Assembly (NCBI GenBank): GCA_937138625.1
Contig: CAKZPF010000004.1
Span: 186,001-250,000 of the forward strand
From: an uncultured Caulobacteraceae bacterium
Lineage (GTDB): Bacteria > Pseudomonadota > Alphaproteobacteria > Caulobacterales > Caulobacteraceae
Length of the DNA: 64,000 bases
Direction of reading: 5' to 3'
The position numbers and the translations under genes are program-made. Shown in pieces: positions 1 through 64,000 of the stretch. The notes beneath the pieces were generated by a model. That model was not told where the DNA came from. It made no database searches and saw only the letters and a program-made list of their open reading frames with translations. Position 1 is the stretch's first letter, and each line of letters opens with the position of its first letter.

Positions 1-1605
1 GTCGCGCGGCACAAAGCAATCTTCACGGAGTTGTGGGTAGTTGGACCAGAATTGCTCCAACGCATCGACTTCCGCGATTGGCACGCCACCATGTAAGTGC
101 GCGCGCACGTCTTGTGGTTCAGGCGGCGGCGCGTTGTCCACATATCGACGGATATTGCAGTTGTAGTCTTCGCCCTTAATTTCTGAGACAGGGACGCTGC
201 GTGCATAGGCGGGAATGTCTTTGCCAGACCGGTAAGCATGGACAATCTTGTCGATGTCCTCAGGGCGCAGGTGGTTTTGCGCTTTGCCTTCTCTATATTC
301 ACGATCCGCGTTGATGAAGAGAACGTGGTCGCGCTTGGTTTTCCCGTCGGTGCCTTTCGCACCCTGTTTGTTCATGACTAGGATGCAAGCCGGAATGCCG
401 GTGCCGTAGAACAGGTTGCTGGGCAATCCTATGATCGCTTCCAGATAGCCTTGTTCAATGAAGTACTTGCGCGCTTCTTGCTCGTCACCGCCTCTAAAAA
501 GGACTCCGTGCGGCATTACTGTCGCTAGTTTACCGTCTTGCTTCAGAACTGACAGCATATGTTGGACGAACATCATGTCGGCCTTCTTGCCCTTTTCCGG
601 CATCATCACCGGGAAGCGGCCCGAGAATTTAAGGTCTTTCTTGATGTAGTTTTGGCTGAACGGTGGGTTTGCGAGGACGCGGTCGAAACGCTTTAGCTCA
701 TTGTTTTCGCCAAAGTGTTGCGGTTCGCGAATAGTGTCTTCTTGGCGTATGTCGGCATGAGAAATCCCATGTAACAGCATATTCATCTTACAGATTGACC
801 AAGTCGTTCCTATTTTTTCTTGGCCGTACAGTGCAATCTCATCCGCGTTGCCGTTGTTCTCGCGCAAATAATCCCGTGTTTGAATTAGCATACCGCCCGA
901 GCCAACTGTCGGATCATATATACTCATTCCCTCTTGTGGATCGCAGACCTCAACACACACACGAACAACCTCAGCGGGTGTGTAGAATTCGCCCGCTTTC
1001 TTACCAGCGGAGTCTGCAAAGTACTTAATCAGCCATTCGTATGCTGCCCCAAGCAGATCGGGGAACTCAAAGTCTTCATCTCTTAGCGGAATCTTTTCAA
1101 AGTTCTGAACGAAGTCGGCCAGAGTATCATCGTCTAAGGTTCGCTGGCCGATCTTGCGGTTAAAGTTGATGCTCTTGAGAACGTCTTGCAAAGCATCAGC
1201 GTTTGCATCTTCAATAGCTTCGAGGGCCTTGTTTAGGGCTGTCCCTACGTTTTCTTTAGTATGCTTTAACGCAGGCCGCTGGACGACTTTGGTTTCGCCA
1301 TCTTCGACTATTTCTTCTTCCCAACCTTGGTTCCAACGAGCTCGTTTAGGTACAAAGAAATACTTTCCTGAATAATTGTCTGGATCGTTCAGCTCGACAG
1401 AAATGTCAGCATCACTCATTCCCTGAGCCTTAAGAGTTGCTCCAAGTTCTTCGCGGCGTTGGTCAAATAGGTCACTGGCTCTCTTCAGAAACAGCATGCC
1501 GAAAATGTATTCCTTGTACTCACTTGCATCCATGCTGCCGCGCAGATCATCGCAGGCGGTCATAAGGAGGCTTTCAAGCCTTGCGAGAGTGAGTTTGAGT
1601 TTCAT
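1..1605 (-). CDS. hsdM: Type I restriction-modification N6-adenine methyltransferase, HsdM (partial, 3' end off window)
   Basis: I translated 535 codons from the ATG at 1605 down to the window edge with no stop. The protein begins [20 protein letters not shown], an N-terminal helical region typical of HsdM. It contains the SAM-binding motif I ([10 protein letters not shown], about residue 236) and the adenine methylase motif IV NPPF followed by SQNY (about residue 317). HsdM modifies adenine in the complex with HsdS and HsdR, protecting self DNA and supporting restriction of foreign DNA. The hsdS and hsdR partners would be expected to the left, beyond the window. The upstream side is a 743-base region without a convincing gene, so hsdM is probably first in its operon. 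Confidence 0.93.
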
Positions 1606-1842
1606 TCTGTGTTTCTTTCGTCTTCAATAATTTGATTTTACCGCGACAATGGCTCTACGCGGCGACTACTTCGTTATCATCTGAACCTAGCAGCTAGCCT
1701 TGTTGTGTGCATCCACAGACACACAAAATCTAGCGGATATCCACATCCCAGAAAAGGGTACGCATTTGGCGCTTTTGACGTGATCCATCTTAGGCAAGAT
1801 GCGCATCCAATCCGCGCAAGGTTGGTCGATGGGAGGTCTAGG

Positions 1843-2055
1843 CAGGGAGAGCGACGTCTCCCTCCTGGTCAGGGTTCCAAGGGGCTCGAAGGCCTTTTGG
1901 TCGACGGGAAGGTTCCAAGGAAGGGTAGCGCGAATGCTCCCTTACCCTGGTCCCGATGAAGTCGTCTCCATGAAGTGGCCTCAATGGAGTTGTCAGGGGT
2001 CTTGGGGGCAGGAACGCCCTCGAAGTCGATGGGTGCAGGGAGAGCGAAGTCTCCC
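1843..2055. repeat. Pair of near-identical hairpins about 193 bases apart
   Basis: CAGGGAGAGCGACGTCTCCC at 1843-1862 and CAGGGAGAGCGAAGTCTCCC at 2036-2055 differ at one loop base. Both are preceded by GTCGATGGG. The arrangement is a degenerate direct duplication of a hairpin-bearing unit. Its role is unknown. A transcript structure or a protein-binding site of the island is possible. Confidence 0.6.
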
Positions 2056-2161
2056 GCGAGTGATTGAACGGCGATACGTTCTGCTGGCCTGAATTCCGCT
2101 CAATGCGGGTGAAGGCCAGAGCCTGGGGGATGCAACGGGGGCGCGCAGCGAGCCCCCTTGC

Positions 2162-2231
2162 CAAGATGTTTTGTACTACAAAACACATCTTGCAGTGCAC
2201 CTACGGCTCTTTTCGGACTTTGTAATACAAA
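2162..2231. promoter_or_regulatory. Two TTTGTA-N-TACAAA operator-like palindromes
   Basis: The first site, TTTTGTA-C-TACAAAA at 2169-2183, is itself flanked by CAAGATG (2162-2168) and CATCTTG (2186-2192), giving a long hairpin with a two-base bulge. The second, TTTGTA-A-TACAAA, is at 2219-2231. Their centres are 49 bases apart. Two copies of one odd-length palindrome between divergently read genes (hsdM and the DUF1566 gene) suggest a dimeric repressor binding cooperatively. No regulator gene that would obviously match is in this window. Confidence 0.5.
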
Positions 2232-2300
2232 AGTTTTACCCACCGTAATTCGTTGGCGCGAACTTGTTAAAATTTCCGCACTTTTAATTTTATTTTAAGT

Positions 2301-2347
2301 GAAAATGAAATATCTTAATTATAGGAGAAAATAAAATATCTTAATTA
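2301..2347. repeat. 21-base direct repeat just upstream of the DUF1566 gene
   Basis: A 21-base word starting GAAAAT and ending CTTAATTA occurs at 2301-2321 and again at 2327-2347 with one mismatch, a 26-base period. It ends one base before the ATG at 2349. The AGGAG between the copies (2323-2327 region) is about 22 bases from that ATG, too far for a normal ribosome-binding site. Confidence 0.7.
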
Positions 2348-2348
2348 C

Positions 2349-3737
2349 ATGAATTTATTTGCTGTTTTTGTTATATTATTTCTTATAATGTCCGCTAATT
2401 CGGAGAGTGCAACATCTCAAGAAACATCTGCAAATTTTTCGTTAGGTGGAGGTATTCGAATTGGATCAACTCTTGAAGCGTGCACTCCGACTTTAGCGGG
2501 GGCAATTAGATATCAAGATAATCAAATTCAGTTGTGTGATGGAAATCAATGGAACGCAGGCCCTATTGGAAATAGCGGACCCACGGGTTGTCCGAATGTT
2601 GGTGATGCCTGTGCCGACGGTTCTGTCTATGTCGGCCTTAGCCCGGATGGCAATCTGCCGATGTATACCACGGCCGCCGACGCCCCAGGTACATATGAGT
2701 GGTCTTTGACTTTTTCAAATTATGGGATCACCGGAACGGCCACAGGAGCGGCAAATACAGCAGCTATTGTTGCCGCGGGTGGCCCTGGAAACGACCCCGC
2801 AGCCAACTATTGCGATAATCTTACCATGCATGGCTATAGCGACTGGTACTTGCCTGCGATTGATGAAACTATGGTCATGGCAGCGGTCAGTAATGTCGGA
2901 GCACTTTCCGGAACATTTACTGGTAGCTTCTACTGGTCATCTACAGAAGTATCATTGTTTGTAGCGCGTATACAAGACGGTCTTGGCATAGAAAACGGTA
3001 GTAAAGACGACACACACAGTGTCCGTTGTGTACGCAAGCAAGTCCCCGCAACAGGCGCGGTTTCGGCCAATTTCTCGCAGGGATCAATTATGGTTGGATA
3101 TTCTGGCCTTGCATGCAACGGGACAAATGCTGGCGTCATTCGTTATCTAAGCTCATGCAAAAAAATGGAATTTTGCAACGGATCGGCATGGAGCGAAAGC
3201 GGATCGGCTGATCCTTGCAATCCGTGCGGCGCTCCCCCTGCCATTGGCACCACGTGCGGCGATGGAAGTGTATATGCTGGTCTATCGCCTGACGGAAACG
3301 TTCCAATGTACACAACACCTGCTGATGCAGGTCAGTTTAGTTGGAATGATGGAACTGGAAATTGGGTGAATACACCGATGCAAGACTGCATAACCAATGA
3401 ATTATCATGTACCACTGGTTATGCAAATACTGCTTTACTTGTCGGGTTGGGATCGTCACCATCACCAGCCCCCTACGCCGCTGCTCAGTATTGCAATAAT
3501 TTGAACGCACATAGCCACAGCGACTGGTATCTTCCATCACGAGCAGAACTGGGTGTTCTATTCGCAAACAGAATTGCAATTGGTGGATTTAATACAAGTG
3601 GCTCGTTTCCTGCTGGGTTTTATTGGTCTTCCTCCGAAAGAGGAAGCTCAGCATGGGACATTAATTTCAGCAATGGAGCAGAATGGCCAAGCACTGATAC
3701 AGGAGAATCAGTTAGGTGCGTTAGACGTTCTTTATAG
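2349..3737 (+). CDS. Secreted protein with two DUF1566 (Lcl C-terminal-like) domains
   Basis: The 462-residue product starts with a hydrophobic stretch (residues 2-17) that looks like a short signal peptide. It then contains two tandem copies of one architecture: a short module with an A/G-x-IRY strand and a C-[DN]-G-[NS]-x-W motif, followed by a DUF1566 domain. Each DUF1566 copy has the hallmark HGYSDWYLP- or HSHSDWYLP-like segment, a FYWSS segment and a terminal SVRCVR segment. Family members are extracellular or surface proteins of unknown function with a lectin-like fold. The gene is AT-rich compared with the chromosome and sits alone between hsdM and convergent minus-strand genes. No ribosome-binding site is evident at the chosen ATG. 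Confidence 0.8.
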   Translation: MNLFAVFVILFLIMSANSESATSQETSANFSLGGGIRIGSTLEACTPTLAGAIRYQDNQIQLCDGNQWNAGPIGNSGPTGCPNVGDACADGSVYVGLSPDGNLPMYTTAADAPGTYEWSLTFSNYGITGTATGAANTAAIVAAGGPGNDPAANYCDNLTMHGYSDWYLPAIDETMVMAAVSNVGALSGTFTGSFYWSSTEVSLFVARIQDGLGIENGSKDDTHSVRCVRKQVPATGAVSANFSQGSIMVGYSGLACNGTNAGVIRYLSSCKKMEFCNGSAWSESGSADPCNPCGAPPAIGTTCGDGSVYAGLSPDGNVPMYTTPADAGQFSWNDGTGNWVNTPMQDCITNELSCTTGYANTALLVGLGSSPSPAPYAAAQYCNNLNAHSHSDWYLPSRAELGVLFANRIAIGGFNTSGSFPAGFYWSSSERGSSAWDINFSNGAEWPSTDTGESVRCVRRSL

Positions 3738-3811
3738 ATTTTTTTATAGTATAGATTTGGTGTATAAAAATTTTTATTCCGTTTGTTCGAAGAATTACCA
3801 AAGCTGTATGA

Positions 3812-4153
3812 TCACGCCTTACCCGTCATCTTGTCCAGACGGAGCGTGACTTTGGATTTCAGCAACTCGATTAGCTCGGGGTCGCCGCGCTCGTACTCAT
3901 CGGGGATGTTGAGTGTGATGATCCTGCTATCAGCTGGGCGGTTTTTCCTGAACTTTCGCCTGATCCATTCGCGGTGGTGGTTTTCCATGACGATGATCAG
4001 ATCGACGCTGGCAACAAGCTCTTTGGTCAACGGGGTCGGTGCGTTCGCATCCGTGCCAGCCGACATCGCCTCGATGCCAGGGTAATCCCTGAAGACATCC
4101 TCGGCGGTCGGGCTTCTCAGCTTGTTGGCGGTGCAAACGAACAGGACTTTCAT
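3812..4153 (-). CDS. Small low-molecular-weight protein tyrosine phosphatase family protein
   Basis: This 113-residue protein starts MKVLFVCTANKLRSPTAE. It carries the P-loop C-x5-R-S signature of low-molecular-weight phosphotyrosine phosphatases (Cys7, Arg13, Ser14). A downstream IPDEY segment can supply the general-acid Asp. It is shorter than typical LMW phosphatases (about 150 residues). Related short versions are common on mobile elements; that statement is from general knowledge. It lies 45 bases downstream of an unknown gene on the same strand (4199-5008) and is probably cotranscribed with it. The substrate is unknown. Arsenate-reductase activity is an alternative, but the extra cysteines needed for that are absent. 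Confidence 0.75.
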   Translation of the reverse strand: MKVLFVCTANKLRSPTAEDVFRDYPGIEAMSAGTDANAPTPLTKELVASVDLIIVMENHHREWIRRKFRKNRPADSRIITLNIPDEYERGDPELIELLKSKVTLRLDKMTGKA

Positions 4154-4198
4154 GGGGGCAACTATACCGCATGATGCTGCATTGCGGAATCCCCGTTT

Positions 4199-5008
4199 TC
4201 AGGTGTCACCAATGCCAGCAACCTTTACCAGCTCCACCTCGTAATCAGGATCGAACACCTGTAGATCGCGGCGGCGGTTCACGGTGGCCTGAACGCTGTT
4301 CAGTGTTAAATGACCGCGAAGCGTCAGCGGGTCATCGGCAACTTTCGTGAGGCGATAAAGCCGCGTTTCCATGATTGATTGCGTGGCCATCAAGAATCCC
4401 AAAAATCCAAACGGTACAAGAACGCCCGCGTTCGATATTGCGACTGGGGTTTCAGGAAAGCTATCAATGGCCGGATCAATGACGACGTTGGTCACAGCAT
4501 CTGCCACAAGAAGCGCGTTGCTTTTGTCAACCGGCGTCAGGACAATGATGGCATAAGCGATATCAAAAACAGGTCGTGGCTGCTCCAGATACTCAATCGG
4601 GATAACCGTTCCAACACCTGCCGGAAGTGCTGGCGGCGGTGCGTTTCGCATCGGGCGCACATAAGCATGATATTGCCCGATCAATTCAGAAAGATCAGCG
4701 TTTTTATCATGCGGCTGCGCAAGCAGACGCGCGAACGCGATGGCGCTCTCTTCAACATCCTCGGGTGCGACATCATTCAGATATGACGCCACGGCGGCGA
4801 TGAAGTCTTCGGGCTGTTTGTGCGTAGCTTTCAAGAAACGAGCAACGCGCTTTTGCCCTCCGTAATCGGCAGCGGCAAAGCCTGTCTTTTCGGTGATCTG
4901 ATCAGATATCTTTTGCGAGCTGAGAACATAGCGCGCGGCATGCGCCCGCAGGCGCTCGCGCAGCTTGTCACGCTCTGCCTCCGTGAAGTTCGCCGCTTTG
5001 CGCGCCAT
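4199..5008 (-). CDS. Hypothetical protein, upstream partner of the small phosphatase
   Basis: I do not recognise this 269-residue protein. The N-terminal 100 residues are charged and helical (MARKAANFTEAERDKLRERL). They include a QKISDQITEKTGF segment that resembles the start of a helix-turn-helix, but this is weak. The middle (about 140-215) has hydrophobic strands. The C-terminal half has alternating charged and hydrophobic strands. There is no signal peptide. Its stop lies 45 bases before the phosphatase start, so the two probably form an operon transcribed away from the coupling-protein gene, which starts about 90 bases away on the other strand. Confidence 0.7.
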   Translation of the reverse strand: MARKAANFTEAERDKLRERLRAHAARYVLSSQKISDQITEKTGFAAADYGGQKRVARFLKATHKQPEDFIAAVASYLNDVAPEDVEESAIAFARLLAQPHDKNADLSELIGQYHAYVRPMRNAPPPALPAGVGTVIPIEYLEQPRPVFDIAYAIIVLTPVDKSNALLVADAVTNVVIDPAIDSFPETPVAISNAGVLVPFGFLGFLMATQSIMETRLYRLTKVADDPLTLRGHLTLNSVQATVNRRRDLQVFDPDYEVELVKVAGIGDT

Positions 5009-5099
5009 CAGCGTGTCCAGTTTGTGTCCAAGAAAAAAGTAAAGATACCTACTATCTGAATGCCAGCAAGACGAACCAAGTCAATGATTGGAACGGATT

Positions 5100-6791
5100 A
5101 TGGCTGGCAGCCAAAGACCAAATGAGGGATCGCCCAAAGGAACGCTCCTATGCGGCGTCTCGCTTTATGCGCTTGCCAGCTATTGGCCGGAGCTGACAGG
5201 CATCACGCCAAGCGCGGTTGATCATTTCTACAGCGGTATCTTCGCGTTTATAGGCGGCTATGTGGCCCTTCTGGGCGCGCTGGGCTCCTATCGCGCATGG
5301 ACGATTGCCGAGAAGCGCAAGGCAAGCGCGCGGACATCAGGCACTTTTGGTACAGCGGCATTCGCAACGCTCGAAGAATGCGAGAACGCGGGGCTTCTTG
5401 ACCCTGACGGCCTCTATCTCGGCCTGCTCGATAGCCAGCCTCTTTTTTACAAGGGCAGAGCCCACCTGTTGACCTGTGCGCCTGCGCGCAAGGGCAAAGG
5501 CATCGGCTTTGTGATCCCGAACCTTTTGCACTATCGCGGCTCGGTGATCGTGACCGATCCCAAGGGTGAACTTGCTGCGGTCACAGCGCAGCATCGCGCG
5601 GAGCGCTTTGGCCAGGATGTGGCCGTGTTCAACCCGTGGGGGCTGCATGGCCTGCCAAGGCAGCGGATCAATCCGCTTGAGAACATCATCGCGCTTGCCG
5701 CTGATCCTGCCTTGCAGCGCGGCCTGACTGACGAAGTCTCGGCGATTGTCATGCAGCTTTTTCCTGAGCCGGAAGATGCGAAGAACCGCTATTTTCGCGA
5801 AGGCTCGCGCGGCATCTTGCGCGCGGTCCTGCTCTATCTCGCGCTTGAGAAGCCCGCTCTGTGCACCCTGCCAGAGATGTGGCGGGTCATTGCCAACCCG
5901 CTGCGGCTTTCGCGCGCGGTGAGTGCGATGCGCAAGAGCGAAGCGCTTGGCGGTATTTTGGCTGATCTCGGCGATGATCTGGCGCACCAGATGGCCGACA
6001 ACCCCGACATGTTCGGGGATTTTCGGACGGGGGCTGTTCAGCAAGTCGCGATCTTTGAGCCTGGCGGTTATCTCGCGGACGCGGTGAGCGCGTCTGATAT
6101 CGCGCTCGGTGATCTGAAGAGCGGCAATGTCAGCCTCTATCTGGCCTTCCCGCCTGACCGTATTGCCTCGCACGGCGCGGCGCTTGGCCTGATCGTCAAC
6201 CAAGCGATCACGGCGGTCGCGCGCTCCCCTGAGAAGGGTGACGTGCTGTTCATGCTCGATGAGTTTGCCAATCTCGGCAAGCTTTCGGGGCTGGCGGAAA
6301 GCCTGACGGCTTTGCCTGGGCTTGGCGTGCGCGTGTGGATGATCATTCAGGAATTGGCGGAAATCGTGCGCCTTTATGGGCCGCACACCGCCAAGACGAT
6401 CCAGTCGCAAGCCGAAGTGCGCCAGTACTTCGCCGTCAGTAGTGACGAGCTGGCGCAAAACCTCTCGCGCGCCCTTGGCAGCAAGACCGTGAAAACCAAG
6501 AGCCACAACCTTGGGCGCTCTGACACGGACGAGATCGGCGAAAGCCTGTCCGAGTCCGGTCAGCCGCTCATGCGCGCCGAAGACATCGTTCAACTCGGGC
6601 CGACAAAGCAGCTTTTGCAGGTCACAGGCCTCAATCCGATCCTCGGTGAACGCATGCCGTTTTGGTTTATCGCGCCCTGGGGCGCGTGGGCCGCAAGCAA
6701 CCCTGTTGAAGGCGATTATCCGGCTGTCAGCCCGCTCAAAGAGCTTCGCTACAGCCTTTTGGAAGACAATGAAGAAAGGGCATCGCCATGA
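5100..6791 (+). CDS. VirD4/TraG-type type IV secretion coupling protein
   Basis: The product (563 residues from the ATG at 5100) has an N-terminal membrane segment (about residues 45-62). It then has a TraG/VirD4 ATPase domain with a Walker-A-like APARKGKGIGF (about 127-137) followed by VIPNLL, and a Walker B VLFMLDEFANLG (about 380). Coupling proteins recruit relaxosome DNA to a type IV secretion channel during conjugation. A TTG at 5088 also opens the frame, but GGAACGG at 5090-5096 is correctly spaced for the ATG at 5100. The next gene overlaps it by four bases. No relaxase or secretion-channel genes are visible here, so the element may be mobilizable in trans or be a decayed conjugative element. 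Confidence 0.9.
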   Translation: MAGSQRPNEGSPKGTLLCGVSLYALASYWPELTGITPSAVDHFYSGIFAFIGGYVALLGALGSYRAWTIAEKRKASARTSGTFGTAAFATLEECENAGLLDPDGLYLGLLDSQPLFYKGRAHLLTCAPARKGKGIGFVIPNLLHYRGSVIVTDPKGELAAVTAQHRAERFGQDVAVFNPWGLHGLPRQRINPLENIIALAADPALQRGLTDEVSAIVMQLFPEPEDAKNRYFREGSRGILRAVLLYLALEKPALCTLPEMWRVIANPLRLSRAVSAMRKSEALGGILADLGDDLAHQMADNPDMFGDFRTGAVQQVAIFEPGGYLADAVSASDIALGDLKSGNVSLYLAFPPDRIASHGAALGLIVNQAITAVARSPEKGDVLFMLDEFANLGKLSGLAESLTALPGLGVRVWMIIQELAEIVRLYGPHTAKTIQSQAEVRQYFAVSSDELAQNLSRALGSKTVKTKSHNLGRSDTDEIGESLSESGQPLMRAEDIVQLGPTKQLLQVTGLNPILGERMPFWFIAPWGAWAASNPVEGDYPAVSPLKELRYSLLEDNEERASP

Positions 6792-7147
6792 AGAAATTCA
6801 AAGTCGAGGTCGTGGGCGGCAGGCCGCCACGGCCTCCTGAAAGCCTGATCAACCGGGTGCGCCGTGCATTGAGCAACGCTGCACGCGCCGCGCTTTATCG
6901 GCCCAAAACGTCAATCTTGGCGGGCCTTGTCGGCTTCGTGCTGGTGGTCGGCACGCCGCATGTCGGCTGGGACTATCAGTGTCGGCATGCCGTCTATGGA
7001 TATGGCGGCTGCGAGTCCGCGCGGTGGTGCGCCTATTATGGCGTCCAAGGCCGCCGCGTCATCTGGCCGGATATCGGCGAGCACTGCTCGCTCATGAAAT
7101 TCGTCCCGCTCAACTGGAACGACATCTTCGAAAGGAACACACAATGA
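6788..7147 (+). CDS. Small single-pass membrane protein, coupled to the TraG-like gene
   Basis: The 119-residue protein starts at an ATG overlapping the coupling-protein stop (ATGA), a sign of translational coupling. A basic N-terminus is followed by one membrane segment (about residues 42-58). The C-terminal half has four cysteines (in YQCRHAVYG, GGCESARWC and EHCSLM) and would lie in the periplasm if the topology follows the positive-inside rule. The family is not recognised. Its position suggests a role in DNA transfer. Confidence 0.7.
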   Translation: MKKFKVEVVGGRPPRPPESLINRVRRALSNAARAALYRPKTSILAGLVGFVLVVGTPHVGWDYQCRHAVYGYGGCESARWCAYYGVQGRRVIWPDIGEHCSLMKFVPLNWNDIFERNTQ

Positions 7148-7416
7148 AGAAATCACTTTTGGCCCTCGATCTTGGCCCTGATTACACGATGAAGCTGGAA
7201 CGGCTGGCCGACATCATGTCCTGCGCTGATCGCGCAAAGTTTGCCGGAATACTTGTTGCCCGCTCCATCGATGAACTCGAAGCAGACATTGAGGAGTGGA
7301 TGTTCGGCAGATCACGCTATGACGACATTACGCGAAGAAAGGGATTTCAGTTTGAAATTTCCACCGATCTTCAGGCGTCAAAATACAATGATCTTGGTGA
7401 CGATATCCCCTTCTAA
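7144..7416 (+). CDS. Hypothetical protein, third gene of the transfer-type operon
   Basis: The 90-residue protein starts at an ATG that overlaps the preceding stop (ATGA at 7144-7147). A longer frame opens at 6979 but would lie inside the previous gene, so I reject that start. The protein is soluble-looking: a helical N-terminus (MKKSLLALDLGPDYTMKLER) and an acidic middle (IDELEADIEEW). No known domain is recognised. Successive four-base overlaps link it to the coupling protein and the small membrane protein. Confidence 0.65.
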   Translation: MKKSLLALDLGPDYTMKLERLADIMSCADRAKFAGILVARSIDELEADIEEWMFGRSRYDDITRRKGFQFEISTDLQASKYNDLGDDIPF

Positions 7417-7502
7417 CCCGCAGAATTTGCGGGTTTTCAGCCAAAAATGCTAAAATAAAGATGGATATTAAGAAGTATTCATCTCCAAGATGGAGAAAGA
7501 CA

Positions 7503-7829
7503 ATGAAAGACGAATTTAATACATCAGGGCGCGAAAATGCGCTCACAAATACTGCTTCGCCTTCGCCGCCGATATTGACCGTCGATGTCGAGAAATATCA
7601 GGCGTACCTCGATGGTGCGGATATGACCGAAGCGCAAAAAGAAGAGTTTTTACAAGCGCTTTGGTCCATCATCGTGTCGTTCGTTGATCTCGGCTTTGGC
7701 GTGCATCCACTGAACGAAGTGTGTGCAGATGATACGATTGCCAAAAGTAATTCTCCCAAGGGGGCGTTCGATATGGTAAGCTCAGGCGATCAAGAAAACA
7801 GTGAAAATCCTAATGAATTCAGTCCGTAA
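7503..7829 (+). CDS. Hypothetical protein preceding the serine recombinase
   Basis: From the ATG at 7503, which has a GGAGAAAG ribosome-binding site, the product is 108 residues. An upstream ATG at 7461 gives 122 residues with poorer support. The central part, about DVEKYQAYLDG to LGFGVHP, is helical and has the look of a small conserved protein that I recall accompanying recombinases on alphaproteobacterial elements; that link is from memory. The tail is low-complexity and polar. It ends 18 bases before the recombinase and is likely cotranscribed. It could be a recombination directionality or regulatory factor, but nothing in the sequence proves this. Confidence 0.65.
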   Translation: MKDEFNTSGRENALTNTASPSPPILTVDVEKYQAYLDGADMTEAQKEEFLQALWSIIVSFVDLGFGVHPLNEVCADDTIAKSNSPKGAFDMVSSGDQENSENPNEFSP

Positions 7830-7847
7830 GGTAAGGCTGAAGGTGAG

Positions 7848-9428
7848 ATGAACATGAGCAAGAATACGAATTTTGAACCAACAAAGGCAGTTATTTACTG
7901 CCGCGTTTCCAGTACCAAGCAGAAGCTGGAGGGTAGCGGCCTGGACAGTCAGGAGCACCGCTGCCGCCAGTATGCTGACCTCAAGGGCTACGATGTCGAG
8001 GCGGTCTTCCCAGACGACGCTTCGGGCGGCGGTGATTTCATGAACCGTCCGGGCATGGTCGCGCTGCTGAGCTATCTAGATGCGCAGCCTAACAAAGATT
8101 ACGTCATCATCTTTGATGATCTCAAGCGCTTTGCGCGTGATACCGAGTTTCACATCAAGCTGCGGCGTGAATTCCAGACGCGCGGCGCACAAATCGAATG
8201 CCTGAATTTCAAGCTCGATGACTCGCCCGAAGGCAAGTTCGTTGAAACGATCTTTGCTGCCCAAGGCGAGCTTGAACGCGAGCAAAACCGCCGTCAGGTG
8301 ATCCAGAAGATGAAAGCGCGGGTCGAGAAAGGCTATTGGGTCTTCTCCCCGCCGATTGGCTATAAATACGTTTCTGATCGCGGCCACGGCAAGGTTCTTG
8401 TCCGTGATGAGCCTATTGCCTCTATCCTTGCTGAAGCCCTTGAAGGCTTTGCCTCTGGCTACCTGCAAACGCAGGCTGAAGTGAAACGCTTCCTGGAGGC
8501 GAAGCCCGCCTTTCCAAAGGACGGGCCAAACGGCGAAGTGCGCTGGCAGCGTGTTCAGCGTATTCTCTCGCAGCAGATTTACGCAGGTTATGTTGAAGCG
8601 CCAAAATGGGACGTTACGCCCCGTCTTGGGCATCATGAGCCTATCATCAGCCTTGAGACGTTCGAGCGCATTCAAGAGCGCGTCAGCGGCAAGGCAAGAG
8701 CACCTGCGCGTAAAGACATCAGCGAAGATTTTCCGCTGCGCGGCTTCGTGCTGTGTGATGACTGTGGTGAGGCCATGACGTCTTGTTGGTCCAAAGGACG
8801 CAACAAGCTGTATCCCTATTATCTGTGCGACACGCGCGGCTGCGAGAGCAACCGCAAATCCATATCGCGCGACAAGATCGAGGACGGCTTTGCTGAAATC
8901 CTGCAAAGCCTTCAGCCGACAAAGGAGCTCTTTGCGTTGGCCAAGCTCATGTTCAAGGATGCCTGGAGTTTGAGGCTTGCTGAGTCGCATCAGCAAAAAG
9001 ATCAGATCGCAGCGCAGCTTCGCGAGACAGAAAAGCAGGTCGAGACGCTTCTGGAGCGCATTGTCGATTCTGACAACCCGATTGTCATCAAGGCGTATGA
9101 AGCAAAGATCGGTAAGCTGGAGCGCAAGAAGTTGCTATTGGCGGAAAAGGCCGCTCAAACCGTCCCTGCAAAGGGAAGGCTAGAGGAGTTTATCGAACCG
9201 GCGCTGAATTTTTTGGCAAACCCATGGAATCTTTACGAAAATGGCAGCTTGGCATTCAAGAGAACAGTGCTGAGATTGGCCTTTGCAGAGCCTCTGAGCT
9301 ATTCACGTAAAAAGGGTTATCGAACCGCCGAAACAGCCTTTCCTTTCAAGCTGTTAGCGGAAATTTCATCATCAAAAAGCGAGATGGTGGGCCCGGTAGG
9401 ACTCGAACCTACGACCAGACCGTTATGA
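7848..9428 (+). CDS. Serine recombinase (resolvase + recombinase + zinc ribbon + coiled coil)
   Basis: The 526-residue product has an N-terminal resolvase/invertase catalytic domain (about 14-155) with YCRVSSTKQ; the Ser after Arg-Val (residue 21) is the expected nucleophile. A DDLKRFARD segment carries catalytic Arg residues. A 'recombinase' DNA-binding domain follows (about 175-285). Next is a zinc-ribbon-like segment (about 300-340) with Cys in LCDDCGEAM and YLCDTRGCES, and then a coiled coil (about 380-440). It catalyses site-specific integration and excision through a phosphoserine intermediate. The last 13 or so codons lie inside the antisense of the tRNA gene and end at a stop within the anticodon arm, so the attachment site supplies the C-terminus. 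Start choice between 7848 and 7854 is open. Confidence 0.93.
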   Translation: MNMSKNTNFEPTKAVIYCRVSSTKQKLEGSGLDSQEHRCRQYADLKGYDVEAVFPDDASGGGDFMNRPGMVALLSYLDAQPNKDYVIIFDDLKRFARDTEFHIKLRREFQTRGAQIECLNFKLDDSPEGKFVETIFAAQGELEREQNRRQVIQKMKARVEKGYWVFSPPIGYKYVSDRGHGKVLVRDEPIASILAEALEGFASGYLQTQAEVKRFLEAKPAFPKDGPNGEVRWQRVQRILSQQIYAGYVEAPKWDVTPRLGHHEPIISLETFERIQERVSGKARAPARKDISEDFPLRGFVLCDDCGEAMTSCWSKGRNKLYPYYLCDTRGCESNRKSISRDKIEDGFAEILQSLQPTKELFALAKLMFKDAWSLRLAESHQQKDQIAAQLRETEKQVETLLERIVDSDNPIVIKAYEAKIGKLERKKLLLAEKAAQTVPAKGRLEEFIEPALNFLANPWNLYENGSLAFKRTVLRLAFAEPLSYSRKKGYRTAETAFPFKLLAEISSSKSEMVGPVGLEPTTRPL

Positions 9429-9461
9429 GCGGTCGGCTCTAACCAACTGAGCTACAGGCCC
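9385..9461 (-). tRNA. tRNA with CAU anticodon (probably tRNA-Ile2; elongator Met possible)
   Basis: On the minus strand a full cloverleaf can be drawn, including an encoded CCA (9385-9387). The acceptor stem is GGGCCTG with CGGGCCC, the D-arm contains AGCTCAGTTGGTTAGAGC, and the anticodon arm is GACCG, loop CTCATAA, CGGTC. The T-arm is GTAGG, TTCGAGT, CCTAC. The anticodon is CAT. G1-C72 is paired, which excludes the initiator. A CAU anticodon read as isoleucine needs lysidine modification by TilS; the sequence alone cannot separate that from elongator methionine. The 3' half overlaps the recombinase gene on the other strand and is the probable attachment site. Confidence 0.9.
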
Positions 9462-9548
9462 CAATGGCGACTTTACACGTCACTTGCCTTCATACTGGGT
9501 TAAGGCCCAATGGGTCAGGCTGCCCCTGTTTAACCTGGAGAGATCATC

Positions 9549-10322
9549 ATGCGCAACGCGAAAAACACACAACACCCCCGCCCCCTGACACAGCTGTTGG
9601 TCGTACCGGCCCTGGCCATTGGTGTGATGGCCCTGCCCCTTCTGAGCCCACAACCCGCCCAGGCGCAGTCCTGCTGCAAATCAGATGATCAATCGGTGCT
9701 GAACCTTTCGGCATATGGCGAGGTGAAACAAGCCCCAGATATGGCCACCGTCTCGGCGGGTGTGCAAACCGATGCCCTGACCGCCGAAGAGGCCATGCGC
9801 CAAAACCGCACGCAAATGAACCAAGTGTTTCGCGCCCTTGAGCGTCTTGGGATTGCCGACAAAGACATTCAGACCTCGAACCTGACCCTCAGCCCGCAAT
9901 GGCAGCACAGCAACAACCAGCGTCCGCGCGTGGTGGGCTATCGGGCCGCCAACACCGTGACCGTGATTGTGCGTGACCTGACCAAGGTGGGCCCGGCCAT
10001 TGATGCGGTCGTGGGTGCGGGCTCCAATAGTTTGCACGGGGTGAACTTTGCGCTCTCTAATCCCGAGGAGGCCCTGAACGAAGCCCGCCGTGAAGCCGCC
10101 AAAGCCCTGCGCGAAAAAGCCCAGCTTTATGCCCAGGCCATGGGCTATCGGCTGGGGCGCATCATCCGCCTGAACGAACAAGGCGGCAACAGCCCCGCCC
10201 CGCAATACAAAGCCGCCCGCGCCATGATGGCCGAGGCCAGCATGGACGCGCCGACGCCTGTGGCACCGGGCGAGATGACCATGCGCATCAGCCTGAGCGG
10301 ACAGTTTGAGTTGTTGCGATAA
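9549..10322 (+). CDS. Periplasmic SIMPL (DUF541) domain protein
   Basis: This 257-residue protein has a signal peptide (residues 1-40, likely cleaved after PAQAQ) followed by the SIMPL/DUF541 fold. Typical family segments are visible: an LSAYGEVKQAPDMATVSAGV strand pair, IQTSNLTLSPQW, a GYRAANTVTVIVRDL strand, and a helix with EARREAAKALREKAQLYA. Family members are secreted or periplasmic proteins linked to oxidative stress or signalling, without an assigned reaction. GGAGAG precedes the ATG. The gene is divergent from the tRNA and is the first chromosomal gene right of the island. Confidence 0.88.
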   Translation: MRNAKNTQHPRPLTQLLVVPALAIGVMALPLLSPQPAQAQSCCKSDDQSVLNLSAYGEVKQAPDMATVSAGVQTDALTAEEAMRQNRTQMNQVFRALERLGIADKDIQTSNLTLSPQWQHSNNQRPRVVGYRAANTVTVIVRDLTKVGPAIDAVVGAGSNSLHGVNFALSNPEEALNEARREAAKALREKAQLYAQAMGYRLGRIIRLNEQGGNSPAPQYKAARAMMAEASMDAPTPVAPGEMTMRISLSGQFELLR

Positions 10323-10347
10323 TCAGAAGGCTAGATCATCAAAAGAC

Positions 10348-11511
10348 CTAGGGCGTAGGGTTCGGTTGATCCGCTTGCGGCAGCTGATCCCACGGCCAGG
10401 TGACAATTTCATGGGGCTCGCAGGTGCCATCAATGATTTCGCCGCAGCGATCTTCGAAGAAATCAGACACAAAATCTAGGCGTTCCGGCTGGTTGCGATG
10501 TGAGTCCACTCGGAACCACCGGCTGAGCAGGTCACTGTCCCGAGCAACACGGCTCACAGACCCATCGGCGTGCAAAATTACGGCATTGCCCCCTGCATCC
10601 GACACGGTTTGCTGACCGTACTGCGCAACAGATGATAACGCGCCTTGGGTCTGATACCCGTCATAAAGATCAGCCTCGACAACAACGACAGGCCTTTGCG
10701 TTGTGGGGTGATGCCACCAATTGCTGAGGCTTATGGACGTGTTGAGCTGGATATCACAGTTATGTTCAGCGGCGAGCTCGGCCACATATTCCAGCTCACA
10801 GGTATCCAGTTCAGCCGTTTCCCGGCACGCATCCAAACGCAAATTCTGTGTCAGCTCATAGAAGGGCGCCGCCATAAACCCAGGCCGTTGGGGACCAATT
10901 TTTGGAAAAACATCAAAGCCACCTATACCATCGCCATCCTGCAGAATGCCGCCGGGCTCTCCGTGAGTATCCAGCAACAAGGATTCAAGTTTGGCGTTAT
11001 CTTTAAAATGCTCGGGGTAAGCCTGCTGAATGTCTGCGATCAAATCCCGCAATATGGGATAGGTCATATCGTTGGGCACCTTGATGTACAACGGACGACC
11101 ATCTTGGTCACCAACTTCTTCGATACCATGACGATAGCGGTTGCGATAATCGCGGACATAATCTGATGTCCTGACCCCCCGCGCGCTTGTGTGGTCATCC
11201 CCCCAATACAGGCAGACGCGGCGCGGATTGACCTCTTCCTCAGGCGGCAAGCCCATGTCTTGCGCATATTTCGATCGATAACCGGGCCGATTCAACAGTT
11301 CAAAGCCAGGGTGTTTTTCGCCGAGACAGACAAGAAGATTTTCCACCGCCGCCAGTTTGTTTTCCTTGGGAGGCAATGGAGATTCCGCGGCCGAGCCCAA
11401 TGAATTTCGTACAACTTTGTGGGTTCCGTCTTTTTGACCCTCGTACTGATCCCAGAAACACATGTCCTGGACCGGAATAGGCAAAGAAGTATGGGGTGAA
11501 ACCGTATTCAT
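10348..11511 (-). CDS. Unknown protein with clan CD (caspase-like) His-Gly / Asp-Ala-Cys pattern
   Basis: The 387-residue product has no signal peptide or membrane segment and matches no family I can name. In the middle, a hydrophobic strand ends LLLDTHGEPGG (about residues 184-194). It is followed some 40 residues later by NLRLDACRETAEL and then a helix with a strand ending IQLNTSIS. Strand-His-Gly, then strand-Ala-Cys, then helix and a strand with Thr/Ser is the order of the catalytic dyad region in clan CD peptidases and related DUF4347/CHAT-type domains. This is a pattern judgement, not a detected homology. The N-terminal 130 and C-terminal 100 residues are unassigned. The gene sits between the SIMPL gene and panD, facing neither as an operon partner. 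Confidence 0.7.
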   Translation of the reverse strand: MNTVSPHTSLPIPVQDMCFWDQYEGQKDGTHKVVRNSLGSAAESPLPPKENKLAAVENLLVCLGEKHPGFELLNRPGYRSKYAQDMGLPPEEEVNPRRVCLYWGDDHTSARGVRTSDYVRDYRNRYRHGIEEVGDQDGRPLYIKVPNDMTYPILRDLIADIQQAYPEHFKDNAKLESLLLDTHGEPGGILQDGDGIGGFDVFPKIGPQRPGFMAAPFYELTQNLRLDACRETAELDTCELEYVAELAAEHNCDIQLNTSISLSNWWHHPTTQRPVVVVEADLYDGYQTQGALSSVAQYGQQTVSDAGGNAVILHADGSVSRVARDSDLLSRWFRVDSHRNQPERLDFVSDFFEDRCGEIIDGTCEPHEIVTWPWDQLPQADQPNPTP

Positions 11512-11602
11512 GAATCATACAACCGCTAAGAAATGGATCTGTCGCATATAGTACAGAATACGGATGATTGCAAATAATTTTCAAAACTTAGACGTATACG
11601 GA

Positions 11603-11953
11603 TCAGTCAATACGCGCATTTTTATCGTCAAAGACCAAAACTGTCGGGGTATGCGCTTTGGCCTTTTCCTCAGGCATTTGCGCATAGGCAATCACGATGA
11701 TCCGGTCGCCTTTTTGCACCATGCGGGCCGCGGCCCCGTTGACCTGAAACTGTTTCGAGCCGCGAGGGGCCTCAATGGTATAAGTGGTGAAGCGCGCGCC
11801 ATTGTTGATATTCAGCACGTCGACCTGCTCGTGGACCAAGATGCCCGCTTGGTCCAAGTAATCGCGATCGATGGAAATCGAGCCCTCATAGTCCAAATCC
11901 GCCATGGTCACCACGGCGCGATGGAGTTTGGCTTTCATCATGGTCAGGTTCAT
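11603..11953 (-). CDS. panD: Aspartate 1-decarboxylase
   Basis: PanD makes beta-alanine from L-aspartate for pantothenate and coenzyme A synthesis, using a pyruvoyl group formed by self-cleavage. The product starts [16 protein letters not shown] and has the processing site YEGSIS, with cleavage expected between Gly24 and Ser25. It continues with [16 protein letters not shown] and NGAAARM as in the family. A longer frame opens at 12088, but the ATG at 11953 has an AGAGGTG ribosome-binding site and gives 116 residues, close to the usual 115-130. The gene stands alone on the minus strand. Confidence 0.93.
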
Positions 11954-12178
11954 CACTACACCTCTGGCCATACGCCACCAGACCAAATTGGGCCGTGCGG
12001 CGATGGTTACGCGGTCTCTATAAGGGAAAATGCCTGTGTTCGCAATTGCGAACACGAGTCTTCGACCGTAAGCGCCTTGACATTCCAATCAAACTCCGCC
12101 TAGGCTGATACAAATATGTCAACAATAGTTGATGATATAAAAATATAGTCATAACTCAGTTGATCAGGGGGGATCAAT

Positions 12179-13282
12179 ATGGGCACGGAATCACTATCCA
12201 ACACCGATTTGACGCGCTTTTATTTGCCGCACGATCTGATGCCGGATGGAACCAACAGTTTTCGAACCACGGGCTATGGCAACACTCGGGATGGGCTGCA
12301 ATTTCAAACCGAAGGCCAAGCCACCACCCGCAGCGGCCTGACGATAAACGGCGAGACCCGCCATGATTTGCAATTGCCCGATCGGGTTTATAACGACAAA
12401 TATCCGCGTCTGGAAACGGGCAGCTTGACCGTTAAATTGCCCATCACAGAGCACCTGCATCTGGGTTATGGTCTGACTTTTAACCAAGTTGAAGACCCAT
12501 TGAATACTGATCGTTTGTACGATGAACGACATGAGCGCTTTGCCCCCCATTTGACCGCTGATTTGCAAACTTCAACGATCTCGGCCAGCACGCAATTTGA
12601 TTACGATCCAGCAGCCTATGGCCATGGCTTAGATGTCCAAATCGCCGCTGGTCACGAAGACAGCCTTCTGAAAGCCCAATTCCAACTGGAACACAGCCGA
12701 CAAAACATCACACGCGACAAAGAAACTGGCGATGTGGGCGCGGTTCAGGCCTTTTCGATTGCCGCCGTTAAAGCTGGTGAGGCCAACCTCAGTCGTGCAG
12801 GTTCGCAAACCATTGCCGGCAGTCTGGAAACCAATTTTGGAGTGTTTGACGTTGGGGCCAGCTTTGCTCATCGCCGAGAGAACCAAGAACACCTCTATTA
12901 TAATGGGAACCAGGGGTATTCTTGGCAAACACAATCCGAGGCCACTGTGTATCTGGACATTGACCAAAGTTCGGCAGACGGAGATATGGCCGTACGATTG
13001 GGGGTTGGTCGCTCAGAGTCTCAGCGTGCGCACGGCACCCGCTGGGCTGATCCTGCTCAGGACGACAATCACCACGAAGGCCGCAGCCGTAAAGGCATCA
13101 AACTGGAAATCGGCTTCAATGGAACAAACGCCGACGAGACCTTGGGCTACACGGTCACCATGGGGTATGACACCAAACACATGAACCCTCGGCGCCTATA
13201 CCAAAACAACAGCCTCGACCGCATGATGGGCGGCATCACCGAATCCAGCTTTGTGCGCGCGCAGCTGACCTATGCGCTTTAA
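12179..13282 (+). CDS. Beta-barrel-like protein without signal peptide
   Basis: I do not recognise this 367-residue protein. From about residue 75 it shows repeated strands of alternating polar and hydrophobic residues (for example HLHLGYGLTFNQVE, STISASTQFDYDP, NFGVFDVGASFAH and FVRAQLTYAL at the C-terminus), resembling an outer-membrane barrel. The start is secure: GGGGGG lies at 12167-12172 and an in-frame TGA at 12161 excludes an upstream extension. No signal peptide is therefore encoded, which is odd for a barrel. It is divergent from panD behind an AT-rich leader (12110-12160). Confidence 0.7.
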   Translation: MGTESLSNTDLTRFYLPHDLMPDGTNSFRTTGYGNTRDGLQFQTEGQATTRSGLTINGETRHDLQLPDRVYNDKYPRLETGSLTVKLPITEHLHLGYGLTFNQVEDPLNTDRLYDERHERFAPHLTADLQTSTISASTQFDYDPAAYGHGLDVQIAAGHEDSLLKAQFQLEHSRQNITRDKETGDVGAVQAFSIAAVKAGEANLSRAGSQTIAGSLETNFGVFDVGASFAHRRENQEHLYYNGNQGYSWQTQSEATVYLDIDQSSADGDMAVRLGVGRSESQRAHGTRWADPAQDDNHHEGRSRKGIKLEIGFNGTNADETLGYTVTMGYDTKHMNPRRLYQNNSLDRMMGGITESSFVRAQLTYAL

Positions 13283-13318
13283 AAGCGACCACAGGCCGAC
13301 AAACTCGCGTGTTCTCGC

Positions 13319-15310
13319 TTAGTTATCCAAAAAGCTGCGCAGCTTACGAGAGCGGCTGGGGTGTTTCAGCTTGCGCAGGGCTTTGGCCTCGATTTGGCGA
13401 ATGCGCTCGCGGGTCACGCTGAACTGTTGGCCGACTTCCTCGAGGGTATGATCGGTGTTCATGCCGATCCCAAAGCGCATGCGCAGCACGCGTTCTTCAC
13501 GCGGGGTCAGGCTGGCCAAAACGCGTGTGGTGGTTTCTCGCAAGTTCGAGTGAATGGCCGCATCGATGGGCAACAGCGCGTTTTTATCCTCGATGAAATC
13601 ACCAAGATGGCTGTCTTCCTCGTCGCCGATGGGGGTTTCCAGCGATATGGGCTCTTTGGCGATTTTCAGAACCTTGCGCACCTTTTCCAGCGGCATGCCA
13701 AGCTTTTCTGACAACTCCTCGGGCGTTGGTTCACGGCCAATGTCGTGCATCATCATGCGGCTGGTGCGCACAATTTTGTTAATGGTCTCGATCATATGCA
13801 CCGGGATACGAATGGTGCGGGCCTGGTCGGCGATCGAGCGTGTGATGGCCTGGCGAATCCACCAGGTGGCATAGGTCGAGAATTTATAACCGCGCCGGTA
13901 TTCGAACTTATCCACGGCCTTCATCAGGCCAATATTGCCCTCTTGGATCAGATCCAAGAACTGCAAACCGCGGTTGGTGTATTTTTTGGCAATCGAAATC
14001 ACCAGACGCAGGTTGGCCTCGATCATTTCTTTTTTGGCGATGCGGGCTTCGCGCTCGCCTTTTTGCACGGTTTGCACAATGCGGCGGAAATCATCGATGG
14101 GCACGCAGGTTTCTTGGCTGAGCATGGCAATTTCGCCGCGAATGTCGTCGATTTGCTCGCGCTCTTTTTCGACAAACTTGCCCCAGCGTGGCGACATCTC
14201 GGACACCGTTTCCGCCCAATTGGGGTTCAGTTCGGCCCCGAAATAGGCCTTGAGGAACTGGCCACGCGGCACACCATAACTATCGGCCAGGCGCAGCAAT
14301 TTGCCCTCCAGCCCCATCAGTTTTTTGTTGATGGCATAAAGCTGTTCCAACAGCGCATCGATACGCTGGTTGTTCAGGTGCAGCCCCTTCAGCTGCTCGG
14401 CAATGGCGCTTTGCACCTCGTCATATTGCTTTTGCGACTTGGCCGGGAAGCTTTTCCCCGCCAGGCGCACTTCCATCAATTTGGCTTGCAAGTCGCTGAA
14501 GGTGTTAAACTTGTCGGCGATGTCATCGAGGATCTGCATGACGTCGTCTTTCAGCGCCGCCTCCATGGCCGCCAAAGACAAGGCCCCTTCATCATCATCG
14601 AAATCGTCGTCGTCTTCCTCGCCCTCTTCGCCTTCCGTGACTTCGCCACCTTCGGAAGATTCAGGCTTTGGCGTTTTGGCCTCCCCGTCCTCGGTGCTCT
14701 CGCCTTCGGCCTTTTCACCTTCGGCGCCTTCGGCACTGGGCGGCTTTTCGGCGTCGGGGCCGTTGTAGGTGGCCTCGAGGTCAATGATGTCCCGCAGCAA
14801 AATGTGACCGGCGTTCAACTCGTCACGCCAGACCATAATGGCTTCAAAGGTCAGAGCACTTTCACACAAACCCCGGATCATGGCATCGCGGCCGGCCTCG
14901 ATGCGTTTGGCGATGGCAATCTCGCCTTCGCGAGACAACAGCTCGACAGTGCCCATTTCCCGCAAATACATACGCACGGGGTCGTCGGTGCGATCATAAC
15001 GATCGCTGGCCTTGCCTGTGGCGACAGCCGTGCCGGTCTTGGCGGTGACGGCTGTGGTTTTTTCCTCGGTCTCTTCGGGGATGTCGTCTTCGCTATCCAC
15101 CAAGGTGATGCCCATTTCACTGAGGGAGGACATCACATCCTCGATCTGCTCAGAGGAAAATTCGTTGGATGGCAGGACGGTGTTCAACTCGTCCATGGTC
15201 ACATAGCCACGGGTCTTGGCCTTTTTGATAAACTTTTTTACGCCCGTGTTGCTGAGATCCAACAACGGTTGATCGGCATCTTTTTGCGGTGTGTCTGCAA
15301 GCTTCGTCAT
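13319..15310 (-). CDS. rpoD: RNA polymerase primary sigma factor (sigma-70)
   Basis: This is the housekeeping sigma factor that directs RNA polymerase to -35/-10 promoters. The 663-residue product has region 1.1 (about 15-75). Region 1.2 contains [15 protein letters not shown] non-conserved insert follows, with a Glu/Asp-rich stretch around residues 185-245. Region 2 contains [15 protein letters not shown], region 3 follows, and region 4.2 is [18 protein letters not shown] longer frame opens at 15451 inside dnaG; the ATG at 15310, 35 bases after the dnaG stop, gives the family-typical MTKLADTPQ start. It follows dnaG on the same strand, the common primase-sigma operon, here without rpsU in front. 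Confidence 0.97.
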
Positions 15311-15344
15311 ATATAAAAACCTGTCCCTGCCGAGAGTGCCCCCC

Positions 15345-17213
15345 TCAGGCCTTGTCTGTATCCGAGCCAGACGTGGCTTTCCGGACCTCGGCTTGTCGTC
15401 GTGCGGACGCCAAGCTGGCCAGCCCACGGGCGGCCGTCTGCGAAGGTCCATGTCCGGGCGGCAAGGCAGGTGACAAAACCGATGCCAGCCGTGATAAGGC
15501 GTCGAGCATCATAGGGCGCGCCTGGGCGATGGGGACCGTATCTGCAGCAAAGTCCAACGTCTGTTGCGGGCCACCCGACGAGATCAAAAAATCCAGACGA
15601 GAAAAGCCCAAGCAGCGCAGATGGCCCATCAGATCTGATTTGTCAAGGGCTTGAGATTTGTCAAGACGGTCAAATGTCCAACTCACAAGACAATCCAACA
15701 GCTTTTGATCCTCGGGCTGTGGCAAGTGCAGCTCCGCCAGGCTTTCGATATCCACTGCCAACAGCTCGGGCCGCGCCACCAAACTGTGCAAAAATTGGCG
15801 CAGCACGACGGTGTTGACCTCGCCGCCTTTGGCGACAGGTTGGCGCGCAGGCCCGCGCCCGCCATAAGGCCCGGCCCCATAGCGCCCTTTGCCATAGGTG
15901 CCCTTTTCGTATGTGCGGCGGTGGGCGGGGGCCTCCCGGGTTTCATAGCTTTGAAACCGGGCCTGCCACATCTGGCGCAGGGCATTGCGATAGGCCTCGG
16001 CCACATCTTTGTGTTCAATGGTGCGGATTTGATCATACAGCCGTGACTTCAAGCCGGCCACGCGCTCGGGCGTGGTGATGGGCGTGGCCTCGAGCTCGGT
16101 TTGGAACAAGACCTCGACCATGGGCTTGGGGTGGGCCACGGCCGCGCGCAAGGCCTCAGGCCCCGCACTGCGCAACAGATCATCCGGGTCTTGACCTTCC
16201 GGCATCCAGACAAAATTCAGGGATTTGCCCGGCTTCAAAATCGGCAAGGTGCGGCTGATGGCCCGCCGCGCGGCCCCGCGCCCCGCCTTGTCGCCGTCAA
16301 AACACATCACCGGCTCGTCGACCACATGCCACAGGCGTTCGATTTGTTGCTCGGTGATGGCGGTGCCCATGGGGGCGACGGCTTGCAGACCGGCCTGATC
16401 ACAAGCGATCACATCCATATAGCCCTCGACCACCAAAACGGCCTCGTCCCGCTCCCGCTCGGCACGCGCGCGGGTCAGGTTGTACAACAGATTGCCTTTG
16501 TGAAAGACTGGCGTTTCCGGCGAGTTCAGATATTTGGCCCGCGCCTGGGGATCAAGCGCCCGCCCACCAAAGGCCACCACCCGGCTGCGATGGTCAACAA
16601 TGGGAAACATCAAGCGATTGCGAAAGCGATCGATGACATCGCCGCGATCGGTTTTGATCACCAACCCCGCAGCCACCAACACCGAGACCTCAAAGCCCTT
16701 GGCCACCAACTCGTCTTTCAAGGCGCGGGGCCCCTCGGGCGCAAAGCCCAGACGAAAGCGCTGTTGTGCAACCTCGGGCACGCCACGTTTTTCAAGATAC
16801 GCTCGCGCCCCCTGCCCGCGCACCCGGCGCAGCTCCGCTTCGAACAGGTTTGCGGCAGCCTCAAGCGCCTCATAGAGCCCCTTGGCCTTTTCTTGCGCGG
16901 CCTGGGTTTGCGGATCGGGGGCCGGCAGGCTCATGCCCGCCTCAGCGGCCAGTTTCTCGACGGCCTCCATAAAGCTCAGGCGCTCGGTCTCCTGCAGAAA
17001 ACTGATGACATCGCCGTGCTTGCCGCTGGAAAAACAATGGTAAAACCCCTTGTCATCATTGACAAAAAAGGACGGTGTTTTTTCTTTACTGAACGGACTA
17101 AGCCCTGCCCACTCGCGGCCCTGTTTTTTCAAAGGCACACGCTTGCCGATCACCTCGGACGGGCGCAGGCGGGATTTTAACTCATCCAGAAACTGTTCAG
17201 GCAGACGCATCAT
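15345..17213 (-). CDS. dnaG: DNA primase
   Basis: DnaG makes RNA primers at the replication fork. The 622-residue product has the N-terminal CHC2-type zinc domain (about 1-100), a TOPRIM core with [15 protein letters not shown] (about 258-272) and CFDGDKAG (about 302-309), and a C-terminal helicase-interaction domain. The zinc domain reads [13 protein letters not shown] and [11 protein letters not shown], so three of the four usual zinc ligands are replaced by serine. I believe similar replacements occur in other alphaproteobacteria. The gene precedes rpoD. Two ATG codons are adjacent (17213 and 17210), with no strong ribosome-binding site. Confidence 0.96.
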
Positions 17214-17289
17214 TATGGTTTAGGCGAAGTGCCGGGAGAAGTTAACGTCTATCTTGCTTTCAAGAGCAAATATCCGCCCGTACCCTGCG

Positions 17290-17318
17290 TTGACACTGCG
17301 TACAAAATAGAATATCAT
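17290..17318 (+). promoter_or_regulatory. Sigma-70 promoter of the 17348 gene
   Basis: TTGACA at 17290-17295, a 17-base spacer, and TATCAT at 17313-17318 fit the sigma-70 consensus. The expected start site is near 17325. The leader before the ATG at 17348 contains TGGAGA as ribosome-binding site. Confidence 0.75.
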
Positions 17319-17347
17319 GAAATTGTTTTTTTTGTGGAGATATTTTT

Positions 17348-17917
17348 ATGAATGCCATTACAGCGACACATACGCTTACTTCAGGCCAGGCGGCAACGCC
17401 TGCAGACTTTGGGGACCAGCTCGAAGCGGCCACGGCCCGAGCCAGCAGCACCCAATCCACCCATGCTCAAGCCAACGGCGCGAACGGCCCTGGTGACCCC
17501 ATCGAAATTGAAATGGATGACGGCAGCATTTGGGAGATTGAGCTTTCTGATACGCCAACAGGGCCTGCCTACAACATTAAAATCACCACACCAGATGGGA
17601 AATATGGCGGGTCTATCTATTACAAGCCCGGGCAAATGATCGACATCCGCACTCCCGGTGATTATTCGCCCTATGGTAGTTACGACATTATTCACGACCT
17701 CCGCTCTGGGACATACAGCAGATACGGAAATCGCACCGAACACGATAATAAGGGGCAAGCAAATCAATATATTGATAAACTTGACTCAGGCCAAACCCCT
17801 GCAAGAACCATTAATCAGGTCAAAACCGCCATCAACCAGGCAGACGCCGAGCGCATGATGCAGGAACACGAGATGCAGCCTGACACCATCCCCGCGGACA
17901 CCATTCCCGTCAGCTAG
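17348..17917 (+). CDS. Hypothetical small cytoplasmic-type protein (singleton of the unknown set)
   Basis: The 189-residue protein is not recognised. The N-terminal 55 residues are low-complexity and rich in Ala, Thr, Ser and Gln. The middle (about 56-120) is predicted strand-rich: IEIEMDDGSIWEIEL, YNIKITTPDGKYGG, SIYYKPG. The C-terminal 60 residues are helical and polar. There is no signal peptide. It has its own near-consensus promoter, and a stem-loop lies about 100 bases downstream, so it is probably monocistronic. Its style (no signal, strand-rich centre, Gly/Thr/Asp linkers, strong promoter) matches the two clusters of unknown small proteins at 34-37 kb and 57-61 kb. Confidence 0.75.
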   Translation: MNAITATHTLTSGQAATPADFGDQLEAATARASSTQSTHAQANGANGPGDPIEIEMDDGSIWEIELSDTPTGPAYNIKITTPDGKYGGSIYYKPGQMIDIRTPGDYSPYGSYDIIHDLRSGTYSRYGNRTEHDNKGQANQYIDKLDSGQTPARTINQVKTAINQADAERMMQEHEMQPDTIPADTIPVS

Positions 17918-18012
17918 CCTGCTGGGCATGAAGATATCCATCTTCGGGGGCACAAGCCCGCCGCCGAGATGAACGTCCTGACGTTTTATCCCGTGAAATC
18001 TCAGATTTCTGC

Positions 18013-18037
18013 CCGCCCCCGCTTGACGTGGGGGCGG
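18013..18037 (+). terminator. Probable terminator stem-loop after the 17348 gene
   Basis: CCGCCCCCGC (18013-18022), loop TTGAC, GTGGGGGCGG (18028-18037) forms a ten-base stem with one G-T pair. The following bases are T-rich but interrupted (TTCGTCTCTAT), so termination may be partial. Confidence 0.5.
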
Positions 18038-18100
18038 TTCGTCTCTATGGCCTCTGACTTAGCCTAAAAATGAAAATTTGCCCGCCTGCGAGTGGATATG

Positions 18101-18136
18101 CCCTCTCCCCTGGAGAGAGGGTTGGGGTGAGGGGTG
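18101..18136. repeat. CCCTCTCC...GGAGAGAGGG...GGGGTGAGGGG repeat
   Basis: CCCTCTCCCC at 18101-18110 pairs imperfectly with GGAGAGAGGG, followed by TTGGGGTGAGGGG. This word family (reverse strand: CCCTCACCCCAACCCTCTC) is a well-known dispersed intergenic repeat in many proteobacterial genomes. Only this copy was noticed in the window. Confidence 0.7.
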
Positions 18137-18232
18137 CGGACCTCTCGAATGGATTTAAAGCCCCTGATCCTTCCGCTGCGCGGGTCCCGTCTTCTGCTTC
18201 GCGAAGACGGCAAAACGCGCGGAAAGAGTGGA

Positions 18233-19413
18233 ATGAGCACAACAACACCCCCTCAGTCGAAACACACCGGCGCCCTCGTCTTGGCTGATGGCACGGTGCT
18301 GCTGGGCACTGGCATTGGGAAAGCGGGCCATGCCGTGGGCGAGGTGTGCTTCAACACCGCTATGACGGGCTACCAAGAGGTCCTGACCGACCCGAGCTAT
18401 ATGGGCCAGATCGTCACTTTCACCTTCCCCCACATTGGCAACGTCGGCACCAATGACCAAGACCTCGAGGGCTTTCAGGGCCCGGACTGCGCGGCCTATG
18501 GCGCGATTTTTCGTGATGTGCCGACGCCACCGTCGAACTGGCGGCAAACGTCCACACTGGATCAGTGGCTCGCGAAGCGGGGCTTGGTGGCGCTTGCGGG
18601 TGTGGACACCCGCGCCCTGACCGCTCGTATTCGTGACCAGGGCATGCCCCACGGTGTCATTGCCCACGCCCCTGATGGGCAGTTTGAATTCGAGGCCTTA
18701 CTGGAGGCCGCCCACGCCTGGACCGGCATCAAGGGTCAGGATCTGGCCATCGCGGCCACCGCCACCGAGACCTACCACCCCGCCGAAGGCCGCTGGCAGT
18801 CACATGGCTATGAGACGTTGCCAGAAGCCCGGCATCATGTGGTGGTCATCGATTACGGCGCCAAGCGCAACATCCCCCGCGCCCTGACAGCACTTGGGGC
18901 CAAGGTCACGGTGGTGCCGGCCAAAACCTCGGCCGAGGCCATCATGGCGCTGCGGCCCGATGGCGTGGTGCTGTCAAACGGCCCTGGGGACCCAGCGGCC
19001 ACAGGCACCTATGCCGGCCCTGTGATTGAACAGTTTATTGGCGAAAACCTGCCGGTGTTTGGCATTTGTTTGGGGCATCAAATGTTGGCCCAGGTTCTGG
19101 GCTGCAAAACCGTGAAGATGCTGCAGGGCCACCACGGCGCCAACCACCCCGTCAAAGACCTGAAAACCGGCCAGGTGGAAATTGTCTCCATGAACCATGG
19201 CTTTGCTGTGGACCAGGCCACCCTGCCCGACAGTGTCGAAGAAACCCATGTCTCGTTGTTTGATGGCTCGAATTGCGGGATCGCGCTCAAAGGTCGGCCG
19301 GTGTTCTCCGTCCAGCACCACCCCGAAGGCGCGCCGGGGCCCCATGACAGCCTGTATATGTTCCAACGCTTCCTTGACGCCTGCGTCGAGCACAAAACCG
19401 CGGTGATGGCCTA

Positions 19414-19414
<1 letters not shown>
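18233..19414 (+). CDS. carA: Carbamoyl-phosphate synthase small (glutaminase) subunit
   Basis: CarA releases ammonia from glutamine and channels it to CarB to form carbamoyl phosphate for pyrimidine and arginine synthesis. The 393-residue product has the N-terminal CPSase domain ([34 protein letters not shown]). Its class I glutamine amidotransferase domain has the nucleophile in FGICLGHQ and the His-Glu partner in VQHHPEG. The ATG at 18233 has a GGAAAGAGTGGA ribosome-binding region; the open frame back to 18134 is repeat-derived. The stop overlaps the carB start by one base, giving a carAB operon. Confidence 0.96.
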
Positions 19415-22698
<3,284 letters not shown>

Positions 22699-22707
22699 GG
22701 AAATGGG

Positions 22708-22736
22708 GGCCGCAGCCGCGGCCTCTTTCTTATTTT
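22708..22736 (+). terminator. Terminator after carAB
   Basis: GGCCGC (22708-22713), loop AGCC, GCGGCC (22718-22723), followed by the T-rich TCTTTCTTATTTT. The position between the carB stop and the greA ribosome-binding site fits a rho-independent terminator, possibly leaky into greA. Confidence 0.65.
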
Positions 22737-22751
22737 CCACGGGAGAGAAGA

Positions 22752-23225
22752 ATGGACAAAATCCCCATGACGGCCGGGGGGCACCAAGCCCTTGAAGACG
22801 AGCTGAAAACGCTGAAATCCAAGGATCGTCCCGAAATCATCGCTGCCATCGCCGAAGCCCGCAGCCACGGCGATCTGTCGGAAAATGCCGAATACCATGC
22901 CGCCAAAGAGCGCCAAGGCTTTATCGAAAGTCGCATCGCCGAGCTCGAAGACAAACTCAGTCGCGCCCAGGTGATTGATGTCTCGAAGCTATCAGGCGAC
23001 AGCGTCAAATTTGGCGCCACCGTCACCGTGGTGGACGAAGACACCGACAAAGAGGCCCGTTATCAAATCGTCGGCGAAGATGAGTCCGATGTGAAGTCCG
23101 GCAAGATTTCCATTGCCTCGCCGCTGGCCCGTGCCCTGATCAACAAAACCGTCGGCGACAGCATCGAGGTCAACACCCCCGGCGGCGGCAAGGCCTATGA
23201 AGTCTTGAAAGTCGAGTGGGTGTAG
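22752..23225 (+). CDS. greA: Transcription elongation factor GreA
   Basis: GreA enters the RNA polymerase secondary channel and stimulates cleavage of backtracked RNA. The 157-residue product has the N-terminal coiled coil with the conserved [18 protein letters not shown] segment at its tip (acidic tip residues Asp and Glu present). The C-terminal FKBP-like domain has [14 protein letters not shown] and a terminal [18 protein letters not shown] precedes the ATG. It lies 53 bases after carB, separated by a hairpin. Confidence 0.97.
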
Positions 23226-23345
23226 GGTTATTTCGCTCGCGGCAGCTCGCATACCTCGCGCCTCCATGGGTGCCGAAAAAAGGTGCCGATGGGCCATCAC
23301 CCTTCCCGCCGACAAAGCCCGCGGGTATGCGTGTGAGGTATGGCG

Positions 23346-25381
<2,036 letters not shown>

Positions 25382-25408
25382 CGCGCCAAACAGGAAACTC
25401 GCCCCCCC

Positions 25409-25470
25409 TTGCCCCACCCCCCTAAACAGCCTATATATAGGGCCTGACTTATACTCAATCTGAGCATAAG
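25409..25470 (+). promoter_or_regulatory. nadABC promoter with palindromic operator
   Basis: A sigma-70-like promoter can be read as TTGCCC (25409-25414), 17 bases, TATATA (25432-25437). A 23-base palindrome with arms CTTATACTCA and TGAGCATAAG around three bases lies at 25448-25470, on or just after the expected start site. One mismatch breaks the symmetry. It resembles, from memory, the operators of NadQ, the NAD-biosynthesis repressor of alphaproteobacteria. The distance to the nadA ATG is 24 bases. Confidence 0.65.
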
Positions 25471-25494
25471 TAGTGATCAGAACGGGAGGCTCTC

Positions 25495-26625
25495 ATGGCC
25501 GACGGCACACATGGGTTTAATACGGATACGGATCTGCAAGCGGATATCGCCGAGCTGACCCGCACGGTCTATCCCAAAATTGAATCGAAGGTCAGCTTGC
25601 TGGAGTGGCAGTTGCATGTCCCCCTGATTGCCAAGATCAACCGTCTGAAACGCCAGAAAAACGCCGTCATCCTGGCCCATAATTATATGACGCCCGAGAT
25701 TTTTCACGGCGTGGGCGATATTGTCGGCGACAGCCTGGCCCTGGCCCGCGAAGCCGCCAACACAGACGCCCAAATTATTGTGCAGGCCGGTGTGCACTTC
25801 ATGGCGGAAACTGCCAAAATCCTCAGCCCCGATAAAACCGTGCTGATCCCAGACCTTGAAGCCGGGTGTTCGCTGGCGAGCTCCATCACCGGTGCCGATG
25901 TCCGCGCCATCAAATCTGCCTATCCTGGCGTGCCCATTGTCACCTATGTCAACACCTCGGCTGATGTGAAGGCGGAAAGCGACATTTGCTGCACCTCGGC
26001 CAATGCCGTTGAGGTGGTCGAGAGCCTGGGTGTTGATCAAGTCATTATGATCCCGGATCAGTACTTGGCGCGCAATGTCGCCGCCCAAACGGACGTAAAG
26101 GTCATGACCTGGGCTGGCAGTTGCGAGGTGCACGAGCAGTTCACCGCCCAAGACATCCGCGGTATGAAAGCAAGCTTCCCTGACGCCGTGGTGGTTGCCC
26201 ACCCCGAATGCCCGCCCGAGGTCTTGAAGGCCGCGGATTTTGCGGGCTCGACCGGGGCCATGATTGACTATGTCACCCAAGAGCAACCGGCCAAGGTCGT
26301 TTTGGTTACGGAATGTTCTATGGCCGATAACATTGCCCACGCCAGCCCCGCATCAGAATTTTTGCGGCCGTGCAACCTGTGTCCGCACATGAAACGCATC
26401 AGCCTTGAAAACATTTTGCGGGCGCTCGAGAGCGAAACCCACGCCGTCGAGGTTGCGCCCGAGGTGGCCGAAAAGGCCCGCGTTGCCATCCAACGCATGC
26501 TTGACTTAAAAAAGAACACCGGCAAACCTGGATACAACATGGAGCGTGCGCACATGATCGATCCAGACATTCCCGTGATTTCTCGTCAAAGCCTGGCCAA
26601 CGCCGAGCCCCGCCGCCATGGCTAA
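25495..26625 (+). CDS. nadA: Quinolinate synthase A
   Basis: NadA condenses iminoaspartate with dihydroxyacetone phosphate to quinolinate, using a [4Fe-4S] cluster. The 376-residue product has NAVILAHNYMTPEIFHGVGDIVGDS-like family segments. Candidate cluster cysteines lie in EAGCSLASS, HPECPPEVL and PCNLCPHMKR, matching the three conserved ligands spread over the protein. A GGGAGG ribosome-binding site precedes the ATG. It is first in nadA-nadB-nadC, whose products run from aspartate to nicotinate mononucleotide. The nadB start overlaps its end by eight bases. Confidence 0.96.
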   Translation: MADGTHGFNTDTDLQADIAELTRTVYPKIESKVSLLEWQLHVPLIAKINRLKRQKNAVILAHNYMTPEIFHGVGDIVGDSLALAREAANTDAQIIVQAGVHFMAETAKILSPDKTVLIPDLEAGCSLASSITGADVRAIKSAYPGVPIVTYVNTSADVKAESDICCTSANAVEVVESLGVDQVIMIPDQYLARNVAAQTDVKVMTWAGSCEVHEQFTAQDIRGMKASFPDAVVVAHPECPPEVLKAADFAGSTGAMIDYVTQEQPAKVVLVTECSMADNIAHASPASEFLRPCNLCPHMKRISLENILRALESETHAVEVAPEVAEKARVAIQRMLDLKKNTGKPGYNMERAHMIDPDIPVISRQSLANAEPRRHG

Positions 26626-28135
26626 GGCCCCTATCATCATCGTCGGCGCGGGCGTTTCCGCGCTGTGGTGTGCCTTGCGGCTTCATCCGACGCCTTGCGT
26701 GATTTTGTCCCCCGCCATTCTGGGCCGGGCCTGCGCCAGCAGCTGGGCCCAAGGGGGCATAGCCTCAGCACTCGGGCCCGATGACAGCCCGCTTTTGCAT
26801 GCCGAAGACACCATTCGCGCCGGTGCAGGCTTGGTGGATACAGACGCGGCGCTGGCCTTGGCCCGTCTAGGTCCCGTCGAGATCAAAACGCTTTTTGATA
26901 TGGGCGTGCCCTTTGATGTGGATCAGGCTGGTGATTTGATTTTGAACCTTGAAGGGGCCCACAGCCGCCCGCGCGTGGCACGGGTCACCGGCGATGCCGC
27001 GGGCAAGGCCATCATGACCACCCTGATCACGCAAGTGCGGGTTTCCGATCATATTCACGTGCGGGAAAAATGGTCGGCCCATGGTCTGTTGCGGGATGCC
27101 CGGGGGCACATCTGTGGTGTGCTGGCCAAATCGCCCGACGGGGGCATTGAGCAATTGCTGGGCCGTGCCGTGGTGCTGGCCACCGGCGGCGTCGGTGGCC
27201 TTTATGCCACCACCACCAATCCGCGCGAGGTTTGGGGTGCCGGTATGGCCATGGCGGCCTTGGCGGGCGCTGAAATCCTGGACCCTGAATTTGTGCAATT
27301 TCACCCTACCGCCATGGCGCTGAACCGCACCCCGGCGCCGCTGGCCAGCGAAGCCTTGCGCGGGGCGGGCGCGCAAATCCTGAACGGTCATGGCGAAGCC
27401 TTTATGGCGCAATATGACGGCATGGGCGATTTGGCGCCCCGTGACGTGGTCGCCCGTGCTGTGGCTAAAGAAATTCAGGCCGGACGCGGGGCCTTTTTGG
27501 ATGCGCGCCTGGCCATTGGTGCCCAATTCCCCGAGCTCTTTCCCTCGGCGTTTGCCGCCTGCATGGAAAACGGCATTGACCCCCGAGAAGATGTGATCCC
27601 CATCGCGCCGGCGGCCCACAGCCTGATGGGAGGCATCGCCACCGACAGTGACGGGCGCACCACCCTGCCCGGCCTGTGGGCCATTGGTGAATGCGCGGGC
27701 ACGGGTGCCCATGGCGGCAACCGTTTGGCTTCGAATTCCCTGCTGGAATGTTTGGTCATGGGCCACCGCGCCGCCTATCAGTTGGCAGATATGGACGCCC
27801 AAGCGCGCAAAGGCGTGCAAGCCCTGCCTTTGGCCCCCTTGCCCGCCGAGGGCATGATGCGTCTGCGTCGAGCCATGTCGGCGCACGCCGGTGTGGTGCG
27901 CAACGCGCGGGATTTGCAATCGGTGATCGAGCTTGTGGACGCCCTCGAGGCCCAGCACGGCACCACGGGGCCCACCATTGTCGCCCGGTTGATCGCGGGG
28001 GCGGCCCTGCGCCGCGAAGAAAGCCGAGGCGCCCATTACCGCAGTGACTTCCCCCACCCCCACGAGGTGCCCGAGCATAGTGCCTTAACCCTGCGGGATT
28101 TGGAAGAAGTTCTGCCCCAAGCCGAGCAAGCCTGA
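26618..28135 (+). CDS. nadB: L-aspartate oxidase
   Basis: NadB oxidises L-aspartate to iminoaspartate, feeding NadA. The 505-residue flavoprotein has an FAD loop IIVGAGVSALWCALRL, SSWAQGGIASAL, an ATGGVGGLYATTTNP segment, FVQFHPTA and a C-terminal GGNRLASNSLLECLV. The segment normally PAAHYxxGG reads PAAHSLMGG here, with Ser in place of the usual Tyr. Length is slightly under the typical 530. It overlaps nadA by eight bases and nadC by one, consistent with a tightly coupled operon. Confidence 0.95.
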   Translation: MAKAPIIIVGAGVSALWCALRLHPTPCVILSPAILGRACASSWAQGGIASALGPDDSPLLHAEDTIRAGAGLVDTDAALALARLGPVEIKTLFDMGVPFDVDQAGDLILNLEGAHSRPRVARVTGDAAGKAIMTTLITQVRVSDHIHVREKWSAHGLLRDARGHICGVLAKSPDGGIEQLLGRAVVLATGGVGGLYATTTNPREVWGAGMAMAALAGAEILDPEFVQFHPTAMALNRTPAPLASEALRGAGAQILNGHGEAFMAQYDGMGDLAPRDVVARAVAKEIQAGRGAFLDARLAIGAQFPELFPSAFAACMENGIDPREDVIPIAPAAHSLMGGIATDSDGRTTLPGLWAIGECAGTGAHGGNRLASNSLLECLVMGHRAAYQLADMDAQARKGVQALPLAPLPAEGMMRLRRAMSAHAGVVRNARDLQSVIELVDALEAQHGTTGPTIVARLIAGAALRREESRGAHYRSDFPHPHEVPEHSALTLRDLEEVLPQAEQA

Positions 28136-28974
28136 TGCTGCCGCCGCATATGATCACGGTGGCCGTCAACGCCGCCCTGGCCGAAGATATGGGCCGCATG
28201 GGGGATTTGACCTCGCGTCACTGCTTGCCTGTGAACGCCAAGGCCACTGGCCATATCGTCGCCCGACAGGACGGTGTGCTGGCGGGCCTGCCCTATGCCC
28301 TGGCCACCTTTCGGGCGCTGGATCCACGTCTGAGTTTCGATTTGGGACCTGATGACGGCCAGATGCTGGCGGATGGGGATCGGGTGCTGACCATTTCCGG
28401 CCCGGCCCAAAGCCTGTTCGCAGCCGAGCGCGTGGCCCTGAACTTCTTGGGGCACCTGTCGGGTGTGGCCAGTTTGACCCGAAAATATGTTGAGGCCGTG
28501 GCCCACACCAACGCCCGCATCGCCGCCACCCGCAAAACCCTGCCCGGCCTGCGCACCGCGCAAAAATACGCCGTCGAGCTCGGTGGCGGTCTGGCCCATC
28601 GCTATGGTTTGGATGACGCCATTTTGATCAAAGACAATCACATCGCCGCCCATAACGGTGATCTGGTCGATACCCTGACCCGCGCCCAGGCCCAAGCCGG
28701 GCACCTGACCGCCATTGAGATCGAGGTCGACACCCTGGACCAGTTCCGCCAGATCAAAGACCGCCACCCCCACGCCATTTTGTTGGACAATTTCTCAAGC
28801 GATGATTTGCGCACCGCCGTGGCCGAGCGGCCCGACTGTGTGGTGCTGGAGGCCTCGGGCGGGGTGACGCTTGAGACCGTGGCCGCCATCGCCGAGACAG
28901 GTGTGGATGTGATTTCTGTCGGGGCCTTGACCCATTCCGCCCCGAATTTTGATTTCGGTTTGGATGTGATCTAG
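28135..28974 (+). CDS. nadC: Nicotinate-nucleotide diphosphorylase (carboxylating)
   Basis: NadC converts quinolinate and PRPP to nicotinate mononucleotide, releasing CO2. The 279-residue product has the N-terminal EDMGRMGDLTSRHCLP region, the ERVALNFLGHLSGVA helix, the RKTLPGLRTAQKYAVELGGG catalytic segment, ILIKDNHIAAH, and the barrel strands EIEVDTLDQ and ILLDNFSSDDL. It ends NFDFGLDV as is common in the family. It is the last gene of the nadABC operon. Confidence 0.96.
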   Translation: MLPPHMITVAVNAALAEDMGRMGDLTSRHCLPVNAKATGHIVARQDGVLAGLPYALATFRALDPRLSFDLGPDDGQMLADGDRVLTISGPAQSLFAAERVALNFLGHLSGVASLTRKYVEAVAHTNARIAATRKTLPGLRTAQKYAVELGGGLAHRYGLDDAILIKDNHIAAHNGDLVDTLTRAQAQAGHLTAIEIEVDTLDQFRQIKDRHPHAILLDNFSSDDLRTAVAERPDCVVLEASGGVTLETVAAIAETGVDVISVGALTHSAPNFDFGLDVI

Positions 28975-29054
28975 TCCGCACCCTATTCCCTCGCCATCGA
29001 ATCAGCTGAGATACCCGATTAAGCCATCACGCGCTGGGCACGGGGACCACTGGC

Positions 29055-30338
29055 ATGGGCCGATCATCGTCAACACAACCATCACGCCCGCCGTGTCCGC
29101 CATCGGCGGTGGCCTGGTGGCCGCCCCTGTTGGGTTTGGGGCTGTTTTTTTTGCTCTATCGTTATCATTGGCCCCATGAATGGCCCCAGATTGCGCAAGC
29201 CGTATTGGGGATTGGGCTTTATGCCACCCCGCCCCTGTTGTGGGAAATTTTATGCCATACCCGCGACAGCCGCCCCCATGTGCGCAAACGCTATGGCAAG
29301 ACCGATTGGCTGCGGGTGGGGGTGAAACAAATTGGCCTGACCGTGACCTTGGCCCTTATTGGCTTTGGCTATTGGTTGTTTCCCGTCTACACCGACACCT
29401 TCTATAGCCCCTATTTCGAGGTCATATTGCAGGCCATCCCCTGGGTGGTGCCGCTGATGCCGATTTATATTTGGTGGACAGACCGGCGCATGGCCGAGCC
29501 CAAAGACGGACTGTACCAGTGGGGGGCCTTGTGTTTGGGGCAAACGCATCAGGTGCATTGGTCAAGTCTAGCCAATTTTTGGCGGGGGTGGTTGGTGAAG
29601 GCCTATTTCCTGCCGATGATGTTTATCTTTCTGCTGGGGCATTTCCAGGGTGTGCGCACCCCGCCCACTGACGGCGCCGACATCTTCACCTGGTATCACT
29701 GGTTGCTATCATTCTTGTTTTTGGTCGATGTGTTGGGCGGCTGTGCGGGCTATATGCTGACCTTCAAAGCCGCCGATACTCACATCCGCACCGCCGAGCC
29801 CACTATGCTGGGCTGGGTGGCCGCCGTGATCTGCTACAACCCGTTTTGGGGTTTATTTGGCTCACAGTATTTTGCCTATTCCCACGGTTTTGGTTGGGAA
29901 CGCTGGCTGCGGGACGCGCCGGACCCCCTGATCTGGGCTTGGGCCGGGCTGTGTTTGGGGCTGATTTTTATCTACACCTGGGCCACAGTTTCCTTTGGGG
30001 TGCGCTTTTCCAACCTGACCTATCGCGGTCTGATCAGTCACGGCCCTTATCGCTTGTCACGCCACCCTGCCTATGTCAGCAAAAATCTGTTTTGGTGGCT
30101 GACGGCCTTGCCCTTTGTCACGCAAACCCATGATCCAGCCTTGGCCATCAAAAGCACGATTTTGCTGCTGGGCGTCAGCGGTATTTATTATCTGCGCGCC
30201 AAAACCGAGGAACGCCACCTGCTGCGCTACTCGGAATACCAAGCCTATTACAGTTGGATGGATCGCTATGGGATTTGGGATGCGCCCTTGCATAAGCTCG
30301 GCAGCCGCATCAGCCGGGCAATGCGCTGGCGGGCCTGA
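29055..30338 (+). CDS. Integral membrane protein with isoprenylcysteine/phospholipid methyltransferase-like C-terminus
   Basis: The 427-residue protein has about ten hydrophobic segments. The C-terminal 110 residues show the ICMT/PEMT-type SAM-binding signature: GPYRLSRHPAYVSKNLFWW and EERHLLRYSEYQAYYSW. Enzymes of this group methylate lipids or prenylated groups at the membrane. The N-terminal 300 residues add membrane spans not found in the minimal family, so the substrate cannot be inferred. The gene is alone, 80 bases after nadC, and convergent with folB. Confidence 0.8.
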   Translation: MGRSSSTQPSRPPCPPSAVAWWPPLLGLGLFFLLYRYHWPHEWPQIAQAVLGIGLYATPPLLWEILCHTRDSRPHVRKRYGKTDWLRVGVKQIGLTVTLALIGFGYWLFPVYTDTFYSPYFEVILQAIPWVVPLMPIYIWWTDRRMAEPKDGLYQWGALCLGQTHQVHWSSLANFWRGWLVKAYFLPMMFIFLLGHFQGVRTPPTDGADIFTWYHWLLSFLFLVDVLGGCAGYMLTFKAADTHIRTAEPTMLGWVAAVICYNPFWGLFGSQYFAYSHGFGWERWLRDAPDPLIWAWAGLCLGLIFIYTWATVSFGVRFSNLTYRGLISHGPYRLSRHPAYVSKNLFWWLTALPFVTQTHDPALAIKSTILLLGVSGIYYLRAKTEERHLLRYSEYQAYYSWMDRYGIWDAPLHKLGSRISRAMRWRA

Positions 30339-30353
30339 TGTCCTGGTGGGCGC

Positions 30354-30749
30354 CTAGGGCCTGATCGTCTCCAGGTCTTCACGACGCAGAAAGCGCTCGA
30401 CGGCCGCCGCACGGGTTTCGGGGAAGATATCGGGCTTGGCCACCCGCACCATCACCGCATCCACCTGATCATCGGCAAAGGCGGCGGTCATGGCATCCTG
30501 CAACAGGGTTTCCAACAGATCGACATGATCACGCTGGGCCCAGCCCACGATCACCTCTCGCATGCGGTCATAATCGATATACCAGTCCGCCGGCCGTTCA
30601 CGCGCAAGGTCGGCATACATATGCACGGTGATCAGCAAACGATTGGGGCGTTCGGGATGACGTTCCCACGGATGCAATCCACACCGGACATGCACCTCGA
30701 TCTCGTCGAGTCGCACCACATGATAAGGGGCCATAGGCAGTAAAGTCAT
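30354..30749 (-). CDS. folB: Dihydroneopterin aldolase family protein
   Basis: FolB cleaves dihydroneopterin to 6-hydroxymethyl-dihydropterin in folate synthesis. The 131-residue product follows the family layout: LDEIEVHVRCGLHPWERHPE near the N-terminus (the Trp-Glu supplies the conserved Glu), IDYDRMREVI with the conserved Tyr, and VMVRVAKPD with the conserved Lys. Its ATG directly follows the stop of the SleB-type hydrolase gene (TAGATG), so the two are probably cotranscribed although functionally unrelated. Confidence 0.85.
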   Translation of the reverse strand: MTLLPMAPYHVVRLDEIEVHVRCGLHPWERHPERPNRLLITVHMYADLARERPADWYIDYDRMREVIVGWAQRDHVDLLETLLQDAMTAAFADDQVDAVMVRVAKPDIFPETRAAAVERFLRREDLETIRP

Positions 30750-31793
30750 CTAGAGGGCGTCTTTGCCCATAACGGCAGCATCCTGAAAATCAAGAGCCGC
30801 GGTTTCGGCAATCTCTTCGCCCTCAGGGGTCACGGTATCCTCGGCGGCCTCAATCACCGGCAAGGCCTCTTGCGCGGCCACAGATTTCAGGGTCGGCACC
30901 TCGGTGGGCAGGGCACGCGGTTCGGAAACCTTATGACTGACACTTTCTACACTCGCCGTCACCTTGGGCGCTGGCGTGGTTTCTGCCGCGGCCAACAGCA
31001 AACGCTGAGCCTCGGCACGGGTGGGATAGCGATAAAAGATGTGGGCGCCAATATGCGCCACCTTCACCAAACGCGATGACCAAAAGGGCCGCACCGCCGT
31101 GGTGTGAAAATGCGTCGCGTTTCGGGCTGCCACCGATTGCGACCGCCCCGTCAACACATCTTTGGCCATGGATTTGGCCCGCTGCCAGGCCAACAAATTT
31201 TTCGGCCGGTTCATCGAGCCATCACAGACAAAACTGAACTGGCAGACTTTGGTGCCTTGCCCCTGAAAGACAACACCGCAAACGGAGCCAGGATATTTGC
31301 GGTTGCTGACCCGGTTCATCACCACCTGGGCCACAGCCAATTGCCCATTATGGGTCTCACCTCGGGCTTCGTAGTATATGGCTTGGGTCAGGCAGCGCAG
31401 TTCCTCGGCATAGGATTTGCCGCTGGGGGCCACCTCGGTGGCGCGCGCCACCGCCGGCCGCAGGTCAATCATGCCTGCCCGCGCTGGCGCCAACCCCACC
31501 AGGGCACTGCTGGCGATCACCTCGCCCTCGGTGTGGACATGGGCAGTATAAGGGGCCTTGGAGACATCGACACGACACATATGGTTTTGGCTAGCGTTGC
31601 CCAGACCAAAGGACACACCCGCGGCCACCACCAGGGCGGTCACGCCTGTCAGGGACTTTGCGTGGCGCTCGGCGTGCCGGGCCACCATCTGAGTCAGCTT
31701 TGAGATCACAACCCAATCCTTGTGCGACGAGGAGTGTATCTCCCCTGCCTCTTCGGCGAAAACCCAATGGTGGAATAGTCGTGTACTGACCAT
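30750..31793 (-). CDS. SleB-type cell wall hydrolase
   Basis: The domain at about residues 130-260 is the Hydrolase_2/SleB fold: [48 protein letters not shown] and [13 protein letters not shown], with the Glu of YYEARGE as expected catalytic acid. SleB-like enzymes cut peptidoglycan (lytic transglycosylase or amidase type). A membrane or signal segment ([15 protein letters not shown]) lies before the domain. The last 90 residues are Ala/Glu/Val-rich and disordered-looking. The start is uncertain: ATG at 31793 is listed, but a GTG near 31710 with AAGGA before it would place the hydrophobic segment closer to the N-terminus. Confidence 0.85.
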
Positions 31794-31937
31794 GAAACTT
31801 TTCGCCAAAGTTGGCGCCCTATACCGTTAAACCCCACAAAGATCAAGTGCAGGTCTTGTGATAAACTTTGCGTAATATTGGCACGGACCAAGATCATGCG
31901 CTGGCCAGGCCTGATCGATTGTATTACACCCCACTGT

Positions 31938-34052
31938 ATGACTGGCTCGACTTCAGACACCAGCCCGATTCTGTGGGTGCCGAACAGACCCGATCGACCA
32001 GAAAAATCGGGGCCGCAAAAGCCGTTCACCTTGGCCAGCCCCTATGCGCCCAAAGGCGACCAACCGACGGCCATCAAAACCCTGGTTGGTGGCACCAGCC
32101 AAGGCCTGACCGATCAGGTGCTGTTGGGGGTGACCGGGTCGGGCAAAACCTTTTCCATGGCCAAGGTCATCGAGGAAACCCAGCGCCCCGCGCTGATTTT
32201 GGCCCACAACAAAACCCTGGCCGCGCAATTGTACCAGGAATTCAAAAACTTCTTTCCGGACAACGCGGTTGAGTATTTTGTCTCGTATTATGACTATTAC
32301 CAGCCTGAGGCCTATGTGCCCCGCACCGACACCTATATCGAAAAAGAAGCCACCATCAACGAGCAGATCGACCGTATGCGTCACGCCGCCACGCGCGCGA
32401 TCCTGGAGCAAGATGACGTGATCATCGTGGCCTCGGTGTCCTGCATATACGGCATCGGCTCGGTCGAGACCTATACGGCCATGACCGTGGAGATAAAGCC
32501 GGGTGATACCCTCGAGCCCCGCGAGCTGGCCAAAAGCCTTGTGGATCTGCAGTACATTCGCAATGACACCAATTTCGAGCGCGGTACCTTTCGAGTGCGG
32601 GGCGATAGCCTGGAGATCTTCCCCGCCCACTATGAGGACCAAGCCTGGCGTTTGTCGTTTTTTGGTGATGAGGTCGAGAGCCTTTCAGAATTTGATCCCC
32701 TGACGGGCAAAATCACCGGAACGCTCGAGAGCATTCGCATTTACGCCAATTCCCACTATGTCACGCCCCGCCCCACCATTCGCCAAGCCATCACCAGCAT
32801 CAAGGCCGAGCTGCATGACCACCTGAAGGTTTTGAAAGCCCAGAACAAATTGCTCGAGGCCCAACGCCTGGAGCAGCGCGTGCGCTTTGACCTGGAAATG
32901 CTGGAGGCCACCGGCATGTGCGCCGGCATCGAGAACTATTCGCGTTATCTGACCGGACGCAACCCTGGCGAGCCACCCCCCACCCTGTTCGAATATCTGC
33001 CCGACAACGCCCTGCTGTTTGTCGACGAAAGCCACGTCACCATCCCGCAGCTGGGGGGCATGTACCGCGGCGACAAGGTGCGCAAAACCACCCTGGCCGA
33101 GCATGGCTTTCGCTTGCCCAGCTGCATGGACAACCGCCCGCTGAAGTTCGAAGAATGGGACGCCATGCGCCCCCAAACCATTTATGTTTCGGCCACGCCG
33201 GGGGACTGGGAGCTGAAACAAGCCGGCGGCACCTTTGCCGAGCAGGTCATTCGCCCCACCGGCCTGATTGATCCGGAGGTCACCATTCGCCCCGTCAGCA
33301 CCGATGGCTTTTCCCAGGTGGACGATGTCATCGCCGAGGCCCGGGCCGAAGCCAAATTGGGCCGCCGCACCTTGATCACCACCTTGACCAAAAAAATGGC
33401 CGAAGACCTGACGGATTATATGCACGAACAGGGCTTGCGGGTGCGCTATATGCACTCGGGCATAGATACGCTTGAACGCATCGACATCATTCGCGATTTG
33501 CGCATGGGGGCCTATGACATCCTGGTGGGCATCAACCTGCTGCGCGAAGGCCTGGATATTCCGGAATGCGGCCTGGTGGCCATATTGGATGCGGACAAAG
33601 AGGGCTTTTTGCGCTCGGACACCTCGCTGATTCAAACCATCGGCCGGGCGGCGCGCAATGTGGATGGGCGCGTGATTTTGTATGCTGATAAGATGACGGG
33701 CTCGATGGAGCGCGCGATCTCGGAAACCAATCGCCGCCGTGAAAAACAAATGGCCTATAACGCCGAGCACGGCATTACACCGGAAAGCGTCAAGCGCGAC
33801 ATTGGTGATATTTTGCAATCGGTTTACGAGCGCGGTGACCGCGTCGAGGTTGACGTGCCGACCAAGACCAAGAACGATAAGCCCTTTGTTGGCTCAAACT
33901 TCGAGGCCACACTGGCGGCCCTGAAAGCCAGGATGCGCGAGCATGCCGAAAACCTGGAATTTGAAGAGGCCGCCCGCCTGCGCGATGAGATCAAACGCCT
34001 GAAAGCGCTCGACCTTCAATTTGCCAAGGATATGATGTCCGAAGGCGACTAA
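31938..34052 (+). CDS. uvrB: Excinuclease ABC subunit B
   Basis: UvrB is the damage-verifying helicase-like subunit of nucleotide excision repair. The product has [17 protein letters not shown], Walker [13 protein letters not shown], the beta-hairpin [21 protein letters not shown] as helicase motif [24 protein letters not shown], and a C-terminal UvrC-interaction helix pair ([17 protein letters not shown]). The frame stays open upstream with ATG at 31895 and TTG at 31878. I chose the ATG at 31938 because the preceding residues look unlike family N-termini, but no start has a clear ribosome-binding site. UvrC is encoded at 43.7 kb. Confidence 0.96.
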
Positions 34053-34070
34053 GCCTTAGCCAAAAGAAAA

Positions 34071-34092
34071 AAGCCGACCCGAAGGTCGGCTT
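34071..34092 (-). terminator. Terminator of the 34-37 kb minus-strand gene cluster
   Basis: AAGCCGACC, loop CGAA, GGTCGGCTT forms a perfect nine-base stem. Read on the minus strand it is followed by TTTTCTTTTGG, a rho-independent terminator downstream of the gene at 34145-34483. On the plus strand it also follows uvrB but lacks a T-run. Confidence 0.85.
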
Positions 34093-34144
34093 CCCCTGCA
34101 GTGGGGCCAGTGCTCAGAACGGCGGCCCCAAACTGTCATCGTGT

Positions 34145-34483
34145 TTATTGCGGAACGTAATTGTTATTCATGTACTCTTTCAGATCGGCCTCATCGGGGC
34201 CTTGTTCAAGAAAGTGTTGCAGATCGCCTTCGCCCTCGAAGCGATACTCGTACTTCCCGGGATTGTTCATATAATCTTGGTAGCGTGCCTCTCGGTCAGA
34301 CTCGGCACCGCGTTCGGCATCAAACTTCTCGTCGCCTTCGGCACCTGTCGACTGGCGAGCCGTATCCTCGGCGGCGTCAATCACGCCTTGCCATTGCGCA
34401 GCATTATCACCCATTTGCATGGCTTCATGTGCATCTTGTGCGGTTTCGGCATTAAATTTTTCGTTGCTAATATGTGCTGGCAT
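34145..34483 (-). CDS. Hypothetical acidic small protein (last gene of cluster)
   Basis: The 112-residue protein is strongly acidic and helical, with no signal peptide. It has Glu/Asp/Ala/Gln-rich stretches (GAEGDEKFDAERGAESDREA) and a repeated YMNN word near the C-terminus (DYMNNPGKYEY and EYMNNNYVPQ). GGAGGAAACA precedes the ATG, an excellent ribosome-binding site. It lies 23 bases after the stop of the preceding gene on the same strand and is followed by a strong terminator. The family is not recognised. Confidence 0.78.
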   Translation of the reverse strand: MPAHISNEKFNAETAQDAHEAMQMGDNAAQWQGVIDAAEDTARQSTGAEGDEKFDAERGAESDREARYQDYMNNPGKYEYRFEGEGDLQHFLEQGPDEADLKEYMNNNYVPQ

Positions 34484-34506
34484 TGTTTCCTCCGTTATCG
34501 TTTGGT

Positions 34507-34908
34507 TTAGGCGCGTGGCGGTGTGGTGATCACCTTGTCGTTATCCAGGCGCAGTTCGTAATGACCATCGGCATAAACCGAAAATCTGTCGTTCAGCTGA
34601 CCATCGGAATAGGTTTCGACGTGGGGGTTGGTTAGATCCCCCGCGGCCACCTTCATCGAGATTTTTCCAGATGGCACCTCGATGGCCATGGGGTCAAAGC
34701 CTCGGTGATTATCAATGGTGTTCTGGATCATCTGCTGCCCCAGCAATTGATCTTCGCCATTGGTTTTCCAAAGTTCCAGACTGATTTCGCCATTGGGCAA
34801 GCTGCGTTTGTGCAGCTCGAGGGTGTCAAAGATCCCATCCCCATCCACATCAATGCGATAATTAGGCCCAAAGGTGCGAATGGGGGTGTTATCCATTGTG
34901 GTCAGCAT
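34507..34908 (-). CDS. Hypothetical protein with EF-hand-like DxDGDG loop
   Basis: The 133-residue protein contains IDVDGDGIFDTLE near residue 19-31, the D-x-D-x-D-G-x-x-D spacing of calcium-binding loops of the EF-hand/dockerin kind. The rest alternates strands: EISLELWKTNG, KISMKVAAG, and a C-terminal FSVYADGHYELRLD hairpin. No signal peptide is present. The hairpin and the general layout align by eye with the gene at 35317-35877, suggesting paralogues. AGGACA lies before the ATG, and the gap to the preceding gene is only eight bases. Calcium binding is inferred from the loop alone. Confidence 0.78.
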   Translation of the reverse strand: MLTTMDNTPIRTFGPNYRIDVDGDGIFDTLELHKRSLPNGEISLELWKTNGEDQLLGQQMIQNTIDNHRGFDPMAIEVPSGKISMKVAAGDLTNPHVETYSDGQLNDRFSVYADGHYELRLDNDKVITTPPRA

Positions 34909-34916
34909 GTGTTGTC

Positions 34917-35279
34917 CTAAAAGTCGCCGGGGATGATTTTGCTGCCGTTGGAATTGGGCACGGCCTCGTCCCGGTTTTGCGGCACAATCTTTTCACCCGT
35001 GGGATTGCTGTAAACTGGCTCATAGTCATCGCGACTGTCAGGCACGATTTTTCCACCAGTGTTTTGGCCTGATGAAGAGGTTGTGCTGAACTGATAATCA
35101 CCGCGGCCACCTTCGCCTTCAATATACACCCCATTTTTGGTGGTGTGCACACCGTCGCCGGGGCCTTGGTCGGTCACCGTGGCGCGAGTGGGTTCGTTGA
35201 AAATCGAGTAGTCGGTTTGCGGCTCAACCGCAGTGGAATCGCGATACTGGGGTGCCATACTGGCTGGTGAATATCCCAT
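34917..35279 (-). CDS. Hypothetical protein with G-x-K-I-V-P repeats
   Basis: The 120-residue protein is polar and probably disordered: rich in Gly, Ser, Thr, Asp, Asn and Pro. Its C-terminal third has three repeats of a G-x-KI[VI]P unit (TGGKIVPDSRDD, TGEKIVPQNRDE, NGSKIIPGDF) at 17-19 residue intervals. There is no signal peptide. AAGGAAGGAAA before the ATG is a clear ribosome-binding site. It is an internal member of the minus-strand cluster. The repeat could be a short binding motif, but no partner is known. Confidence 0.75.
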   Translation of the reverse strand: MGYSPASMAPQYRDSTAVEPQTDYSIFNEPTRATVTDQGPGDGVHTTKNGVYIEGEGGRGDYQFSTTSSSGQNTGGKIVPDSRDDYEPVYSNPTGEKIVPQNRDEAVPNSNGSKIIPGDF

Positions 35280-35316
35280 CTTTTATTTCCTTCCTTATCG
35301 TATGAATTGATTATAA

Positions 35317-35877
35317 TTACTGACCGCCACCATCGGGGTCATCGTCATTGGGCCAAATGTCTTCACCCAGAAACAGGGGGTTTCCCGCCGGTTGTGGATC
35401 GGATGTACCGCCCGACTTGGGCTCGGATCCGCCACTACGGTGCCAGACATCTTCACCGCCATGGTTTTGATGCCCCTGCCAATCGTGACGCCAGGTCTCG
35501 GTGGTGTTGCTGGGTGTGGGGGCTGTACGAGTCGGCGTGCGGCCCGTCTGCACATCGCCCAAGGTCACCAGGCTGCCGTCTTTCTCGTCATAAATTTTAT
35601 AGGTCCCATCGTCATAGACATGGACACTGTCAAACGAAGTATTGAAGGCCACAAGCTCGTCCACACGGTTGTTTTCCAGTTTCCGCGTCGGCACCTCGGT
35701 GGTGTACAGCGCATTGTAAACGGGCTTGCCACCCTGGGCCATGTGCACAGAAACCGTGGTGGTCCCGCCCTCTTGCTCCCTCATTACAACAGCCAGGCTG
35801 TTCATATACCATGTGTTGCCGTCATGAGATGCGTCAATTACAATCGGGTCACGCGTTCCGTTCAATGCCAATGTCAT
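35317..35877 (-). CDS. Hypothetical protein with VYxDGxY hairpin and GED[VI]W tail motifs
   Basis: The start is set at the ATG 35877, preceded by GGGAGGG; a TTG at 35883 merely extends the frame. The 186-residue product has a strand-rich N-terminal 110 residues (TLALNGTRDPIVIDA, TTTVSVHMAQGGKPV, SVHVYDDGTYKIYDEKDG). These align by eye with the protein at 34507-34908. The tail is a Thr/Pro/His/Gly linker holding GGEDVWHRSGG and LGEDIWPNDDD, an internal duplication. The terminal PNDDD-Gly-rich end recurs in the neighbour at 35978-36262. There is no signal peptide or membrane segment. Function unknown. Confidence 0.78.
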   Translation of the reverse strand: MTLALNGTRDPIVIDASHDGNTWYMNSLAVVMREQEGGTTTVSVHMAQGGKPVYNALYTTEVPTRKLENNRVDELVAFNTSFDSVHVYDDGTYKIYDEKDGSLVTLGDVQTGRTPTRTAPTPSNTTETWRHDWQGHQNHGGEDVWHRSGGSEPKSGGTSDPQPAGNPLFLGEDIWPNDDDPDGGGQ

Positions 35878-35977
35878 CGCCAAGCCCTCCCAAGCGTTGG
35901 TGTATTTTTGTATTTATTTTTTTGGTGATGCGCGGGGCTGCCGCCCCGCCCACAGGTCAATCGGCCCTGGGTCTTAC

Positions 35978-36262
35978 TTAGCCGCGACCAGGTCCACCGC
36001 TACCGCGACCAGGAAGCGGCAAGGCGTCATCGTCATTCGGATAGCTGTAGGGCTCGTTGTTGTACATGCCGTCGTTGGTGTCGGTTTCGTCTGCGGCGTC
36101 ATTCTGGCCAGCTGGCTCGGAGCCCGCAGGTGGCAAAGCATCACTTTCTTTTTCGGCCTTCTCAACATTTTTGCCGAAAATGCGCTGCAACAGACCTGGC
36201 TTGTCTTCAGTCTCGACGGCCTGAGTGTTGCCACTGTTTTGAATGCCAAGATTTTTTCCCAT
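35978..36262 (-). CDS. Hypothetical acidic small protein with PNDDD-Gly tail
   Basis: The 94-residue protein opens with a short basic helix (about 20-40: KPGLLQRIFGKNVEKAEKE) and continues as an acidic, Asn/Asp/Pro-rich segment ending SYPNDDDALPLPGRGSGG. The PNDDD word after an aromatic residue matches the tail of the protein at 35317-35877. AAGGGAG before the ATG is a good ribosome-binding site. No signal peptide is present. It lies about 100 bases upstream of the 35877 start in the same direction. Confidence 0.75.
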   Translation of the reverse strand: MGKNLGIQNSGNTQAVETEDKPGLLQRIFGKNVEKAEKESDALPPAGSEPAGQNDAADETDTNDGMYNNEPYSYPNDDDALPLPGRGSGGPGRG

Positions 36263-36318
36263 TTTGATACTCCCTTATGGTGTTGGTTGTCGTGTCGTTT
36301 CTGCTGAGCCGACGGACC

Positions 36319-36525
36319 TTAAGCCCGCTGCATGTGCCCGTTCTGCGCCTGTTGAGCCGGAGCCATCTGTTGAAATTGGGCCTGTTGGAATTGAGCCTGC
36401 GGAACTTGGCCTGCCCCCTGTGCCACTGATGGCGCGCTGGGGAAGCTTACATTCAGCATGCTGGCGGTGTCCACAGGGACCCAAATTGAACCGGTTGGTG
36501 TGTCTAGGCGCATGGTGTCTTTCAC
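36319..36525 (-). CDS. Small Gln/Ala-rich protein with own promoter
   Basis: The frame starts at GTG 36525 or, more likely, at the in-frame ATG 36513, giving 64-68 residues. The sequence opens MRLDTPTGSIWVPVDTASML and ends in a Gln-rich repeat (QAQFQQAQFQQMAPAQQAQ). A near-consensus promoter and a palindrome lie just upstream (36553-36621), which supports the gene. There is no recognisable family. The Gln-rich tail may be disordered or aggregate-prone. Confidence 0.6.
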   Translation of the reverse strand: MKDTMRLDTPTGSIWVPVDTASMLNVSFPSAPSVAQGAGQVPQAQFQQAQFQQMAPAQQAQNGHMQRA

Positions 36526-36552
36526 AACTTGCTGTCAATATCCTTGAAACCC

Positions 36553-36621
36553 ATCGTGATTTTCACGATATTTGATTCCAAAACGTGACAGCATTATGTC
36601 GGCACAAAGCGCGTCTGTCAA
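36553..36621 (-). promoter_or_regulatory. Promoter and 17-base palindrome upstream of the 36319-36525 gene
   Basis: On the minus strand TTGACA (36621-36616), 17 bases, CATAAT (36598-36593) is a near-consensus sigma-70 promoter. Downstream of the expected start site, ATCGTGA-TTT-TCACGAT at 36553-36569 is a perfect inverted repeat that could be an operator or a leader hairpin. It lies about 30 bases before the start codon. Confidence 0.7.
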
Positions 36622-36637
36622 GAAAAGAATACAAATT

Positions 36638-36662
36638 CCCAGAATTTGCGTAACTTTCTGGG
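36638..36662 (-). terminator. Possible terminator after the 36694-37251 gene
   Basis: Minus-strand CCCAGAA...TTCTGGG (36662-36656 and 36644-36638) gives a seven-base stem with an 11-base loop, followed by AATTTGTATTCTTTTC. The stem is short, so strength is uncertain. The promoter just downstream supports a transcript boundary here. Confidence 0.45.
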
Positions 36663-36693
36663 CAAAATCAGACTATGTATTTGTTTCCAAACA

Positions 36694-37251
36694 CTAATTG
36701 TTCAAAGGAAATACAGTGGTCATGCCGCCTTCATAGATGCGCACGCTGACGGGCTGTCCATTTTCATACAGATTAGAGATCTGCACATAGTCCACGCCCC
36801 GCTCGTCAATGCCTTGACTGGCCGGCAGCGTATGCACTTTACGGGCCTTGTGTGTGGGCTCGCCTTTCCCATTCAGAGGATGATTCTCGCTATCCAAAGC
36901 AAAGGCCACAGGCCCATCAGGCGTTTGAAACACGTGAACAAGGACATCATGCCCGGGGCTGACCACTCGCCCCTTGGCATTCATAAAGCCATCGGCCCGC
37001 GCTACGCCCCAAGGCTCGCCTAGGTTCAGTTTCTCTTCCAGGTCTGCGATGGTCAGCTCTGTGCCGCCTTCCAAAATCTTAGCGATTTTATCCAAAACGC
37101 TCAGGTTCGGCAGATCCACATAATTGGTAAAGGGTGACGAATCATTACCATTGCCAGCTTTATTGCCACCATTGGTGTCCGGGTTGTGGGTCGAGGTCGC
37201 GGTCATGTTCGAGAAGAAACCTATATTGAAATTCACGCCAAGCACTCCCAT
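36694..37251 (-). CDS. Hypothetical protein at the head of the minus-strand cluster
   Basis: The 185-residue protein is not recognised. An Asn/Gly-rich N-terminal 40 residues is followed by a helical part (VLDKIAKILEGGTELTIADLEEKLN) and a strand-rich half (DVLVHVFQTPDGPVAFALD, VDYVQISNLYENGQPVSVRIYEGG). It ends in TTVFPLNN. No signal peptide is present. ATG codons at 37251 and 37206 are both possible and neither has a strong ribosome-binding site. A TTGACC-17-TAAAAG promoter lies upstream (37324-37352). The VRIYEGG hairpin faintly recalls the VY-x-DG-x-Y hairpin of two other cluster members. Confidence 0.72.
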   Translation of the reverse strand: MGVLGVNFNIGFFSNMTATSTHNPDTNGGNKAGNGNDSSPFTNYVDLPNLSVLDKIAKILEGGTELTIADLEEKLNLGEPWGVARADGFMNAKGRVVSPGHDVLVHVFQTPDGPVAFALDSENHPLNGKGEPTHKARKVHTLPASQGIDERGVDYVQISNLYENGQPVSVRIYEGGMTTVFPLNN

Positions 37252-37323
37252 TCAAACTTTTTGTATCGCTTACGCGGTTATTGTGTAAGGCGGTCATTCG
37301 GAACAGCCGCAAATCATGTTGCC

Positions 37324-37352
37324 CTTTTATGACGATTTTTCTCTGGGGTCAA
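37324..37352 (-). promoter_or_regulatory. Promoter of the 36694-37251 gene
   Basis: On the minus strand TTGACC (37352-37347), a 17-base spacer, and TAAAAG (37329-37324) fit sigma-70. The leader to the start at 37251 is about 65 bases. A flanking AT-rich tract (37355-37380) could act as an UP element. Confidence 0.6.
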
Positions 37353-37369
37353 GACTAAAAATAAAATAT

Positions 37370-38143
37370 TTAACTAATTTTCTGCACTAGGTCAGCATTC
37401 CCACGCAGGATTTTTTCCACATCAGGGTAAAATTTTTTACCATTTTGATGAATCACGAAACCAGAAAAAATTTTCATCGGGGTACGGCGGTGCTTTTTTG
37501 CCAGAACCAAAACGCGATTTGCGGCTTGGCCATCCCGAGAGCTCACGGGCAAAATCCGCAGATCCCCAACCGATTTACCGAGTGACGCAAAAATGTCACC
37601 CAAAACTTCGGCACGATGGATCACCGCAATGGTGCCGCCGGACTTGGCGGCCGCCAACAGAAACTTGATCCACGCTTCCAAACCCAATTCAGAAAAATAT
37701 GCCCCACGCTTAGCCTCGGCGGGCAAGCGATGCTGGCGGTCATCGGAAAAATACGGCGGATTGGACAGCACCACATCAAAACGCTCTAGACCCGTGGCCG
37801 CAAACCCCTGCCCCACATCACCAGCACAGGCCGTGACGCGCTCATCAAAACCATTGTCAGTGATGTTCTGGTGCAAGAGGCTCAGGGCCTTTTCATCTCG
37901 CTCAAAGGCTGTGATCTTCAGGGATGGGTGCCGCCAAGCCAAGGCCAAACTCACAGCCCCCACGCCCGCGCCCACGTCCAACACCCGGGCCCCTGCTGCG
38001 GGCGCAACACTGGCAGCCAGCAGCGCCGCATCCAAACCCGCCCGATAGCCGCCTTTGTGCTGTTTCAGACGGACACGTTTGTCCAGCATATAGTCTTGGG
38101 TAATGGTTTCATCGACAGGGGTGACAATAGGCTCCGAGGTCAT
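37370..38143 (-). CDS. tRNA1(Val) A37 N6-methyltransferase-like (TrmN6/YfiC family)
   Basis: The 257-residue product is a class I SAM methyltransferase: motif I VLDVGAGVGAVSLALA, an acidic FERDEKAL loop, and the adenine/amine methylase motif LSNPPYFSDDRQH. The NPPYF followed by a variable loop and the C-terminal RILPVSSRDGQAANRVLVLAKK are features of the tRNA1(Val) (adenine37-N6)-methyltransferase group. Ring- or protein-modifying relatives share the NPPY motif, so the exact substrate is inferred. It is divergent from the polyprenyl synthase gene. Confidence 0.82.
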   Translation of the reverse strand: MTSEPIVTPVDETITQDYMLDKRVRLKQHKGGYRAGLDAALLAASVAPAAGARVLDVGAGVGAVSLALAWRHPSLKITAFERDEKALSLLHQNITDNGFDERVTACAGDVGQGFAATGLERFDVVLSNPPYFSDDRQHRLPAEAKRGAYFSELGLEAWIKFLLAAAKSGGTIAVIHRAEVLGDIFASLGKSVGDLRILPVSSRDGQAANRVLVLAKKHRRTPMKIFSGFVIHQNGKKFYPDVEKILRGNADLVQKIS

Positions 38144-38294
38144 AAGCAGGTCTCGTCAAGAAATTGCGCCAGACACATGGCGCCAGATGGTTCGCCCAAA
38201 GCATAGCGCCTGAAGCCCTCGCCGCAATTTTTTTCGTGTGGGGGCTGCGCCATCTTGACCGGGGCCAAGGGAATTTGCAATCTGCCGCGCACGC

Positions 38295-39377
38295 ATGGGC
38301 ATCCAAAAAAAGCAAAAGCGCCCTTATATTGCTCAGCAGAAAGGTACGGCCTTGACCGCGATTGCCGCCCCCACCGCTCCGAAGGCTCAGGATCGACTGG
38401 TCGCCACCGTCTCGGATGGTTTGGCCCGCACCAACCGTTTGATCAAAGATCGCATGCAAAGCGATGTGCCGGTGATCCCCGCGCTCGCTGATCATCTCAT
38501 CGCCGCTGGCGGCAAGCGCGTGCGCCCGGTCCTGACCCTAGCGGCGGCGCATCTGTGTGCGGACAGCCCCGACATTCAAAACCGCGCCGCCCTGTTGGCC
38601 GCCGCCGTTGAGTTCATTCACACGGCCACCTTGCTGCATGATGATGTGGTCGACACCAGCGAACTGCGCCGCGGGCGCACCGCAGCCCATTTGATCTGGA
38701 GCCCCCCAAGCGCCATTTTGGTGGGTGATTTTCTGTTTGCCCGTGCCTTTGAGTTGATGGTGGAAACCGGGCAGATGCCGGCGTTGCACTGTTTGTCACA
38801 GGCCGCCCGCGTGATTGCCGAGGGCGAAGTGGCGCAACTGTCGGCGGTGCGCAATTTGGATCTTGGTGTCGATCAATATCGAAAGATCATTGCCGCCAAA
38901 ACCGCCACCTTGTTTTCCGCCGCCACGACAGTGGGCGCGATTGCCGCCGAGGCCCCCGCCGCCCAGCAAGAGGCTTTGCGGCAATACGGCCATCACCTGG
39001 GGATGGCATTTCAGTTGGCGGATGACGCGCTGGACTATGACGGCGACAGCGAAACCTTGGGCAAAAACGTCGGCGACGACCTGCGGGAAGGCAAGCTGAC
39101 CCTGCCCCTGATCCTGACCATTGCGCGCACACCGAAAAAGGCCGCGTTTTGGCGAGAGATCTTTGCCGATGATCACAAATTGGAACGACACATCCCCGAG
39201 ATCATGGACTTGGCACAATCCACCGGTGCCGTGACCGACACCTGGACAGCCGCCAAAGCCGAGGCCGAGACGGCTGTGACCGCGCTGCAAAGCTGTGAAC
39301 CCCTTCGCAGCGGCGCCCAGTCAACGGCTGAAGATCTGGCGGGTCTGGCCTATGCCTGTGCTGAACGGCGCACATAA
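38295..39377 (+). CDS. ispB: Polyprenyl (octa-/decaprenyl) diphosphate synthase
   Basis: The 360-residue product is a trans-prenyltransferase that extends farnesyl diphosphate to the side chain of ubiquinone. The first Asp-rich motif is LLHDDVVDTSELRRGR (about residues 116-131). The second reads LADDALDYDGD, keeping the DDxxD spacing, and GGKRVRPVLTLAAAH precedes them. The product length (C40, C45 or C50) cannot be read from sequence. The first 30 residues are basic and non-conserved. Its 3' end overlaps the convergent glycosyltransferase gene by 28 bases. Confidence 0.92.
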   Translation: MGIQKKQKRPYIAQQKGTALTAIAAPTAPKAQDRLVATVSDGLARTNRLIKDRMQSDVPVIPALADHLIAAGGKRVRPVLTLAAAHLCADSPDIQNRAALLAAAVEFIHTATLLHDDVVDTSELRRGRTAAHLIWSPPSAILVGDFLFARAFELMVETGQMPALHCLSQAARVIAEGEVAQLSAVRNLDLGVDQYRKIIAAKTATLFSAATTVGAIAAEAPAAQQEALRQYGHHLGMAFQLADDALDYDGDSETLGKNVGDDLREGKLTLPLILTIARTPKKAAFWREIFADDHKLERHIPEIMDLAQSTGAVTDTWTAAKAEAETAVTALQSCEPLRSGAQSTAEDLAGLAYACAERRT

Positions 39378-40351
39378 CGGCGACGCACCACCAGCCAGCT
39401 GATCGTCAGCAGGCCATACCAAAACAGGATGATCCCGCCCATCGAGGCCCCGTCCGCCAACAAAGCCCCAAGCGTGCCCAACCAGGCAAAGGCCGCATAA
39501 CACGCCGAGACCGGCAAATGCGGATGACCGTGATCAATCAGCACCTGATAGAGATGTTGACGATGGGCTTGGTGAAGGGGCTCACGACGCCAGGCCCGCA
39601 TGACCAAGGTACAGCCCACGTCCACGATAAAGGGCGCCAAGCCCATCACCACGGGCGCGACAGCCCAGTGCCCGTTGATGGTCGGCAGCGCCATGGCCGC
39701 GATCAACAGCCCCAGGGGTTGAGACCCCACATCACCCAAAAACACCCGACCCGAGGCATTCAACAGCAAAATGGCCAAGGGACACACCAACAACCACAGG
39801 GCCCATATGCCGGCCCCATGCATCAACAAGGCCAAGGCAATGGCACAGGCGGTCATCAAAGCCATACCGTTGGCCCCATCCATAAAATTTACAGCATTCA
39901 TACTGCCCACCACCCAGGCCGAAACCAAGATCACCATCACCAAACCACTGACCAGTTGATCCCCCCAGGGCATGGGCAACCACAAATGCGATGTCACCAA
40001 ATTGGTGGCCAAAAAGACCCCCAACAAAATCTGCATCACCAATTTGCTGAGCGCGTTCAAGCCCAGCACATCATCGGCAAAGCCCATTAAGCCCGCCAAC
40101 ATCAAGGCCAACATCAACCACACATACGGATACACATCCGCCACCGGCCACAGCGGCCACAAACTGATCAGGCCGGCGGCCAAACCGCCAATCAGCGCTA
40201 GCCCTCCGGCCCGCGGTGTGGGGGTACGATGCAATGATCGGCCAACAGGCTGATCAATGGGACCCGCCATGGACAACACCGCCGCCAGACACAAACTGAC
40301 CGCGGCGGCAATCCCCGCCGCGACCAACAGCTCAGGCGCGATGGCGATCAT
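39350..40351 (-). CDS. WecA/MraY-like undecaprenyl-phosphate sugar-phosphate transferase (GT4 family)
   Basis: The 333-residue protein has about ten membrane spans. It shows family motifs: RAGGLALIGG near the N-terminus, GFADDVLGLN (Mg-binding Asp pair), NFMDGANGMA, FLGDVGSQPLG and the C-terminal HQAHRQHLYQ. It transfers a sugar phosphate to undecaprenyl phosphate at the inner membrane, initiating an envelope polysaccharide; the sugar is unknown. The ATG at 40351 overlaps the aminotransferase stop by four bases (ATGA), indicating coupling. A longer frame to 40378 is less likely. The 3' end overlaps the convergent polyprenyl synthase gene by 28 bases. Confidence 0.88.
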   Translation of the reverse strand: MIAIAPELLVAAGIAAAVSLCLAAVLSMAGPIDQPVGRSLHRTPTPRAGGLALIGGLAAGLISLWPLWPVADVYPYVWLMLALMLAGLMGFADDVLGLNALSKLVMQILLGVFLATNLVTSHLWLPMPWGDQLVSGLVMVILVSAWVVGSMNAVNFMDGANGMALMTACAIALALLMHGAGIWALWLLVCPLAILLLNASGRVFLGDVGSQPLGLLIAAMALPTINGHWAVAPVVMGLAPFIVDVGCTLVMRAWRREPLHQAHRQHLYQVLIDHGHPHLPVSACYAAFAWLGTLGALLADGASMGGIILFWYGLLTISWLVVRRRYVRRSAQA

Positions 40352-41565
40352 GCGGCCCCCGCTTGCAAGCTTTCGCAAAAGCGTACGATGCGCTCGCAGG
40401 CCGTACGCAAGGCCGTCTCGGCGGTCGCCACCGAGGCCCGGAAATATGGGCTCATGCCAAAACCTGAGCCCGGCACCACGGCGACCTCTTCTTGTTCCAA
40501 AAGCGCCGAGGCAAAATCCGTGTCACTGACGATCTGACGACCCCCGGCGGTTTGACGTCCCAAATAGGCCCCACAATCCACATACAGATAAAAAGCCCCT
40601 TGTGGGGAAAATGGCACCAAGCCAGCGGCAGGCTTCAACGCCTCGATCACCAAATCTCGACGCGCCTGGAACGCCTGTGCACGCTCGGGGATAAAGTCTT
40701 GGGGGCCGGTCAGGGCCGCCACCGCCGCCCATTGGCTGATGCTGCAGGGGTTTGATGTCACCTGGGAGGCCACTTTGGCCATACCCCGAATCAAATCCTC
40801 GGGTCCGCCGGCATAGCCAATGCGCCAACCGGTCATGGCATAGGCCTTCGAGACCCCGTTCATAGTCAGGATACGGGTTTGCAGGTCTGGCGCCACCTGC
40901 GCCAAGGTTGAAAAGCGCGCGCCATCAAAAAGAATATGTTCGTACATATCGTCACTCAGGGCCCACACATGGGGGTGACGGCGCAACACCTGGGCCACGG
41001 CTTGCAAATCTTCAGCGCTATAGATCCCGCCTGTGGGGTTTGAGGGGGAATTGAGAATCAGCCAGCGCGTGTTGGGCGTAATAGCGGCCTCAAGGGCTTC
41101 GGGCGTCAGGCGAAAGCCATCCCGCGGATGGGTGTCGATAAAAACGGGCGTGCCCCCCACCAGGCGCACCACATCAGGGTATGATACCCAAAAGGGGGCG
41201 GGAATCAGAACCTCGTCGCCGGGGCTGACGCTGGCGGCCATGGCAAAATAGATCACCGCCTTGCCCCCGGCCGAGACATTGATCTGAGACGGCGTGAAGC
41301 TGAGGCCGTTGTCACGTTTGAATTTGTCCACAATGGCGGCCTTCAGCTCGGGGATGCCATCGGTTTCGGTGTAATGAGTCTCGCCCCTGTCCATGGCGGC
41401 CTTGGCGGCGGCAATGACATGATCCGGAGTGGGAAAATCGGGCTCGCCCGCCGCCAGAGAAATCACGTCTTTGCCTTCACGCTTCATGGCACGCGCTTGG
41501 CCACTGATCGCTAAGGTGGGTGACGGGCGCATGCGGCCCAAGGCCTCCGAGGCTTTAAACTCCAC
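40348..41565 (-). CDS. Aspartate aminotransferase (class I/II, PLP-dependent)
   Basis: The enzyme swaps the amino group between aspartate (or prephenate in some relatives) and 2-oxoglutarate. The 405-residue product has SLAAGEPDFPTPDHV, the YTETDGIPELKAAI helix, ILNSPSNPTGG, the PLP-lysine segment NGVSKAYAMTGWRIGYAGG, and the C-terminal FRASVATAE with the carboxylate-binding Arg. The start is GTG at 41565, preceded by GGGAGAGGGG; the longer frame to 41652 is non-conserved. It forms a two-gene unit with the downstream WecA-like transferase. Subgroup 1-beta aspartate transaminases fit best. Confidence 0.92.
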   Translation of the reverse strand: MEFKASEALGRMRPSPTLAISGQARAMKREGKDVISLAAGEPDFPTPDHVIAAAKAAMDRGETHYTETDGIPELKAAIVDKFKRDNGLSFTPSQINVSAGGKAVIYFAMAASVSPGDEVLIPAPFWVSYPDVVRLVGGTPVFIDTHPRDGFRLTPEALEAAITPNTRWLILNSPSNPTGGIYSAEDLQAVAQVLRRHPHVWALSDDMYEHILFDGARFSTLAQVAPDLQTRILTMNGVSKAYAMTGWRIGYAGGPEDLIRGMAKVASQVTSNPCSISQWAAVAALTGPQDFIPERAQAFQARRDLVIEALKPAAGLVPFSPQGAFYLYVDCGAYLGRQTAGGRQIVSDTDFASALLEQEEVAVVPGSGFGMSPYFRASVATAETALRTACERIVRFCESLQAGAA

Positions 41566-41773
41566 GATATCCCCTCTCCCTGTGAACGGTTCCCTTCGTT
41601 GGCGAACACTAAGGGGGGGCGTGCAAAAACACAATGGGCCTGAACGGGGCAATCAAACCTGACCCCAGAGCGTCCTCTCTCTGGGGCCAGGCCGACCTTG
41701 CGGTCAATTCACCTTGACAGGGTTCCCCCGCCTAGGACAGTGTCTGCAAAACTTTCAAAGATGGAGATCTGCA

Positions 41774-41854
41774 ATGAGCGGCTTGATCATGATTGGCGTG
41801 TTTTGTGTGGTGATGTTGGCGCTGAACGCGTTTGAATACGGGCGTCTTGACTAA
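41774..41854 (+). CDS. 26-residue single-pass membrane peptide
   Basis: An ATG at 41774, preceded by GGAG at good distance, opens 27 codons. The first 18 residues (MSGLIMIGVFCVVMLALN) form one hydrophobic helix, and the peptide ends AFEYGRLD. It resembles the tiny membrane subunits or regulators found with large membrane complexes, but I cannot name the family. A TTGACA at about 41713 could be its -35 box. The stop codon overlaps the convergent response-regulator stop by two bases. Confidence 0.55.
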   Translation: MSGLIMIGVFCVVMLALNAFEYGRLD

Positions 41855-42282
41855 CTGTCTCGTAAAACCCGAATTTTTTTGCGATTTGGCACCAAGACCT
41901 CATCCAACACGTCGGACAAAACTTTGACACTCAGGGGCTTGGGCACATAGCCTTGGAAGCCAGCCGCTTTCACACGCGCTTCTATGTCGGGGCTGATGTC
42001 AGCGGTGATGGCCAAAATAGGTAAGGTCTCGAGGTCGCCACCCATGGCCCGAATGCAGCGTGTGGTTTCATAGCCGTCCATGTGCGGCATATAAAGATCC
42101 ATCAATATGGCATCGTAATCTTGGGTTGTGCCCAGGTGCACCAAGGCCGCCTCGCCGCTGTGGATCATATCAAAGGCAAAGCCTAACTTGCCCAAAATGA
42201 TGCGCAACACCGTGCAATTGGCGGGATTGTCATCAACAACCAGAAGACGTCTCTTGGTCAAATTGTGCTCAGATGCGTTCAT
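41851..42282 (-). CDS. Single-domain response regulator
   Basis: The 143-residue product is a CheY-like receiver: acidic pair in LLVVDDNPANC, phosphoacceptor Asp in AILMDLYMPHMDGYE, Thr/Ser switch in ILAITADIS, and the conserved Lys in YVPKPLS. No output domain is present. The Asn after VVDD and the PMDGYE-like loop resemble receivers of hybrid kinases, so it may act in a phosphorelay. The ATG at 42282 is preceded by GGCGGATGAG; an upstream TTG frame is rejected. No partner kinase adjoins it. Confidence 0.88.
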   Translation of the reverse strand: MNASEHNLTKRRLLVVDDNPANCTVLRIILGKLGFAFDMIHSGEAALVHLGTTQDYDAILMDLYMPHMDGYETTRCIRAMGGDLETLPILAITADISPDIEARVKAAGFQGYVPKPLSVKVLSDVLDEVLVPNRKKIRVLRDS

Positions 42283-42502
42283 CTCATCCGCCCCGCTACT
42301 CAACAACCTTAGATTGATATTACAAAAATACCCTTAAGGCGTGTCATGATTTAGGACAAAGGTCAAACCTCAGTTTTTTAAAATCTTGATGAGGGGCGTC
42401 AGCTTCCCTTGGCACTCGTGCGATACGCGTGACGAATTGACATTTGCCCCTGTGCGCGACACAAGCGCCCAAAGCCATGAGGCCAAACGCGGAACCTAAC
42501 CT

Positions 42503-42868
42503 ATGCCTGAATTGACCATCACCAAAAGCTTTGTGATCGAGGTGGCGCACTATTTCGCCCACCAACCCGAAGGCCACCCCAACCGGCGGATGCATGGCCA
42601 TTCCTATTATGTTGATGTGATTTTGTCTGGCGATCCCGACCCCAAAACCGGGATGATTCACCACTTTGAAGACTTGGCGGATATCTTGGAAACCACGCGT
42701 CAAAAGCTGGATCACCGTCTGTTGAACGACATCGAAGATCTGGGCCCGCCCTCCATGGAAAACATTGCCAAATGGGTGGCCAACACGCTCGCCCCGCAGC
42801 TCAGCACCCTGAAGGCCGTGCGCCTGCGCCGCCCCACCGCGCGGGAAGAGGCCTGTTACACCCTTTAA
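42503..42868 (+). CDS. 6-pyruvoyl-tetrahydropterin synthase / QueD family protein
   Basis: The 121-residue product has the T-fold zinc site: His in VAHYFAH and the HGHSYYV pair. It also has the LDHRLLND segment and the C-terminal REEACY Glu region. In canonical QueD a catalytic Cys lies just before the HGH motif (in a CGRLHGH context); here that stretch reads HPNRRMHGH with no Cys. The enzyme may therefore catalyse a different step of pterin or deazapurine chemistry. It lies 30 bases before an SDR gene with pteridine-reductase character, on the same strand, which favours a pterin role. Confidence 0.82.
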   Translation: MPELTITKSFVIEVAHYFAHQPEGHPNRRMHGHSYYVDVILSGDPDPKTGMIHHFEDLADILETTRQKLDHRLLNDIEDLGPPSMENIAKWVANTLAPQLSTLKAVRLRRPTAREEACYTL

Positions 42869-42898
42869 TTTTACGCGGCCCCTGCCTAGAGTGTGAGC

Positions 42899-43669
42899 AT
42901 GGTCACTGACATCACACATCGCCATGCCTTGATCACCGGGGCCAGTCATCGCCTAGGCCGCGCCATGGCCGAACACCTGGCCCAGGCGGGCTGGGACATC
43001 ACCGTGCACTACAACACCTCGGCTGATGCCGCCCAAGATCTGGTCACGCACCTGGAAACCTTTGGCGGTCGTGCCCAGGGCTTACAAGCGGACCTGTCCA
43101 ACCCCGAGGCCGCCCGCGTCTTGATGGCTGATGCCACCAAGGGTCTGGGACCTGTGGGCCTGTTGGTGAACAATGCCTCGGTGTTCGAGGATGATTGCGT
43201 CCTTGATTTTACGGATGAGGATTGGGCGAAACATATGGCCCCCAATTTCCAAGCGCCGGTGACCTTGGCCCAAGCCTTTGCCGCCCACCTGCCCAATAAG
43301 GAACGCGGACTGGTGATCAACATCACCGACCAACGGGTCTGGCGCACCACGCCGCGCTATTTCACCTACACCCTGTCGAAATGCGCGCTGTGGGCGGCGA
43401 CCCCGGTGATGGCACAGGCGCTGGCCCCGCGCGTGCGGGTCAACGCCATTGGCCCCGGCCCTGTGCTGCGCAACCCGCGCATGAGCGAGGAGGATTTCCA
43501 AGCCCAGGGGCAAAAGGTGCCGCTGCAACAGGTGGCCCGCGTCGATGAGATCTTGGGGGCGCTGGATTACTTCATCACCGCCAGCAGCGTCACAGGACAG
43601 ATGATCGCCGTCGACAGCGGACAACACCTGAGTTGGCAGACGCCCGACGTGGTGGACGTTACCGAATAA
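42899..43669 (+). CDS. Short-chain dehydrogenase, pteridine-reductase-like (FolM/PTR1 type)
   Basis: The product (256 residues from the ATG at 42899; GTG at 42893 also possible) has a Rossmann motif reading ITGASHRLGRAMAEHLA. The TGxxxRLG form with Arg instead of the second Gly is typical of PTR1/FolM reductases. LLVNNASVFEDD follows, then a catalytic YTLSK segment (Tyr and Lys present) and VNAIGPGPVL. Such enzymes reduce dihydrofolate or pterins with NADPH. It is placed between the PTPS/QueD-like gene and uvrC, two bases before the latter; I recall the SDR-uvrC-pgsA order from other alphaproteobacteria. Confidence 0.85.
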   Translation: MVTDITHRHALITGASHRLGRAMAEHLAQAGWDITVHYNTSADAAQDLVTHLETFGGRAQGLQADLSNPEAARVLMADATKGLGPVGLLVNNASVFEDDCVLDFTDEDWAKHMAPNFQAPVTLAQAFAAHLPNKERGLVINITDQRVWRTTPRYFTYTLSKCALWAATPVMAQALAPRVRVNAIGPGPVLRNPRMSEEDFQAQGQKVPLQQVARVDEILGALDYFITASSVTGQMIAVDSGQHLSWQTPDVVDVTE

Positions 43670-43670
43670 A

Positions 43671-45554
43671 ATGCCCACGGATGACCAAACGCCACCTGAC
43701 CCCAGCCCCCTGACCGGTCCGGACCTGATCAAGGCCCGGGCCAAGGCCATGCCCGCCTGCCCCGGCGTTTATCGGATGTTGGATCACAAAGGCGAAGTTT
43801 TGTATGTGGGCAAGGCCAAGGTCCTGCCCCGGCGGGTGATCAGCTATACGCGGTTGGCGGGGCTGTCCAATCGCATCGCCCGCATGGTCACCGAAACCCG
43901 CGAGATGGAATACACCACCACCCGCACCGAAGCCGAGGCCCTGTTGCTTGAGGCCAATCTGATCAAGCGCTATCGGCCCCGGTTCAATGTCTTGATGCGG
44001 GATGACAAATCGTTTCCCTATATTCTGATCCGGCGCGAACACGCCGCGCCACAGTTGACCAAGCATCGCGGCAGCCGCAAAACCAAGGGCGAATATTTTG
44101 GCCCCTTTGCCTCGGCCTATGCCGTCAATCAAACCATGGAGATTTTACAAAAGGCTTTTTTGCTGCGCACCTGTTCAGACGCGGTCTATGACGGGCGCAC
44201 CCGGCCTTGTATGCTGCACCAAATCAAGCGCTGCTCAGCCCCTTGTGTGAACCTGATTTCAGAGGCGGATTACGAAGACCTGGTCCAACAGGCCGTGGCC
44301 TTCCTGAAAGGCCGCAACCATGACCTGCGTGACCGGCTGGGCGAAGAGATGCAGGCGGCATCCGAGGCAGAAGACTTTGAAACCGCCGCCCAACTGCGGG
44401 ACCGGATTCGGGCGCTGGCCAGTGTGCAGTCCCGTCAGTCGATCCAGATTGCCAACCTTGAAGATTGCGATGTCTTCGCCCTCAGCCAAGATGGCGGCCA
44501 CAGCGCCGTGCAGGTGGTGTTTTTGCGCGCCGGGCAAAACTGGGGCGACAAAGCCTATTTCCCGCGCCACGAAAAAGACGAACGGCCCGAAGTGATCCTC
44601 GATAGCTTTCTGGCGCAGTTTTATGCCGACCGCCCCGCACCCAAACAGATTTTGTTGTCCCATACCGTGCCCTCTGTGGCCTTGTTGAAAGAAGCCCTAC
44701 ACGAGCGATCCGGCCATGCCGTTGGGATTGACACCCCCAAACGTGGGGACAAACGCCGCCTGATTGATCACGCCGCCCGCAACGCGCTCGAGGCCTTGCG
44801 CCGCCGCCTGACGGAAACCCAAGCCCACAGCAAACTGTTGGCCGAAGTGGCCGAGGTCTTTGGCATGGCCGCCCCCCCCGAGCGCATCGAGATTTATGAC
44901 AACAGCCACATCCAAGGGACACATGCCATTGGGGCCATGGTGGTGGCAGGCCCCGAGGGCTTTGACAAACGTCAGTACCGCACCTTTAACATTCGCCGCG
45001 ATGGTCTGACGCCCGGTGATGATTTCGCCATGATGCACCAGGTGCTGCAGCGGCGTTTCAAGCGTGCCCAAGCCAAAGACCAGGCCGGCATGGGCACCTT
45101 GCCGGATTTGCTGTTGATCGATGGCGGGGCCGGTCAGGTCTCGGCCACACAAACGGTCTTGGATGAATTCGGCCTGGGGCACATCACGCTTGTGGGCATC
45201 GCCAAGGGGCCCGACCGCAACGCCGGACGCGAAGAGTTTTACCGCCCCGGCCAGCCCCCCTTCAGCCTGCCCCACAACAGCCCGGCGCTCTATTTGCTGC
45301 AACGTTTGCGCGACGAGGCCCATCGCTTTGCCATCGGCACCCACCGCAACCGCCGCAGCCGCGCCATCAAGGACAGTCCCCTTGATACCATTCCAGGCAT
45401 TGGCCGCGCCCGCAAAACGGCGCTGTTGAAGGCCTTTGGTTCCGGACGGGCCGTGGCGGGGGCCACCGCCGAAGACCTTGCCCGCACACCGGGAATCAGC
45501 GCCGAGTTGGCCGAACGTATTTATGAGCACTTCCGTCTTGACCATGGACGCTAG
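43671..45554 (+). CDS. uvrC: Excinuclease ABC subunit C
   Basis: UvrC makes both incisions around damage marked by UvrAB. The 627-residue product has the N-terminal GIY-YIG nuclease domain (PGVYRMLDHKGEVLYVGKAK), a Cys-rich segment (RPCMLHQIKRCSAPC), and a UVR motif (AEDFETAAQLRDRIRAL). The RNase H-like C-terminal nuclease has IEIYDNSHIQG and LLIDGGAGQ, followed by a helix-hairpin-helix pair (TIPGIGRARKTALLKAFG). Length is normal. It follows the SDR gene by one base and precedes pgsA. Confidence 0.97.
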   Translation: MPTDDQTPPDPSPLTGPDLIKARAKAMPACPGVYRMLDHKGEVLYVGKAKVLPRRVISYTRLAGLSNRIARMVTETREMEYTTTRTEAEALLLEANLIKRYRPRFNVLMRDDKSFPYILIRREHAAPQLTKHRGSRKTKGEYFGPFASAYAVNQTMEILQKAFLLRTCSDAVYDGRTRPCMLHQIKRCSAPCVNLISEADYEDLVQQAVAFLKGRNHDLRDRLGEEMQAASEAEDFETAAQLRDRIRALASVQSRQSIQIANLEDCDVFALSQDGGHSAVQVVFLRAGQNWGDKAYFPRHEKDERPEVILDSFLAQFYADRPAPKQILLSHTVPSVALLKEALHERSGHAVGIDTPKRGDKRRLIDHAARNALEALRRRLTETQAHSKLLAEVAEVFGMAAPPERIEIYDNSHIQGTHAIGAMVVAGPEGFDKRQYRTFNIRRDGLTPGDDFAMMHQVLQRRFKRAQAKDQAGMGTLPDLLLIDGGAGQVSATQTVLDEFGLGHITLVGIAKGPDRNAGREEFYRPGQPPFSLPHNSPALYLLQRLRDEAHRFAIGTHRNRRSRAIKDSPLDTIPGIGRARKTALLKAFGSGRAVAGATAEDLARTPGISAELAERIYEHFRLDHGR

Positions 45555-45582
45555 GCGCCATCGGGCTTAAGGTCGCCTTCTG

Positions 45583-46188
45583 ATGATGAAAAAAGAACAC
45601 CTCCCCAATCTGTTGACCGGCCTGCGGCTCGCGCTGATTCCCCTGATCATTTGGCAGGTGCTGAAGGCCTCGCAAACCGCCGAGGGCGCGCCCTTGTTCA
45701 CGGCCTTTTGGCTGTTCACCTTGGCCTCGTTCACCGATTGGCTGGATGGGGTTTTGGCCCGGCGCTGGCAGGTCTCGAGCCCCCTGGGCGCGGCCATGGA
45801 TCACATCGCTGACAAATTGCTGATCATTGGCGCGCTGGTGGCTTTGATGAACGCCGGCCTGATTTTTGGCCCGGCCGTGATCGCGGCCTATGCCATTATC
45901 TTCCGCGAGGTGATCATCTCGGGCCTGCGGGAAGGCTTGGCGGGCCAGAATGTGCGCTTGCCGGTGAATTTCTTTGGCAAAAGCAAAACGGCCCTGCAGA
46001 TGCTGGCGGTTGCGGCGTGTCTGTTGTTGCCCCATGCCCCCATCAGCCTGTCCCTGATCATCTTCATCAGCCAAAGCCTGGTGATTGCTGCCGGACTGAT
46101 TACGGTGATTTCGGGGCTGAATTACATTTGGGCGGCGCGCACGGCCCTGGGCATGGCGGCTCCGCAATCAGACCCTCGTTCTGAATAG
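45583..46188 (+). CDS. pgsA: CDP-diacylglycerol-glycerol-3-phosphate 3-phosphatidyltransferase
   Basis: PgsA makes phosphatidylglycerol phosphate, the committed step to acidic phospholipids, in the inner membrane. The 201-residue product has the CDP-alcohol phosphotransferase signature DWLDGVLARRW, spacer, GAAMDHIADK (D-x2-D-G-x2-A-R...G-x3-D-x3-D), five or six membrane spans, and an early NLLTGLRLALIPLI helix. It follows uvrC by 28 bases in the same direction. Confidence 0.94.
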   Translation: MMKKEHLPNLLTGLRLALIPLIIWQVLKASQTAEGAPLFTAFWLFTLASFTDWLDGVLARRWQVSSPLGAAMDHIADKLLIIGALVALMNAGLIFGPAVIAAYAIIFREVIISGLREGLAGQNVRLPVNFFGKSKTALQMLAVAACLLLPHAPISLSLIIFISQSLVIAAGLITVISGLNYIWAARTALGMAAPQSDPRSE

Positions 46189-46226
46189 CGCTTGCCTTTC
46201 CGGCGCGCTTTGGGCTTTATGCCCCT

Positions 46227-46493
46227 ATGCAAAAAGACCATCCCATGTTCGACGAATTCGCCCGCATGATGGGCACCGCCGCCGGCCTGGCCCAAGCCGC
46301 CGGTGAGGAGGCCAAGGCCGTGATGCGCTCCCAAGCCGAGATCTTGGCTCTCGAGCTCGATCTGGTGCGCCGAGAAGAGTTGGAAGCGGCCCTTGAACGC
46401 CTCGAGGCCCTAGAAGCCCGCGTCGAGGCGCTGGACGGTGGGGCGGAAACATCCGCGCCCAAAACCGCAGAGCCTGACAAAAAAACATCTTAA
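46227..46493 (+). CDS. ubiK: Accessory factor UbiK family protein
   Basis: The 88-residue product belongs to the BMFP/UbiK family (formerly YqiC): an amphipathic N-terminal half (MFDEFARMMGTAAGLAQAAGE), a LVRREELEAALERLEALEARVEAL-type coiled coil (about 46-70), and a short charged tail. UbiK supports assembly of the soluble ubiquinone-synthesis complex and binds lipid. ATG codons at 46227 and 46245 are both possible. It is followed by ybjN-like and proC genes, an order I associate with alphaproteobacteria. Confidence 0.85.
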   Translation: MQKDHPMFDEFARMMGTAAGLAQAAGEEAKAVMRSQAEILALELDLVRREELEAALERLEALEARVEALDGGAETSAPKTAEPDKKTS

Positions 46494-46595
46494 GAATCTG
46501 TTACCTGGCCGCCCATCGCGCCATTTTCCTTGCTCCACAAGGCAAAATCCCATAGGGTGCAGCCAAACTTTTGACGCACACCAAGAAGGACCAGT

Positions 46596-47093
46596 ATGGA
46601 TCTGCCCCTGGACATTGTCGACGAAGACCGCAAAGGCCTGATGGATTCCATCGAAATGATGTTGGCCATTGAAGGGTTTGCCTTTGAGCGCAAAGGCGAA
46701 GACGAAGTTCGCTTTGGGGCCAAGGGACAATGGTGCGAATATCAGCTGTGGTTCACCCCCAGCCCCGATGGCAGTTGTCTGCAACTGTGCCTGAGCCCAG
46801 ATCTCAGCATCCCCGAGAACCAAATCCTGCAAGGTCTAAAGCTGATTTCCCGCATCAACGAGCACATTCCCTTTGGCCATTTTGACATTTGGTCCGAGGA
46901 CCAAAGCGTGGTCTGGCGCCATGCCCTGTTGACCTTGACCCCTCCCACTATGGATGACCTTTATACTGTGGTCTCGGCGGCTGTGGGGGAAGTGGACCGG
47001 TTTTATCCCGCGCTCTATGGCTTGATCAAAACCGGCCTCGAGGCCGAAGATGCCTTGGACGCCGCCTTGTTTGAAACCGTCGGCCACGCCTAG
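46596..47093 (+). CDS. YbjN domain-containing protein
   Basis: The 165-residue product matches YbjN-type proteins, a secretion-chaperone-like fold: an N-terminal LDIVDEDRKGLMDSIEMML helix, strands CEYQLWFTPSPDGSCLQL, and helix QILQGLKLISRINEHIPFGHFDIW. The function is not settled; E. coli YbjN is linked to stress and motility control. AAGAAGGACC precedes the ATG at a good distance. It ends five bases before proC and is likely cotranscribed with it. Confidence 0.85.
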   Translation: MDLPLDIVDEDRKGLMDSIEMMLAIEGFAFERKGEDEVRFGAKGQWCEYQLWFTPSPDGSCLQLCLSPDLSIPENQILQGLKLISRINEHIPFGHFDIWSEDQSVVWRHALLTLTPPTMDDLYTVVSAAVGEVDRFYPALYGLIKTGLEAEDALDAALFETVGHA

Positions 47094-47098
47094 GCGGC

Positions 47099-47920
47099 AT
47101 GGCCACTGCCCCCCGCATTGCTGTTTTGGGTGCCGGCCGTATGGGCGGCGCCTTGGTGCAGGGCTGGGTGCGTGCGGGCCTGGTGCCGCCGGATCATTTG
47201 CTGATTTATGATCGCTCACCCAATCCCGATATTCTGGCGCTTGCTGATCAAGGCGCGGTGCTGAACCCAGACCCATCAGAGGCCCGGCCGGCGGATCTGT
47301 TTTTGTTGGCCATCAAACCGCAAACCTGGCGACCGGGTGCTGAGACCATTGCTCAACATTTGCCCAAGGGGGCCATGGTCATATCGGTGATGGCGGGGAT
47401 CACCCTGCCCACCCTGGCCGAGGTCTTCCCTCACCAAGACGTTGTGCGCGTCATGCCCAGCACACCCGCCAGCATTGGCCAGGGCGTCAATTTGGTGGTC
47501 ACGCCCGGCGCCTTTTCCGCGGATCAGCACCGCCAGCTGCAAGCCCTGTTGGCCCCTTTGGGTCACACCGAGGTCATGACCGACGAAGATGAGCTGAACC
47601 GCGCCACAGCCCTGAGCGGTTGTGGCCCCGCCTATGTGTTTTTGTTGGCGGAATGCATGATCAAGGCGGGCATTGAGCAAGGCCTGAGCCCGGAGCTGGC
47701 CCGCACCTTGACCTTGAAAACCATTTCAGGATCCGCCGCCCTGATGGAACAAGCCCATGAGACGCCCGAGACTTTGAAAACCAATGTGATGTCCAAGGGC
47801 GGCATGACGGCTCAAGCCGTTGAAACGCTGTCCCAAGCGGGCGGCCTGCCGGACTTGATGCGCGAAGGCGTGGCCAAAGCCATTCAGCGCGGTCGTGAAT
47901 TGGCCGCCCCCAGCGCCTGA
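47099..47920 (+). CDS. proC: Pyrroline-5-carboxylate reductase
   Basis: ProC performs the last step of proline synthesis, reducing pyrroline-5-carboxylate with NAD(P)H. The 273-residue product has the N-terminal Rossmann loop AVLGAGRMGGALVQG, LAIKPQTW, VRVMPSTPASIGQGV and the C-terminal signature ALSGCGPAYVFLLAECMIKAGIEQGL with the KGGMTAQAVETL helix. It is the third gene after ubiK and the ybjN-like gene. Confidence 0.96.
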   Translation: MATAPRIAVLGAGRMGGALVQGWVRAGLVPPDHLLIYDRSPNPDILALADQGAVLNPDPSEARPADLFLLAIKPQTWRPGAETIAQHLPKGAMVISVMAGITLPTLAEVFPHQDVVRVMPSTPASIGQGVNLVVTPGAFSADQHRQLQALLAPLGHTEVMTDEDELNRATALSGCGPAYVFLLAECMIKAGIEQGLSPELARTLTLKTISGSAALMEQAHETPETLKTNVMSKGGMTAQAVETLSQAGGLPDLMREGVAKAIQRGRELAAPSA

Positions 47921-47924
47921 CCCT

Positions 47925-49250
47925 TTAAATCGGCAAACGAATCACCGCCCGCAAGCCGCCCAGCGGGCTAGCCTCGAGCGTAACCTCGCCGCCCTGTCGG
48001 CGCGCCGCATCCCGGGCAATGGCCAAGCCCAAACCCGCGCCTTGCACGTTGGGATCGCGGGCCTCATCCAGACGGTTAAAGGGGATGAACGCCTCCTCGA
48101 ACATCTCGGGCGGTAAGCCGGGGCCATCATCATCAATGATGATCAACAAGCGATTGTCATCACGCTGGGCGGTGATTTCGGTGGTTTGCCCATATTTCAA
48201 CGCATTGCTGAGCAGATTGCGCACACAGCGCTTCAGGCTTTGGGGTTTGACCGAGACCATCAGCTCATCGGGCACGGTGATCTTGACCTCGTGACCGGTG
48301 GCTTGGGCGTGGGCGTGTTCGTCGCGCAGCCACTTGGCCAGATCCACGGTTTCGGTGCTTTCTTGGGTGGCGCTACCGGCAAAGTCCAAATACTCGTCGA
48401 TCAGATATTCCATATCGGCGATATCTTGGCGCAGGCCGTCGCGCTCCTCGCCTTCGGGCATCATGGCCGTAGCCAATTTCAGCCGTGTCAGGGGGGTGCG
48501 CAGATCGTGACTGACCGCCGCCAACAGCGTGGTGCGCTGATCAATATGGCGACGGATGCGCGCCTTCATGGCCAAAAAGGCATGGGCCGCCTGACGCACT
48601 TCGCGCGCGCCGGTGGGCTTGAAGCGGGCCACATCCTGCCCCCGACCAAAGGCCTCGGCGGCGCGGGCCAGACGCTCGATGGCGCGCACTTGGTTGCGAA
48701 TAAAAATCACCGACACCGCCGTCAGCAACAGGGTGGCCGCCGCCAGCCAAAAGATAAAAATATGGCCGGTGGTCGAGAACACACGCTCGCGCGGAGCCAA
48801 AATCCGCAACACGCCCCCCTCGAGCCCGACACGAATATCAACGTATCCTGGATAGCGCGTGGTATCGAACCAAAAGGGGCGCTGCAGGCGACGTTCCAGG
48901 GCGTCTTCCAAAACCTGATCCAAGACCGAGAAAAAGGCAAAGCGTTCACGGGTCGGCAAGGTCCGCCCCGGCTGCCAGGCCACCGACAGCGACATGGTGC
49001 TGGCAGCATCGGCGATCAACAGTTGTCTGGCGTCGCGCGCGGGCAAAGGTGTCATCATTTCGGCCACCAAGGCCACGTCGCCGGCCGTGCTGTCGGCCAG
49101 GGTTTCGGTGACCGTGCGCCAATGGGCATCAAAAAACACCGCCGCCACCGCCGCCTGCATAAAGGCCACCGGCACCACGATGATCAACAAACTGCGCCCA
49201 AACAAACTTTGGGGCATGTAGCGCTTTAGCCAAGCAAAGACCTTACGCAT
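47925..49250 (-). CDS. EnvZ-type sensor histidine kinase
   Basis: The 441-residue product has two membrane spans (about 17-39 and near 155-175) flanking a periplasmic domain, then a HAMP linker, the H-box AAVSHDLRTPLTRLKLA, an N-box (RNLLSNALKYG), and the G1/G2 boxes IDDDGPGLPPEMFE and GAGLGLAIARDAAR. The start at ATG 49250 overlaps the response-regulator stop by eight bases; the frame open to 49364 lies inside that gene. It is the partner of the OmpR-like regulator. The stimulus cannot be inferred. Confidence 0.93.
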   Translation of the reverse strand: MRKVFAWLKRYMPQSLFGRSLLIIVVPVAFMQAAVAAVFFDAHWRTVTETLADSTAGDVALVAEMMTPLPARDARQLLIADAASTMSLSVAWQPGRTLPTRERFAFFSVLDQVLEDALERRLQRPFWFDTTRYPGYVDIRVGLEGGVLRILAPRERVFSTTGHIFIFWLAAATLLLTAVSVIFIRNQVRAIERLARAAEAFGRGQDVARFKPTGAREVRQAAHAFLAMKARIRRHIDQRTTLLAAVSHDLRTPLTRLKLATAMMPEGEERDGLRQDIADMEYLIDEYLDFAGSATQESTETVDLAKWLRDEHAHAQATGHEVKITVPDELMVSVKPQSLKRCVRNLLSNALKYGQTTEITAQRDDNRLLIIIDDDGPGLPPEMFEEAFIPFNRLDEARDPNVQGAGLGLAIARDAARRQGGEVTLEASPLGGLRAVIRLPI

Positions 49251-49920
49251 CCGGCACCAGCATATAGCCCACCCCGCGTTCTGTGCGCAGGTAAACAGGC
49301 GCCTTGGGATCAGGCTCCAGCTTGCGGCGCAGTCGGGTGACATGTACATCCACGGTGCGATCACCGCCCTCGCCCAAGGTCTCGGCCAGGCGCCACCGGG
49401 GCATGGCCGTGTTGGGCTGGGCCGACAGCGTTTTCATCAATGTGGTCTCGGCGGGTGACAAGCGCACGGGCGCGCCCTCCCGCCACAGGCTGTGGGTGTC
49501 GCAGTGATATTCACACGCCCCCAACATCAACACCGTTGGCGCTGGCCCCGATGGTACGCGGCGCAACACCGCCTGGATGCGCAGCAACAGCTCTTCAGGC
49601 TCGAAGGGTTTGGCCAGATAATCATCGGCCCCGGCCTTTAGGCCCGCAATGCGGTCGCCCGGATCGCCGCGCGCGGTCAGCAAAATCACCGGCACCGTCT
49701 TGTCTGCCGCCCAGTCCGTGGTCAGGGACATGCCATCTTCGCCGGGCATCATGACGTCGACAATGGCCAAATCAAAATCCAAGGTGGCGATCAACTTGCG
49801 GGCCTGGGCCGCGTCTTGGGCCTCGGTCACACGCAGATCATGTTGCACCAAATAGCGTTTGATCAGCCCCCGCAGGCGGGCATCATCATCGACAACCAGA
49901 ATGTGGGCCGTGGTGCTCAT
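49243..49920 (-). CDS. OmpR-type response regulator
   Basis: The 225-residue product has a receiver (ILVVDDDARLRGLI, phosphoacceptor Asp in LAIVDVMMPGEDG, Lys in YLAKPFEPEEL). Its C-terminal winged helix of the OmpR/PhoB class has VRLSPAETTLMKTL, DRTVDVHVTRLRRKLEPDP and RTERGVGYML. It is first of the regulator-kinase pair, and the kinase start overlaps its end. The ATG at 49920 gives the conventional MSTTAHILVVDDD start. Similarity in layout to OmpR/EnvZ suggests envelope or osmotic sensing, but the targets are unknown. Confidence 0.93.
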   Translation of the reverse strand: MSTTAHILVVDDDARLRGLIKRYLVQHDLRVTEAQDAAQARKLIATLDFDLAIVDVMMPGEDGMSLTTDWAADKTVPVILLTARGDPGDRIAGLKAGADDYLAKPFEPEELLLRIQAVLRRVPSGPAPTVLMLGACEYHCDTHSLWREGAPVRLSPAETTLMKTLSAQPNTAMPRWRLAETLGEGGDRTVDVHVTRLRRKLEPDPKAPVYLRTERGVGYMLVPDA

Positions 49921-50029
49921 GCCCAGCACATAGCCACAGGCCCAAAGGCCCCGTCAATTGACTTCCCCGCCCCTGCATGCCATCGAACGGGCAAAACGTT
50001 ACTGTGAACAGGCAAGATTGGGGGATGTT

Positions 50030-50929
50030 ATGACCACCACCGCCTTACATGATCGCCCAGCCGCCATCTGGTTTGATGGCCAACTGGTGCCAGGCCCCGA
50101 AGCCAAAATCCACGTCATGAGCCATGGCCTGCATTATGCCAGCAGCGTGTTTGAAGGCGTGCGGGCCTATGGCGGCCGCATTTTTAAATTGCGCGAACAT
50201 TCGGCCCGTTTGTTGGCCTCGGCCAAAATGCTGGGCTTTGAGATTCCCTATTCTGTCGAAGAAATCGACCGCGCCTGCACCGACACCTTGGCGGCTGCGG
50301 GCCTTGAAGAGGCTTATGTGCGGCCCATCGCCTGGTTGGGCTCGGAGGACTTGAAGGTTTCGTCCCATGATAACCGTGTGCATTTGGCGGTTGGGGTCTG
50401 GCCCTGGGGCAGTTATTTCGCCCCCGAAGAGCGCATGCGGGGCATTCGCCTGAACCTGGCCCCCTATAAGCGCCCCAGCCCGGAAACAGCGCCCACGGCG
50501 GCCAAAGCGGCAGGCCTTTATATGATCTGCACTTTGTCGAAAAACCAAGCCGAAAATGCTGGCTATCAGGATGCCTTGATGCTGGATTGGCGGGGCTATA
50601 TCGCCGAGGCCACAGGCGCCAATATTTTCCTGATCCGTGACGGCGAGATCCACACCCCAACGCCCGATTGTTTTCTGAACGGCATCACCCGCCAAACGGT
50701 GATCGCCCTGGCCAAAGACCAAGGCCTGACGGTGCATGAACGCCACATCCCCTTTGATGAACTCGGCACCTTCTCCGAAGTCTTTCTGACCGGTTCGGCT
50801 GCCGAGGTCACACCCGTGCGGGAAATCGATTGTGGGCATCAGGGGGTGTATGCCTTCACCCCTGGCAAGATTACCCAAACCCTGTTGACCGCCTACACGG
50901 ACGCCGTGCACGCGCCCGTCGAGGCCTAA
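50030..50929 (+). CDS. ilvE: Branched-chain amino acid aminotransferase
   Basis: IlvE carries out the final transamination in leucine, isoleucine and valine synthesis. The 299-residue product is a fold IV PLP enzyme: MSHGLHYASSVFEGVRAY, VRPIAWLG, TAAKAAGLYM (the Lys is the expected PLP ligand), GYQDALMLDWRGYIAEATGANIFLI and FLNGITRQTVIALA. GGGGGATG lies just before the ATG at 50030; an upstream ATG at 49958 adds a non-conserved stretch. It stands alone between the two-component genes and lgt. Confidence 0.94.
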   Translation: MTTTALHDRPAAIWFDGQLVPGPEAKIHVMSHGLHYASSVFEGVRAYGGRIFKLREHSARLLASAKMLGFEIPYSVEEIDRACTDTLAAAGLEEAYVRPIAWLGSEDLKVSSHDNRVHLAVGVWPWGSYFAPEERMRGIRLNLAPYKRPSPETAPTAAKAAGLYMICTLSKNQAENAGYQDALMLDWRGYIAEATGANIFLIRDGEIHTPTPDCFLNGITRQTVIALAKDQGLTVHERHIPFDELGTFSEVFLTGSAAEVTPVREIDCGHQGVYAFTPGKITQTLLTAYTDAVHAPVEA

Positions 50930-50999
50930 GCCCCTGATATTCTCTTCGCGTCGCGGATCGACTCTGTTATGGTCCGTCAATTCAAGGTGAGGTGAGCGC

Positions 51000-51818
51000 G
51001 TGCCGTTTCCTGAGTTTCTTGACCCCATTGCCCTTCAGTTGGGTCCCTTGGCCATCCGTTGGTATGCCTTGGCCTATATTGGTGGGATTTTGTTGGGCTG
51101 GTGGTATGCCCTGCGGCTGGTGAAAACACCGGCCATTTGGCGTCCGGGTCAAGCCCCGGCCCTGCCAGCGGACATTGATGATTTCATTTTGTGGGCCACC
51201 CTGGGCATCATCATTGGCGGGCGAGTGGGATATGTGCTGGTCTATGACCAAGACCTGTTGTGGCGTGAACCCTTGGCCACCTTTGCGGTTTGGCGCGGGG
51301 GTATGTCGTTTCATGGCGGCCTGGTGGGGGTCATTTTGACCACCATTATTTTTGCCCGCAGCAAACGGATCCCGTTGTTGTCTTTGGCGGACATTGTGGC
51401 GGCGGCCACGCCCTTTGGTCTGTTCTTTGGTCGCGTCTCCAACTTTATCAACGCCGAGCTGTGGGGCCGGCCCACAGATGCGCCGTTGGGCGTTGTTTTC
51501 CCTGGTGCGGGCATGTTGCCTCGCCACCCCAGTCAACTTTACGAGGCCGCCCTTGAAGGCGTTTTGATGTTCATTCTGTTGCGGATTTTGACCCATAAAC
51601 TGGGCTGGCTGCGCTATCACGGGGCCGTGGCGGGTGTGTTTTTGATGGTCTATTCGCTGTCGCGTATGGCGGTTGAATATTGGTTCCGCGAACCCGATGC
51701 CCATATGCCCGATCTGCCGCTGGGCCTGACCACCGGCCTGCTGTTGTCAGCCCCGATGCTGCTGTTGGGTCTGGGCATGACCATTTGGGGCCTCAGCCGA
51801 AAGCGAGACGTGTCATGA
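51000..51818 (+). CDS. lgt: Prolipoprotein diacylglyceryl transferase
   Basis: Lgt attaches diacylglycerol to the lipobox Cys of prolipoproteins in the inner membrane. The 272-residue product has seven hydrophobic segments and family motifs: IRWYALAYIGGILLGW, GGRVGYVLVYD, WRGGMSFHGGL (the conserved His) and FFGRVSNFINAELWGRP. The start is GTG at 51000, preceded by AGGTGAG. It is the first gene of a coupled set with the MidA-like gene, whose ATG overlaps its TGA, and pgeF. Confidence 0.95.
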   Translation: MPFPEFLDPIALQLGPLAIRWYALAYIGGILLGWWYALRLVKTPAIWRPGQAPALPADIDDFILWATLGIIIGGRVGYVLVYDQDLLWREPLATFAVWRGGMSFHGGLVGVILTTIIFARSKRIPLLSLADIVAAATPFGLFFGRVSNFINAELWGRPTDAPLGVVFPGAGMLPRHPSQLYEAALEGVLMFILLRILTHKLGWLRYHGAVAGVFLMVYSLSRMAVEYWFREPDAHMPDLPLGLTTGLLLSAPMLLLGLGMTIWGLSRKRDVS

Positions 51819-52927
51819 ACGCCATTGTCAGACCCCAACGGTTGCAAGCCGCCGGTACCCTGAAAGATCGCTTAAAGACCCTGATCAAGACGCAAGGGTC
51901 TATCACCGTGGCGCGCTATATGGCGGCGTGTTTATATGACCCCCAAGATGGCTATTACATCACCCGCGGGCGCCTAGGGCGTGATGGCGATTTTATCACC
52001 GCCCCCGAAGTCAGTCAGATGTTTGGCGAGATGCTGGGCCTGTGGTGTGTGCAAATGTGGACCGACATGGGCAAGCCCGATCCGGTGCACATCATTGAAA
52101 TGGGGCCTGGGCGTGGGGTGCTGATGGCCGATGCCCTGCGCGCCGCCAAGGTTTGTCCCGAGTTTTTAGCTGCCGCCAAAATTACCCTGGTGGAAAACTG
52201 CGAGCCTTTGATCACCGCCCAGCGGGCGGCGCTAGCTGACCATGCCGTCGCATGGGTGCCGCGTCTGGGCGATGTGCCCCCCGGGCCCAGTTTAATTCTG
52301 GCCAATGAGTATCTTGATTGCCTGCCCATTCGACAATTTGTGCGCCGCGACACCGGCTGGCACGAGCGTTTGGTGGGCCTGAAGGGTGAAGATCTGGTGT
52401 TTGGCATTGCGCCCCGCCCCATCACCTCGACGGCTGTAATTCCCGAACGCCTGCGCGAGGCCCCCACCGGCAGTTTGGTGGAGGTTCGTCCCCAAGCCCA
52501 AGCCGTGGTCAGCACCATCGCCCAGCGCCTACGCGATCACTCAGGCGCAGCCGTTTTGATTGATTATGGCCCCACCCAATCGGAGGTGGGCGATACCCTG
52601 CAAGCCGTGCGCGCCCACAAAAAGGTCCATGCCTTGCACGAGCCTGGTGATTGCGATTTGTCCGCGCGGGTGGATTTTGAGGAACTGGCCAAATTGGTGC
52701 GCGATGAAAAGCTGACGGTGCATGGCCCCGTGGGTCAAGGTCCGTTTCTGAAAACGCTGGGGATCGATATTCGTGCGGCCCATTTGATCCGCGCCAACCG
52801 CGAGCGCGGTGGCGAGATCGTGCGCGAACGGGACAAGCTGACCGCCCCCGAGGCCATGGGCCAGCTGTTCAAGGTTCTGGGCGTGACCTCAGCGAACCTG
52901 CCCACCCCCACCGGGTTTTCGGCCTAG
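51815..52927 (+). CDS. MidA/NDUFAF7-family SAM-dependent methyltransferase
   Basis: The 370-residue product matches the DUF185 family: GSITVARYMAACLYDPQDGYY, GDFITAPEVSQMFGEMLG, the SAM motif IEMGPGRGVLMADAL, LILANEYLDCLPIRQF and the C-terminal VHGPVGQGPFLKTLGI. The mitochondrial homologue NDUFAF7 dimethylates an Arg of complex I; the bacterial role is presumed similar but not shown. The ATG at 51815 overlaps the lgt stop (ATGA). The longer frame from 51680 lies inside lgt. PgeF follows directly. Confidence 0.9.
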   Translation: MNAIVRPQRLQAAGTLKDRLKTLIKTQGSITVARYMAACLYDPQDGYYITRGRLGRDGDFITAPEVSQMFGEMLGLWCVQMWTDMGKPDPVHIIEMGPGRGVLMADALRAAKVCPEFLAAAKITLVENCEPLITAQRAALADHAVAWVPRLGDVPPGPSLILANEYLDCLPIRQFVRRDTGWHERLVGLKGEDLVFGIAPRPITSTAVIPERLREAPTGSLVEVRPQAQAVVSTIAQRLRDHSGAAVLIDYGPTQSEVGDTLQAVRAHKKVHALHEPGDCDLSARVDFEELAKLVRDEKLTVHGPVGQGPFLKTLGIDIRAAHLIRANRERGGEIVRERDKLTAPEAMGQLFKVLGVTSANLPTPTGFSA

Positions 52928-53710
52928 GTGCCCGATCTGATCACGCCGCCGTGCCTGCAGGTGCCGTCGTTTGCACACCCCCGCATCACACACGGGTTTT
53001 TCGGCCGGGATGGCGGCATTTCAACAGGGCTTTATGCCAGTTTGAATTGCGGCCCCGGATCCGATGATCGGGCCGAAGCTGTGGTCACCAATCGTGCCCG
53101 TGTGGCATCCGCCATGGGTGTGCCCCCTGATCACCTCATGACCCTTTATCAAGTGCACTCAGGTGACGTGGTCGTGGTGGATCGACCATGGCCCGCAGAC
53201 CGCCCCAAAGCCGATGCCCTGGTCAGCACCATGCCCGGCTTGGCGCTGGGGGTCCTGACGGCAGATTGTTTGCCGGTGCTGTTTCATGATGCCGAGCGCA
53301 GAGTGATCGCTGCCGCCCATGGTGGCTGGCGCGGGGTGATGGCAAATATCCTCGAGAACACGGTGGCGCGCATGGTCGATTGCGGGGCGCAGGCCGATCA
53401 GATCGAAGCCGTCATCGGCCCCGCCATATCCCAAACCCATTACGAAGTGGGGCCTGAATTCTTCCTGAGTGTGGTGGGTCAGGATGCCCGCGCCGAGGCC
53501 TTTTTCACCGCCGCTGATGACCAAAACAAGCGACACTTTGATCTGCCCCATTATGCGGTCGCGCGCCTGCAACGTTTGGGGCTGAACGCTGTGCAAAATA
53601 TCGACCGCTGCACCTATGGCCGGGCCGACTTGTTTTCCTATCGCCAAAGCCAACACCAAGGTGCACCTGATTACGGGCGCAACATCGCCTGTATCGCCCT
53701 CCAGGCGTAA
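52928..53710 (+). CDS. pgeF: Peptidoglycan editing factor PgeF (laccase-domain protein)
   Basis: PgeF-type proteins remove mis-incorporated amino acids from muropeptide precursors; older annotations call them polyphenol oxidases. The 260-residue product has the YfiH/DUF152 motifs: [34 protein letters not shown] (His), [10 protein letters not shown] (Cys), [14 protein letters not shown] (His) and [14 protein letters not shown]-like (here VIGPAIS). The Cys and His residues form the metal site. The start is GTG at 52928 immediately after the preceding stop, so it depends on coupling with the MidA-like gene. Confidence 0.92.
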
Positions 53711-53840
53711 GCCAAAAAAGACGACGTGTCACAGGGGGGCAGCCTTTTCATTTCCCCCAGAATGCGCTAGGACGCGCGCAAACGACAGGCACAGATATCG
53801 CCTGAATTCGGGTTTGGATCAGACTTCAGGGAACGGATCA

Positions 53841-54776
53841 ATGAAACTGCTTTCCGGCAACGCCAATCGCACGCTTGCGACCGCCATCAGTGATTATCTG
53901 GATGTGCCACTGACACGCGCACAGGTCAAACGCTTCAAGGACATGGAGGTCTTTGTCACCATCGACGAAAACGTCCGCGGTGAAGATGTCTTTGTCATCC
54001 AGCCCACCTCCTATCCCGCCAATGACAATCTGATGGAGCTGTTGATCTGCATCGATGCCCTGACCCGGGCCTCGGCGCGGCGGATCACGGCGGTCATTCC
54101 CTATTTCGGCTATGCCCGCCAAGACCGCAAAACCGGCGGGCGCACACCGATTTCCGCTAAGCTGGTGGCCAATCTGATTTGCAAAGCGGGTGCCCATCGC
54201 GTGCTGACCATGGATTTACACGCCGGTCAAATTCAGGGCTTTTTCGACATCCCCACCGACAATCTGATTGCCCATCCGGTGATGGAGCGCGACATCCGTG
54301 AACGCTACAAAGACGTCTCGGACTTGGTCATCGTCTCGCCGGATGTGGGTGGTGTGGTGCGCGCGCGGCAATTGGCTGATCGGCTGAACGCGCGCTTGGC
54401 CATTGTCGACAAACGCCGCCCGGCCCCAGGGGAGTCGGAGGTCATGAACATCATCGGCGATATCGAAGGCCACCGTTGCATTCTGTTCGATGACATCGTC
54501 GATAGTGCCGGCACGCTTTGCAACGCCGCCAAGGCCATGAAGGACAAAGGCGCGACCGCCGTTTCTGCCTATGTCAGCCATGGGGTGTTGTCCAATGGGG
54601 CCGTAGGGCGTGTCGAGCAATCCGTGATGGATGAGCTGGTGGTCACCGACAGCATCGAGGCCCTTGAAGACGCAAAAAACAGCGACAGCGTGCGTCAAGT
54701 CAGCGTGGCCCCCCTGATCGGGGAAGCCATCCGGCGCATCGCCAACGAAGAGTCGGTGTCGAAACTGTTTGACTAA
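53841..54776 (+). CDS. prs: Ribose-phosphate pyrophosphokinase
   Basis: Prs makes PRPP from ribose 5-phosphate and ATP, feeding purine, pyrimidine, NAD, histidine and tryptophan synthesis. The 311-residue product has [64 protein letters not shown] and the PRPP loop [21 protein letters not shown] precedes the ATG at 53841; the frame open to 53616 runs inside pgeF. It begins the prs-rplY-pth-ychF run, and PRPP from it is used by nadC and apt in this window. Confidence 0.96.
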
Positions 54777-54860
54777 TGGCGCTGGGCGCGTTAAGGAACG
54801 CGGCTTGAAATTCCCATCACTGGGCGAAAAGATAACTCAAGACGATAGTAGAGATCTGTC

Positions 54861-55520
54861 ATGGCTAATTTAACATTGGATGTAGTGGTTCGTGAACGCC
54901 CAGGTACCGGGGGGTCCCGTGCGGTGCGGCGCGAAGGCTTGGTGCCCGGCGTGATTTACGGCGGCAAAGATCAGCCCGTGGCCATCGCCGCCAAAGCCAA
55001 CGAGCTGAAAAAGGCGTTGAACACCGGCAAACTGCTGGGCAACACCATCACCATCAGCCACAAGGGCGAAAAACAACTGGCCATTGCCCGCGATGTACAG
55101 TTCCACCCCGTGACCGACGAGGCCCTGCACTTTGATCTTTATCGTGTGGAAAAAGGCCAAATCATCAATATCGAAGTGCCCGTGCACTTCACCAGCCAAG
55201 AACGCTGCCCCGGTATCAAAGCCGGTGGTGTGTTGAACATTGTGCGCCACACCGTCGAGCTGTTGGCCCCCGCCGATAAAATCCCCGATGGTCTGACCTT
55301 TGACCTGGCGAACACAGAAATGGGTGAGAGCATCCGGATTTCTCAGTTTGAACTGGGCGATGGTGTGAAGCCTTCTGTGGATCGGGATTTCGTGGTGGCC
55401 ACACTGCAAGGCTCGCGCGCTGCGGTCTCCGAAGGTGTTGACGAGGACGGCGAAGAGGAAACCGTTGAAACCGAAGTCATCAACCAAGGCGGTGGTGACG
55501 AGGACGGCGGCGAGGCCTAA
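54861..55520 (+). CDS. rplY: 50S ribosomal protein L25 / Ctc form
   Basis: The 219-residue product is the long (TL5/Ctc-type) form of L25, which binds 5S rRNA. The N-terminal 95 residues are the L25 domain (RPGTGGSRAVRREGLVPGVIYGG, DVQFHPVTDEALHFDLYRV). The C-terminal beta domain (about 96-185) contains VPVHFTSQERCPGIKAGGVLN and IRISQFELGDGVKP. The tail is acidic (DEDGEEETVETE). The stop overlaps the pth ATG by one base. Confidence 0.95.
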   Translation: MANLTLDVVVRERPGTGGSRAVRREGLVPGVIYGGKDQPVAIAAKANELKKALNTGKLLGNTITISHKGEKQLAIARDVQFHPVTDEALHFDLYRVEKGQIINIEVPVHFTSQERCPGIKAGGVLNIVRHTVELLAPADKIPDGLTFDLANTEMGESIRISQFELGDGVKPSVDRDFVVATLQGSRAAVSEGVDEDGEEETVETEVINQGGGDEDGGEA

Positions 55521-56083
55521 TGCTGTTGCTGGTGGGTCTTGGCAATCCGGGGCCCGAGTATCAATATCATCGACACAATGTGGGCTTTATGGCGGTTGAA
55601 GCCATTGCCGAAACCCATGGCTTCACGCCCCCCAAATCAAAGTTCAAAGGCGCGGTGCGCGAAGGCCTGATTGCGGGCCAAAAGGTGCTGATGTTGCGCC
55701 CCCTGACCTATATGAACCGCTCCGGTCCTTCTGTGCAGGCGGCGGCCAGTTTTTACAAAATTCCACTTGAGCAGATTGTTGTCTTTCACGACGAGTTGGA
55801 CCTCGAGCCCGGCATCGTGCGTGTGAAAGCCGGTGGCGGCAACGCCGGGCACAATGGTCTGAAATCCATCAGCCAAACCATCGGCAATGATTATCGGCGG
55901 GTGCGCATCGGCATTGGCCATCCTGGTGAGAAACATTTGGTCACGCCCTATGTCTTGGGCAATTTTGCCCGCGAGGACCTGAGCTGGCTCGAGGCCTTTT
56001 TGCACAGCGCGGCGCGCGACATTGACCATCTGGTCAAGGGCGACGATATCGCCTATCAGCAAGCGGTCAGCCAGCCCAACTGA
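55520..56083 (+). CDS. pth: Peptidyl-tRNA hydrolase
   Basis: Pth recycles peptidyl-tRNA released from stalled ribosomes. The 187-residue product has LLVGLGNPGPEYQYHRHNVGF (catalytic His in RHN), RPLTYMNRSGPSV, VFHDELDLEPG (catalytic Asp) and KAGGGNAGHNGLKSI. Length is typical. It is coupled to rplY by a one-base stop/start overlap and followed ten bases later by ychF. Confidence 0.96.
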   Translation: MLLLVGLGNPGPEYQYHRHNVGFMAVEAIAETHGFTPPKSKFKGAVREGLIAGQKVLMLRPLTYMNRSGPSVQAAASFYKIPLEQIVVFHDELDLEPGIVRVKAGGGNAGHNGLKSISQTIGNDYRRVRIGIGHPGEKHLVTPYVLGNFAREDLSWLEAFLHSAARDIDHLVKGDDIAYQQAVSQPN

Positions 56084-56093
56084 GGATAAAATT

Positions 56094-57197
56094 ATGGGAT
56101 TTCAATGCGCCATCGTCGGTTTGCCCAATGTCGGCAAGTCCACCCTGTTCAACGCCCTGACCCAGACAGCGGCCGCCCAAGCGGCCAACTATCCGTTTTG
56201 CACCATCGAGCCCAATGTAGGCGAAGTGGCCGTGCCAGAACCGCGGCTTGTGAAGCTGGCCGAGATCGCCGGGTCCGCCGAACAAATCCCCGCCCGCATG
56301 AATTTTATGGATGTGGCGGGCTTGGTGCGGGGCGCGTCAAAAGGCGAAGGCTTGGGCAATCAGTTTTTGGCAAACATCCGCGAGGCCGATGCCGTCGCCT
56401 ATGTGCTGCGCTGTTTTGAAGATGGCGACATCACCCATGTCGAGGGCCGCGTCGATCCCCTTTCCGATCATGAGATCATCGAGACCGAGCTGATGCTGGC
56501 GGATATGGACAGCCTGGAGAAGCGCAAAGCCGGCGTCGAGAAAAAAGCCAAAGCAGGCGACAAAGAGGCCAGAAAGACGCTCGAGTTGATTGACCTCGCC
56601 CTCAGTGCCCTGAACGCTGATCAGCCGGTGCGCGCCGTCAATGACCAGGTCGCGCCAGAAGACAAAAAAGCCTGGAAAATGCTGCAGCTATTGACCAGCA
56701 AGCCGGTTTTGTATGTTTGCAACGTTGATGAAGCCTCGGCGGCCACCGGCAATGCTTTGTCCGAAAAGGTCGTCGCCAAAGCCAAAGACGAAGGTGCCGA
56801 AGCCGTGGTGATCTCCGCAAAAATCGAGAGCGAAATTGCCCTCCTCGACAAAGAGGAACGGGAAGAGTTTCTGGAGACCCTGGGCCTTGAGGAGCCCGGC
56901 CTGAACCGGATGATCCACGCCGGTTATAAACTGCTGGATCTACAAACCTATTTCACCGCAGGGCCCAAGGAAGCCCGCGCCTGGACCGTGCGTGTGGGTG
57001 CTACTGCCCCGCAGGCCGCCGGTGTCATCCACACCGATTTCGAGAAAGGCTTCATTCGCGCCGAGACCATCGCCTTTGAAGATTATGTGTCCCATAACGG
57101 CGAAAATGGTGCCAAGGAAGCGGGGAAATTGAGGCTGGAGGGCAAAGAATACATGGTGAAAGATGGCGATGTGATGCACTTCAGGTTTAATACATAA
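56094..57197 (+). CDS. ychF: Redox-regulated ATPase YchF (Obg-like)
   Basis: YchF is a ribosome-associated P-loop ATPase of the OBG family that prefers ATP. The 367-residue product has the G1 loop IVGLPNVGKSTLFNAL, the G3 region FMDVAGLVRGASKGEGLGNQFL, a coiled-coil insert (EKRKAGVEKKAKAGDKEA), YVCNVDE as G4-like segment, and a C-terminal TGS domain (LQTYFTAGPKEARAW, FIRAETIAFEDYV). GAGGAT precedes the ATG at 56094; the longer frame lies inside pth. It is last in the prs-rplY-pth-ychF run. Confidence 0.96.
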   Translation: MGFQCAIVGLPNVGKSTLFNALTQTAAAQAANYPFCTIEPNVGEVAVPEPRLVKLAEIAGSAEQIPARMNFMDVAGLVRGASKGEGLGNQFLANIREADAVAYVLRCFEDGDITHVEGRVDPLSDHEIIETELMLADMDSLEKRKAGVEKKAKAGDKEARKTLELIDLALSALNADQPVRAVNDQVAPEDKKAWKMLQLLTSKPVLYVCNVDEASAATGNALSEKVVAKAKDEGAEAVVISAKIESEIALLDKEEREEFLETLGLEEPGLNRMIHAGYKLLDLQTYFTAGPKEARAWTVRVGATAPQAAGVIHTDFEKGFIRAETIAFEDYVSHNGENGAKEAGKLRLEGKEYMVKDGDVMHFRFNT

Positions 57198-57209
57198 AAT
57201 AGCGTAAAT

Positions 57210-57238
57210 TTGACATATACATTTCAGCTCTGCATAGA
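57210..57238 (+). promoter_or_regulatory. Promoter of the 57271 gene
   Basis: TTGACA at 57210-57215, a 17-base spacer, and CATAGA at 57233-57238. The -35 box is consensus and the -10 box moderate. The leader ends with CAGGAG before the ATG at 57271. Confidence 0.6.
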
Positions 57239-57270
57239 GTGGTGAAGTTGATACCCCCTCAGGAGCTGAT

Positions 57271-57723
57271 ATGTCGAATGATATTCAAACCGTTGCCAAC
57301 GCTGTTTTGATGATTGCCGATCATATGGATGGCCAAGTGGATTTGGTGATCAGTCCGCATAATATTGATAAGGCCATCAATCAGATCGATCGTTATGACA
57401 ACCCAGGCCGCAATTTCACGGTGCCGGGAGATGGTATACTGACCAGTGAAGGCGTTAGCTTTGCAGCCACCCTGGAAAGCCAGAATCCCGAAACCAATCA
57501 TGGTCTGCGCTTTCAAAAAGAAAATTCCGGCACGTGCGGAAATTATGATCACCCTGCTGACAGCGGCCTGCTGAATTTGTCTGTTGATTTTGAAGGGCAA
57601 AACAGCTGCCTTCAAGTGCCTGAAGCTGAGGTGCGCCAGGCGATTGAAGCCTCACGATATATATTTCGTGATCCAAAGCCCACGCCCCCGCCTGACAAGA
57701 TAACACAGACCACACGCGCCTAA
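57271..57723 (+). CDS. Small unknown protein with EF-hand-like N-terminal module (paralogue 1)
   Basis: The 150-residue protein has no signal peptide. Its N-terminal module has the order helix - DGQVD - helix NIDKAINQIDRYD - GDGILT. It aligns by eye with the protein at 59183-59854 (VINDIDRLDG, GDGILT) and more loosely with that at 58468-59067. The D-x-x-D-G and G-D-G-I-L-T spacing recalls paired calcium-binding loops; this is an inference. The C-terminal half is strand-like with two Cys, and the tail is Pro-rich. CAGGAG precedes the ATG. It is convergent with apt, 12 bases away. Confidence 0.78.
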   Translation: MSNDIQTVANAVLMIADHMDGQVDLVISPHNIDKAINQIDRYDNPGRNFTVPGDGILTSEGVSFAATLESQNPETNHGLRFQKENSGTCGNYDHPADSGLLNLSVDFEGQNSCLQVPEAEVRQAIEASRYIFRDPKPTPPPDKITQTTRA

Positions 57724-57735
57724 ATGAGGGTGGAC

Positions 57736-58296
57736 CTACGCCTTTGGAGGCTTTGGCAAAGGCTCGGTATTGCCTGATGGAAAACTGACCAGACTAAAGG
57801 GCTCGTGGCCTGCTGCGCGCAGGCGCTCGGCCCCACCCAAATCATTCAGATCAATCAGAAACACTGTCGCCACCACCTCGGCTTGGGCTTGTTCTAACAG
57901 TTCCAGCGCGGCCATGGCGGTGCCGCCTGTGGCCACCGTATCATCTACCAGCAACACCTTGGCCCCGGGTTTCAGGGCGGATTTGGCCAATTCCACGGCT
58001 TCCTCGCCAAATTCCTGGGTAAAGCTTTCGCGATAGGTATCGGGTGGCAGCTTGCCGCCTTTACGGATGGGGACAAACCCCTTGCCCAGGCGTTGAGCCA
58101 TGGCGCCCGCCAGAATAAACCCGCGCGCCTCGATGCCCACCACGGCGTCAATCTCTTTGTTGACGAAGGGCTGGCACAGGGCCTCGGTGGCGGCGGCAAA
58201 GGCTTGAGGATCCCGCATCAAGGTGGTGATGTCACGGAAATGCATACCAGGACGTGGAAAATTCGGCACAGTGCGGATCAGGTTTTTTAGTTCCAT
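57736..58296 (-). CDS. apt: Adenine phosphoribosyltransferase
   Basis: Apt salvages adenine to AMP with PRPP. The 186-residue product has IRTVPNFPRPGMHFRDIT, VGIEARGFILAGAMA, FVPIRKGGKLP and the PRPP-binding loop VLLVDDTVATGGTAMAA. The ATG at 58296 has GAGGAA nine bases upstream; the frame open to 58368 is rejected. The promoter region is shared with the divergent gene at 58468. It interrupts the plus-strand series of unknown small genes. Confidence 0.95.
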   Translation of the reverse strand: MELKNLIRTVPNFPRPGMHFRDITTLMRDPQAFAAATEALCQPFVNKEIDAVVGIEARGFILAGAMAQRLGKGFVPIRKGGKLPPDTYRESFTQEFGEEAVELAKSALKPGAKVLLVDDTVATGGTAMAALELLEQAQAEVVATVFLIDLNDLGGAERLRAAGHEPFSLVSFPSGNTEPLPKPPKA

Positions 58297-58381
58297 ATAT
58301 ACATTCCTCGGAGGGCGGTAACGGTGGCCAGTGTTTTCGCATCTCATCATAACCAGGGGAAAAGGCAAAGCCCCTTAAGAC

Positions 58382-58423
58382 TTGACGAAGGGACTTGTAA
58401 CGGATATGACATTATATTATCTA
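58382..58423 (+). promoter_or_regulatory. Overlapping promoters of the 58468 gene
   Basis: Two sigma-70-like readings overlap: TTGACG (58382-58387), 17 bases, TATGAC (58405-58410), and TTGTAA (58395-58400), 17 bases, TATCTA (58418-58423). The region to 58445 is very AT-rich. AAAGGAA precedes the ATG. Confidence 0.55.
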
Positions 58424-58467
58424 AATTTAACAATAAATATAAACATCGCTCTCAAAGGAAACACCCT

Positions 58468-59067
58468 ATGACCACTGCCAATCACGCCCTGAATTGTATG
58501 ACCCACGCCCTGCAAGAACTCGCCGACCTGCGCGATGGCCGCCTGGATGGTCAGTACACCCAAGCCAACTTCAAAGCCGTTGTGGCGGAAGCCGCAGGCG
58601 CAGATGAGCAGCTGAGCACAAATGAGCTGAGCACATATACCTTTGGCCAATTGAAGGCCTCGGGCACACAGGCCGACTATATGGGCCCTAATCAACTGGC
58701 CTCGGCCACCTATGGCCAAAAACCTGACTTCAGTGTCAGTGTCGATGAGCTGACGGCCAACGCCGAGGCCCGGGCCTACACCCCAGACGATGACATTTGG
58801 CCCAGTTTGCCGGCGTCTACGTCTTCGGGTGGCATCCGCGCAATCTCGGGGGATACGGACCCGGCCGGGTCGTCCGCTGACCATCCTGCGTCTGAGTTTG
58901 GGTCAGACAGGGCCACTGGTGGTGGGCGACGCCCAACGGATGAATACAACACCGATGGGGCCTCTTATGATTATGACACCACCGAGCCTGATCTGAGCAC
59001 CCCTCATCCCACAGACCCAGATCAAACTCTGGAGGAGGCTGGGAATTTGAAGGGCGGCGATTACTAA
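58468..59067 (+). CDS. Small unknown protein, acidic with DDDIWP motif (paralogue 2)
   Basis: The 199-residue protein starts at the ATG 58468 with AAAGGAA upstream; the frame open to 58324 is non-conserved. The N-terminal 45 residues (CMTHALQELADLRDGRLDGQYTQANFKAVV) align by eye with the 59183 protein (IRALADLKDGKADGHYTAANFTQVI): nearly identical spacing of DGxxDGxYTxANF. The middle repeats an STYTFGQL/SATYGQ word. The tail is long, acidic and Asp/Ser/Thr/Pro-rich and contains DDDIWPSLP, like GEDIWPNDD in the protein at 35317. No signal peptide. Function unknown. Confidence 0.78.
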   Translation: MTTANHALNCMTHALQELADLRDGRLDGQYTQANFKAVVAEAAGADEQLSTNELSTYTFGQLKASGTQADYMGPNQLASATYGQKPDFSVSVDELTANAEARAYTPDDDIWPSLPASTSSGGIRAISGDTDPAGSSADHPASEFGSDRATGGGRRPTDEYNTDGASYDYDTTEPDLSTPHPTDPDQTLEEAGNLKGGDY

Positions 59068-59124
59068 GTAACGCCTGCATCATTGGCGGTTGGCAGTCAG
59101 CCCACTGATTATATGACAGTTTCT

Positions 59125-59153
59125 TTGACAGCCTGAACACACTGTGCTAACAG
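59125..59153 (+). promoter_or_regulatory. Promoter of the 59183 gene
   Basis: TTGACA at 59125-59130, 17 bases, TAACAG at 59148-59153. The start site would be near 59160, with AGGGGAAA before the ATG at 59183. Confidence 0.65.
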
Positions 59154-59182
59154 CCAACACCGAGTCGAAAAGGGGAAATCTT

Positions 59183-59854
59183 ATGACGCACGGGTTTTTG
59201 AACGCTACCAGCAATTTCACACTGGCCATTCGCGCTTTGGCGGATTTGAAAGACGGCAAGGCTGATGGTCACTACACCGCTGCCAATTTCACCCAAGTCA
59301 TCAATGATATTGATCGCTTGGATGGGGTGAACGCCGCCGACAAAGGCGATGGGATTTTGACCCGCACCTCGTTGCAGCGTTACGTGACTGAGTTTGAAGA
59401 TGATGGGGATGCTGACTATGCGCACACCCTGGGCATCGCCAAGATTCATGCCGATCTTGCCCAAAGCAATGATAAGACTGAGGTCAAAGAAGCCAATGTT
59501 CGCCGCTTAGCTGCACAAATTGAGATGCGCGAGCGAGACTTGGACACGGCCCTCGAGAACTTTGAACCTCTTCCTCAAGACCAAAAGACTGATGACCAAG
59601 AGACTGATGCCTGGCCTGGCCTGATTGATCCGGGCTTTATCGAAATCCTGCCCGACTTTCCTGGCGTTGAGGCCGCCCACCGCGAACCGGATCTGCCGAA
59701 GATCCCTGGACTGGTTATGCCAGAATGGCCCACAGACAACCTGAAACCAGCCCCCCTGCCCCAGATCATCACCTTGCCCCATCTGCCCGAAGGCGCTCCG
59801 GATTGGCAGGACCTTTTGCAAGACCCTAAAACGCAAAGTGCTGTTTTCGAATAA
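59183..59854 (+). CDS. Small unknown protein with EF-hand-like module and ETDAWPG motif (paralogue 3)
   Basis: The 223-residue protein starts at the ATG 59183 with AGGGGAAA upstream. The N-terminal 65 residues carry LADLKDGKADGHYTAANF and IDRLDGVNAADKGDGILT, the best-preserved copy of the module shared with the 57271 and 58468 proteins. A helical, charged middle (KTEVKEANVRRLAAQIEMRE) follows. The C-terminal third is Pro-rich and contains QETDAWPGLIDPGF, the D-x-W-P type motif. No signal or membrane segment. Calcium binding is suggested only by the spacing of acidic and Gly residues. Confidence 0.78.
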   Translation: MTHGFLNATSNFTLAIRALADLKDGKADGHYTAANFTQVINDIDRLDGVNAADKGDGILTRTSLQRYVTEFEDDGDADYAHTLGIAKIHADLAQSNDKTEVKEANVRRLAAQIEMRERDLDTALENFEPLPQDQKTDDQETDAWPGLIDPGFIEILPDFPGVEAAHREPDLPKIPGLVMPEWPTDNLKPAPLPQIITLPHLPEGAPDWQDLLQDPKTQSAVFE

Positions 59855-59886
59855 GACACACTCCATACCTTAAGGACTTAAACTGT

Positions 59887-60183
59887 ATGACATTTCCCCC
59901 AGATACCCTGAACACCACCGCCACCCAGGATGCCTTGTCCCCGCTGACATCTTTGCATGGGTTGCGGGTAGTTCGGTTTGAAGAGCTCTATAGCAACATC
60001 AAGCACGAGGAAAAGACACCTGCGTCCAATGGTCCTCAGACAACAGAGCCCGCGGGGCCTGAGCCTAAGCATGCCCCTGTTGCGCCCCCCCTTGAGATCG
60101 GTGGTCCACTCCTGGCTATGCCCATTGATCGCACCATCAATACGGGCGAGCATCTGCGCCATGGTGCGCACTTGTTGAAATAA
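59887..60183 (+). CDS. Small unknown protein in the 57-61 kb cluster
   Basis: The 98-residue protein lies 32 bases after the 59183 gene and has AAGGACTT before its ATG, so it is probably cotranscribed. A Thr/Asp-rich N-terminus is followed by a helix (LTSLHGLRVVRFEELYSNIK), a Pro/Glu/Lys linker and a short C-terminal segment (DRTINTGEHLRHGAHLL). It lacks the EF-hand-like module of its neighbours. No family is recognised. Confidence 0.68.
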   Translation: MTFPPDTLNTTATQDALSPLTSLHGLRVVRFEELYSNIKHEEKTPASNGPQTTEPAGPEPKHAPVAPPLEIGGPLLAMPIDRTINTGEHLRHGAHLLK

Positions 60184-60286
60184 CGGATTGACCTCACTCA
60201 TCCTGATGACGCAGATGGCACCCCATATGCGTCTTTTTTATGAATATAAGAACGTGCAAACCTGACAATCTTCTTAAAAGTGTAAC

Positions 60287-60314
60287 TTGACAGCCGTAGG
60301 AATATAAATATAGT
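60287..60314 (+). promoter_or_regulatory. Promoter of the 60350 gene
   Basis: TTGACA at 60287-60292, 16 bases, TATAGT at 60309-60314, both close to consensus. The leader contains AAGGGAG just before the ATG at 60350. Confidence 0.7.
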
Positions 60315-60349
60315 TGAGTCTAAGAACAATATTATTAAGGGAGTCGATT

Positions 60350-60682
60350 ATGTCTGTGAATGGAATCAGCAACAACGCTCAGGCGTTTGCCAAACAAACC
60401 AACTTTGATGACGCCTGCGACCAGGCCAGCGATTGCACACCAGCCCAAGAAGCTGAAGCCCGTGGACAATTGCCATACAGCTGGGATGCCGGACCATCTT
60501 CACAGGTGAACACACCCGAGCAAGCCTACGTCCCCACCGTGATCAATAACAAGGTCAATTATTCAGCCACTGTTGTTGATAACATGCGCTTGGCAGGTGC
60601 AGATTATGGCGTGACCGTGCATGACAATAAACAATTGGCCCTGGCTAGCGATGACTTTCACATCACCCCTGTAAACAATTAA
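60350..60682 (+). CDS. Small unknown protein, monocistronic
   Basis: The 110-residue protein starts at the ATG 60350 with AAGGGAG upstream. It has two Cys in a DDACDQASDC segment, an acidic N-terminal third, and a strand-rich C-terminal half (YVPTVINNKVNYSATVV, YGVTVHDNKQLALA, DFHITPVNN). No signal peptide is present. It has a near-consensus promoter and a strong terminator, so it is a tight single-gene unit, likely well expressed. No family is recognised. Confidence 0.75.
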   Translation: MSVNGISNNAQAFAKQTNFDDACDQASDCTPAQEAEARGQLPYSWDAGPSSQVNTPEQAYVPTVINNKVNYSATVVDNMRLAGADYGVTVHDNKQLALASDDFHITPVNN

Positions 60683-60707
60683 GATATAGATTTCTTTGTA
60701 TTTACAG

Positions 60708-60732
60708 GCCCCGCTTCGGCGGGGCTTTTTTT
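60708..60732 (+). terminator. Rho-independent terminator after the 60350 gene
   Basis: GCCCCGC, loop TTCG, GCGGGGC, then seven T. This is a textbook stem with a stable UUCG tetraloop and U-run. Confidence 0.93.
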
Positions 60733-60815
60733 ATACTTACGGCTAGGAGCGTCCCTTCCTTCTGACCATGTGCCATCTCTCTATCAGTCCAGGTCAAGCC
60801 AATGTAATTATGAAA

Positions 60816-60843
60816 AAAGCCGTGGATCGATAACCACGGCTTT
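60816..60843 (-). terminator. Rho-independent terminator of the petABC operon
   Basis: AAAGCCGTGG (60816-60825) and CCACGGCTTT (60834-60843) form a ten-base stem with an eight-base loop. On the minus strand it is followed by TTTCAT, giving a U-run six long when the last stem bases are included. It lies 26 bases after the petC stop. Confidence 0.88.
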
Positions 60844-60868
60844 GATCACTTGGATAATGTCGGCAAGC

Positions 60869-61735
60869 CTAGTGCTTGATATCCCGCCACAAGGTGCGAT
60901 AGGAGCCGTACAGCAACAGCGCCAAAATGCCCAGGAACAGCATGACGCCAAACCCGAGCCGCTTGCGCTCTTCCATTTTGGGCTCGGCGGCCCAAGCCAA
61001 GAATGTCACCAAGTCTTTGGACATTTGCTCGACGGTCGCGGGCGTGCCATCGGAATAGGTCACAATGTCGTCAATCAAGGGCGGCGCCATCGAGATAAAG
61101 CCACCCTTTGGCGCATGACCTTCCCCTTTCCAATAGGCCTTCAGGTCGCCAGGAAAGTACGCATTATAGTACTGCCCCACAGGCACATTCAGACCCGCTG
61201 GCGGCTCATAATAGCCCGTCAGCAGACTATAGATATAATTGGCGCCATTGGGACGCGCCTTGACGATCACGCTCATATCCGGCGGCAAAGCCTGATTGTT
61301 GGCTGCGCGCGCGGCGTTGTCATTGGGGAATGGGGAAACAAACCGGTCAGCAGGGCGCCCAGGGCGCTCGAACATATCCCCCACCTCGTCTGGGCCATCT
61401 GTGATGACCTGCTCGGCGGCTATGGCTTTGACCACAGGGTTATCGTTGGGATTGTCGAAATGCTTCAGCTCGTCACCGATTTTCACGTACTCAAAGGGAC
61501 CACCCTTTTCACCCAGCGCGCGATAGCTCAGCAGCTTCATGCTGTGGCAGGCGGCGCAGACCTCTTTGTACACTTGGAAACCCCGCTGCATGGCGGCACG
61601 ATCAAAGGTCCCAAAGGGGCCTGAGAAGCTCCACTCGACATCCTTGGGCTGCTTCGCATAGCCCGCGGCATCCGCAGGCGATGCCAGGGACAGCGCCAGG
61701 GCCGAGGCCAAACCCAGAAACAGTGTCTTCTTCAT
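60869..61735 (-). CDS. petC: Cytochrome c1 of the bc1 complex
   Basis: Cytochrome c1 passes electrons from the Rieske protein to cytochrome c. The 288-residue product has a signal peptide (MKKTLFLGLASALALSLASPADA), the haem motif VCAACHSM (CxxCH), the RPADRFVSPFPNDNAARAANN segment, and the Met ligand region SMAPPL. A C-terminal membrane anchor (LGFGVMLFLGILALLLYGSY) ends WRDIKH. The ATG at 61735 follows the petB stop by one base. It is the last gene of petABC. Confidence 0.96.
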   Translation of the reverse strand: MKKTLFLGLASALALSLASPADAAGYAKQPKDVEWSFSGPFGTFDRAAMQRGFQVYKEVCAACHSMKLLSYRALGEKGGPFEYVKIGDELKHFDNPNDNPVVKAIAAEQVITDGPDEVGDMFERPGRPADRFVSPFPNDNAARAANNQALPPDMSVIVKARPNGANYIYSLLTGYYEPPAGLNVPVGQYYNAYFPGDLKAYWKGEGHAPKGGFISMAPPLIDDIVTYSDGTPATVEQMSKDLVTFLAWAAEPKMEERKRLGFGVMLFLGILALLLYGSYRTLWRDIKH

Positions 61736-61736
61736 C

Positions 61737-62984
61737 TTACTGCCCCTTCTTATCAGATGACAACACAGCCGCTGAAATGCTGGTGGGCACACCCTTAGGC
61801 GTTTCCAGTTTCGCCAGCAGCGGCAGAATGATCAGGAAATAGGCGAAGTAATAGCCCGTGGCAATCTGAGCCACCAAAACGATGGGACCATCCGCCGGCT
61901 GCGATCCACAATAGCCCAGCACCAAGAAGGCGATGATGAACAGGAACCAGAACTGCTTGGCAATGGGGCGATAGCGCATGGACTTGGTTTTGGCGCGATC
62001 CAACCACGGTAGGATAAACAGCAAACCAATCGAGCCAAACATCACCAACACCCCACCCAATTTGTCAGGGACCGCCCGCAACATGGCGTAGAACGGCAGG
62101 AAGTACCACTCCGGCACGATGTGGGCCGGCGTCACTAGCGGATCGGCAGGGATGTAGTTATCGGCATGACCCAAGGCGTTCGGGTTGAAGAACACAAAAG
62201 CCGCAAACAACATCAAGAAGATAACGATCGCGAAGCCATCCTTGACGGTATAATAGGGGTGAAAGGGCACGGTCTCCGACTTGGATTTCACTTCGATGCC
62301 GGTGGGGTTGTTGTTCCCTGGCACGTGCAGCGCCCAAACGTGCAGCGCCACCACCGCGAAAATCACAAACGGCAACAAATAGTGCAGCGAGAAAAAGCGG
62401 TTCAGCGTGGGATTGTCCACCGAGAACCCACCCCACAACCAGGTGGTGATCGACGTCCCCAGGCCTGGGATCAGTTGATCGAACGAGGAGAACAGATTGG
62501 TGATCACCATCGCGCCCCAATAGGACATCTGCCCCCAGGGCAACACATACCCCATAAAGGCCGTCGCCATCATCAACAGGAAGATGATCACGCCCAAGAT
62601 CCACAAGATCTCCCGCGGGGCCTTGTAAGATCCATAATAGAGCCCCCGGGCCATGTGCAGATACACCGCCAGGAAGAACATCGAGGCCCCGTTCGAATGC
62701 ATATACCGCAACAGCCAACCGAAATTCACGTCTCGCATGATGCGCTCGACACTTTGGAAAGCCAGATCGGTATGGGCCACATAGTTCATGGCCAGCACAA
62801 TGCCGGTGATGATTTGCAACACCAAGCACACGGCCAAAATCCCACCAAAGGTCCACCAATAGTTCAGGTTCTTTGGTGTGGGGAAGTCGATCATGGTGTC
62901 ATTGGCGAAACGGATCAACGGCAGGCGCTGATCCAGCCAGGTCTCGAAACCCGGTTTGGGCTTATATGTAGACGGGCCACTCAT
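61737..62984 (-). CDS. petB: Cytochrome b of the bc1 complex
   Basis: Cytochrome b forms the quinol-oxidising and quinone-reducing sites. The 415-residue protein has eight or more membrane spans. Haem-ligand histidines lie in [28 protein letters not shown] and in the [21 protein letters not shown] segment; the Qo-site PEWY motif is present ([18 protein letters not shown]). [14 protein letters not shown] is intact. It is the middle gene of petABC, 14 bases after petA. Confidence 0.97.
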
Positions 62985-62998
62985 GCGGATATTCCCCC

Positions 62999-63613
62999 TT
63001 AGCCGATTTTGATTTTGGTATCAGACAAAAAGACGTACTCAGGCACCGGCAAATTGGTGGGTGCGGGCCCTTTGCGAATGCGTCCCGAGCTATCATAGTG
63101 CGAGCCGTGACAGGGGCAGAACCAGCCGTTGTACTCGCCGGCACCATCCCCCAAAGGCACACAGCCCAAATGGGTGCAGTTGGCGCTCATGACCAGCCAT
63201 TCCGGACGATAGGTACCATCCGCAGCCGTGGCGCGGTCTTCGTCGGTTTGCGGGTCTTTCAATTGAGACAGAGACACGCTTTGGGCCTCTTCGATCTCGG
63301 CCTTGGTGCGATGGCGGACAAACATCGGCCGACCACGCCACATGACCTTGATTTGCGCCCCTTCAGGGATTTGCGACAAATCCACCTCGGTCGAGGCCAA
63401 GGCCAATGTGTCCCCTGATGGGTTCATTTGATCAACAAAAGGCCAGACCATCAGCGCCCCACCCACCGCAGCGGTTGAAGCCGCGGCGATATGGATAAAA
63501 TCACGACGACCTTCATTAACGGTTTCCGGCGCTGCGGATGTCGTTGACGGTGCCTTTTGTGATTTGGCTGTGGTTTTGGACCCAGATTTCGGCTTCGTTG
63601 TTGCTTTTGCCAC
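62999..63613 (-). CDS. petA: Ubiquinol-cytochrome c reductase Rieske iron-sulfur subunit
   Basis: The 204-residue product carries the [2Fe-2S] cluster that accepts electrons from ubiquinol. The cluster motifs CTHLGCVP and CPCHGSHYD are present. A twin-arginine-type signal/anchor ([23 protein letters not shown]) follows a Lys/Thr/Ser-rich N-terminus of about 35 residues, a little longer than usual. It is first in petABC and divergent from trmL. Confidence 0.96.
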
Positions 63614-63754
63614 CGGTACTGCCCCTTAAGAAAACAGGTTCCTGAACTGAGCGGGACCCAGGTTTCCCCAAATCCTGCAGGCTTGTGTCACCGCACAGGT
63701 TTTGGCACACAGCCCCCTCCTGCACAAGGACACATTTAAACAAAGGGCTTTGGC

Positions 63755-64000
63755 ATGCGTCTTGGATTTTTTCAACCCGATATTCCACAAAATCTGGGTG
63801 CGGCACAACGTCTCTGTGCGGGGTTGGATGTGGACCTGGATGTGGTTTTGCCCTGTGCGTTTCCCTTATCCCACAAGGCCATGAAGCGCGCCGCCTTGGA
63901 TTATGGGCCCCGTGCACGCTTTGAAATCCATGATGACTGGGACATCTATCAACAAAAAATGTCCAACGATGGCCGCCGTCTTGTGCTGTTGACGACACAG
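63755..64000 (+). CDS. trmL: tRNA (cytidine/uridine-34-2'-O)-methyltransferase TrmL (partial)
   Basis: I translated 82 codons from the ATG at 63755 to the window edge with no stop. The product starts MRLGFFQPDIPQNLGAAQRL, then has PCAFPLSHKAMKRAALDYG and a helix-strand ending VLLTTQ. This matches the SPOUT-class TrmL family, which begins with a hydrophobic strand, PxIPxNxG and a KRAxLDYW-type segment. TrmL methylates the wobble nucleotide of certain leucine tRNAs. The knotted SAM site lies beyond the edge. It is divergent from petABC. Confidence 0.85.
   Translation, partial: MRLGFFQPDIPQNLGAAQRLCAGLDVDLDVVLPCAFPLSHKAMKRAALDYGPRARFEIHDDWDIYQQKMSNDGRRLVLLTTQ

Follow-up and report, generated by a model that had tools for sequence, protein, structure and literature searches.

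Three neighbouring genes of a Caulobacteraceae genome belong to a lineage-restricted family of small acidic proteins with a probably EF-hand-derived domain

Do three neighbouring genes (W1, W2 and W3) of an uncultured Caulobacteraceae bacterium encode one shared domain, is this domain an EF-hand, and what could it be used for? The genes lie in a window of 64,000 nucleotides, the whole stretch of DNA analysed here. In a preliminary description, they were taken to be three paralogues with a common EF-hand-like head and different tails. The three open reading frames are present with the starts given there, and their stop codons end at 57723, 59067 and 59854. The sequence elements it named are borne out as well: a DG loop (DGQVDL in W1, DGRLDG in W2, DGKADG in W3), the element following it (HNID, ANFK and ANFT, respectively) and, in two of the proteins, IDR-x-D...GDGILT (IDRYD...GDGILT in W1, IDRLD...GDGILT in W3). 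Its shared helix is a prediction for the relative A1 only, taken from an AlphaFold2 model. The features are:

57271..57723, plus strand: W1 (P0001), 150 aa, family member (leave-one-out E 3.2e-15)
57328..57363, plus strand: W1 loop 1, DGQVDLVISPHN, EF-like (tabulation of loop ligands, register from profile alignments and the A1 model)
57397..57453, plus strand: EF-like loop 2 of W1, D-(insert)-GDGILTSEG, exceeding the A1 and B1 loops by seven residues
57616..57651, plus strand: C-terminal motif of W1, VPEAEVRQAIEA, a half-loop proposed to pair with loop 2 (weak motif; pairing inferred from the A1 model)
58468..59067, plus strand: W2 (P0002), 199 aa, belongs to the family but has a degenerate loop 2 (leave-one-out E 1.8e-8)
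58534..58569, plus strand: W2 loop 1, DGRLDGQYTQAN, EF-like
58735..58770, plus strand: W2 C-terminal motif, VSVDELTANAEA (weak motif evidence)
59183..59854, plus strand: W3 (P0003), 223 aa, family member (leave-one-out E 1.1e-17)
59252..59287, plus strand: W3 loop 1, DGKADGHYTAAN, EF-like
59321..59371, plus strand: EF-like loop 2 of W3, D-(insert)-GDGILTRTS, exceeding the A1 and B1 loops by five residues
59483..59518, plus strand: W3 C-terminal motif, VKEANVRRLAAQ (weak motif evidence)

The paralogy of the three heads is supported by shuffling tests for W1 with W3 (score 94, reached by 0 of 2000 shuffles) and W2 with W3 (score 87, reached by 1 of 2000 full-length and 0 of 2000 head shuffles), and by the family profile, which joins all three proteins in leave-one-out searches. 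The pairwise comparison of W1 with W2 alone is not significant (score 32, reached by 879 of 2000 full-length and 53 of 2000 head shuffles). A profile search of the genome finding no further members, together with a statistical alignment without significant similarity, had been named in advance as the outcome that would speak against the relationship. This outcome did not occur: on the same 2.02-Mb genome, the profile search revealed six members beyond W1 to W3, giving a family of nine. Every member is recovered by the profile of the remaining eight (leave-one-out E 2.6e-19 to 2.1e-8), and the ninth, P0012, was detected by a profile built without it (E 6.2e-8). The downstream reading frames P0004 and P0005 were rejected as members (-2.3 and -0.2 bits), and for P0005 the genome search gave no paralogue with E <= 1. 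P0011, a canonical-looking EF-hand reading frame adjoining cluster B, was likewise rejected as a tenth member (E 1.8, 6.5 bits). Since P0011 was a row of alignment A4, its match to the A4 profile arises by construction, and the matches listed outside this genome lean towards EF-hands.

Convincing family members were absent from 389 other genomes of the Caulobacteraceae and from samples of the same order, class and phylum. W3 had no relatives in the named genome collection, using a search that requires an exact short peptide pattern first, and no match among phages; A2 (P0007) had no match among plasmids. The copies are scattered and confined to one lineage, and the family presumably arose by duplication within this alphaproteobacterial lineage. 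The YchF protein has its best named relatives in Donghicola (73%), an unnamed alphaproteobacterium (72%) and a Caulobacterales MAG (71%), so that by this protein the host is safely placed only as an alphaproteobacterium. It is probably a new family, built on a familiar fold. Cluster B lies antisense within the gap between ftsB and pdhA, which measures 1432 bp in this genome and 100–251 bp in every one of the 18 relatives that allowed both genes to be measured. The preliminary description placed each of the three genes behind its own promoter, which our scan did not support. A consensus scan gave 6 sites where 3.0 (sd 1.5) were expected; on the plus strand, W2 is preceded by one weak site (9/12), whereas W1 and W3 have none before them, and outside W1 to W3 the members are spaced 21–30 bp apart in operon-like runs.

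Read as EF-hand loops, the conserved segments are strongly altered. Position 1 of loop 1 is D in all nine members, while position 3 is K or R in six of them; an acid at position 3 (D) and one at position 12 (E) each occur in a single member, in both cases B3, whose loop-1 alignment has a one-residue insertion and whose positions are uncertain. In loop 2, positions 5, 6 and 8 still follow D/N-G-x-[ILV] in 8/9 members, and five members carry 5–7 additional residues before position 5. Since W2 has no readable loop 2, position 12 was counted in eight proteins: an acid (E/D) is present in two (B2 and C1) and lost in six. The canonical ligand set (acid or amide at positions 1, 3 and 5, Glu or Asp at position 12 of a 12-residue loop) is thus not found in the family. 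Judged from the aligned residues, the calcium ligands appear to be largely lost, and calcium binding would probably have been lost with them. It might also be that the proteins are working calcium sensors or buffers, in which loop 2, aided by the inserted residues, binds calcium with a change of shape, as in bacterial calmodulin-like proteins. The retained core of loop 2, the two acids at its position 12, the acidity of all nine proteins (pI 4.1–5.0) and the presence of other EF-hand genes in the genome (six places found with EF-hand_7 at E <= 0.01, in a search that misses all nine members) would fit such a role. The rarity of acids in loop 1, the lengthening of loop 2 and the acids lost from its end argue against it, and we regard it as rather unlikely.

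The likeness to EF-hands was upheld, although no Pfam EF-hand model matches any of the nine members at E <= 1 (in these scans, the HMMER filters discard most matches above about 0.1). By this measure, a match to a curated EF-hand model, the family does not fall into the canonical EF-hand superfamily, and dockerin families were not matched in the members at E <= 1 either. Using hhalign, the family was aligned to eight EF pairs with both loops in register (E 2.7e-4, probability 41.7%), a score reached by none of 200 column shuffles. The pairs came from loci chosen by a Pfam EF-hand search, independently of the nine-member family, and were limited to a spacing of 24, which five of eight loci provided and three did not; the similarity in register therefore applies to pairs of this spacing. 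When the head profile was compared with all PDB sequences, five of the six matches listed were EF-hand proteins, none of them significant (E 0.31–1.3), and with the full-length profile the first three PDB matches were to a DNA ligase. We inspected 11 of the 12 places listed with weak matches in other genomes: four are EF-hand proteins aligned in register (L027, L029, L031 and L036), and the other seven are not recognisably EF-hand. With a nine-member profile lacking the canonical EF-hand row, these four score 11.6–20.1 bits and are outscored by the non-EF-hand proteins L034 (22.5 bits), which by eye reads as a histidine kinase, and L026 (22.3 bits).

A structural model was computed for A1 with AlphaFold2, using the nine-row family alignment (mean pLDDT 85.7, pTM 0.80); it superseded a single-sequence prediction of A2 with a pLDDT of 41.0. 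The model contains helices at 4–20, 30–44, 53–68 and 81–105 and strands at 50–52 and 109–111, and residues 71–80 have a mean pLDDT of 58. In EF-hands, a strand occupies loop positions 7–9 and the exit helix starts from position 10. With the A1 loops set at 21–32 and 44–55, the following helix begins at position 10 in both, and the strand of loop 2 falls on positions 7–9; loop 1 is without a strand. The predicted helix-loop-helix arrangement of this one member thus follows the EF-hand pattern, and its strand list suggests pairing through a short two-stranded sheet. Since no more than two strands of at least three residues occur in the model, loop 2 must pair there with the C-terminal motif and not with loop 1; with this weakly conserved motif as its only partner, the unit would comprise about 120 residues.

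Comparison of the A1 model with solved structures using Foldseek gave no match at E <= 0.001, nor did the viral structure library. In a second structural search, other helical proteins ranked on top (Z up to 6.6), and six of the 50 entries listed contain EF-hands (Z 4.2–4.9), two of them engineered sensors. Parvalbumin and dockerin entries were not among the fold matches listed, and parvalbumin was also not among the sequence matches listed. These rankings, the lack of Pfam EF-hand matches and the non-EF-hand proteins at the top of the outside profile matches would suit a novel domain of four helices, with DG turns that came to look like EF loops through convergence. This reading would have to account for two loops and a spacing that agree with separately chosen EF pairs, for strand and helix starts at EF positions in the A1 model and for the prevalence of EF-hands among the PDB sequence matches listed for the head, and we consider it unlikely. 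A fold probably derived from the EF-hand is what the computations suggest for the family.

The C-terminal parts had been described as completely diverged, which was not borne out: the C-termini share, slightly above chance, a motif of the form [VIL]-x-E-x-x-[VIL]-R, and going by the A1 model the strand of this motif would pair with loop 2. With the W2 and W3 tails trimmed to their first 70 residues, the motif was equalled in 2/60 shuffled sets at a width of 12 and 1/60 at a width of 22; at a width of 16, the value was 3/60 and other stretches were picked in several proteins. Profiles of the tails gave no significant matches, with leave-one-out E values between 1.2 and 730. Long extra tails are found only in W2 (about 98 residues beyond the motif, acidic) and W3 (about 110 residues, rich in proline and acids), and scans with Pfam, PHROGs, NCBIfam and PADLOC recognised no known domain in them, giving weak matches only. 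PHROGs had no match at E <= 0.1. Matches judged to be due to chance were Pfam DegQ for W1 (E 0.29), DUF6474 for W3 (E 0.1) and DUF6329 for A1 (E 0.047), NCBIfam matches of W3, A2 and B1 (E 0.04–0.088) and two PADLOC matches of W3 (E 0.0031; 15.1 and 14.4 bits). The proposal that the head serves targeting or assembly and carries different cargo, for instance as a secretion head of exported effectors, draws on the long, unlike tails of W2 and W3 and on scattered copies in one lineage, and is very unlikely, as seven of the nine proteins have only 120–150 aa and leave little room for cargo, the modelled A1 fold reaches the C-terminal motif, no family scan recognised a cargo domain, and the N-termini show by eye no hydrophobic signal.

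Our preferred reading, to which we give about even confidence, is that of a lineage-restricted, duplicated and mostly calcium-independent binding or adaptor module derived from the EF-hand, with one domain of about 120 residues in which loop 2 is paired to a C-terminal half-loop. W1, W2 and W3 are three of the nine small acidic proteins of this family, which would have multiplied by duplication in one alphaproteobacterial lineage. Loop 1 would be a pseudo-loop, in which the Lys or Arg usually present at a calcium-ligand position may substitute for the ion, and loop 2 would retain the EF strand. The proteins would most likely act as helix- or peptide-binding adaptors or regulators, each copy having drifted towards its own partner. 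A bolder version, which we put forward tentatively and think doubtful as a whole, is a metal-free EF-hand building block with Lys or Arg at loop position 3 in place of calcium, loop 2 and the C-terminal half-loop as a re-formed working pair, and at least nine gene copies placed in gaps among housekeeping genes as a private set of adaptors. If the EF-hand-derived reading is right, a calcium-switch domain has lost its ion and been duplicated into a family restricted to a single lineage, whose host genome is smaller than those of the relatives listed. The family would offer a small, testable system for the origin of orphan gene families and for the stability of metal-free EF-hands.

Short-spaced EF-hand pairs from the same order (L067–L070, L073) likewise have two loops about 23–24 residues apart with one joining helix, in register with the present family. 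Their ligands are canonical and their N-termini read by eye as signal peptides, whereas in the nine proteins the ligands are degenerate, loop 2 is extended in five members and an N-terminus of this kind is absent. The CaBP of Caulobacter vibrioides, as described in PMC13171946, is periplasmic with a Sec signal, keeps the canonical residues in two motifs and is reported to show a calcium-dependent gel shift; signal, location and motifs set it apart from our family by description. Pairing of loop 2 with a C-terminal half-loop would make the number of loops odd, somewhat as in parvalbumin. Parvalbumin and oncomodulin (PMC9138604 and PMC7825312) have an odd number of EF units, one with an inactive loop and two that are active calcium sites, and parvalbumin is small, acidic and mostly cytosolic. 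The two active units differ from the degenerate paired loops described here, and the likeness is an analogy only. Calsymin (CasA) of Rhizobium etli is, like the present proteins, an EF-hand-type protein of an alphaproteobacterium; a review (PMC10574481) presents it as calmodulin-like with a role in symbiosis and, compared by description, it has three domains with predicted EF-hand motifs, whereas our proteins have a single domain.

The three neighbouring window genes W1, W2 and W3, which the preliminary description had presented as paralogues, are part of a larger family. The three ORFs are present, and the ATG of each is preceded by a ribosome site that is plausible by eye. A profile of the heads, the shared N-terminal parts with two EF-hand-like loops, was run against the source genome (10 contigs totalling 2,023,278 bases, completeness 98.78%) and revealed more members, nine in all. 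W3 as lone query already retrieved further members there, and the eight-head profile found its eight as well as an unseen ninth (C4:138796-138966, minus strand, E 6.2e-8). The full-length profile yielded the same nine members and no tenth in the genome at E <= 10. In a leave-one-out test every member was recovered by the other eight, with E values from 2.6e-19 (A2) to 2.1e-8 (C1) when the search space is set to 3000 proteins.

Family members and flanking genes (W1 to W3 in window coordinates, clusters A, B and C in coordinates of their loci L010, L011 and L020; neighbouring genes named mostly from reading of the translations)
57271-57723: W1, 150 aa, flanked by ychF and apt
58468-59067: W2, 199 aa
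59183-59854: W3, 223 aa; W2 and W3 flanked by apt and two small ORFs preceding the cytochrome bc1 genes
L010 5045-5410: A1
L010 5439-5834: A2; cluster A flanked by a DUF1428 gene (Pfam) and tig-clpP-clpX
L011 5135-5554: B1
L011 5576-5995: B2
L011 6026-6388: B3; cluster B flanked by pdhA and ftsB
L020 1303-1665, minus strand: C1; cluster C flanked on one side by a peptidase gene, on the other by a 153-aa ORF adjoining ligA

A head common to the window genes was upheld by shuffle tests for W1 and W3 (0 of 2000 shuffles as high) and for W2 and W3 (1/2000 full length, 0/2000 heads), but not for W1 and W2 compared directly (879/2000 full length, 53/2000 heads). The tree of all nine showed a weak split between A1, A2, W2 and W3 and the remaining W1, B1, B2, B3 and C1, with no fork reaching the mark for strong support; nearest relatives are thus not always physical neighbours.

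The likeness to EF-hands was supported. In a profile-profile comparison (hhalign) with eight EF pairs, all of spacing 24 and from five of the eight loci returned by a Pfam EF-hand search, both loops aligned in register (E 2.7e-4, 0/200 column shuffles as high), with a probability of only 41.7%. EF-hand proteins made up five of the six matches listed for the head profile against PDB sequences, none significant, and four of the 11 weak outside matches inspected, aligned in register. The AlphaFold2 model of A1 from a nine-row alignment (mean pLDDT 85.7, pTM 0.80; A2 modelled alone, pLDDT 41.0) has helices at 4-20, 30-44, 53-68 and 81-105 and strands at 50-52 and 109-111, residues 71-80 reaching a mean pLDDT of only 58. 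With loop 1 at 21-32 and loop 2 at 44-55, both exit helices begin at loop position 10 and, in the same register, the loop-2 strand occupies positions 7-9. In EF-hands the exit helix starts at loop position 10 and the strand lies at 7-9. On the other side, the Pfam EF-hand models did not match the family, and a fold search with the A1 model gave no significant match; EF-hand entries ranked at Z 4.2-4.9, beneath other helical proteins (up to 6.6). When the canonical EF-hand row was left out of the profile, two non-EF-hand outside matches outscored the four EF-hand ones, and the full-length profile matched three DNA ligase entries and one calmodulin-like protein in the PDB, none significantly. 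We regard the family as EF-hand-like, with a probable EF-hand origin, and place it outside the canonical calcium-binding EF-hand family.

Position 1 of loop 1 is Asp in all nine members, position 3 is Lys or Arg in six, and position 12 is Glu in one and Asn in five. Loop 2 has D/N-G at positions 5-6 in 8/8 readable loops and an acid at position 12 in only two of these eight; compared with A1 and B1, five members have a loop 2 lengthened by 5 to 7 residues. Because of these ligand counts and the lengthening of loop 2, calcium binding by loop 1 is doubtful as judged from sequence, and loop 2 may bind the ion, with B2 and C1 as best candidates.

The tails had been described as completely diverged. 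Tail profiles alone gave no significance and only two of 36 pairs stood out (A1-A2, 1/500 shuffles; W1-W3, 6/500), but a separate test detected a weakly conserved C-terminal motif of the type [VIL]-x-E-x-x-[VIL]-R (2/60 shuffled sets at width 12, 3/60 at 16, 1/60 at 22). The C-terminal strand of the A1 model falls within this motif, the A1 copy coinciding with it only in the width-22 run, and is the sole listed partner of the loop-2 strand. Since it would pair with loop 2 and sits in the motif, the tails are probably not wholly unrelated.

All clusters sit among housekeeping genes. The ftsB-pdhA match distance is 1432 bp with cluster B versus 100-251 bp, as a measure of the empty state, in all 18 measurable relatives (20 searched; one locus cut by a contig edge, one genome without the locus). 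Spacing is operon-like in A1-A2 (28 bp), B1-B2 (21 bp) and B2-B3 (30 bp), and the W2-W3 gap is 115 bp. A promoter of its own before each of W1, W2 and W3, as proposed earlier, found no support in a consensus scan. P0005, a small ORF for which the genome search gave no paralogue at E <= 1, is closely preceded by a promoter-like site with 11/12 consensus bases (window 60287-60314).

Several other ORFs were noticed. Beside cluster B, an 89-aa ORF (L011 9033-9302, minus strand; contig C3 about 256032-256301) carries a textbook EF loop (DLDGNGFTTPAE); it had no Pfam match at E <= 1 and was rejected as family member, its relation being not significant (E 1.8). A 135-aa ORF flanked by ftsB and eno (L011 6803-7210, minus strand) likewise had no Pfam match at E <= 1. 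Close to cluster A, a 450-aa orphan (L010 1477-2829) has an EF-type loop (DKNKDGLYGSLE) and the His/Cys motifs EMHG and TGCNLG, which presumably recall a putative caspase-like peptidase; Pfam gave just two weak, unrelated matches (E 0.075 and 0.11). Another possible orphan cluster is seen at window 34507-35883 on the minus strand, where consecutive small ORFs bear motifs rich in Asp-Gly, VDGDGIFDTLE among them.

Outside the source genome, none of 389 other genomes matched at E <= 1e-3 in the family-level search, and W3 as lone query had no match at E <= 0.01 in 59 further relatives; nor did it match phages or the named genome collection, where the search starts from an exact short peptide pattern. 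A2 matched no plasmid. In the order, class and phylum samples, which overlap and in which some genomes had only part of their first-look candidates scored, 8/397, 3/384 and 1/397 other genomes matched, the first two scoring no more than 23.5 bits (E <= 0.01) with a model that included one canonical EF-hand row (P0011, the 89-aa ORF beside cluster B), the last with 20.6 bits. The phylum match reads as a histidine kinase. The 60 relatives include no second genome of the same genus, so that lineage-restricted here means narrower than the family. At 2.02 Mb, the source genome falls below each of the 35 further family genomes in the list of relatives, whose sizes are given as 2.5-5.6 Mb; one family genome of 1.9 Mb, only 71% complete, occurs in the 389-genome search.

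Helices of partner proteins are common binding targets of EF-hand domains. We infer as the likeliest role that of an adaptor, calcium-independent or weakly tuned by calcium, in which the scaffold would have been retained while the metal sites wore down and the copies would diverge in their choice of partner. The earlier picture of one head with different cargo could fit W2 and W3 but not the other members. Among the papers that the literature searches listed, we saw none dealing with the family; as it is nameless, this says little about what has been published. EF-hand proteins are well known in bacteria, for example CaBP of Caulobacter vibrioides (PMC13171946), calsymin of Rhizobium etli (PMC10574481) and EfhP of Pseudomonas aeruginosa (PMC4053335). 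Also described are EF-hand-like motifs with altered loops (PMC10574481) and an inactive EF unit in parvalbumin (PMC9138604, PMC7825312).
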